Source: Desulfomonilaceae bacterium (lineage in GTDB: Bacteria > Desulfobacterota > Desulfomonilia > Desulfomonilales > Desulfomonilaceae). Taken from it: 34,718 nt of DNA. Both the position numbers and the translations under genes were made by a program. How positions within the stretch are numbered: position 1 is the stretch's first letter; each line of letters begins with the position of its first letter. A model generated the notes under the pieces. The model did no database searches and was not told where the DNA came from. It worked only from the letters and a program-made list of their open reading frames with translations. The stretch covers positions 49,381 to 84,098 of the forward strand of contig JAVHLK010000008.1 in the NCBI GenBank assembly GCA_031082285.1, given 5' to 3'. Shown here in pieces: positions 1 through 34,718 of this stretch.

Positions 1-1041
1 GGTCCCCGGCCGGGGAGAGAACTTGAAGGAAAAGATCTGATCGAAACGGATCGCCTCCAGAGCCGAGACCGTCATCTCGAAATCCTGATGTGTTTCTCCC
101 GGGAATCCCACGATCATGTCCGCCGTGACCGCGACCCCCGGGACTTTTTCGCGAAGCATCTCGATCTTCTCGAAGTACTCATCTCTCGTATAGCCTCTTC
201 CCATGGCAGTGAGTACACGGCCCGACCCGCTCTGCAAGGGCAGGTGAATGTGTTCGCAGACCGTCTCCAGATCGCCCATGGCTGAAGCCAGATCCTCACT
301 AAAGTCTCTCGGATGGGAGGTGGTGAATCGCACTCGCTTCAAACCGTCGATTCGGTCCAGCTCTCTCAGCAATGCGGGGAATCGGTATTCCCCGACGAGG
401 TCCTTGCCGTACGCGTTCACGTTCTGTCCCAACAGCGTCACTTCCTTGACCCCGTGTTCCACGAGTCCCCGCACTTCACTGAGGATCTCCTGCTCAGGGC
501 GACTCTGCTCGGGCCCTCGAGTATGGGGAACCACGCAGTACGCGCAAAAATTCGAACACCCCTGCATGATGGTCACGAAGGAACAGACCGCATTCCGTCC
601 TTTCCGTGGAGCAGGCATGTGGAGCGAATCCGTGTCGGTGCGGAAATCGGTCAGTGCATGCCGTTGACCCGTCGCTCTGATTCGCCGGACAAGCCCCGGA
701 AGCTCCGATATCCGATGGGTTCCCAGAACCGCGTCGAGATGACCGACTCGTCTGAGCAGCTTGTCCTTTTCCTGCTGGGCCACGCAACCGGCAACGACCG
801 TGACGACGCGGGGATTGCGCGTCTTCAGAGACTTCAGCTTCCCCAGCGCGCTGTACACTTTGTGTTCCGCTTTTTCCCGTATGGAACATGTGTTGATGAT
901 GATCACTTCCGCGCCCTCTACGGACGACGCGGCCGTCAGGCCGAGACTCTCGAGCAGTTCCGCCATCTTCTCGGAGTCGTGCTCGTTCATCTGGCATCCG
1001 TAGGTTTCTATGTAGTAGGTTCCGTCGTTCACGCCATGCAC
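1..1041 (-). CDS. miaB: tRNA-2-methylthio-N6-dimethylallyladenosine synthase MiaB, C-terminus cut off
   Basis: Radical-SAM methylthiotransferase that adds the 2-methylthio group to i6A37 of tRNAs reading UNN codons. 347 residues are visible; the C-terminal TRAM domain lies beyond the window start. The N-terminal MTTase domain has the three cluster cysteines at about C16 (YGCQMN), C52 (NTCSIRE) and C86 (GCVAQ). The radical-SAM CxxxCxxC motif is at C162/C166/C169 (QGCSNFCAYC). The chosen start is GTG at 1041-1039, because AGAAGGA lies 7 bases upstream and the only nearby ATG is in another frame and hits a stop at once. A second GTG at 1032 is possible. Family call is secure; the start is less so. 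Confidence 0.95.
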   Translation of the reverse strand, partial: MHGVNDGTYYIETYGCQMNEHDSEKMAELLESLGLTAASSVEGAEVIIINTCSIREKAEHKVYSALGKLKSLKTRNPRVVTVVAGCVAQQEKDKLLRRVGHLDAVLGTHRISELPGLVRRIRATGQRHALTDFRTDTDSLHMPAPRKGRNAVCSFVTIMQGCSNFCAYCVVPHTRGPEQSRPEQEILSEVRGLVEHGVKEVTLLGQNVNAYGKDLVGEYRFPALLRELDRIDGLKRVRFTTSHPRDFSEDLASAMGDLETVCEHIHLPLQSGSGRVLTAMGRGYTRDEYFEKIEMLREKVPGVAVTADMIVGFPGETHQDFEMTVSALEAIRFDQIFSFKFSPRPGT

Positions 1042-1080
1042 CCGTATGTCCTTCTCATTTCCGGTCGTGCGCCTCCCTCG

Positions 1081-1109
1081 ATCATGGATTTCCGAACGCC
1101 AAGAGTCAA
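1081..1109 (-). promoter_or_regulatory. Candidate sigma-70 promoter for miaB
   Basis: On the minus strand TTGACT (1109-1104) and CATGAT (1086-1081) are separated by 17 bases. Transcription would start near 1074, about 33 bases before the GTG of miaB. Hexamers are 5/6 and 4/6 to consensus. Prediction only. Confidence 0.45.
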
Positions 1110-1542
1110 TAGGCCCGAGAACGAAGCTTTGGCTTTCCCGCGGGAGAACGCGTCTCGAAACATGCAATCGGGAGCAGCGGAACCACGCGGCAGTCTCTTC
1201 TTTGCCGCGCTTCGCTCGCATGTCCATCTCGAAAGAAGACCCCGCCCCGGGCACATGTTCGGGCTCTTCCGAAAAACCGCGCTGTGAAAAAATTACCCGC
1301 GCGGACTTTCGATGCAGATCTCAAAAGTCCAACATAGCGGAAAATAAGGCCTTTACGAGCATTGAGGCTTCATTGTCACGGAACGTTATTCCTCAATGAA
1401 TCTAACCTCTTACCCGCCGCGCCGAAAATTTGAACACCTTCGTTGCTCAGCCGGGAAAAAAATATTCATGTCTCAAGGGACGTTGTCGTGTTCCATCCAC
1501 TTGGAAAAAACGCAAACATTGCGAAAATACGGGCAAAAAAAT
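1110..1542. other. Gene-free stretch upstream of miaB
   Basis: No convincing gene: the open frames here lack family resemblance, ribosome sites or consistent codon use. Apart from the miaB promoter candidate next to it and the A-rich tract flanking the terminator at 1543-1566, I see nothing identifiable. Confidence 0.5.
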
Positions 1543-1566
1543 AGCCCGCCTTATGTAAGGAGGGCT
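1535..1566 (-). terminator. Strong intrinsic terminator
   Basis: An 11-base arm (1556-1566) pairs with 1543-1553 with one mismatch around a 2-base centre. On the minus strand it is followed by a run of seven T (1541-1535). There is no T run on the plus side, so it acts on minus-strand transcripts. It sits 253 bases after the mdh stop with no gene between, so it either ends a long mdh 3' UTR or ends a small RNA. Confidence 0.75.
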
Positions 1567-1728
1567 GAGGGTATGGTTAAAGGAGTCGTTGTTCACTTGT
1601 AAAATATGCACTACGCGTGCCAAATGCAACAATGTTTGGAAAAATGTCCCTCGGCCCTCCCTTTCCTCAATACGGTCACGTGTTCCTTCCAACGCCGGGT
1701 ACCGCCCCAGAGGCCGCCGGGCGTTCGC

Positions 1729-1754
1729 AAAGAAGAAATCCCGCGGGACGCGGG
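1729..1754 (-). terminator. mdh: Weak terminator-like hairpin after mdh
   Basis: Perfect 6-bp GC stem CCCGCG/CGCGGG (1740-1754) with a 3-base loop, followed on the minus strand by the T-rich tract ATTTCTTCTTT. It lies about 65 bases after the mdh stop codon. The T tract is interrupted, so read-through to the stronger terminator at 1535-1566 is likely. Confidence 0.45.
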
Positions 1755-1818
1755 AAGAGCGGCGTTCCTGAAGAGAGTCGGCCCGTTACATTGGACGGCA
1801 TCCGATTCCCCGGCGCGT

Positions 1819-2754
1819 TTAAAGGAGCGCGTCCACCTCCTTCATCAATGCCCGAACCGCTTCGACCGATGCGTCGAACGCGTTCCGTTCGTCTTCGGTG
1901 AGTTCCAAGTCCACGATCTTTTCCACGCCTGCCGATCCCAGGATGGTGGGAACGCCCACAAATACGCCGTTCCGATCGAATTCTCCCTGCAGGTAGGCGG
2001 CGCAGGGCAGCAATCGTTTCTTGTCCAACAAGACGGATTTGATCATCTGAACGGCCGACGCGGCCGGCGCATAATACGCGCTCCCGGTCTTCAGCAGACC
2101 GACGATCTCCGCCCCTCCTTGCCGCGTTCTCTGAACGATTTCCTCGAGACGCGTTTCCCCGATGAACCTGGTAATGGGAACGCCGCCCACCGAGCAATAC
2201 CGGGTGAGCGGAACCATGGAATCGCCGTGGCCTCCGAGAACCAGCGCTTGAATATCTTCTACCGACACGCCGATCTCGTCGGCAATGAAACATCGGAAAC
2301 GGGCCGTATCCAGTACGCCGGCCATGCCCACGACGCGTCTCGGATCGAATCCCGATTTCTTCCACGCGGTGTACACCATCGCGTCCAGGGGATTGGAGAT
2401 CACGATCATGACGGCATTGGGAGAAGCCTTGGCCGCCTGTTGGGCCACCGTGCCGACGATCTTGACATTCGTTGAAAGGAGGTCGTCTCTGCTCATGCCG
2501 GGCTTGCGAGCAATGCCCGCGGTGATCACCACCACGTCGCTGTTCGCGCTGGGCTCGTAGTCGTTGGTCCCCAGCACACGGGTATCGACTCCCAGTACAG
2601 GGGTAGTCTCAAACATGTCGAGCCCTTTTCCTTGAGGCATACCCTCTATGACGTCCACGAGCACCACGTCACCCAGTTCTTGAGCAGACGCGTACGCGGC
2701 TACGGACGCGCCTACGTTCCCGGCGCCGACAACGGTTATCTTCTTCCTGGACAT
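1819..2754 (-). CDS. mdh: NAD-dependent malate dehydrogenase (LDH-like class)
   Basis: Interconverts malate and oxaloacetate with NAD(H) in the cytoplasm. 311 residues, the usual length for this class. The Rossmann motif GAGNVG is at 10-15, with the NAD-ribose-binding aspartate after strand 2 (VLVDV, about D34). Substrate residues are R83 and R89 ([10 protein letters not shown]; the first arginine specifies malate rather than lactate), N121, D149/R152 (LDTAR) and catalytic H176 (GGHGDSM). An AAGGAGGG ribosome site sits a few bases before the ATG. It follows lptE on the same strand after a 307-base gap, so it may have its own promoter. Family call is secure. Confidence 0.96.
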
Positions 2755-3061
2755 ACACCCTCCTTCTCGTGGTTGCTTTTGTGCCGCGTCATATCGCGAC
2801 TATCGGGAAACCGGACGTTTGACGGGCTCAATGCCCGAGGGCGAAACGTTCCGTGAGTTATGGCCGTTGCCAAGACAATGATCCCTCGTCGTGCGGAATG
2901 CCGGATTATCGCCGGAGGAATCCTTGGGATGCCTTTTGCCGAGAGCGCGGCGGATTTCTTCCCATGTTCCGGGTGCGAGCCGGATGCCGAAAAGAAACGT
3001 CGCGGACGCGTCATCCCGGTCGGTTCACGGTAAGGCGCGGATCGTACCGTCGGATCCGCGG
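2755..3061. other. Gene-free spacer between lptE and mdh
   Basis: It holds the mdh ribosome site (2758-2768) and a perfect 7-bp hairpin immediately after the lptE stop (GCGGATC 3037-3043 with GATCCGC 3053-3059). That hairpin has no T tract, so it may protect the lptE 3' end rather than terminate. I found no gene (holA, which often follows lptE, is not here) and no clear promoter. Confidence 0.5.
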
Positions 3062-3604
3062 TCAGAAATTGTCGTACATGGATCGATGAATCCGCGGAAT
3101 AATGTCCTTGATCATGCGCGATATGGCTCGCCGCCTGTTGGCGAGCGTCCCCGTGATGGTATCGGTAACCGTATACGCGTGAGAAGAGGAGAGTCTCTTG
3201 TGCCACAGGACTTCGTTGGTACCGGCTTTCCCGAGGCTGCACGCGACTCTCAGCGTACCTATTTTGGTCAATTCCTTGCCGTCGGCTCTATACATCGTCG
3301 TAGTGTCCTCGTACGACGATATGATGGTCTTAAGTACCGCGTCTCCGCCGCTGCCCACGGGCTTGAGACCCGTTCCCAGTGCGAACTCGCGGCGAAGATC
3401 GTTGGTAAGCTCCGTCTCGATGCCCGTAATCGTGGTGTTGTTGATCGCACTCTCCAGGACGACGGTTTTTACGTTCCCCGGAAACGGTGAATCGTTGGGT
3501 CCGCCGCTGAAACGATACCCACAGCCCGCGACCAACGCTACCGCCATGGCCGCCCCGATCACGGTCGTTGCTTTCATGATTCGTTTGATGCAAGGTTCGG
3601 TCAT
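3062..3604 (-). CDS. lptE: LptE-like LPS-assembly lipoprotein
   Basis: LptE is the outer-membrane lipoprotein that plugs and supports LptD during LPS insertion. The 180-residue product has a basic N-terminus, a hydrophobic stretch and a lipobox ending LVAGC (cysteine near residue 28), followed by GYRFSGG, typical of the family start. Downstream it has a periplasmic alpha/beta domain. An alternative start is Met10 at 3577, giving a shorter signal; neither start has a clear ribosome site. It follows leuS by 64 bases, the leuS-lptE order common in Deltaproteobacteria. The family is divergent, so the call rests on signal type, length and neighbour. Confidence 0.85.
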   Translation of the reverse strand: MTEPCIKRIMKATTVIGAAMAVALVAGCGYRFSGGPNDSPFPGNVKTVVLESAINNTTITGIETELTNDLRREFALGTGLKPVGSGGDAVLKTIISSYEDTTTMYRADGKELTKIGTLRVACSLGKAGTNEVLWHKRLSSSHAYTVTDTITGTLANRRRAISRMIKDIIPRIHRSMYDNF

Positions 3605-3668
3605 GGTATGACATCGTCGTTGCGGTATCGTCGGTCCCGGGAACCCGACGTATGCGAGTTTCGTGACT

Positions 3669-6152
3669 TCAGCCTACCACAACGTTCAACAGTTTCTTGG
3701 GGACGAGAACCATCTTGCGAATGGTCTTCCCCTCGATGAACCGTTGTACGTTTGACTCGGCCAGCGCGGCCTGTTTGACGTGGTCCTCCGGAGCACCCAA
3801 GGGGACTACGATCTCCGCGCGTTTCTTGCCGTTGACCTGCACCACGATGAGGACCTCGTCCTCAACAAGGAACTTCGGGTCGAACTCGGGCCACGGGACT
3901 CGAACCATGCCGGGCTTTTCTCCCAGTGCTTCCCACAGTTCTTCGGCCGCATGAGGCACGAAGGGGGAAAGGAGAATGACCAGCGATCGGACGGCCTCAC
4001 TGAGGGCGGCCGCCGTTTCGGGGGATCTCTCCACGTCCTCGACGGCCAATCTTGCCAATTCGTTGGACATTTCCATGATGGCGGCAACCGCGGTGTTGAA
4101 GTGAAAGCGGTCGCGTATGTCCTCCGTCACCTTCTTGATGGTCTTATGGGTGATCCTGCGGATGGTTCGAGCTTGTTCGTTATCCCCCACGGCCGCGGAA
4201 GATGATGCGCGGACAATGTCCTTGAACTGAAACACCAGGTTCCACACGCGACCGAGGAATCTTGCCGCGCCTTCGACTCCTTCGGACGTCCAATCCAGAT
4301 CACGCTCAGGGGGGGCTGCAAAGAGGCAGAACAAGCGAACCGTATCGGCTCCGTACTTGTCGATGAGATCCTCGGGGTCGACCACGTTGCCTTTCGACTT
4401 GGACATTTTGGCGCCGTCCTTGATGACCATACCCTGAGTGAGAAGGTTGGTGAACGGTTCGTCGCTCTGCTTCATCTTCATGTCCCGGAGGACTTTCGTG
4501 AAGAACCGCGAATACAGGAGGTGGAGAATGGCGTGCTCGATTCCGCCGATGTATTGATCTACGGGGAGCCAATACCGGTCGGATTCCTGGTCGATGATGC
4601 CCTTTTCATAGCGTGGGCAGGCATAGCGATCGAAATACCAGGATGATTCCACAAAAGTGTCCATGGTGTCCGTTTCACGCTGAGCGGGCTTCCCGCATCG
4701 TGGACAAGGGACGTTCAGCCACCAATCAAGGTCCGGGAGTGGAGATCGTCCGCTGTCCGGGAACTCGATGTCCGTCGGCAGGACCACTGGAAGGTCTTCG
4801 TCCCGCACGGGAACCGCGCCGCATTCCGGGCAGTGGACGATGGGTATGGGCGCGCCCCAGTATCGTTGGCGGGAAATTCCCCAGTCGCGGATACGATAGT
4901 TCACCGTCGTGCCCCCCTTACTCATGGACGAGAGTTTCTCCGAGACGGCCTTCATCGCCGACCGGTTATCCATGCCGTCGAATTCGTGAGAATTGACGAG
5001 GCAGCCTTCCCCCACGTACGCTTCCGTGAGGCTCTCGGCAGCCAGCTGCGCGCCTTCGGGTTGAATGACAATGACGATGTCCAGACCATATCTCTTCGCG
5101 AACTCGAAATCTCTCTGGTCATGGGCGGGAACCGCCATGACCGCGCCCGTTCCGTATTCGTAGAGCACAAAATTCGCTACGTATATGGGCATTCTGCGTC
5201 CCGTCACAGGATTGATGCAATATGCGCCGGTGAAGATTCCCTCCTTTTCCGCGGCTTCACCCACCCGCTCCTGCCATTCCTGCGTAAGCACTCGGTTAAT
5301 GAAATCCTTGACCGCGGCCTCTTGCTCCGTACCGCGTGACAGCTGCAAGCAGAGGGGATGTTCCGGAGCCAGGCTCATGAAGGTGGCTCCGTACAGCGTG
5401 TCCGGTCGGGTGGTAAACACCTCGATGGGATCGCCTCCGCCCTCTCGATCGAAGAGAATTCGGGCCCCTTCGCTTCTCCCGATCCAGTTTCGTTGCATGG
5501 TAAGGACTTTTTCGGGCCACCCGGCAAGCTTGTCGCACCATTCGAGCAATTCAGCGGCGTAGGCGGTAATCTTGAAGAACCATCCATCCTGCTCCCTTTG
5601 AACGACCGGAGTACTGCAACGCCAGCACGCACCGGCCTCTACCTGCTCGTTGGAGAGCACGGTCCGGCAGGGTTCACAGTAGTTGACGATGGATTTCTTG
5701 CGATACACGAGCCCCTGTTCCAGCATTCGGATAAAGAGCCACTGTTCCCACTTGTAGTAATCAGGGTGACAGGTTGCGATTTCCCTGTCCCAGTCGTACG
5801 AATATCCCATGCGCTTCAACTGTCTACGCATCTCGTCGATATTGTTCCATGTCCAGACCGCGGGATGCGATCCATGTTTAATTGCCGCGTTTTCCGCGGG
5901 CATGCCGAATGCGTCCCATCCCATGGGATGGAGCACGTTGAACCCCTGCATCATTTTGAAGCGGGCAACCACGTCGCCGATACAGTAATTGCGCACGTGA
6001 CCCATGTGAATCCTGCCGGAGGGGTACGGAAACATTTCCAGGACATAGTATTTTTCTTTCGAAGTATCGAGGTGGAACTTGAAAATTTGTTCTTTACGCC
6101 AGAATTCCTGCCATTTGACTTCAACCACCTCCGGATTGTACTTCCTTTCCAT
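3669..6152 (-). CDS. leuS: Leucyl-tRNA synthetase
   Basis: Class I aminoacyl-tRNA synthetase that charges tRNA-Leu; 827 residues, normal for bacterial LeuRS. The HIGH motif appears as HMGH at 49-52 and KMSKS at about 582-586. Between them are zinc-type CxxC pairs and the CP1 editing domain; the anticodon-binding and C-terminal domains follow. The frame is open further upstream to 6311, but the ATG at 6152 is preceded by GGGAGGAATT at ideal spacing and gives the canonical N-terminus [11 protein letters not shown], so I use it. Heads a probable leuS-lptE transcript. Confidence 0.98.
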
Positions 6153-6409
6153 AATTCCTCCCGTGCAATGCGAGTGAATGATCGACCGCTTTCTTCTAAC
6201 ATACCGACCGCACGGCATCAATGGCTTTCCCGAAGCGCCACAGGCTGCGAGGTACGTGATTGAGCGCATGAGGTCGCGCACACGGGATTCGTCGTCGTAC
6301 CCGACAAGCATCTTGACTGCCGGAGCATATCCGTTTTATTCTCAGATCCCGACATTATCTTCGAGGTAATCAAACGTGTGGGTATGGACCGGGGGAGGAA
6401 CAGCGTACC

Positions 6410-8071
6410 ATGCATACGGAATTGCAGGAAGAGCGGACAGGCCGGGACTATTCAGTGAGTCCGGACGGCGAAGAGTTTCGTCTTCCCACCAAAGAAGACT
6501 ACGCGCGTGAGTTCGAGCGGCTGAAGGAACTGGCGGCTCGGCACCGAAAGGAAGGGCGTGAAATAGTCGTCGTGGTGGGGTTGGGATTCGTCGGCGCGGT
6601 GATGGCGGCCGTCATTGCAGACTCATCCGACGAGGCCGGAGTCTCGAGAAAGTTTGTGATAGGAATGCAGCGGCCGAGCACCCGAAGCTTCTGGAAGATC
6701 CATCTCATAAATCGGGGCGTTGCGCCGATGAAATCGGAAGATCCGGAAGTTCCTGAAATCATAAAGAGGTGCGTGACCGAGAAGAAGACCTTGACCGCGT
6801 CATTTACGTACGAGGCGTTGCGTCTGGCCGACGTGGTGGTGCTGGACGTTCAGTGCGACTACGTCAAGGAATCGCTGAAGGACGTGAGTACGGGCTACGT
6901 GCAGATGGAAGATCTGGAAAAGGCCCTGGAAATCATCGGCGAGACCATAGACCCGAAAGCTCTCGTGCTCATTGAGACCACGGTACCGCCCGGAACCACC
7001 GAACAGGTTGCGTATCCCGTGATAAAGAAGGCCTTCAGACATCGCAGAATAGAGTCCGAACCGGTTCTGGCCCACAGCTACGAACGCGTCATGCCGGGCG
7101 CGGAATATGTGCGTTCGGTCAGAAATTTCTGGAGAGTGTGCAGCGGCATTGATGAGGAGTCCAAGGAAAGGGTCGTTCGTTTTCTGAGCGAAGTGATAGA
7201 CACCGAAAACTACCCCCTCACCGTGTTGGACAGACCCATTGAATCGGAAACCGCAAAGATTGTAGAGAACAGTTACCGAGCCGCAATATTGGCTTTTCTC
7301 AACGAGTGGAGCCTTTTTGCGGAGCGCAACGGGGTGGATCTCATCAAAGTGATCGACGCGGTGAAGGTGCGGCCGACTCACTCGAACATGATCTTCCCGG
7401 GACCCGGCATCGGGGGGTACTGTTTGCCGAAGGACGGGGGGCTGGCGGTCTGGGCCTACAGACATCTCATGGGATTTGAAGACGATTTGTTCAAGATCAC
7501 CCCCGCGTCCATCAACATCAACGACGGTCGCGCACTCCACGTTCCCGAGTTGGCGCGGGACGCGCTTCGTAATATGGGCCGATACATAGCCGCGTCCAAG
7601 GTTGCTCTTCTCGGCGCGTCGTACCGGGAAGACGTAGGAGACACGCGATACAGCGGATCGGAGATCATTGTCCGTCGCCTGGTTGAGATGGGAGCGGAGG
7701 TCTGTGTCCACGATCCGTACGTCGATCACTGGTGGGAATTCGAAGCGCAGGACACCTATCCTGCTCCGGGAAAGAGCAGGGCGCGTTTCTTCCGGAGCCA
7801 GAAGAAGCTGAAAGGCCTCCGAATAGAGGGTGATCTTTGGGGTGCCCTGAAGGACGCGGACGTCATGATACTCGCCGTCCGCCACAGGCATTTCAGGGAC
7901 CTGGACCCGGAAGGAGTGGTGAAAGCCGCCGGCGGGCCGCTTGCGGTCATCGACTGCTTCGGCATTCTCGATGATGAAAAAATCAAAAGATACTTTGAGT
8001 TGGGGTGCGAAGTAAAAGGACTCGGCCGCGGTCACATCAACCGTCTGAAAAAACAGTACAAGAAGGTGTGA
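6410..8071 (+). CDS. Nucleotide-sugar dehydrogenase (UDP-glucose/GDP-mannose dehydrogenase family), unusual N-terminus
   Basis: The family oxidises the C6 alcohol of a nucleotide sugar to a uronate in two NAD-dependent steps for capsule, O-antigen or exopolysaccharide. 553 residues, roughly 100 longer than the usual 430-450. Residues 1-50 are an extra charged segment. Rossmann motif GLGFVG is at 57-62. The middle domain has ESETAKIVENSYRA (278-291) and the catalytic cysteine C338 in GIGGYCLPKD. The C-terminal substrate domain begins near 390. After strand 2 the usual nucleotide-binding acidic residue is missing; the segment reads GMQRPSTRS, followed by an insertion. GGGAGGAA lies 11 bases before the ATG. 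The sugar substrate cannot be told from sequence. Confidence 0.85.
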   Translation: MHTELQEERTGRDYSVSPDGEEFRLPTKEDYAREFERLKELAARHRKEGREIVVVVGLGFVGAVMAAVIADSSDEAGVSRKFVIGMQRPSTRSFWKIHLINRGVAPMKSEDPEVPEIIKRCVTEKKTLTASFTYEALRLADVVVLDVQCDYVKESLKDVSTGYVQMEDLEKALEIIGETIDPKALVLIETTVPPGTTEQVAYPVIKKAFRHRRIESEPVLAHSYERVMPGAEYVRSVRNFWRVCSGIDEESKERVVRFLSEVIDTENYPLTVLDRPIESETAKIVENSYRAAILAFLNEWSLFAERNGVDLIKVIDAVKVRPTHSNMIFPGPGIGGYCLPKDGGLAVWAYRHLMGFEDDLFKITPASININDGRALHVPELARDALRNMGRYIAASKVALLGASYREDVGDTRYSGSEIIVRRLVEMGAEVCVHDPYVDHWWEFEAQDTYPAPGKSRARFFRSQKKLKGLRIEGDLWGALKDADVMILAVRHRHFRDLDPEGVVKAAGGPLAVIDCFGILDDEKIKRYFELGCEVKGLGRGHINRLKKQYKKV

Positions 8072-8153
8072 GAGGTCCGGCGGATGCCGGCTGACAACGG
8101 CCGGGACAACTAAGTACAGGATTTCATAACTTCGGTTACGTATTTTGCGCGCT

Positions 8154-8231
8154 GAGATTGCTTCGTCGTTTCACTCCTCGCAATGCCGGCATCGAGGTTC
8201 TCATTGCGAGGGCGAAGCCCACGGCAATCTC
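8154..8231. repeat. Dispersed palindromic repeat (REP-like)
   Basis: Imperfect inverted repeat: GAGATTGCTTCGTCG near 8154 is mirrored by a CAATCTC end at 8225-8231, with CCTCGCAATG (8176-8185) opposing CATTGCGAGG (8202-8211). This arrangement matches, from memory, a palindromic family scattered between genes in many bacteria. It lies between the sugar dehydrogenase and the YkgJ-like gene, both ending into this gap, and could also serve as a two-way transcript end. Confidence 0.7.
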
Positions 8232-8272
8232 GAGGGGTTAAGCATACGAAATCGTACTTGAGAAGTCCTCTT

Positions 8273-9070
8273 CTAAGCACTCGGTTCACCCCTCTGACCC
8301 CTCACAACCATCGTCGGCTCACTAAACAGCGCGAACTTGAGCCACCGGAATGCGAACTCCAGCAGGCGGACGTCGTCACCACGGAGCTCCTCGACCGCGT
8401 CCGACGGGACTTCGAATTTGCTCAAGAACGGACTGTTGAAGATGAAATCGCGGAACCTGTCGAGATTGTAACAGGCCATCATGAACATCTGAATGTGGCT
8501 CGGGCCCAACGTCACCCGTCGTCCCCGGGTCCTGTAGACGTACAACTCCATGAGAAGGTCGTTGATCTTGTTGTACTCATGCATACCCTGGTCCGAAAGC
8601 CAATCTTCAACACGCCAAGTACACGGCTCATCGAACCCCCGGCAATGGTCTTCCCGTACGGTGAAGTAAAACTCTTTCCTTGTTCCATCCATGGGGTGTT
8701 TGGTCGAGGCACGCCCAAGGGGATAAATTCGGCACGCTCCCGGACGATTCAGGTAAATCGAACAGCCTGCCCGCGTGACGAACGGGCACCGCCGGTCCTC
8801 CCCGGAGTCCATCTTCAGGAGAATCTCCGGGAAACCGTGCGCGGTCTCCACACGGATGCGGCAATAGGAGTCAAGAAACTCCGCGGAAGAAATGCCGAGC
8901 ACCTTCCGAAGGTTCAAGACGTCAAATGGGGTAAGAAGCAAGTCCAACTTACGGCAGCACTCCGTGAAGCAGGGCACGTGCGGTCCGCAGGCAAATTGAA
9001 ACTCGTCGTCGACGGAGAGCCTTTTGTCGGGATTCACAGGAGTAGTTGTCGGCGGCGGGTTGTTGTTCAT
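8273..9070 (-). CDS. YkgJ-family cysteine-cluster (metal-chelating) protein
   Basis: 265 residues with the YkgJ-type cysteine pattern: C28, C34, C38/C39 near the N-terminus, then C95, C103, C113 and C143/C150, including the signature RPGACRIYPLGR. These proteins are thought to bind zinc or an iron-sulfur cluster; the function is unknown. The C-terminal third (from about residue 160) is helical and lacks cysteines. AAGGAG precedes the ATG by 9 bases. It begins 30 bases after gmhB ends, so the two are probably co-transcribed. Family call is good; the role is open. Confidence 0.85.
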   Translation of the reverse strand: MNNNPPPTTTPVNPDKRLSVDDEFQFACGPHVPCFTECCRKLDLLLTPFDVLNLRKVLGISSAEFLDSYCRIRVETAHGFPEILLKMDSGEDRRCPFVTRAGCSIYLNRPGACRIYPLGRASTKHPMDGTRKEFYFTVREDHCRGFDEPCTWRVEDWLSDQGMHEYNKINDLLMELYVYRTRGRRVTLGPSHIQMFMMACYNLDRFRDFIFNSPFLSKFEVPSDAVEELRGDDVRLLEFAFRWLKFALFSEPTMVVRGQRGEPSA

Positions 9071-9100
9071 GCAAGAAACTCCTTGAAGACGGCCTTGCGC

Positions 9101-9679
9101 TCATGAAACGTGTTCCGGTTGATCGGCCTCGTCCGCCCGGCTTTCAAGAAACGTCGCAAACGCAATCAGGTTCGGAAACACCAGATCGGCCGTGTCGTCG
9201 GCTTCCTCCGCGATCCGAACGGTACGCGTTCCCGCGCGTGAGCCGGCCCCGATATCCGCAGGCGAGTCGCCGACCATATATGAAGAGGCCGGATCGATAT
9301 CGAGATCGTGCGCGGCCTCGAGGATCATTCCCGGTTGCGGTTTACGGCATGCGCAATTCTCGCACTCGTCGTGCGGGCAATAGTAAACCGCATCCAGTTT
9401 CACCCCACGTTTTTCCAGCTCCCGGTTCATATAGTCGTGCACGGCCATGAGTTGCTCTTCGGTCATGAGCCCCCGGCCGATCCCTCTCTGATTCGTTACC
9501 ACGACGCGAAGGTACCCCAACTTCTCGAAAGTACGAAGAGCCTGAATGACACCGGGAAGGAACGTGAACTCGGACGCGTAGCCCACGTACCGGTCCTCGG
9601 GGAGCTTGGCATTTATGACGCCGTCGCGATCGAGAAAAACCGCACGTCTCTTCAACTGATTCCTCGCCTGGGTATTCAC
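9101..9679 (-). CDS. gmhB: D-glycero-D-manno-heptose-1,7-bisphosphate 7-phosphatase
   Basis: HAD-superfamily phosphatase in the ADP-heptose route to LPS core. The nucleophile motif is FLDRDGVIN (D17 and D19 from the chosen start), motif II is VTNQRGIGRG, and motif III plus loop is CRKPQPGM then MVGDSPADIGAG. The zinc loop CPHDECENCACRKP, diagnostic for GmhB, is present. GTG at 9679 is chosen because GGAG lies 7 bases upstream and it gives the usual 192 residues; in-frame ATGs further up (to 9832) would add an atypical arginine/serine-rich leader. First gene of a pair with the YkgJ-like gene. Confidence 0.92.
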   Translation of the reverse strand: MNTQARNQLKRRAVFLDRDGVINAKLPEDRYVGYASEFTFLPGVIQALRTFEKLGYLRVVVTNQRGIGRGLMTEEQLMAVHDYMNRELEKRGVKLDAVYYCPHDECENCACRKPQPGMILEAAHDLDIDPASSYMVGDSPADIGAGSRAGTRTVRIAEEADDTADLVFPNLIAFATFLESRADEADQPEHVS

Positions 9680-10023
9680 GGTCTCGCTCCGGCAACTCAC
9701 CGGCGGCCACCGGCCAGGTGGCTCGGATGCCGTTCGATTGACGGCACAAACCCGTAGGGACGTCGAAGCGGAAAACGAATCATGCATCATAGAACCGATT
9801 GGCAAACGGGTCAAGGCGGCCGCGTCGAGCAAAGGCAGGCCTTGGCCGGCGTTCCCCCCGAACAGGAGGTGACTGATTTAAGAAGTGATATCGTGTGAAT
9901 AGTTTGTAAGTCTCAATAGGATCGGCCACGCGGAAGAGCCTATTTGTCACAAGAATTAGATAAGAATTTTGGAAAGATGACGAAGTCTCTTCAAAAAAAA
10001 TCAACCATTTTCTCAGAATTTAC

Positions 10024-10066
10024 TTGACATAAATTCCCGTTTGAATAATGTCCTCATCCCAGGACA
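10024..10066 (+). promoter_or_regulatory. Promoter with overlapping palindromic site
   Basis: TTGACA (10024-10029) and TAATGT (10046-10051) with 16 bases between, ending 35 bases before the ATG of the barrel-like protein. A perfect 8-bp inverted repeat AATGTCCT (10047-10054) / AGGACATT (10061-10068) overlaps the -10 box and start point. It could be a repressor site or a 5' mRNA hairpin. Confidence 0.6.
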
Positions 10067-10086
10067 TTCAATCAAGGAGGGAGGGT

Positions 10087-11289
10087 ATGGTGATAAGAAA
10101 GCCCTTGAATGTATTGGTTTGTCTAGCTATTGCCACAACAGTGGCCTTGGTATCCTCCGCATGGGGATACAACGGATCGGATACCGCCGTACTTCCGGGT
10201 ATCCAGGGTGACGCTTTGTCCGCAGACCCCGTCGGTCAGCCGACTCGGCAACAACCCACAAGAGTCATCCGGCCGGTTCAGACACAGTCGACGCCGTCCG
10301 CCACACGTCGCTCGTATGGGACAAGGCGATCGTATGGCGCACCGCCGGCTTACGGACCTCCGCCATCCTATGGTCCGCCGCCCACATGGCAGCCGTCTGT
10401 TCAGGCCCCTCGGTACGCAGCTTGTCCTCCTCAGGGATGTCCCGCACCGATTCCGCGGGCTCCCGGTCCGTTCGGCTCAAACCCCCTATTTCCGCCACTG
10501 TTGGGACTGCTAAGTCCTTTTGGGCTGAATTACATGGGTCCTTGCGACGCCTATCTCCCACGGGCTCAATGCAAGCAATTCCACGTCAACATCAAGGGTT
10601 GGCGCGCGAAACTCAACGCGAGCACCATGTTGTGGGGCACCAATTTCATCGGCGGCGAGGGAACGGAGTTGGATCTCCATAACAACCTGGGATTGAGGCG
10701 GTATGAGTGTCGGTACGAGGTGGAGGCACGCTACAATATTCGTGAGAATTGGGGACTCCGATTCTCCTTCATGCCGCTCAACTACAGAGAGAATCATGTA
10801 CCGGCGAACGGGTTCTTTTTCGGCCAGGCATTCTATCCGGCCGCGGTACCCATCCTGACCAAGTGGGACCGGTACATCTACCGCTACAACTTGGTATACG
10901 ATTGGCACCGGTCCAAGACCGCAGTATCGAGTCTTTTTCTCGGCGCGAACATCTATGACGACAAGCTCTCCATCAGCAACGTGATTCAATCAAGAAGCCG
11001 GTCTCAGGGGTTTGCCCTTGTCTCTGCCGGCGGGTCGATCGAGCGAATCATCAGGCCGGTGAAGCGGGCAACCGCATCGTTGAAGTGCGAATGGTCCATA
11101 CAATTCCTCAACGCGTACGTCGGTTGGGACGGGTATGCCGCCTGGCGGATCTCCGTACCGATGGAGTGCGGGCGATTCGGTTACCTCGAGGCCGGTTGGA
11201 GATGGATAGTGCTGGAGAGAGATGAACCCTCAAACGTAGACAAGACCAGCTTGGACGGGTTGATGGCCACCGCGGGTCTGGTCTTCTGA
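10087..11289 (+). CDS. Exported protein with YGPPP repeats and barrel-like C-terminal domain
   Basis: I do not recognise a named family. 400 residues from the ATG at 10087, which has AAGGAGGGAGGG directly upstream; the frame is open to 10048 but that ATG overlaps the promoter. Residues 1-28 form a signal peptide (hydrophobic core, SSAWG end). Residues about 60-115 are rich in Pro, Tyr and Arg with short repeats of RSYG and YGPPPS. From about 165 to the end there are alternating aromatic/polar strands (YRYNLVYDWHRS, YLEAGWRWIVLERD), and the chain ends in LVF with a terminal aromatic, as outer-membrane barrels do. Likely an outer-membrane protein; single-gene unit closed by the terminator at 11463. 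Confidence 0.7.
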   Translation: MVIRKPLNVLVCLAIATTVALVSSAWGYNGSDTAVLPGIQGDALSADPVGQPTRQQPTRVIRPVQTQSTPSATRRSYGTRRSYGAPPAYGPPPSYGPPPTWQPSVQAPRYAACPPQGCPAPIPRAPGPFGSNPLFPPLLGLLSPFGLNYMGPCDAYLPRAQCKQFHVNIKGWRAKLNASTMLWGTNFIGGEGTELDLHNNLGLRRYECRYEVEARYNIRENWGLRFSFMPLNYRENHVPANGFFFGQAFYPAAVPILTKWDRYIYRYNLVYDWHRSKTAVSSLFLGANIYDDKLSISNVIQSRSRSQGFALVSAGGSIERIIRPVKRATASLKCEWSIQFLNAYVGWDGYAAWRISVPMECGRFGYLEAGWRWIVLERDEPSNVDKTSLDGLMATAGLVF

Positions 11290-11462
11290 GCACTCTCGGG
11301 TGGATGGACACAAAGAACTGAGGTGGCTGGAGAGCGCCGCCGACATTCCGGGTTCCCAGAGAATCCAATGGGCGCACTCCTTCCAGAGGTTGAATGTCCA
11401 TTAACCTTGGAGGCACGTGGACATTCTCACGGGAACGCCACAAAGGCACGGCGGCGCCACGG

Positions 11463-11491
11463 AACAACCCGGTCGAAAGACCGGGTTGTTT
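11463..11491 (+). terminator. Intrinsic terminator after the barrel-like gene
   Basis: A perfect 12-bp stem (11463-11474 with 11479-11490) closed by a GAAA tetraloop, running into TTGTTTCGT. It lies 174 bases after the stop of the upstream gene and insulates rplM-rpsI. The minus-strand side also has TTGTT, so some two-way activity is possible. Confidence 0.8.
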
Positions 11492-11534
11492 CGTGACCGT
11501 TCACCGGTGCGGGAGGATTCTCGCGGCATTTATC

Positions 11535-11563
11535 TTGACAACGCATGTGGCCGATGGTAATTG
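11535..11563 (+). promoter_or_regulatory. Candidate promoter of rplM-rpsI
   Basis: A perfect TTGACA (11535-11540) lies 17 bases before a weak -10 match, TAATTG (11558-11563). The start point would fall about 25 bases before the rplM ATG. The -35 is convincing, the -10 is not. Confidence 0.45.
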
Positions 11564-11593
11564 TCATTGTTTACATGTCCGGAGAGGTGTGCC

Positions 11594-12022
11594 ATGAAGA
11601 CCTGGACCCCTAAGAAAGGGGAAGTTGAAAGAAAATGGTATGTCATAGATGCCAAGGACAAGGTCCTGGGAAGAGTTGCTACTGAGACCGCGCGCATCTT
11701 GAGAGGAAAACACAAACCTCAATTTGCCCCCCACATGGATACGGGCGATTTTGTCATCATCATCAACGCGTCCAAGGTGCGGCTCACTGGGAAGAAACTC
11801 CAGCAGAAGATGTATCACCGCCACAGCAACTATCCCGGCGGCCTGAAGTCCACGAGAGCGGACACGATGCTCCGGGAGAAACCCGAAAGAATGTTCCGAC
11901 TGGCCGTGAGAGGAATGCTTCCAAAGAATACCCTGGGAAGGGCACAATTGACGAAGCTGAAGATCTACGCGGACGAGACTCATCCTCATGCCGCGCAACA
12001 GCCGGAAATCCATCAGTTCTAA
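11594..12022 (+). CDS. rplM: 50S ribosomal protein L13
   Basis: Early-assembling large-subunit protein. 142 residues starting [10 protein letters not shown], the canonical length and N-terminus, with the family segments [25 protein letters not shown] and [18 protein letters not shown]. The frame is open to an earlier ATG at 11561, but the ATG at 11594 has GGAGAGG upstream and fits the family. Followed by rpsI after 15 bases, the conserved bacterial L13-S9 operon. Confidence 0.98.
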
Positions 12023-12037
12023 TCCTGGAGACATCGG

Positions 12038-12430
12038 ATGAAAGAGGATCGCTATTACGCGACGGGAAAGAGGAAGAACGCAATCGCCAGAGTGTGGCTG
12101 CAACCCGGCACCGGCGCGTTGTTGGTGAACGATCGGCCTGTGGACGTCTATTTCGGTCGCAAGACTTCCCAAATGGTCGTCATGCAGCCCTTTGAACTCA
12201 CCCAAACCATGGGACGTTTCGACCTGATTGCGAATGTCAGAGGCGGAGGACTGTCCGGGCAGGCCGGAGCCGTCAAGCACGGTATCAGCAAAGCCCTCTT
12301 GGACATAGATCCCGCGTTCCGCGGCATTCTCAAGCGAGCGGGATTTCTCACGCGGGATTCCAGGGTCAAGGAGAGGAAGAAATACGGAAAACGAGGAGCA
12401 CGAGCGAGCTTCCAGTTCTCCAAACGGTAA
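12038..12430 (+). CDS. rpsI: 30S ribosomal protein S9
   Basis: 130 residues, canonical length. It starts with the typical [16 protein letters not shown] and ends with the basic tail [11 protein letters not shown] that reaches into the P site of the 30S subunit. GGAG lies 9 bases before the ATG. It converges on the sirtuin gene with only 3 bases between the two stop codons and no separate terminator visible, so the two transcripts must overlap at their 3' ends. Confidence 0.98.
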
Positions 12431-12433
12431 TCC

Positions 12434-13204
12434 TTATAGGCTCCTGAACGTATCCATGATTGCAGCCATGGTCGCAGCGGCCTTTCCCCGAACAATGATG
12501 TCCATGATCTCGTCGTACGGGGTGCCGGAAAGATTGACCAGAACGAGGCGGGCTCCGGCCCGCTTCGCTTCGTACGGGAGAAGGGCCGCGGGCTGCACGA
12601 CCAGCGACGAACCCACCGTAAGAAACACGTCGCAGTTCCGTGCATGGCGGAAACCGGCCTCAAGAACATCCGCGGGAAGGGCCTGTCCGAATGCGATGGT
12701 CGCGCATTTGAGCGGCCCCCCACAGACCGCGCAGTATGGGACCTCTATTCCTTCTCGATCCATCGTGTCGGTGATTTCCTCACGCGGCCACCGGGCTTTG
12801 CATTCCAAACAGCCGACCTCTCGGACCGTACCGTGCAATTCGTGGACAATGCTGGGAGAACTTCCCGCGTCCTGATGAAGCCCGTCGATGTTTTGGGTGA
12901 TCAACGCGGAGAGACGACCGCTCTGCTCCAGTTCCACCACGGCATGGTGCGCAGCGTTCGGCCGGGCATTCTTCATGGCCGGGTATCGAGCGCGATCGTA
13001 TTGCCAATAGAGCCTTCGATATTTCTCATGGGACAGGAATTTCTGGTACGTGAGATCGTCCTGGTCATACTGAGACCAGATCCCGCCGGGTGAACGAAAA
13101 TCCGGTATTCCGGATTCGGTTGAAATTCCTGCTCCGGTGAAAACCACGATTCTTTTCGCCTGGTGAATGAGCCGGGCGGCCTTCCCAACAGCTTCGGCAT
13201 CCAT
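12434..13204 (-). CDS. cobB: SIR2-family NAD-dependent protein deacylase (CobB-like)
   Basis: Removes acyl groups from lysines with NAD as cosubstrate, giving nicotinamide and O-acyl-ADP-ribose. 256 residues. The NAD site is GAGISTESGIPDFR (24-37) and TQNIDGLH (103-110), the catalytic histidine is H124 (ELHG), and the zinc cysteines are C132, C135, C158 and C161. Ends with GSSLVVQPAA and the LVNLS segment typical of bacterial sirtuins. After the second zinc pair it reads KCATIAFGQ where many relatives have RPDVVWFGE, with an extra cysteine at 167. Last gene of the minus-strand run; starts 27 bases after the small secreted protein ends. Confidence 0.93.
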   Translation of the reverse strand: MDAEAVGKAARLIHQAKRIVVFTGAGISTESGIPDFRSPGGIWSQYDQDDLTYQKFLSHEKYRRLYWQYDRARYPAMKNARPNAAHHAVVELEQSGRLSALITQNIDGLHQDAGSSPSIVHELHGTVREVGCLECKARWPREEITDTMDREGIEVPYCAVCGGPLKCATIAFGQALPADVLEAGFRHARNCDVFLTVGSSLVVQPAALLPYEAKRAGARLVLVNLSGTPYDEIMDIIVRGKAAATMAAIMDTFRSL

Positions 13205-13231
13205 TGATCAACTCCGTTTCCCCGTCACGAC

Positions 13232-13495
13232 TCATTTGGGTTCCCATAGCTTGGATCGAGGCGGAATTTTGCATCCGAGTTTTCTCATGTCGTTCTTGAT
13301 GTCGACGATCTCGTCAAGTTTGGCGGCCACTTCATCAAAGGTGATCGCAACCTTTTCCCGGTTCGAGGCGGAAACGAACTCGTGGAACTCCTTCCTCAGG
13401 CGGGTTAGATCCTTTTCCAACTTCGTGCAATCGGAAGCGTATGCCGCGGCCGCCGGCGTCACGACTAATATCAACCAAATCCAAAGACTTCTCAT
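13232..13495 (-). CDS. Small secreted protein of unknown function
   Basis: Not recognised. 87 residues from the ATG at 13495, with GGGAGA upstream. Residues 1-20 are a clear signal peptide (LWIWLILVV core, AYA before the cleavage site). The mature part is a predicted long helix pair (residues 24-70, charged and heptad-like) with two cysteines, C23 and C75, that could form a disulfide. The frame is open upstream to 13669, but that part overlaps the CHAT gene. It begins 50 bases after the CHAT gene stops, so it is probably co-transcribed and may act with it in the periplasm. Confidence 0.7.
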   Translation of the reverse strand: MRSLWIWLILVVTPAAAAYASDCTKLEKDLTRLRKEFHEFVSASNREKVAITFDEVAAKLDEIVDIKNDMRKLGCKIPPRSKLWEPK

Positions 13496-13545
13496 CGGGA
13501 TTCTCCCGGGGTTTTTCCGGTCCGCGTCTCTTACTTCACGCAACA

Positions 13546-16500
13546 CTACATGCTCAACCATTTTCTCCAACCGGACCGACCTTTGAATCCCATGGTTTCG
13601 GGATTCGTCTTGTTGAACGACGGGTGGTACTTCACGTTCCAGTTTCCCATGAGGATGAAGGGAGCCCAATAGTACGGGTGACTGGTGCCGACGTTATTGA
13701 GCAGGGAAAGCTTGGCCTTGCGAAGGGCCTCGGCCTTGGATCCGTCGTTCAGATTACGGTACATTTCAATGAAAAGTTTCGCCGTGCTGTCGTCGTTCAC
13801 CTGCCACAGGCTCAGGACCACCGAGTCCGTGCCGGCGAAGAGAAACGCCCTGGACAGACCCATCAGCCCCATGGCTTCGCCGGTATAATTGCCGTCGGAA
13901 GCCAGGCAGGAAGACAGTACGACGAGGTCGGAATTGAGCTTCAATCCAAAAACTTCTCCCAGTTGCAGAAAACCGTCATTCTGCGAGTCTCCGTAAAGAG
14001 AAAAGACGATTGCAGGATGTCCGACGGACTTGCCTCCCGCGCTGAGAAGCACGCCGTGAGTGGCGAGATGCACATACCCGTATCGGCTCAAGTCGGCTTT
14101 CTTGAAGAGCGTTTCGGTTGCCTGGGCTCCGAAATAGACCTGTGACGGCCCGCCGACGATTTTGGCGATCTCGTTGATTTCTCTGCGAGCTGCCGGCAGG
14201 GGACTCAAGTTCCGGCCTCTGGCCCCGTTTTCAACCGTGTTGACTGCGTTGATGAGGCGGTCCGCACCGGGATTGAGTTCCATGGTCTTGTCTTCGGTTC
14301 GGTAGACCGCATCGCCGAAAGCCACGAGGTTCCATCCGGGCTTTTGATCCGTCTTTCTGGTCCGTACCTGAGACAACACCGAAATGGACGGCGCGTAGCA
14401 AAACGAGTAGCGCTCGAGGAGATAGGACGGACGGTCGGTCGCCGACCAGAAGCGCTTTTCCGCATGGGCCTTGGAATCGACCAGAACTTCGAAGGGCAAC
14501 GCGCACAGTGGGCCGTGCGGCACGATCACTACGGTCTTCTTGGTGGAGAGGAAGTGTTCGATCGGTTTGACGAGCTTGAGATAGAGTCGATGCGCGACCG
14601 AAGGATCCCAACTCGCCTGGGTGTCCGCATTGAAAAGCGGTCTGGTAAGCGTGTTCACGTCGCGTTCCAACTCTTGACGGGAACAGTCCACCGAATACGT
14701 GTAGAAACGATTCTTGTCGATTGCAAACACGTAGGTTCGACTCCGAGTGACCATGTAACCGATTATGGCTTCGTCACGGTTGATCACGTCCTTTTGAAGG
14801 TGGTGCACCGACACCGGTCGGGGGTACCTCAAGCCTGCATAGCCCGGATATTCTTTTTCCAGCCTATCCTTGAGCTTGACGAAACGCCCTTCCTTGTCGC
14901 GGCGTTCATCCAGGAGCTTCTTGATGACCTCCTGATTCGGCCGGACACTGGACCGCTCTTCAGCCAAACGAGCGTTGAGCTTGCGCAGACTGAGCTTCAG
15001 GCTCTTTTCTTTGACAAGGAGCTCGTTGGGGAGGTCGGAAAAACTCACCACATTGATCCTGGACAATGTGTTTTCGAAGTCCGCTTCCTTAATCTTCTCC
15101 ACGATCTTGAGAGCCTGGTTGTCGTAGGCTCCTTGGGGATCTCTTCTCGCCAGCTTCATCAGTACGCGAAGAGTTGTCTCGTAGAGAGCCGACTTACCGC
15201 CGAATATGAAATCGTCTTCGGCCGACTCTTCGACCGTGTCGGCTTCCGTTGCTTCGAGTATGGCGATGGCTTTGCGGTACGATTCCAGAGCCTCCCCGTT
15301 CCTCTTCCGGCTTTCAAGGGTGCGGCCCATAATGAAATAGGCTTTCCAGAGCATGCTGCGATCTTCCGAACATTGGGCGATTTCAAACGCTCGTTTCAAA
15401 TCGGTGATCGCGGCGTCAAAGTCCCCCAAGATGGAGGTGACCAGAGCTATTTGCAGGAGGTTCTCGTTGATGCCCCGGCCGTCGCCGAGCTTCAGGCGAA
15501 TGTCGCGGGCCTGCCGATAGTTTTCCAGAGCGGTCCGAGGTCGGCCCGACATCTGATACAGTATGCCGATTCGGGTCATGATGCGGGCCTCAGTCCGTTC
15601 GTCAGACCGTTCACGGGCCAGTACGAGAGCCTTCTGCTGATACTTCAAAGCCTCTTCCGGGGTTGCCAGTTTGCTCGAAATGTCCCCCAGGCGGATCAGC
15701 TGGTTCTGCTCCGCGGCCACATCGCGCGTTTCGCCGCTCATCCTGAGAGCATCTTCGAAATAGCTCTTTGCCTTTTCATACTCCTCCATGCGGTAATAGA
15801 TGTTGCCGATGCGGTCGTAGATCCTACCCAGAACCGCGTCGTTTCCCGGAACCTGGTACAGTGAGAGGGCCTTCTGATAATGTGCCAGGGCCTTTTCATA
15901 CTCGCGAAAGCCGTCATAGATTTCACCGAGGTACAAGTCCAGATCCCGTGAGTGCGATGCCGGCACTCCAAGCTCGACGCTGAGTCCCTGGGCTTTATGG
16001 AGGTTGGACAAGGCATTCTCGTAGTCCTCCATCTTGACCTGGATGATGCCGATTCCCCCCAGGGCCCAGAGTTCCCCTCGTCGATCTTCCAGCCGTTGCA
16101 TCGCGGTCAAGGTCTCACGGAGCATACTCAATGCCTTCTCAAAGTCTCCCGCATCCTCGAAGACGGACGCCATTTTCAGATTGATTGAAGCCGCCGCGCG
16201 AACGTCCTTCAGCCGGTGCGCCAGCTCACGGGCTTGCTTGAGCAACGACAGGGCCGAGCCCTGATTCATGCGGGCTCTTTGCACCATTGCCAATTCGGCG
16301 AGGATCGCGACTTCGCCTTTCGGGTTGTTGATGCGCTTGTTGATCTTGTGAGCCTCTTCGAGCGCGGCTGCGGCATTCTCCGGATCTCCCGCGGCAAGGT
16401 AGATCTTCCCTATGCCGGCAAGGTCGATGGCCGCTCCTCGAACGTCCCGGATGTCTCGGTGAATTGAGAGCGCTTGCTGGAACTTCTCCAGGGCCGCGGA

Positions 16501-18630
16501 TCGCAAACCGCGTGCCGCTTCGACATGCCCGAGGTTGGTCAGCGTGTCGGCCTCGCCCTTCTTGTCGGAAAGTTCCCGGTACGTCGTCAATGCCCGATCG
16601 AGATTCTTGAGCGCGGCCGAGAGATCGTTCCCATGTCTCTGAAGATTACCGATGTTGGCGAGGTTCGCGGCATACCCTCGATGATCGCCGATGACGCGAC
16701 GGAGGTCTCGTGCCTGAACAAAGTAGTCGTGCGCCCTGTCCGGTTTGCCTCTGTTCTTGTAGTGGACGCCGAGCGCGGTCAAGTCTCGACCCTCGCCGTA
16801 CCGGTCCCAAATTGCACGATGCTCCTTCAGTGCACGCTCGAAAAAAGAGAGAGCCTTGTCCCGGTCCCCCTGCAACTCATACACCAATCCGATAAGATGG
16901 TCACAATCGGCCGTTCCCCGCCTGTCGTTGATTTCCTGAAATTCTTTGCGTGCCGCCTGTGCAACCGGGAGCGCTTTCTCGAAATCCTCTCGTGACAACC
17001 GGTAACGGGCCAGCGCGACGCGAACATGGGCTCGCGTCCTTGTGTTCACGCCCGACTTAGAGCCTTCGACCGCCTCTTTGAGAAGAGCGAAGGCCGCTTC
17101 CATGTCGCCCAAGGTCTGGTGAATCTCCGCCAGAACGATGTTGGATTGAACCGTTTGATCCTTATCGTTTATCCTCTTCGAAATGCGTGCCGACTCTTGG
17201 GCGTATTCGAGAGCCTTGAGCGAAAAACCCTGACGAAAGTACACTCGAGAAATCAGAAGAAGAGCCCCTGCCTCACCGCCCGGTGAATGCAGGTCCCTGA
17301 ATTCGGCCAGGGTCTTGCCGCCGAGTTCCAGCGCGGACTTGAGTCGCGATCGGCCCATCTGAAGATCGGCAAGCGCGAGCCGCACCCGGGAGGCCATAAT
17401 TCGGTCGCCCTTTTTCTCGTAGAGATTCAATGCCTGGGTAAGATAGTAAACCGCCTGCACGATCTTCCCCTCGTGGTGCGCGGCCATCCCTTTTACTACG
17501 AGCGGCAATGCCTCGGTCTGCGTTTCGGGCCCCGTTCCCTGGCACGATTGTGCCTCTTGTACCAATTTGCGTGCCGTCTTGATGTCGCCGAGCGTCTGGT
17601 GAAGGTAGGCTATTCTGAATAGAGTCTCGCCGAGTTGCTTGTTGTCGCCCAAGTCTTGGAACGATTTCCGGGCATTGTTGAAGTGGACCATGGCCGAACG
17701 GTAGTCCGATCGTGAGACGAGAATCTCACCGATGTTGAGATTGAGCCCGGCGGCCTCCTTCTTGTCCCCCGCCTTGACGCGCATGGCAAGCGCGCGCTGA
17801 AATGCCTTGAGTGCTTCGTCGTATCGGTGAAGTCTCAGCAGACACGTGCCCATGTCCTCCAGCAGGCCGGGCATCGCTGATGTCTCCGATACGGGAAGGA
17901 TCGTCCGAGCTTCTTCAAGGGACACCGCGGCCTGAGAGAACTTCTCCTGGGACATGAAGATTCGACCGGCCAACAGATAGTCAAGGCTGCGGGCACGGGC
18001 ATTCTTCATAGATCTGTTCAGGTCGATGGAACGTTTGACATGTTCCAGCGCTTCGTCGGGTTTGCCCAACTTCAGTGCCGCCTGGGCCGCTCCGTGTGAT
18101 GCCGCGGCGGCAACCTTGTCCTTGTTCGACTGTGACGCCTTTTCGAGTGCGGCCGAAAAACTGCTGAGTGCGGACGCGTACTCACCCTTGTCAAGGAGGT
18201 CCTGAGCCCGGCTGAGAAGAACCGCGGGATCGACCGGCTCCGGGGACTTCCGAGCTTTCTCTTCTTCTTTCAGGGCCGACTTGTCGGATGCCTCCCGCGG
18301 CTTGGATCCGCGGGTGTCCTTGTCATCCCCGGGACGTGAGGGCTTTGCCTCCGAAGTCATCGCAGGTTGCGACCATTGTTGCGAGTCCTTCCGACCCGGC
18401 GGGGCCACGGGTCCGGGGCGTTCCGCCTCCGGAGGCTCCAGGCTCTCCGTCTTGGAAACGGACCCGCCGTTCATGATGGTCTCGATGTCGGTGCCGGCGA
18501 AAACCCGGACGGAGTCTTCCTCGACAAGGGGAGCGGCTGAATGACAGTCCGCCTGCCAGGCAATCAAACAGGTGACGGCAACACAGACCGTCACGAAGGC
18601 ATGCGATTTGTGTGTGGACGATCGTCTCAT
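13546..18630 (-). CDS. Exported TPR-repeat protein with C-terminal CHAT (caspase-like) peptidase domain
   Basis: 1694 residues. Residues 1-33 look like a signal peptide (a cysteine at about 29 is not in a proper lipobox). Residues about 45-130 are a low-complexity charged/Pro linker. From about 135 to 1165 there is an almost unbroken array of tetratricopeptide repeats, many of the GDxxxAxxxYxxAL type, usually protein-binding. After a helical linker (about 1195-1290) comes a CHAT domain with both catalytic residues: H1525 in HLATHG and C1575 in LSSCLA, followed by GLSRAFLFAGT and SLWQVND. CHAT proteins are caspase/separase-like proteases. GAAGGAACA precedes the ATG, 18 bases after lgt. Target unknown; periplasmic location is inferred from the signal. 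Confidence 0.9.
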   Translation of the reverse strand: MRRSSTHKSHAFVTVCVAVTCLIAWQADCHSAAPLVEEDSVRVFAGTDIETIMNGGSVSKTESLEPPEAERPGPVAPPGRKDSQQWSQPAMTSEAKPSRPGDDKDTRGSKPREASDKSALKEEEKARKSPEPVDPAVLLSRAQDLLDKGEYASALSSFSAALEKASQSNKDKVAAAASHGAAQAALKLGKPDEALEHVKRSIDLNRSMKNARARSLDYLLAGRIFMSQEKFSQAAVSLEEARTILPVSETSAMPGLLEDMGTCLLRLHRYDEALKAFQRALAMRVKAGDKKEAAGLNLNIGEILVSRSDYRSAMVHFNNARKSFQDLGDNKQLGETLFRIAYLHQTLGDIKTARKLVQEAQSCQGTGPETQTEALPLVVKGMAAHHEGKIVQAVYYLTQALNLYEKKGDRIMASRVRLALADLQMGRSRLKSALELGGKTLAEFRDLHSPGGEAGALLLISRVYFRQGFSLKALEYAQESARISKRINDKDQTVQSNIVLAEIHQTLGDMEAAFALLKEAVEGSKSGVNTRTRAHVRVALARYRLSREDFEKALPVAQAARKEFQEINDRRGTADCDHLIGLVYELQGDRDKALSFFERALKEHRAIWDRYGEGRDLTALGVHYKNRGKPDRAHDYFVQARDLRRVIGDHRGYAANLANIGNLQRHGNDLSAALKNLDRALTTYRELSDKKGEADTLTNLGHVEAARGLRSAALEKFQQALSIHRDIRDVRGAAIDLAGIGKIYLAAGDPENAAAALEEAHKINKRINNPKGEVAILAELAMVQRARMNQGSALSLLKQARELAHRLKDVRAAASINLKMASVFEDAGDFEKALSMLRETLTAMQRLEDRRGELWALGGIGIIQVKMEDYENALSNLHKAQGLSVELGVPASHSRDLDLYLGEIYDGFREYEKALAHYQKALSLYQVPGNDAVLGRIYDRIGNIYYRMEEYEKAKSYFEDALRMSGETRDVAAEQNQLIRLGDISSKLATPEEALKYQQKALVLARERSDERTEARIMTRIGILYQMSGRPRTALENYRQARDIRLKLGDGRGINENLLQIALVTSILGDFDAAITDLKRAFEIAQCSEDRSMLWKAYFIMGRTLESRKRNGEALESYRKAIAILEATEADTVEESAEDDFIFGGKSALYETTLRVLMKLARRDPQGAYDNQALKIVEKIKEADFENTLSRINVVSFSDLPNELLVKEKSLKLSLRKLNARLAEERSSVRPNQEVIKKLLDERRDKEGRFVKLKDRLEKEYPGYAGLRYPRPVSVHHLQKDVINRDEAIIGYMVTRSRTYVFAIDKNRFYTYSVDCSRQELERDVNTLTRPLFNADTQASWDPSVAHRLYLKLVKPIEHFLSTKKTVVIVPHGPLCALPFEVLVDSKAHAEKRFWSATDRPSYLLERYSFCYAPSISVLSQVRTRKTDQKPGWNLVAFGDAVYRTEDKTMELNPGADRLINAVNTVENGARGRNLSPLPAARREINEIAKIVGGPSQVYFGAQATETLFKKADLSRYGYVHLATHGVLLSAGGKSVGHPAIVFSLYGDSQNDGFLQLGEVFGLKLNSDLVVLSSCLASDGNYTGEAMGLMGLSRAFLFAGTDSVVLSLWQVNDDSTAKLFIEMYRNLNDGSKAEALRKAKLSLLNNVGTSHPYYWAPFILMGNWNVKYHPSFNKTNPETMGFKGRSGWRKWLSM

Positions 18631-18648
18631 TGTTCCTTCACTTTGTGC

Positions 18649-19449
18649 CTAATGGTCGACCTTGAAAGTACTACGTCGAACCACGATCAGAAGCGCGATT
18701 CCCGCCGCCGTCATCGCCATACACAGGAGTTGACCCATGGTCAGGGCATGGACGATGAAGCCGAGATGAAAATCGGGTTCGCGGAAGAATTCAACGAAGA
18801 ACCGGAGTACTCCGTAACCGATGAGAAAGACCGCAAGCACCTCGCCATGGTACTTGGTCCTCAGCCTCAGCCACCACAAGAACATGAAGAGTACCGGCCC
18901 TTCGAGAAATGATTCATACAATTGAGACGGATGGCGCGGAAGCGGCCCTCCTTCGGGAAACACGATCCCCCATGGGACGGTAGTGACTCTTCCAAAGAGT
19001 TCGCCGTTGACGAAATTGCCGAGCCTGCCAAGCATGAGACCGATCGGCGCGGACAGCGCGCCGATGTCCGCAAGTTCCATGAACGGGGCTCCGCGCAACC
19101 TGGCAAAGATGAAGCCGGCAACCACCATGCCGATCAGGCCGCCATGGAAGCTCATGCCCCCGTGCCATACGGCGAGGATCTCCCAGGGAGCCTGAAGATA
19201 AGCCTTGGCATTGTAGAACACCGCATAACCGAGTCTGGCGCCCACCAGCAGGCCCACAATGAGATAGAACAGGAGGTCGTCGGCTTGTTCCGGAGGGATC
19301 GGCCCATTCCTGCGAGTGAGTTCCCTCTTGATGACGAAATATCCGGCGACGAATCCCAGGAGGTACATGAGGCCGTACCAGCGCACCTCAAGAGGACCCA
19401 CCCGAAACAGGACGGGATCGATAAACACATATGAGAGGGCCGTCATCAT
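18649..19449 (-). CDS. lgt: Prolipoprotein diacylglyceryl transferase
   Basis: Inner-membrane enzyme that transfers diacylglycerol from phosphatidylglycerol to the lipobox cysteine, the first step of lipoprotein maturation. 266 residues with about seven membrane segments. The Lgt signature GRLGNFVNGELFGR is at 141-154 (essential arginine R142), the essential histidine is H102 in WHGGMSFHGG, and a conserved arginine lies in YGVLRFFVEFFREPD near the C-terminus. Its end is 18 bases before the CHAT gene start, so they probably share a transcript. MetMet start at 19449; a start at the second Met is equally possible. Confidence 0.97.
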   Translation of the reverse strand: MMTALSYVFIDPVLFRVGPLEVRWYGLMYLLGFVAGYFVIKRELTRRNGPIPPEQADDLLFYLIVGLLVGARLGYAVFYNAKAYLQAPWEILAVWHGGMSFHGGLIGMVVAGFIFARLRGAPFMELADIGALSAPIGLMLGRLGNFVNGELFGRVTTVPWGIVFPEGGPLPRHPSQLYESFLEGPVLFMFLWWLRLRTKYHGEVLAVFLIGYGVLRFFVEFFREPDFHLGFIVHALTMGQLLCMAMTAAGIALLIVVRRSTFKVDH

Positions 19450-19510
19450 AGATTCGTACTACCTGTTCCATTTCCGCGGCCGGCTGCATGCATTCGCTCG
19501 GCCGCAGGCG

Positions 19511-20353
19511 TCATTCACCGGACTCCTGAGGAACACCCGACGTCAGGCGGTCTTCAAGTTCCCGGACCCTGGCGTCCGCAATTCTCACCAAGTTATCCAC
19601 TTTTCTGAAGATGCCGCGGACGATGGTCACGTCTCTCGCGTCCATATTGGCGCTGTTCAGTATTCGCCGTATGTCCCGCATCATGCGCAACGGATTGGAT
19701 GGGTCAAGGAACCCGGCCCTGATCAGGACTTTCTCGATATGCGCGTACATCTCCTCTCGAATCCCGACCGCGGCCGGCGTAAACGGTTTTGTCTGAAAAC
19801 CGATGGGCCTGCACGCGACGCGAAAAATCTCATACGCCGTGACCGCGACCGCGTGCGCCACATTCATCGAGGCAAACCGGGCATCAGTGGGAATGATCAT
19901 GTGATGCGTGCAGAGCTTGAGTTCGTCATTCGTCATGCCGCGAGATTCTCTCCCGAAGACGCACGCCACTGTTCCGGCCATGGCGTTCTCCATGAGTTGG
20001 GGAATCAAGACGTCAGGACTGCGGGCCGTTACCCGCTTGCCTCCGAGTCTCGCAGACGTGCCTACGGCCATGTGAGTTTCTGCAAGAGCATCGGCAAGAT
20101 GAATCTCGGAACGGGCAGCCTCCACCACGTCGTACGCGCCGGAGGCCATGGCGAAGGCATCGGTCTCCGGACCGCATTCGGTTGAGGAAACCAACGTAAG
20201 TTTCCTCAAACCCATATTTTTCATGACACGTGCAACGGCACCAATGTTCCCGGCATGCGTGGTTCCCACCAAGACAATCCGGACATTGTCCAGCGCGGCC
20301 GCCCAGCTCGGATGAACGGAAAACGCCCTCTGTACCTTTCGGGATGGCTTCAT
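19511..20353 (-). CDS. trmJ: TrmJ-like SPOUT tRNA/rRNA 2'-O-methyltransferase
   Basis: SpoU-class methyltransferase using S-adenosylmethionine; closest in layout to TrmJ, which methylates the 2'-OH of nucleotide 32 in tRNAs. 280 residues. Motif 1 is TTHAGNIGAVARVMKNMGL (31-49, with N36 and R42), motif 2 is VFGRESRGMTNDE (132-144), and motif 3 is SMNVAHAVAVTAYEI (162-176). The C-terminal helix-rich part (190-280) includes NPLRMMRDIRRIL, typical of TrmJ. Relatives usually begin near residue 20, so the first 20 residues may be over-called; no ribosome site is visible at the ATG. Upstream of lgt by 61 bases. Confidence 0.85.
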   Translation of the reverse strand: MKPSRKVQRAFSVHPSWAAALDNVRIVLVGTTHAGNIGAVARVMKNMGLRKLTLVSSTECGPETDAFAMASGAYDVVEAARSEIHLADALAETHMAVGTSARLGGKRVTARSPDVLIPQLMENAMAGTVACVFGRESRGMTNDELKLCTHHMIIPTDARFASMNVAHAVAVTAYEIFRVACRPIGFQTKPFTPAAVGIREEMYAHIEKVLIRAGFLDPSNPLRMMRDIRRILNSANMDARDVTIVRGIFRKVDNLVRIADARVRELEDRLTSGVPQESGE

Positions 20354-20492
20354 GAAGCAGTTCTGCAGTTACACGGTACTTGGTAATCGCCTGTCTAAAA
20401 CCGCACGCCGGGACGGTACATACAGGCCGGTTTGAAGAACCGTCGCCGCCGCTCGGCGATATCACGGAAAACGGCTTTCGCGGCTTCTCTGA

Positions 20493-20521
20493 ACGTTATT
20501 ATGATGTGGGAATATTGTCAA
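20493..20521 (-). promoter_or_regulatory. Candidate promoter for the trmJ-lgt-CHAT run
   Basis: A perfect TTGACA lies at 20521-20516 on the minus strand, with a poor -10 match (TAACGT, 20498-20493) 17 bases on and other AT-rich options nearby. The -35 sits inside a short palindrome, ATATTG/CAATAT (20512-20528). It is about 140 bases upstream of trmJ. Confidence 0.4.
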
Positions 20522-20629
20522 GCAATATCAAATAACAAGGAGCAATGCACAAGGTGGCGCATTATGGTTGGAAGGAATAATTCCGATGGTTCGCCGTCCC
20601 GGTGACGGATCAGTGCGCCCACGGCATCC

Positions 20630-20791
20630 TCACACGGAGGATATGGCGACCCCGATGAGTGACCCGACAGCCACGGCCACGACGGGATTGCACCACAAGA
20701 CTCAGCCTGAAGCCGCACCCGAACTCAGCAGATAGAGGGAAAAACCGACGATCGCGCCGACGGCGCCGCCGATCACATGTTTGTATTTCAC
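20630..20791 (-). CDS. Putative small selenoprotein, DUF6132-like membrane protein (in-frame TGA = Sec30)
   Basis: 53 residues if TGA at 20704-20702 is read as selenocysteine. GTG start at 20791 with GGAGG 7 bases upstream. The protein has one glycine-rich membrane segment (VIGGAVGAIVGF, 6-17), then ASG-Sec-VLWCNP, then a second segment (VVAVAVGSLIGVAI, 37-50). From memory, DUF6132 proteins read GAIxGY, then SGxCPITSxP, then GAxxGG; without gaps the family cysteine falls on the TGA, NP on the family S/N-P, and the glycines match on both sides. C34 gives a Sec-x3-Cys pair. It has its own promoter (20844-20871). A possible SECIS stem lies 15 bases past the TGA. Without read-through only a 29-residue peptide would be made. 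Confidence 0.7.
20663..20686 (-). promoter_or_regulatory. Possible SECIS hairpin in the small selenoprotein gene
   Basis: Starting 15 bases after the TGA, CCCGTC pairs with GTCGGG with one T-T mismatch (20686-20681 with 20668-20663). Inside, GC pairs with GC around a CGTG loop that has G in its second position, as bacterial SECIS loops often do. The stem is less tidy than the two SECIS hairpins in the Hdr operon. Confidence 0.4.
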
Positions 20792-20843
20792 AGCCGGCCT
20801 CCGTTTCTCGTAATTGCCGCTTTCCATGAACGCGGTTGTGTAT

Positions 20844-20871
20844 ATCATATGGGTACCTGTAAGGTTGTCAA
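20844..20871 (-). promoter_or_regulatory. Near-consensus promoter for the small selenoprotein gene
   Basis: TTGACA (20871-20866) and TATGAT (20849-20844) on the minus strand with 16 bases between, 11 of 12 positions matching consensus. The start point would be near 20837, leaving a leader of about 45 bases with the GGAGG site before the GTG at 20791. Confidence 0.7.
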
Positions 20872-20937
20872 GGCGATCGAACGGGACTCGTTCGGTGGCG
20901 AGTCTCAGTGACGTAGTCGTGGAGAAAGGCGCATCAC

Positions 20938-21945
20938 ATGGCTGAAAAATGGAGCAGAGAGAAACTCTTGGAAGTCAGCGGCGCGTTCATGCTCAGCAGG
21001 ATATTGATAACCGCGGCCGAACTGGATCTCTTCAGCAAGTTGGAAACCGGGCCGCGTACCGCGGAAAACCTGAGTGAAAAGGAAGGATGGGATCTCCGAG
21101 GGTTGAGGATTCTCATGGACGCCCTTGCCGCAACTGGTTTTCTGGCTCGATCCTCCGGCGGCGAGTACGGCCTTCCCCATGAACTCGCCGATATGCTCGC
21201 TGCGGATCGGGAAGAATCGGTACTGCCCATGATCCTCCACCGAGGACGAATGTGGGAAAGCTGGTCCCATCTGACCGAGATAGTCCGCACCGGTAAGAAT
21301 CCCAATCCCATGGGCGCGGATTCTCGGTCCAAGGAAGAGATGGAGAGCTTTATCGGAGCCATGCACGTAGTCGGCAAAATGATGGCCGACACCATCGCGA
21401 AATCAGTGGATCTGACGCGCTACACGCGACTGCTCGATGTGGGGGGAGGTCCCGGGACGTATACCATGGCATTCCTCAATAGGGCACCGCAGATGTCGGC
21501 TACGCTGTTCGATCTACCCGATGTGGCGGAAATGGCTCGACGACGACTGGAACGTAACGGCTTCCTGCATCGGGTGGACCTTGCGGAGGGAGATTTCCGG
21601 ACCGACGACTTGCCGACGGGGTACGATCTCGTTCTCTTAAGCGCGATCGTTCATATGAACAGTCGAGAAGGCAACCGAGCGTTGTTCCGAAAAGCCTATC
21701 AAGCCCTTGAGCCTGGTGGAACCATATTGGTTCGCGACCATTTTCTCGACGAGAGTCGTACTCATCCTCGCGACGGAGCCGTCTTTGCCGTCAACATGCT
21801 GACCGCGACACGGGCGGGGAATTCATACATGTATACTGAGATTAGGGAGGATCTGGAGGCCTGCGGATTCGTTGACGTCAGGTTGATTCGCGAAGGGACG
21901 AAGATGGATCAGCTCGTCTCTGCGGTCAAAGAACAGGCGGGTTGA
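20938..21945 (+). CDS. SAM-dependent O-methyltransferase (Methyltransf_2 type)
   Basis: 335 residues with the two-domain layout of class II O-methyltransferases. An N-terminal winged-helix dimerisation domain (about 10-100, with ILITAAELDLFSKL and LRILMDALAATGFL) precedes a Rossmann SAM-binding domain with LLDVGGGPGTYTM (165-177), FDLPDV (191-196) and the late segment LEPGGTILVRDHFLD. Relatives act on small aromatic or isoprenoid hydroxyls (for example AcsF/BchU-type or carotenoid enzymes); no substrate can be assigned. It is divergent from the small selenoprotein gene. AAAGG lies about 9 bases before the ATG. Confidence 0.85.
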   Translation: MAEKWSREKLLEVSGAFMLSRILITAAELDLFSKLETGPRTAENLSEKEGWDLRGLRILMDALAATGFLARSSGGEYGLPHELADMLAADREESVLPMILHRGRMWESWSHLTEIVRTGKNPNPMGADSRSKEEMESFIGAMHVVGKMMADTIAKSVDLTRYTRLLDVGGGPGTYTMAFLNRAPQMSATLFDLPDVAEMARRRLERNGFLHRVDLAEGDFRTDDLPTGYDLVLLSAIVHMNSREGNRALFRKAYQALEPGGTILVRDHFLDESRTHPRDGAVFAVNMLTATRAGNSYMYTEIREDLEACGFVDVRLIREGTKMDQLVSAVKEQAG

Positions 21946-22137
21946 AACGGGACCGTCGGCGTGTGGCTCATGCGAAGAAGGACCGATACTTGGTCCACCG
22001 TTGCAGCAATACGGTCGCGTTTACCGGCACCGGCACCCCGGCGAACCGCCATGACCGAAAGTCACAACCGAAGATGAAAATCCCTCGGTGCTCCGGGTCC
22101 AAGTTCTCCGCCTCTTAATAAGGGGAACCGGCTGTTA

Positions 22138-22163
22138 CCCCCCCCTTTTTGGCAAAGGGGGGC
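22138..22163. repeat. C/G-tract palindrome, probable dispersed repeat
   Basis: CCCCCCTTT (22140-22148) pairs perfectly with AAAGGGGGG (22154-22162) around TTGGC. Neither strand has a T run after the stem, so it does not look like an ordinary terminator. It lies in the 249-base gap between the convergent methyltransferase and proline-rich genes. I recall similar tracts as scattered intergenic repeats in other genomes. Confidence 0.55.
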
Positions 22164-22194
22164 AAGGCCGGGTCGGAAGCATTCTCCCGTTAAG

Positions 22195-22713
22195 TTAACG
22201 CCTCTGTTGGGAATGCTCTCCCACTCCGGGTGCGCTCATTACGGCATGAGGCTTGTCTTGACCGCCCCAGCGCAGACGAGAAGGCGGTGGGGGCGCTTGG
22301 GGCTGTGATCGTGTCGGTGCGACGCGTTGGGACACGGATTGAGGATCCACCCTGGGCGCCGCCCGAAATCGCGGTGGAGGAACGGAGCCCGGGGGCGGAC
22401 CGGGAGCGGTCAGGGCCGAAGATTGCCCTCCATGGGCGGGCAGAGGCCGAGCGGCCGTCTTTCTCGGCAGGGGCGGAGGCGGAGGCATATACTCCCCTTC
22501 CGATCCCGGTGGAAGAGGGTTGGGAGACTGATACCGCGGTGCGAAGTTTGCGGGCGTAAACCCGAGCGCGCGGAGTTTCTCCGGGGACGGGTAGTAATAG
22601 GGAGCCCAGTAAACCCAAGGTCCGAACCTCAGTTCGGCTTGAGAACCTGTTGCCGCGACCATTGCAAGAGCCGCGGTGAGAACCAGGATGAACGCCAATC
22701 GGGATGATCTCAT
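22195..22713 (-). CDS. Secreted proline-rich protein
   Basis: Not a recognised family. 172 residues from the ATG at 22713, which has GGAGG 8 bases upstream; the frame is open to 22767 but that part overlaps the promoter. Residues 1-27 are a typical signal peptide ending GSQAE. A short aromatic segment follows (WVYWAPYYYPSPEKLRAL), then from about 60 on the chain is low-complexity, rich in Pro, Arg, Ser and Gln with runs such as PPPPPLP. No cysteines. Such proteins usually sit in the periplasm or on the surface. Driven by a perfect-consensus promoter at 22768-22797, so probably made in quantity. Confidence 0.65.
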   Translation of the reverse strand: MRSSRLAFILVLTAALAMVAATGSQAELRFGPWVYWAPYYYPSPEKLRALGFTPANFAPRYQSPNPLPPGSEGEYMPPPPPLPRKTAARPLPAHGGQSSALTAPGPPPGSVPPPRFRAAPRVDPQSVSQRVAPTRSQPQAPPPPSRLRWGGQDKPHAVMSAPGVGEHSQQRR

Positions 22714-22767
22714 TGTTGGGGCCTCCGTACTGCTCGCGGCCTGCCGGGCCGCGAGTTCATCGGTCAA

Positions 22768-22797
22768 ATTATATCAATTATGTTGATAGATTGTCAA
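22768..22797 (-). promoter_or_regulatory. Perfect-consensus sigma-70 promoter
   Basis: On the minus strand TTGACA (22797-22792) and TATAAT (22773-22768) both match consensus exactly with 18 bases between, in an AT-rich island. It would start transcription near 22761, about 48 bases before the proline-rich gene. Confidence 0.8.
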
Positions 22798-22990
22798 GAT
22801 TGATGAGGACAATCATAGAGTTTGTGTATAATTATTTGAAAAAAGGCAATGAGTATCCGTTGGATCACATATTTGTCCCGCGTCTGTTTCAAGTCTTGAC
22901 TGTGCACCGATAGTTGTGTTTTATTTATTAATTCACCAGCACAAGACACGGCATCGGTAGTCCCCGGTGGCCGCTCTCAAAGGGGTGCCA

Positions 22991-25075
22991 ATGAAGCAGT
23001 ACAAGACAGAAGACGTTCGAAATGTCGCGGTCGTCTCCCACGCGGGTTCGGGAAAGACGACCTTGTGTGAAGCCATGCTCTTTGACGCAGGCGCTGTTGA
23101 CAGGCTCGGTAAGGTTACGGACGGGACCTCGAACTTCGACTTCGAGCCGGAGGAGGTCAAGCGGGCCATCACCATCGGAACCGCACTGTTCACTGCGGAA
23201 TGGAAAAAGAAGAAGATCAATCTCCTGGACACTCCCGGAGACCCCAATTTTTCCGCAGAGGTACAGGCCGCGCTTCGTGCAGCGGACATCGCCGTCTTGG
23301 CGGTGGATGCGGTCGACTCCATCAAGCCGCTCACGGAAAAGGTGTGGGCCGGCATCGAGGCGGCCGGCATGCCCCGTCTGTTGGCCGTAACCAAGATGGA
23401 TCGCGAACGCGCCGATTTTGACAAAGTCGTGTCCGACGTCAAAGAAACACTGAACGTCAAGCCCCTGGTGCTGCAACTACCAATAGGCAAGGAAGCCGAC
23501 TTCATGGGCGTTGTGGATCTCCTTTCCATGAAGTCGTTCACGTTCGATGGAGACGGCAAGACCGTGTCCACGGGAGATGTCCCGGCTGACTTGAAGGACG
23601 AAGCCGAATCGCGGCGAGAGGTACTCATCGAAGACCTGGCCGAGGTGGACGACGGGCTCATGGAACGCTACCTGGAGGGAGAAGAACTGGGAAGCGGCGA
23701 GCTTTCCGGAGCCCTGAGGCAAGGAATTCTCAAGCGAAGCTTCCTGCCCGTGCTGGCGTGCTCGGGATTGACCAACAAAGGCATCCAGCCCATACTGGAC
23801 ACCATAGCCGACGCATGCCCTTCGCCTGCTGAAATGCCGGCCGTGACGGGTGCGACGCTCGATGGTAAGGAAGTGTCGCGGGATCCGGCACCCGATGGTC
23901 CGTTCTGCGGATACGTGTTCAAGACGCTCGCAGATCCCTACGCAGGCAGACTGACTCTGTTTCGCATTTTCTCGGGTACGTTGACCCCGGATTCCAATGT
24001 CTACAACTCGGGCCGCAAGGCAAAGGAGCGCTTCGGACAGCTCCTTGCCATTCAGGGCAAGCATCAAAAATCTCTCGAATCCGCCCAGGCCGGAGACATC
24101 GTGGCCGTGGCAAAACTCAAAGAGACACTTACCGGCGATACCCTCTGCACTGAGAAGGACCCGATGGTAATCCCGCCTCACTCGCTTCCTCAGCCGGTGA
24201 TTTCCTTCGCGATAGAGCCCAAGGCCAAGGGTGATGAGGAGAAGATCACCCAGAGCCTCGCCAAGCTGACCGAAGAAGATCCGACCCTGACCGTCAACCG
24301 GGATGCGCAGACCAATGAGTTTCTTATCTCGGGCATGGGGCAGGTCCACATTGAGGTCACCGTCGAAAAGCTCAAGAGAAAATTCGGTGTCGACGTGAAT
24401 CTCAAGACGCCCAAGGTACCGTACAAGGAGACGATCAAAGGCAAGGCCAAGGTCGAAGGAAAACTCAAGAAGCAGACCGGCGGTCGCGGGCAGTTCGCCG
24501 TGGCATGGCTGGATCTGGAGCCCCTGGCTCGGGGTGAAGGTTTTGAGTTCGTGGATAAGATCGTGGGAGGGGTCATTCCCCGTCAATACATTCCCGCGGT
24601 GGAGAAGGGCATTGTCGAGGCCATGGAGGGTGGTGCGCTCGCGGGATATCCCGTCGTGGACGTGCGGGCCACCGTCTTTGACGGCAAGTATCACGACGTT
24701 GACTCTTCCGAACAAGCCTTTAAGATTGCCGCGTCCAAGGGGTTCAAGGCCGGAGTGCTTCAGGCTAATCCGGTGCTGCTCGAGCCGATCATGAACATGG
24801 AGATCGTCGTCCCGGAGGACTGCATGGGCGACGTCATGGGCGACCTCAACTCACGTCGCGGCCGCATCAGCGGCATGGACGCGAAAGGCGGAAGTCAGGT
24901 CGTCAAGGCCCAAGTTCCCATGGCCGAAGTGCTGAAGTACGCCTCGGACCTGACATCCATGACCTCGGGCCGGGGAATCTTCTCCATGGAATTTTCCCAT
25001 TATGAAGAGGTTCCTGCGAGCATCGCGGAGAAGATCATCGAGGCGTCGGGCAAAGCGGTCGAGGACGATGATTGA
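22991..25075 (+). CDS. Divergent elongation factor G paralogue (EF-G-like)
   Basis: 694 residues from the ATG at 22991 (GGGG upstream; the frame extends to 22967), with the five-domain EF-G layout. It departs from canonical EF-G in the GTPase motifs: P-loop HAGSGKTT (17-24) in place of AHIDAGKTT, RAITIGTA instead of RGITI, DTPGDPNF (80-87) in place of DTPGHVDF so the catalytic histidine is absent, and TKMD (134-137) in place of NKMD. Domains III-V are intact (SGMGQVHIEV, TGGRGQFAV, ESSEQAFK-like SSEQAFKIA). This pattern is that of the second EF-G class (FusA2-like), not the main translation factor; the main fusA would normally lie in the str operon elsewhere. Its job is unresolved. Confidence 0.92.
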   Translation: MKQYKTEDVRNVAVVSHAGSGKTTLCEAMLFDAGAVDRLGKVTDGTSNFDFEPEEVKRAITIGTALFTAEWKKKKINLLDTPGDPNFSAEVQAALRAADIAVLAVDAVDSIKPLTEKVWAGIEAAGMPRLLAVTKMDRERADFDKVVSDVKETLNVKPLVLQLPIGKEADFMGVVDLLSMKSFTFDGDGKTVSTGDVPADLKDEAESRREVLIEDLAEVDDGLMERYLEGEELGSGELSGALRQGILKRSFLPVLACSGLTNKGIQPILDTIADACPSPAEMPAVTGATLDGKEVSRDPAPDGPFCGYVFKTLADPYAGRLTLFRIFSGTLTPDSNVYNSGRKAKERFGQLLAIQGKHQKSLESAQAGDIVAVAKLKETLTGDTLCTEKDPMVIPPHSLPQPVISFAIEPKAKGDEEKITQSLAKLTEEDPTLTVNRDAQTNEFLISGMGQVHIEVTVEKLKRKFGVDVNLKTPKVPYKETIKGKAKVEGKLKKQTGGRGQFAVAWLDLEPLARGEGFEFVDKIVGGVIPRQYIPAVEKGIVEAMEGGALAGYPVVDVRATVFDGKYHDVDSSEQAFKIAASKGFKAGVLQANPVLLEPIMNMEIVVPEDCMGDVMGDLNSRRGRISGMDAKGGSQVVKAQVPMAEVLKYASDLTSMTSGRGIFSMEFSHYEEVPASIAEKIIEASGKAVEDDD

Positions 25076-25132
25076 AATCGCCGGTCCCCAACGAACCTGC
25101 AGGCACATAGGCTGAGGCCGTGTCACATCGGA

Positions 25133-25165
25133 GGGTGCGTCCCGACCACTCGGGACTCACCCTTT
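25133..25165 (+). terminator. Terminator after the EF-G-like gene
   Basis: A 13-base arm (25133-25145) pairs with 25150-25162 with one mismatch around CCAC, followed by TTT. It lies 58 bases after the stop. The T run is short. Confidence 0.65.
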
Positions 25166-25311
25166 GCGAATCACATTTGTGAGCGTAACCGAGGGAGCAC
25201 GGAAGGACAACACATTCGAAGGGTCGAGAACCGTGGTGGAGCGATATTCCCGACCAAATTACCGGGACAATGCGGCTCCCGCCCCATCCCGACCGGAATA
25301 CGGAAGACCAT

Positions 25312-25761
25312 ATGGCAAGCGGCAAGATTACGGCGGTATGCACCAGCACACATAAAGGGGTTCCGAAAAAGGACGTCGCGTACGGCATCCTGGACGTGGG
25401 ATTTGGGCTCCGCGGGGACGCTCACGGAGGCGATTGGCATCGCCAGGTGTCCCTTCTTGCGACGGAGCAGATCGAGACCATGAAAGGAAAAGGGCTGGAC
25501 GTGGGGCCCGGTAGTTTCGCGGAGAATTTCACCACCATTGACTTCGATCTGGGCGGCGTGAAGGTCGGCGACCGTATCCGGGTGGGTGAAACGGCTGTTC
25601 TGGAAGTCACGCAAATCGGAAAGGAATGTCACACCCGGTGCGCGATCTATCACAAGGTCGGCGAGTGTATCATGCCCGAGCAGGGCGTCTTCGCGCGGGT
25701 TATCGAAGGCGGAGAGGTCAGGACGGGGGACTCGATCGGTTTAGAGGGTAAATCGGAGTGA
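25312..25761 (+). CDS. MOSC-domain protein
   Basis: 149 residues, essentially a single MOSC domain as found at the C-terminus of molybdenum-cofactor sulfurases and in stand-alone proteins that handle sulfur or molybdopterin. Family features are GLRGDAHGGDWHRQVSLL (around 37-55), GPGSFAENFTT, and VTQIGKECHTRCAIY with two cysteines near residue 105-110, followed by GVFARVIEGGEV. GGAAG precedes the ATG at 25312; the frame runs up to 25270. Single gene, followed by the tRNA-Gly promoter. Sulfur-carrying in Mo-cofactor work is likely but not shown. Confidence 0.88.
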   Translation: MASGKITAVCTSTHKGVPKKDVAYGILDVGFGLRGDAHGGDWHRQVSLLATEQIETMKGKGLDVGPGSFAENFTTIDFDLGGVKVGDRIRVGETAVLEVTQIGKECHTRCAIYHKVGECIMPEQGVFARVIEGGEVRTGDSIGLEGKSE

Positions 25762-25771
25762 AAGTTAGGGG

Positions 25772-25801
25772 TTGACATGCCCTGTCGCGTTTTAGTATAG
25801 T
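25772..25801 (+). promoter_or_regulatory. Promoter of tRNA-Gly
   Basis: TTGACA (25772-25777) and TATAGT (25796-25801) with 18 bases between; 11 of 12 positions fit consensus. The start would fall a few bases before the tRNA. Confidence 0.8.
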
Positions 25802-25811
25802 CACTGACGGC

Positions 25812-25886
<75 letters not shown>

Positions 25887-25917
25887 CTCACCCGACATTG
25901 CATCCCATCTCACCAAT

Positions 25918-26151
25918 TCAGTCAATTTCATCTATGGCCTTTTGGGCGTCGACAAAGGCTTTCGTCACCTGGGTATCACTCAGTCGGGCGCGTTCGTGGA
26001 GCTCAAGCACCGTGATGAAATCCGCGTCCACGAGCTTCTCGAGGACCTTCTGCAGGCCGTCATAATTGAGATCGTATTTGTGCATCAGGGTAGGGTCGTC
26101 CATCCCCGACCGGAGGTCTTGGATGAATTCCTTCGCCTTGATAGTCGCCAT
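25918..26151 (-). CDS. Small helical protein of unknown function
   Basis: 77 residues from the ATG at 26151 (GGAG 5 bases upstream); an in-frame ATG at 26172 is an alternative. The segment FIQDLRSGMDDPTLMHKYDLNYDGLQKVLEKLVDA recalls a short helical module seen in many deltaproteobacterial small and sensor-associated proteins (pattern IRSGMxDxxLMxKYxLSxxGLQ), probably a helix-turn-helix-like fold. No cysteines, no signal, no membrane segment. It ends 31 bases past the tRNA-Gly on the other strand. The function is unknown. Confidence 0.7.
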   Translation of the reverse strand: MATIKAKEFIQDLRSGMDDPTLMHKYDLNYDGLQKVLEKLVDADFITVLELHERARLSDTQVTKAFVDAQKAIDEID

Positions 26152-26172
26152 CTTCGCTCCGCCTTTCCGCAA

Positions 26173-26522
26173 CTCGTACGAACCCCATACCGCCCAAGGC
26201 TCATCTTAGCGCGGATATGCCCGCGGATGGAAGAACAAATTGAATCTCCCGGTCAGTGAACATTCGAGTCGGCCGGCATTCCTTCTCGTTCCCAGGCTCT
26301 GCCCGGATTTTCTCCCCACCGGGCCCCGGCCTTCGCCGGGAGACGGCGGGCAGACATCACGAGTTCGTCGGGACGTAGCTGAACGAGCCTCTGCAAAGGG
26401 ACGCAGGCAGGCATCCTCAAGAAAATGTAACCGTATTTGTGAAATCGATCATTTGGGAATGAGAGTACCACGGTGCCGGTTGACCGGAATCGGCGCAAAC
26501 TTTGACGAGTGGGATGGAATAG
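26173..26522. other. Gene-free stretch between small gene and tRNA-Leu
   Basis: No gene recognised. It contains a half-copy of the GGGAACGAG repeat (26285-26303) and a GC hairpin, CCCGGC/GCCGGG near 26324-26341 with a CTTC loop. The rest looks unstructured. Confidence 0.45.
26285..26303 (-). repeat. Dispersed repeat, copy 1 (19 bases)
   Basis: CTCGTTCCCAGGCTCTGCC here is the exact reverse complement of 31737-31755. The GGGAACGAG end also forms one arm of the palindrome at 33438-33469. Confidence 0.65.
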
Positions 26523-26610
26523 TGGTGCCTGAGGACGGAGTCGAACCGTCACGGGGACCAGCCCCAAGGGATTTTAAGTCCCTTGTGTCTACCAATTCCA
26601 CCACTCAGGC
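26523..26610 (-). tRNA. tRNA-Leu (UAA)
   Basis: Class II tRNA with a long variable arm. Acceptor GCCTGAG (26610-26604) pairs with CTCAGGC, D-arm holds GGAATTGGTAGACA, anticodon loop CTTAAAA gives UAA, T-arm carries GGTTCGACTCC, discriminator A and encoded CCA (26525-26523). 88 bases. Confidence 0.97.
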
Positions 26611-26679
26611 ACATCCGGACGCCCCCACGGCCGACGGCGGCTGCGAGCGAGGGAAGATCCTTTCGCCCGGATCGCGCTC

Positions 26680-26708
26680 ACCATATCAAGTCTCGCACAG
26701 GGTTTCAA
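26680..26708 (-). promoter_or_regulatory. Candidate promoter of tRNA-Leu
   Basis: TTGAAA (26708-26703) and TATGGT (26685-26680) on the minus strand, 17 bases apart, with start near 26673, about 63 bases before the tRNA. It lies just after the small gene at 26731-27012, so read-through from that gene is also possible. Confidence 0.4.
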
Positions 26709-26730
26709 TGGTAATGGAGGGATACGTTCG

Positions 26731-27012
26731 TCATTCCAACGGTTCTTTAGGAGAGCTTTCGGGAGGGGCTGCGTCTTCGTTCACCCGGGTCTTTTCCAAT
26801 CGACCGAGACCCAGACCCCCCTGTCCGGCGCAACCGTTGCCGAGATTTATTCCAATGGTAATCTTACCAGTGAACATGAGAATGAGATACGGATACGTGT
26901 GGTTATCTTCGCCGCCCAGCACTCCCAATTGCCGAACGTACAGCGGGTCCAGGTCAATGTCCCGCATCAGTTCCTCGGCAGTTGTCCAACACAGACCCAT
27001 TATGGTTGCCAT
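26731..27012 (-). CDS. Small protein of unknown function
   Basis: Not recognised. 93 residues, ATG at 27012 with AAGGAG 11 bases upstream; ATG at 27000 (Met5) is an alternative. Residues 40-70 hold a hydrophobic strand then a glycine-rich stretch (PYLILMFTGKITIGINLGNGCAGQGGLGLG). The last 20 residues are charged and Pro-rich. Two cysteines (8 and 61). A promoter candidate lies 135 bases upstream. It could be a real small gene or a non-coding stretch; the good ribosome site favours a gene. Confidence 0.5.
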   Translation of the reverse strand: MATIMGLCWTTAEELMRDIDLDPLYVRQLGVLGGEDNHTYPYLILMFTGKITIGINLGNGCAGQGGLGLGRLEKTRVNEDAAPPESSPKEPLE

Positions 27013-27146
27013 GGTTACGTGTCTCCTTGAATCCTGGTCCTTCAGTGGGGATACCTAAGAAGGGCACCACCGTGACATTCCGGCCATCGCCTCACAAAAG
27101 GCCGCCGGCACTGCCGGGATTTCAAAAATACGATTCTGAATCTCAG

Positions 27147-27175
27147 CTTCTAAATCCCCACGGAGGATCTGTCAA
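27147..27175 (-). promoter_or_regulatory. Candidate promoter for the small gene at 26731
   Basis: TTGACA (27175-27170) with TAGAAG (27152-27147) 17 bases on. A short perfect palindrome GCAC-TTT-GTGC (27176-27186) abuts the -35 box and could be a regulator site. Confidence 0.35.
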
Positions 27176-27296
27176 GCACTTTGTGCATGATTCGGGTCGA
27201 CGGTTTGCTCTTGGAGCCGACCGTACAATGGTGCACGGTAAGATTACGACGGTTTCTCACCACGCGTTCCAGCTCATTTCCGGGGGGACTCTTCCC

Positions 27297-27325
27297 TTGA
27301 CATGGGCGGCTCGCACGACTAATAT
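27297..27325 (+). promoter_or_regulatory. Promoter of the Hdr operon
   Basis: TTGACA (27297-27302) and TAATAT (27320-27325) with 17 bases between; 6/6 and 4/6 to consensus. It is the only strong plus-strand promoter I see between the small gene and hdrB. Confidence 0.65.
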
Positions 27326-27344
27326 GGGACACGAGCTGTCCCAT
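27324..27344. promoter_or_regulatory. Operator-like palindrome at the Hdr promoter
   Basis: Perfect 8-bp arms ATGGGACA (27324-27331) and TGTCCCAT (27337-27344) around CGAGC. The left arm overlaps the end of the -10 box and covers the start point, where a bound repressor would block transcription. It could alternatively be a 5' stabilising hairpin of the mRNA. Confidence 0.55.
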
Positions 27345-27569
27345 CTGACGGCCTATCAGAATGCCCATCGCGTGTGATAGTTGTGTGCGATACGGTGCTC
27401 GGGGTGCCTGCCTGATTTCACGGTGCACCACTCCCGCGGCCCCGTAGCGGAATGAGTATGGTAGGCGTCGGCGGACCGTGCACCTGCGTCGAAGAAGTGC
27501 ACATGGCCGGTCGTGACGGTCGCCTGAGTCCATCGGGCCGGCGTGACGGATATCAACGAGGACAAGAAG

Positions 27570-28421
27570 ATGGAATATAGCTACTATCCCGGATGCACCC
27601 TTACCGGATCGGCTCGGGAATTGGATGAATCCTTCCGGAGCGTGGCGGCCAAGGTCGGTGTGTCTTTGCGTGAGATTCCGGACTGGACGTGCTGCGGAGC
27701 GTCGTCAGCTCACATGGTGGACGCATTTCTCGAGACCGCGCTGCCGGCAAAAGACCTGATCACTGCGGAAAGAATGGGCAAGGATGTGGTAGCTCCTTGC
27801 GCGGGCTGTCATGTCAGGATGAAGGCGGCTTCGAAGAAAATCCTTGAGGACAAGGATTTTCAGGCACGATTCCCTTTCAAGGGCGAGATAAAGGTGCTGT
27901 CCGGGCTGGAAATGCTGCATGAGAAAGAGATCCTTGCCGGCATCAAGAACTCGGTGACCAAGCCTCTGGAAGGCCTACGGGTAGTTCCTTACTATGGATG
28001 CCTGGCTGTTCGGCCTCCCGAAGTGGTGGAACCGGAGAATCCCGAGAATCCCATGCAGATGGATCGGATACTCGAAGCCATCGGAGCCGAAGTGCTGAGA
28101 TGGCCGTACAAGACCGACTGCTGTGGAGGCTCAATGGCCCTAACCAGGACGGACCTGGTCTTGAAGCTTTCAGGCAAGATTTTGGATATGGCCGTTCTGG
28201 TCGAAGCTGACGCAATTGTGACCATGTGCCCCATGTGTCAGGCGAATCTCGACACGAGACAGGCCGATCTCAGCCGTGAAACAGGGAAGACCTACCGGAT
28301 GCCGATCCTGTACGTGACCGAACTGATCGGCGCGGCGTTTCAAGACCCCAATGTGCGGCACTGGTTGGGGAAACACATGGTATCCGCGGAGAGCGTCCTG
28401 GCTCGCAAGGGGCTCATTTGA
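27570..28421 (+). CDS. hdrB: Heterodisulfide reductase subunit B (CCG protein)
   Basis: HdrB-type subunit that carries the noncubane iron-sulfur clusters where disulfides are reduced. 283 residues from the ATG at 27570 (GAGG 8 bases upstream), starting MEYSYYPGCTLTGSA as the family does; a GTG at 27543 would add nine residues. The two CCG domains are WTCCGASSAH near residue 43 and TDCCGGSMAL near residue 187, with matching CAGCHVR and CPMCQANLD motifs. First gene of the Hdr operon, 160 bases before hdrA. In anaerobic bacteria the physiological disulfide is not CoM-CoB but an unidentified thiol pair or DsrC-like protein. Confidence 0.93.
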   Translation: MEYSYYPGCTLTGSARELDESFRSVAAKVGVSLREIPDWTCCGASSAHMVDAFLETALPAKDLITAERMGKDVVAPCAGCHVRMKAASKKILEDKDFQARFPFKGEIKVLSGLEMLHEKEILAGIKNSVTKPLEGLRVVPYYGCLAVRPPEVVEPENPENPMQMDRILEAIGAEVLRWPYKTDCCGGSMALTRTDLVLKLSGKILDMAVLVEADAIVTMCPMCQANLDTRQADLSRETGKTYRMPILYVTELIGAAFQDPNVRHWLGKHMVSAESVLARKGLI

Positions 28422-28581
28422 AATCCTTTCTCCGGTACATTCGGGACGGACGTTCACAACACACGAGAACCGGACGGCGGCGGGCACGTGTATGCCCCGT
28501 GAGAAGCCGACCAGGAATCGATCCTGCGCAATCGCCGCCGGGCAGCCGGATATCCCAGTTCCAAAGAGACGGAGCGGCATC

Positions 28582-31500
28582 GTGACTGAGAAGAGAATCG
28601 GCGCAATAATGACTGTCGGCGGGGGAATCGGCGGCGTCCAGGCGTCCCTGGACCTGGCCGAGTCGGGATTCAAGGTCTACCTGGTTGAAGAAAAGCCGTG
28701 CATCGGCGGGGTCATGGCGCAACTGGACAAGACATTTCCCACCAACGACTGTTCCGCGTGCATTTTTTCCCCCAAGTTACAGACTCTGGCGCAGAATCCC
28801 AACATTGAGATCCTCGCGTACAGCCAAATTGAAGGGATTGAGGGCGAGGCGGGCAACTTCACGGTCAAGGTCCGTCGGAAAGCGAGGTACGTCGATCCGG
28901 ACAAGTGTACCTCATGCGGAACGTGTGCCGAGAAATGCCCGACGAAGGTTCCCAACGAATACAATTTCGGGCACGACGTACGAAAGGCGATTTACAAGGA
29001 CTACGCTCAGGGAATTCCTTCCGTTTTCACCATCGACACGGAACACTGTCGATTGTGGAAGGGAAAGAAGTGCGGTGTCTGTGCCAAGGTGTGTCCGGCC
29101 GGAGCGATCGACTACGAACAGCAGGACGAGATCGTCGACGTGCCTGTCGGCGCGGTCCTGTTGGCCCCCGGGTACGAGCTGTTCGACACGGGAAATGTTG
29201 CCGAATACGGTCACGGCATCGCGCCCAACGTCGTGACGAACCTTGAAATGGAGCGGATACTCAGTGCGTCGGGTCCCTTCGAGGGTGAAGTGAAACGGCC
29301 GTCCGACGGAAGGCATCCAAAGAAGATTGCCTGGATCCAATGTGTCGCGTCACGCGACCGTCGCAAAGGCATGCCGCATTGCAGTTCGGTCTGCTGTATG
29401 GCATCCATCAAGGAAGCCGTCATCGCCCGTGAGCACGACGCGTCGATAGAACCCACGATCTTCTTTATGGACATTCGTGCATACGGAAAGGATTTCGATA
29501 AGTATTACGAACGCGCGAAAGGCGACGGCGGCGTTCGGTTCATCCGATCCATGGTCAGCCGAGTCGTTGAAGACCCGATCACCCATGACCTGCAGATCAC
29601 CTATCTGGACGGCGACAGCAGGCTCATCACGGAAACTTTCGACATGGTCGTGCTCGCGGTCGGCATTCGACCTTCCGACTCTGCCGTGCGGACCGCTCAA
29701 ATCCTCGGCGTCAACCTCGATGAGAACCGTTTCTGTGAAACGAACACGTTCGAACCGGTGCAGAGCACCAGGCCCGGAATCCTCGTGGCCGGCGTCTTTC
29801 AAGCGCCCAAAGACATCCCCCAAACCGTCATTGAGGCATCCGCGGCAAGCGGTGCGGCGATCCGTTTCCTGGCCGAAGAGCGCAATACTCTGACCAAGAA
29901 GAAGGAACTCCCTCCCGAAAAGGATTTCAGCGGCCGGGAACCCAGAATAGGAGTATTCGTCTGCCGGTGCGGCATCAATATCGCCTCCACGGTCAGCGTG
30001 CCCGAGGTTGTGGAGCAGATCGCGGAACTCCCCGGAGTGGCCTACGCGGGCGAGAATCTTTTCACGTGCTCTCAGGATGCTCAAGTCCAGATCAAGCGGA
30101 TAATCGAGGAGAACGACCTGAACAGGGTTATCGTTGCCTCGTGCACCCCTCGGACCCACCTTCCTCTTTTTCAGGAAACTGCTCGAGAAGCGGGATTGAA
30201 CAAGTACCTGGTTGAGATGGCCAATATCCGAGAACACTGTTCCTGGGTCCATATGAAAGAAAAGGACCGGGCCACGGAAAAAGCCGTGGATCTGATCCGC
30301 ATGGCGATCGCCCGAACTTCGCGGCTGGAGCAGGTCGAGGATCAGCAACTGCCCATGGTCCAGGCCGGGCTGGTCATCGGCGGCGGCGTTGCGGGCATGA
30401 CTTCGGCCTTAAGCCTGGCGGACCAGGGATTTCCCGTGCATCTGCTCGAATCTACGGACAAACTGGGCGGCAATGCCGTTCGACTGAATCACACGGCCAA
30501 GGGCGAAGATGTCCCCACCTTCGTTCAGGAACTTGAGAAGAAGGTGACCTCGAACGATCGTATCACCGTGCTCTACGGTTCGAAGATAGACCATGTGGAA
30601 GGGTTCATCGGTAACTTCAAGACAAAGGTGTCAGGGAATGGCGGGCCTGTTGAGATCGAACACGGAGTGACGGTCATCGCGACCGGGGCACACGAATGGA
30701 AGCCGGATGTCTACGGATACGGCACGGATCCGCGCATCAGGACCCATTTGGAAATGAGCGAGGCCATGAAGGCAAACGACCCTGCCGTGATGAATGCCCG
30801 GACCACGGTATTCATTCAGTGCGTGGGGTCTCGATGCGAGGAGCGCCCATGGTGCAGCAAGGTGTGCTGCAACCACACGGTGAAGGACGCCATCGCTCTC
30901 AAGGAAGCCTATCCCGACGCGAAGATATATGTCCTGTACAGGGACATGCGGACCTTTGGACTCAACGAGCCGTACTACGAGAAAGCGCGACGGTTGGGCG
31001 TCGTCTTTGCCCGTTACGAGCAGGACGCTCCTCCGCAGGTGGAAGCGGGCGACACGATAAAGGTCACTGCCAAAGACCTCATTCTGGGCGGGACCATGAC
31101 GTTGCACGCGGACAGTCTGGTGCTCGCGGCGGCAATCGTTCCCATCGAGTACAACAAGGAACTCGGCAAGTTCTTCAAGGTCTCGATCAACGAAGACGGA
31201 TACTTCCTGGAAGCCCATATGAAGCTTAGACCCGTGGACTTCGCGACCGACGGCGTGTTCCTGGCGGGACTGGCACATTATCCCAAACCTCTGGACGAGA
31301 CTATCGCTCAGGCCGAGGCGGCCGGCTCTCACGCGGCACAAGTGCTGGCCAGAGGATACGTTGAGGCGCCGGGCATGGTCTCGGTGGTCGATCAGTTCCT
31401 CTGCAGAGGGTGCGGACGATGCGTGGACGTGTGTCCGTTCAATGCGCCGGAACTCAAGGAAACCGCGCCCGGCGTGTGGAAATCCGAGGTGAACCCCGCA

Positions 31501-31611
31501 CTTTGTAAAGGATGCGGGGCTTGCGCGGTGGCGTGTCCCACGGGAGCCGCCGCGATCAGACACTTCAAGGACGACCAGATTTCCGGGATGATCGACGCGG
31601 CCATGGCGTAG
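28582..31611 (+). CDS. hdrA: HdrA-type flavoprotein, fused double-module form
   Basis: 1009 residues, longer than the roughly 650 of methanogen HdrA. Residues 1-450 are an extra FAD/iron-sulfur module: GGGIGGVQASLDLAESGF (13-30), cysteines C57 and C60, then CTSCGTCAEKCP and CGVCAKVCP ferredoxin motifs. From about 454 a full HdrA follows: FVCRCGIN, SCTPRTH, ANIREHCSWVH, a second FAD motif IGGGVAGMTSA near 597, and a C-terminal 2[4Fe-4S] ferredoxin (CRGCGRCVDVCP, CKGCGACAVACP, about 940-990). HdrA is the bifurcating flavin subunit. GTG at 28582 chosen (GGAG upstream, family-like N-terminus VTEKRIGAIM); ATG at 28609 is an alternative. Confidence 0.92.
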   Translation: MTEKRIGAIMTVGGGIGGVQASLDLAESGFKVYLVEEKPCIGGVMAQLDKTFPTNDCSACIFSPKLQTLAQNPNIEILAYSQIEGIEGEAGNFTVKVRRKARYVDPDKCTSCGTCAEKCPTKVPNEYNFGHDVRKAIYKDYAQGIPSVFTIDTEHCRLWKGKKCGVCAKVCPAGAIDYEQQDEIVDVPVGAVLLAPGYELFDTGNVAEYGHGIAPNVVTNLEMERILSASGPFEGEVKRPSDGRHPKKIAWIQCVASRDRRKGMPHCSSVCCMASIKEAVIAREHDASIEPTIFFMDIRAYGKDFDKYYERAKGDGGVRFIRSMVSRVVEDPITHDLQITYLDGDSRLITETFDMVVLAVGIRPSDSAVRTAQILGVNLDENRFCETNTFEPVQSTRPGILVAGVFQAPKDIPQTVIEASAASGAAIRFLAEERNTLTKKKELPPEKDFSGREPRIGVFVCRCGINIASTVSVPEVVEQIAELPGVAYAGENLFTCSQDAQVQIKRIIEENDLNRVIVASCTPRTHLPLFQETAREAGLNKYLVEMANIREHCSWVHMKEKDRATEKAVDLIRMAIARTSRLEQVEDQQLPMVQAGLVIGGGVAGMTSALSLADQGFPVHLLESTDKLGGNAVRLNHTAKGEDVPTFVQELEKKVTSNDRITVLYGSKIDHVEGFIGNFKTKVSGNGGPVEIEHGVTVIATGAHEWKPDVYGYGTDPRIRTHLEMSEAMKANDPAVMNARTTVFIQCVGSRCEERPWCSKVCCNHTVKDAIALKEAYPDAKIYVLYRDMRTFGLNEPYYEKARRLGVVFARYEQDAPPQVEAGDTIKVTAKDLILGGTMTLHADSLVLAAAIVPIEYNKELGKFFKVSINEDGYFLEAHMKLRPVDFATDGVFLAGLAHYPKPLDETIAQAEAAGSHAAQVLARGYVEAPGMVSVVDQFLCRGCGRCVDVCPFNAPELKETAPGVWKSEVNPALCKGCGACAVACPTGAAAIRHFKDDQISGMIDAAMA

Positions 31612-31615
31612 TATT

Positions 31616-31645
31616 GTAGGATGGGGTGAGCCCTCGAACCCCATC
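31616..31645. repeat. Palindromic repeat after hdrA
   Basis: Perfect 8-bp arms GATGGGGT (31620-31627) and ACCCCATC (31638-31645) around a GAGC-type loop, preceded by TAGG. From memory this resembles a widely scattered bacterial repeat (GTAGGATGGG...CCCATC). No T run follows, so it is probably not a terminator. Confidence 0.6.
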
Positions 31646-31736
31646 AGTCGAGTAAAGACCGCAACTGCTCAGCAGATGCGGCTACCCGGCCGAAAACGAG
31701 CTCCACGGGGTACCGGATCAGCCGCTTTTAATGGGA

Positions 31737-31755
31737 GGCAGAGCCTGGGAACGAG
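31737..31755 (+). repeat. Dispersed repeat, copy 2 (19 bases)
   Basis: GGCAGAGCCTGGGAACGAG, the exact reverse complement of 26285-26303. It lies in the 250-base gap inside the Hdr operon, before mvhD. Confidence 0.65.
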
Positions 31756-31861
31756 GACAAATACGACACCGTGCCGGCGAAACGCAGTACTCAGTGCGCA
31801 GGAACATTCATAAGACCGATTTTGCAGACCTTTACAGGAATCCCCTGTTTCCGGAGTTGAC

Positions 31862-32290
31862 ATGACACAAGAATTTCACCCCAAGATCATAGCCTTCGCG
31901 TGCAACTGGTGTTCGTACGCCGGTGCGGACCTCGCGGGGGTAGGGCGCATGCAGTACCCTCCCAGCATTCGCTTGATCCGGCTCATGTGTTCGGGAATGC
32001 TCGTTCCTTCGTACATTCTGAAGGCTTTTGAAAAGGGTGCCGACGGCGTCCTTGTGACCGGTTGACACATCGGAGAATGCCATTACCTGGAAGGTAATGA
32101 AAAGGCCGTAAAGGTGCTGGACAAGACCCGCAAGCTCATGAAACTGCTCGGCATTGAAGACGCTCGCCTGAGAAAGGAATGGATTTCCGCATCAGAGGGA
32201 GTGCGGTTTGCCGAAGTGGTTCGCGAGTTCACAGAGGACGTTCGCACACTGGGACCGAATCCTTTGCGCAAGACGGAGAACGCGGCATGA
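31862..32290 (+). CDS. mvhD: MvhD/VhuD-like hydrogenase iron-sulfur subunit, selenoprotein (Sec68)
   Basis: Carries a [2Fe-2S] cluster and links HdrA to a hydrogenase or dehydrogenase. 142 residues if the TGA at 32063-32065 is read as selenocysteine. Before it: [18 protein letters not shown] and RLIRLMCSG, the family N-terminus. After it: [11 protein letters not shown], the conserved block that in Cys forms reads GCHPGDCHY, so the TGA falls exactly on that cysteine. The frame stays open to 32290. GGAG lies 7 bases before the ATG. It overlaps the next gene by the ATGA at 32287-32290. VhuD of Methanococcus is a known Sec form. A standard gene caller would truncate this at residue 67. Confidence 0.92.
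32081..32099 (+). promoter_or_regulatory. SECIS hairpin in mvhD
   Basis: Perfect 7-bp stem CATTACC (32081-32087) / GGTAATG (32093-32099) with loop TGGAA (G at the second base), starting 15 bases after the TGA, the distance expected for a bacterial SECIS. Confidence 0.75.
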
Positions 32291-33417
32291 ATCTACCGGA
32301 AATCGTCGACCGAACCCATGCGTACTACTGTCTGGACTGCGGAATCTGCACCGGGAGCTGTCCCGTCTCCCGCGTCACCCCTGAATTCTCCCCCCGTTTG
32401 ATGGTGGAAAAGGCTTTGATAGACGAAGAAGAGAATCCTCTGGAAGACATTAACATTTGGTCTTGTCTGTCCTGCGGACAATGCAGCTCTCGGTGCCCGT
32501 CGAACATCGATTACCCGGAATTTGTGCGAATGGTGAGGGAAGAGGCTGTTCGGCAGGGGAAGGGCGGTGTTGCGGCACATCGGGGGCTGTTCCAGACCAT
32601 CATGCGCCTGCAGACGCTCGACGTGAAACAGAGCAAGACCGAATGGGCCCGGGAAGCGGGCAGGATCTCGGAATCAAGCGATACGTACTACTTCGTGGGA
32701 TGCTCTCCGTTCATGGAGGTGGAATTCCGTGAAGACTGGAACCTCGACGTCATGGAAGGCCCCAGGGGCGTGCTGAAGCTTCTCAACGCGATCGGAATCG
32801 AGCCGATGATCCACGACGACGAGCGCTGCTGCGGCCACGACCTCCTGTGGAACGGCGACAGAGAAAACTTCGAGATCCTGGCACGCCGGAATGTGGATCT
32901 CATCAGAGGTCTCGGCGCCAAGCGGGTCGTCTTTCAGTGCCCGGAGGGGTATCTCACCTTCAAGAAGTACTATCCCGCGGTCGTCGGGGATCTGGGATTC
33001 GAACCGATCCATTTCTACGAGCTCCTTGCCTCCGAGGTGCAGGCGGAGTCGTTTGGATTCAACGGCCTCGAAGGCGTGGTGACCTACCACGATCCATGTC
33101 GGCTCGGTCGTCAAGCGGGTATCTTCGACGCTCCTCGGGATCTGCTTGGGAGTCTTCCCGGAGTCACTCTCAAGGAGATGGAACACAGTCGGGAAAACGG
33201 TCTGTGCTGCGGCACCAGCGCATGGATGAATTGTTCTTCGTGTTCCAAGGAAATACAGAAAAGGCGAATTCAAGAGGCCCGGGCGGTGGGAGCGAAGACG
33301 CTTATCACTGCATGCCCGAAATGTCGCGTCCACCTGAGTTGCGCGTTGCGGGACATGGAGATCGACCTGAAGATCCGAGACATCAACGATGTCTTGGCCG
33401 GGGCCATCAAGTCTTGA
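32287..33417 (+). CDS. HdrC/HdrB-type fusion iron-sulfur protein (HdrD-like)
   Basis: 376 residues from the ATG at 32287 (GGAGA upstream); the same frame runs up to 32179 but that part overlaps mvhD. The N-terminal ferredoxin domain has two [4Fe-4S] motifs: C15/18/21/25 ([12 protein letters not shown]) and C60/63/66/70 ([12 protein letters not shown]). The C-terminal part has two CCG domains: [12 protein letters not shown] and [15 protein letters not shown], each with an upstream partner region ([14 protein letters not shown]). This is the HdrC+HdrB order, as in HdrD and GlpC-like proteins. Together with hdrB it gives the operon two CCG proteins. Partner disulfide unknown. Confidence 0.88.
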
Positions 33418-33437
33418 GACGGTAGACAGGAATTGTG

Positions 33438-33469
33438 TCTCATTCCCGGGCGCCCGCCCGGGAACGAGA
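33438..33469. repeat. Long palindrome between the HdrD-like gene and the second hdrA
   Basis: 15-base arms with one mismatch: 33438-33452 with 33455-33469, containing CCCGGG blocks. The right arm ends GGGAACGAGA, matching the repeat at 31737-31755, so it is a variant of the same family. No T run follows. It occupies most of the 70-base gap between co-oriented Hdr genes and could affect mRNA processing. Confidence 0.65.
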
Positions 33470-33487
33470 TGGAAGGACGGCATCGTT

Positions 33488-34718
33488 ATGGCTTCAAAGG
33501 AAGTGCTCATAATCGGCGGAGGCATAGCAGGTATGCAAGCCGCGCTGGATCTCGGGGACATGGGGATCCGGGTTCATTTGGTGGAGAAGAACCCCAGCAT
33601 TGGTGGGAAGATGGCTATGCTGGACAAGACCTTCCCCACCAATGACTGCACGATATGAATTCTCTCGCCTAAGCTGCTGGATGTCGGTCGACATCCCAAC
33701 ATCGATCTGTTGGCTTACAGCGAGATTACCGAATTCTCGGGCGAGATAGGGAACTTTCACGTCAAGGTGCACCGGAAGGCGCGGTACATAGATGAATCCA
33801 AGTGCACCGCGTGTGGAGCGTGTGCGGAAAAGTGCCCCACGAAAGTGCCCAATGAGTTCAATTTCGGCTTGGACGAACGCAAAGCAGTGTACAAGGATTA
33901 CGCACAGGGAATTCCTTCGGTGTACACCATAGACCCCGACCACTGTAAGGTGTTGCAGGGGAAGAAATGCGGCGTATGCGCAAAGGTATGCCAAGCCAAG
34001 GCAGTTGATTACGAGCAAAAGGACTCGGATGTGGAGCTCGATGTGGCCGCGGTAATCGTGTCGACGGGGTACGAGCTCTTCGACGCGACCCAAATCTCCG
34101 AGTATGGGTACGGTCGATTTCCCAACGTGATCTCCTCCTTGGAAATGGAGAGGCTTCTGAGCGCGGGCGGACCGACCAAGGGTCATTTGAGCAGGCCGTC
34201 GGTGGTCCATGGAGAGGCGCGGCTGGCCGAGCTTGGCAAGCTCATCAAACGCGCGGAGAAGGCCGAGGATGCCGAACAGACGGCGCGACTCCAAGCCGAA
34301 CGGACATGGCTCGAGGACCACGTCCACAAGTACCACACTGCGAAAAAGCTGGGATTCATCCAGTGCGTAGGCTCACGGGATTTCAGGTTCCACAAGTATT
34401 GTTCGAGTTACTGCTGCATGCATTCGATCAAGGAAGCGATCATCGCACGGGAGCACGAACCCGAGACCGAGTCGTACATCTTCTATATGGATTTGCGAAC
34501 GGTGGGAAAGGGTTTCGAGGAATACAAGGTGCGGGGAGCGGAAGTTTCCGGACTCAAGTATATCCGCGGCAGAGTGGCGGAGGTCCTTCAGGACGAAGAT
34601 CTCAATCCCGTGGTCTATTACGAGGACACCGAGCAGCGCAAGGTGGTGAGCATGACGCTGGACATGGTGATCCTGGCCAATGCGTGTTCCGCATCCAAGG
34701 GCATCGTGAAGTTGGCCG
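33488..34718 (+). CDS. hdrA: Second HdrA-type flavoprotein, selenoprotein (Sec57), cut by window end
   Basis: 410 residues visible; continues past the window. FAD motif [19 protein letters not shown] (8-26). TGA at 33656-33658 lies in TNDCTI-Sec-ILSPKL; the upstream HdrA has TNDCSACIFSPKL there, so TGA takes the place of its C60 and gives CxxU for CxxC. Ferredoxin motifs follow at C106/109/112/116 and C153/161/164/168. An Ala/Glu/Arg-rich helical insert of about 45 residues (240-285) is missing from the other HdrA. GGAAGGA lies about 10 bases before the ATG. HdrA of Methanococcus is a known Sec protein. The open frame on both sides of the TGA argues against a broken gene. Confidence 0.92.
33677..33694 (+). 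promoter_or_regulatory. SECIS hairpin in the second hdrA
   Basis: Perfect 7-bp stem GGATGTC (33677-33683) / GACATCC (33688-33694) closed by the tetraloop GGTC, starting 18 bases after the TGA. G in the first two loop positions suits a bacterial SECIS recognised by SelB. Confidence 0.8.

Follow-up and report, generated by a model that had tools for sequence, protein, structure and literature searches.

Does the short frame at positions 20,630 to 20,791 of the window (the whole 34,718-nucleotide stretch of Desulfomonilaceae bacterium DNA analysed here), broken by an in-frame TGA, encode a selenoprotein, and how would its UGA then be decoded? The frame lies on the minus strand, as do all of the features of this gene given below, and runs from 20791 to 20633, with a terminal TGA at 20632–20630; this strand reads VKYKHVIGGAVGAIVGFSLYLLSSGAASG-TGA-VLWCNPVVAVAVGSLIGVAISSV-TGA from 20791 to 20630. 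The 53-codon gene is made up of a GTG start and 28 codons, a TGA at codon 30 (20702–20704), a further 23 codons and then a second TGA at codon 54. A GGAGG ribosome-binding site (20798–20802) is located 6 nt 5′ of the GTG. Further upstream, the promoter scan identified a σ70-like promoter (TTGACA-N16-TATGAT, 11/12 match; 20871–20844); two promoter-like sites were found, compared with 0.3 expected. The earlier note was correct on the coordinates, the GTG, the GGAGG, both TGA codons and the near-consensus promoter; the strand, which it left unstated, is the minus strand, and the plus-strand reading of 20630–20791 is not this gene.

When the 53-residue frame was compared with 60 relatives, genomes other than its own gave ten strong matches (nine from the same family), with 44–65% identity and each with one in-frame TGA at the same place; a nine-residue match in Hungatella from a contig scan was taken as chance. 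Of 395 genomes of the phylum, 27 were matched in a profile search and 38 with a broader profile; the latter gave 40 matches, each of which contains exactly one TGA and none of which has a cysteine at the Sec position. Altogether, 48 distinct homologous genes were read, and these form the basis of the TGA, cysteine and RNA counts. The TGA at the Sec position is invariant (48/48), with no Cys, TAA or TAG codon among these genes, and the terminal stop varies between TGA, TAA and TAG. The homologues with TGA that the earlier note forecast were thus recovered, but those that it expected with cysteine at this position were not. Pooled over the window's family, pN/pS is 0.43 upstream of the TGA, 0.38 between the TGA and the final stop and 1.04 beyond that stop. 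The corresponding values are 0.46, 0.37 and 1.04 for the other genes of Group I (30 genes whose alignment, from the Sec UGA to the sixth base past the stop, is free of gaps). Since every genome carrying the frame has the TGA in the same column, together with this pN/pS pattern, the agreement is more than chance.

Homology and purifying selection across an in-frame UGA, as seen here, are what is asked of a bacterial selenoprotein, as is Sec machinery in the genome, which contains selA (598.2 bits; cut-off 267.9), selB (393.9 bits; cut-off 242.25) and tRNA-Sec (71.4 bits, above the curated cut-off). The window also contains an mvhD-type gene (hydrogenase delta subunit, motif GUHIGEC; plus strand, in-frame TGA at 32063–32065), a known kind of selenoprotein, located downstream of hdrA-like and hdrB-like genes. 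The claim that the host reads UGA as Sec agrees with this machinery and with the Sec-type mvhD gene, which is one of the ‘two further Sec genes’ mentioned in the earlier note; the second was not identified. One might still read the locus as two short ORFs, or as ordinary termination at the first TGA with no selenoprotein, given that either half is shorter than 30 codons. Yet in-frame selection persists past the TGA and ends at the next stop, neither TAA nor TAG ever replaces the TGA, the second half needs no start codon of its own and the Sec machinery is present. Two independent ORFs are ruled out by the selection across the TGA, and we regard this whole reading as extremely improbable. Nor was any of the three outcomes obtained that the earlier note held to be fatal to a selenoprotein: the 48 genes conserve the sequence after the TGA, in no relative does the frame end at codon 30, and the genome has selA, selB and tRNA-Sec. 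Judging from the sequences, the window gene is almost certainly a real selenoprotein gene, with Sec predicted at codon 30.

The earlier note described two glycine-rich membrane segments on either side of the TGA, and AlphaFold2 indeed predicts two helices, at residues 3–26 and 36–52, with Sec30 at the turn (a model of moderate confidence, with a mean pLDDT of 76.3 and a pTM of 0.48). The 53-residue protein would thus be a two-helix membrane hairpin with Sec30 in its turn beside one partner cysteine. Glycines 12, 16, 43 and 47, Sec30 and Pro36 are invariant in the broad alignment. A second redox residue is found near Sec throughout, as all 48 proteins have exactly one partner cysteine in the turn, although not always on the same side. 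It is at +4 (U-x3-C) in Group I, which agrees with the Sec-x3-Cys pair announced for the window protein, and also in family f15 and in L160; it is at −5/−6 (C-x4/5-U) in Group II, which is of the DUF6132 type, and in L157. One protein inside Group I, L018, has a serine at +4 and a cysteine at −5 instead. This swap of the cysteine between +4 and −5/−6 suggests a functional Sec–Cys pair.

We may then ask to which family this protein belongs. It matches no Pfam or NCBIfam model and thus falls outside formal membership of DUF6132 (PF19628; gathering cut-off 23.2 bits), whereas three of its distant Sec homologues score 47.5 (L066), 44.0 (L069) and 30.1 bits (L068) against the same model; a fourth, L049, remains below the cut-off (14.5 bits). 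The earlier label ‘DUF6132-like’ thus stands through the Sec homologues and not through a Pfam match of the window protein itself, and the scores support a protein that is related to DUF6132 through intermediates without being a formal member. The likeness lies in the size, the two glycine-rich helices and the spacing of the Sec turn, and the difference in the partner cysteine, which is at +4 in the window protein rather than at −5. The DUF6132 proteins of Bacteroidota presumably carry a cysteine where Sec stands in the window protein. Across 118 genomes of the phylum, DUF6132 matched nothing but a pair of TGA-containing copies in each of two genomes. These Sec-containing paralogues are L066 and L073 (genome G150) and L069 and L072 (genome G121), and a CGGC-domain protein adjoins one paralogue of each pair.

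Table 1 of a 2026 review (PMC13188914), which catalogues 119 families and subfamilies of prokaryotic selenoproteins, contains no matching family: none of its entries is DUF6132 or a tiny glycine-rich membrane family with two helices. The window protein shares with many of the catalogued thiol-redox selenoproteins an in-frame UGA, a Sec/Cys pair and redox neighbours. No NCBIfam model matches the selenoprotein family, and no mention of DUF6132 was found in the relevant literature searched. A plasmid search with a DUF6132-type homologue gave no match, Foldseek against the PDB gave nothing significant, and Rfam recognized only two tRNAs in the window. Within the libraries searched, the family is very probably absent from present catalogues.

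How the UGA is recoded is a less ordinary matter. The published spacing of bacterial SECIS elements is 16–37 nt after the UGA (PMC13188914), and a strict canonical scan of the window gene (hairpin 16–37 nt after the UGA, with a G among the first two bases of the loop and an energy of −7.5 or below) found none; a looser scan gave a weak GUCG loop at +34 (−5.9 kcal/mol). When any distance was allowed, an N(0–1)G[G/U]N apical loop on a stem of at least four pairs was found in a far hairpin at +66. The gap-free alignment of Group I contains two conserved structures: a stem from about +12 to +54 and a hairpin enclosing the terminal stop codon. For their 23 pairs, 79.6% of cells are paired, compared with 30–49% after sliding of the partner, and covariation scores 0.269, compared with at most 0.145. 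In the window, the first structure is a spacer stem between the Sec codon and the far hairpin (20649–20688; AUCCCG at +14 to +19 pairs with CGGGGU at +48 to +53), and the second is the far hairpin UAUCCUC-CGUGU-GAGGAUG (20625–20643), a probable SECIS with its loop starting from +66 and the terminal TGA (20630–20632) within it. The earlier note had suggested looking for the SECIS at 20650–20710; this stretch does contain the conserved spacer stem, but the best SECIS-like loop is further on, in the far hairpin.

The far hairpin is constrained in ways that go beyond the protein. Column 68 is mostly U with a UAA stop and C with a UGA stop (19 UA, 10 CG and 1 UG). Twenty of the Group I genes belong to families other than that of the window (f1), and all 20 have TTA as the leucine codon in the far stem, whereas elsewhere in these genes leucine is encoded by several codons; the loop codon is unconstrained at its third base, and 19 of the 20 conserve a noncoding GGC 3′ of the stop. 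Of 20 carrier genomes, 15 contain the 15-mer GCCTTAGGNTAAGGC, and only at the selenoprotein gene apart from one decayed gene copy. This decayed second copy (L116; G249:C52:165-179) still keeps its stop-codon hairpin.

A G[G/U] loop at the far position (+65 to +68) is present in all 32 genes of Group I and f15, and at the near position (+19 to +22) in none of them; of the remaining 16 genes, 14 have the near loop and two the far loop, with shuffled controls at about 4–14%. All of Group I forms a single clade, in a tree of weak resolution, so these counts are not independent events. The DUF6132-type homologues have a textbook near SECIS (for example CCCU-GGUC-AGGG, with the GGUC loop at +20). 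Both f15 genes have their far hairpin (CUGGUC..GACCGG in L067 and GUGGUC..GACCAC in L159) at +66 inside the coding region, since the stop is at codon 34 and codon 31 after Sec, respectively, 7–10 codons further on than in Group I. The far hairpin therefore keeps its distance from the UGA rather than from the stop. The spacer stem goes with the far hairpin, and in Group II it is not above chance. Group I is on one side of one branch and f15 falls with the near-type genes in the weakly resolved tree, so that the independent switches are few, although their number is uncertain. The mvhD-type gene of the same window carries a near SECIS of ordinary type (loop GGA at +24), which indicates that the host SelB handles the usual kind too.

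These observations make it fairly likely that the far hairpin of the window's group is a relocated SECIS to which SelB would bind. It resembles the bacterial SECIS of the Escherichia coli fdhF type (the bSECISearch consensus) in its small apical loop starting with G[G/U] and its short stem, and differs in that its loop is at +66/67, past the spacer stem, and that in most genes the terminal stop is enclosed in it. It could instead be argued that an ordinary, degenerate SECIS resides in the stem just after the UGA and that the stop-codon hairpin serves mRNA stability or termination. This reading is favoured by the conservation of the stem at +11 to +55, by several genes of family f9 whose apical loop (CGCU or CGAU at +31) satisfies loose SECIS rules, and by the weak GUCG loop of the window gene at +34. 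However, the apical loops of the spacer stem vary from gene to gene, a G[G/U] loop does not recur consistently at any one near position in Group I, and it is the far loop that is invariably G[G/U]. A role at the stop is in turn at odds with f15, where the hairpin is at an equal distance from the UGA within the coding region, and a terminator was rejected on this ground and for want of a T-run after the hairpin in Group I. We consider this alternative unlikely and favour the relocated SECIS, with fair confidence that a bacterial SECIS can act about 66 nt downstream, around the gene's own stop, brought near by a stem, and that it has shifted between +20 and this far place within the family.

As for function, the neighbours vary with the lineage. 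Nine loci of the window's family have the selenoprotein gene divergent from a Methyltransf_2 gene, and a SpoU methylase and lgt are found downstream in most loci. In the window itself the divergent partner is the Methyltransf_2-family gene at 20938–21945 (plus strand); a 1694-residue TPR-CHAT protein is encoded at 13546–18630 (minus strand), and most loci of the window's family have a homologue of it downstream of the selenoprotein gene. This family has no adjoining thioredoxin gene. In family f21 a thioredoxin gene is directly upstream in all five loci, with a zinc-ribbon protein downstream in four, and in f15 a thioredoxin-reductase-type oxidoreductase gene is downstream in both loci. A rubrerythrin gene adjoins in L078 and L084, a CGGC protein is upstream in L098 and L099, and a molybdopterin oxidoreductase is downstream in L091. 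The thioredoxin, thioredoxin-reductase-type and rubrerythrin neighbours favour a redox role at the membrane, and we give about even chances to a selenol/thiol relay with thioredoxin as its most likely partner. Its main rival is metal binding, in which Sec and Cys in the membrane turn would hold a soft metal or metalloid and the protein would be a small transporter subunit or a metallochaperone. The placing of the Sec/Cys pair at a membrane turn would suit such a site, as would the CGGC and zinc-ribbon proteins that adjoin in some lineages, but there is no conserved metal-resistance gene nearby and the recurring neighbours are the redox genes, which leaves metal binding rather improbable.

The redox relay is retained in the mechanism that we propose. 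SelB and tRNA-Sec would decode UGA30, and the hairpin to which SelB binds in the window's subgroup would most likely be that about 66 nt past the UGA, its G[G/U] loop forming around the terminal stop, and the conserved spacer stem would fold the intervening coding RNA and so bring this hairpin near the ribosome. Once made, the Sec–Cys pair would probably alternate between the selenol/thiol and selenenylsulfide states and so serve as a membrane redox relay, which thioredoxin may feed as electron donor. Taken as a whole, a new DUF6132-related selenoprotein family with a far SECIS and a Sec–Cys membrane redox relay is the best explanation of the data, and a likely one.

The family thus appears to be an uncatalogued one of very small membrane selenoproteins, present in about 10% of the sampled genomes of the phylum and invisible to ordinary gene callers. 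As no Cys form was found in these genomes, prediction tools that require Cys relatives would miss it as well. Near and far SECIS elements in homologous genes form a natural pair, with which the distance rule for bacterial SECIS elements becomes directly testable, and which suggests that searches confined to 16–37 nt overlook selenoproteins.
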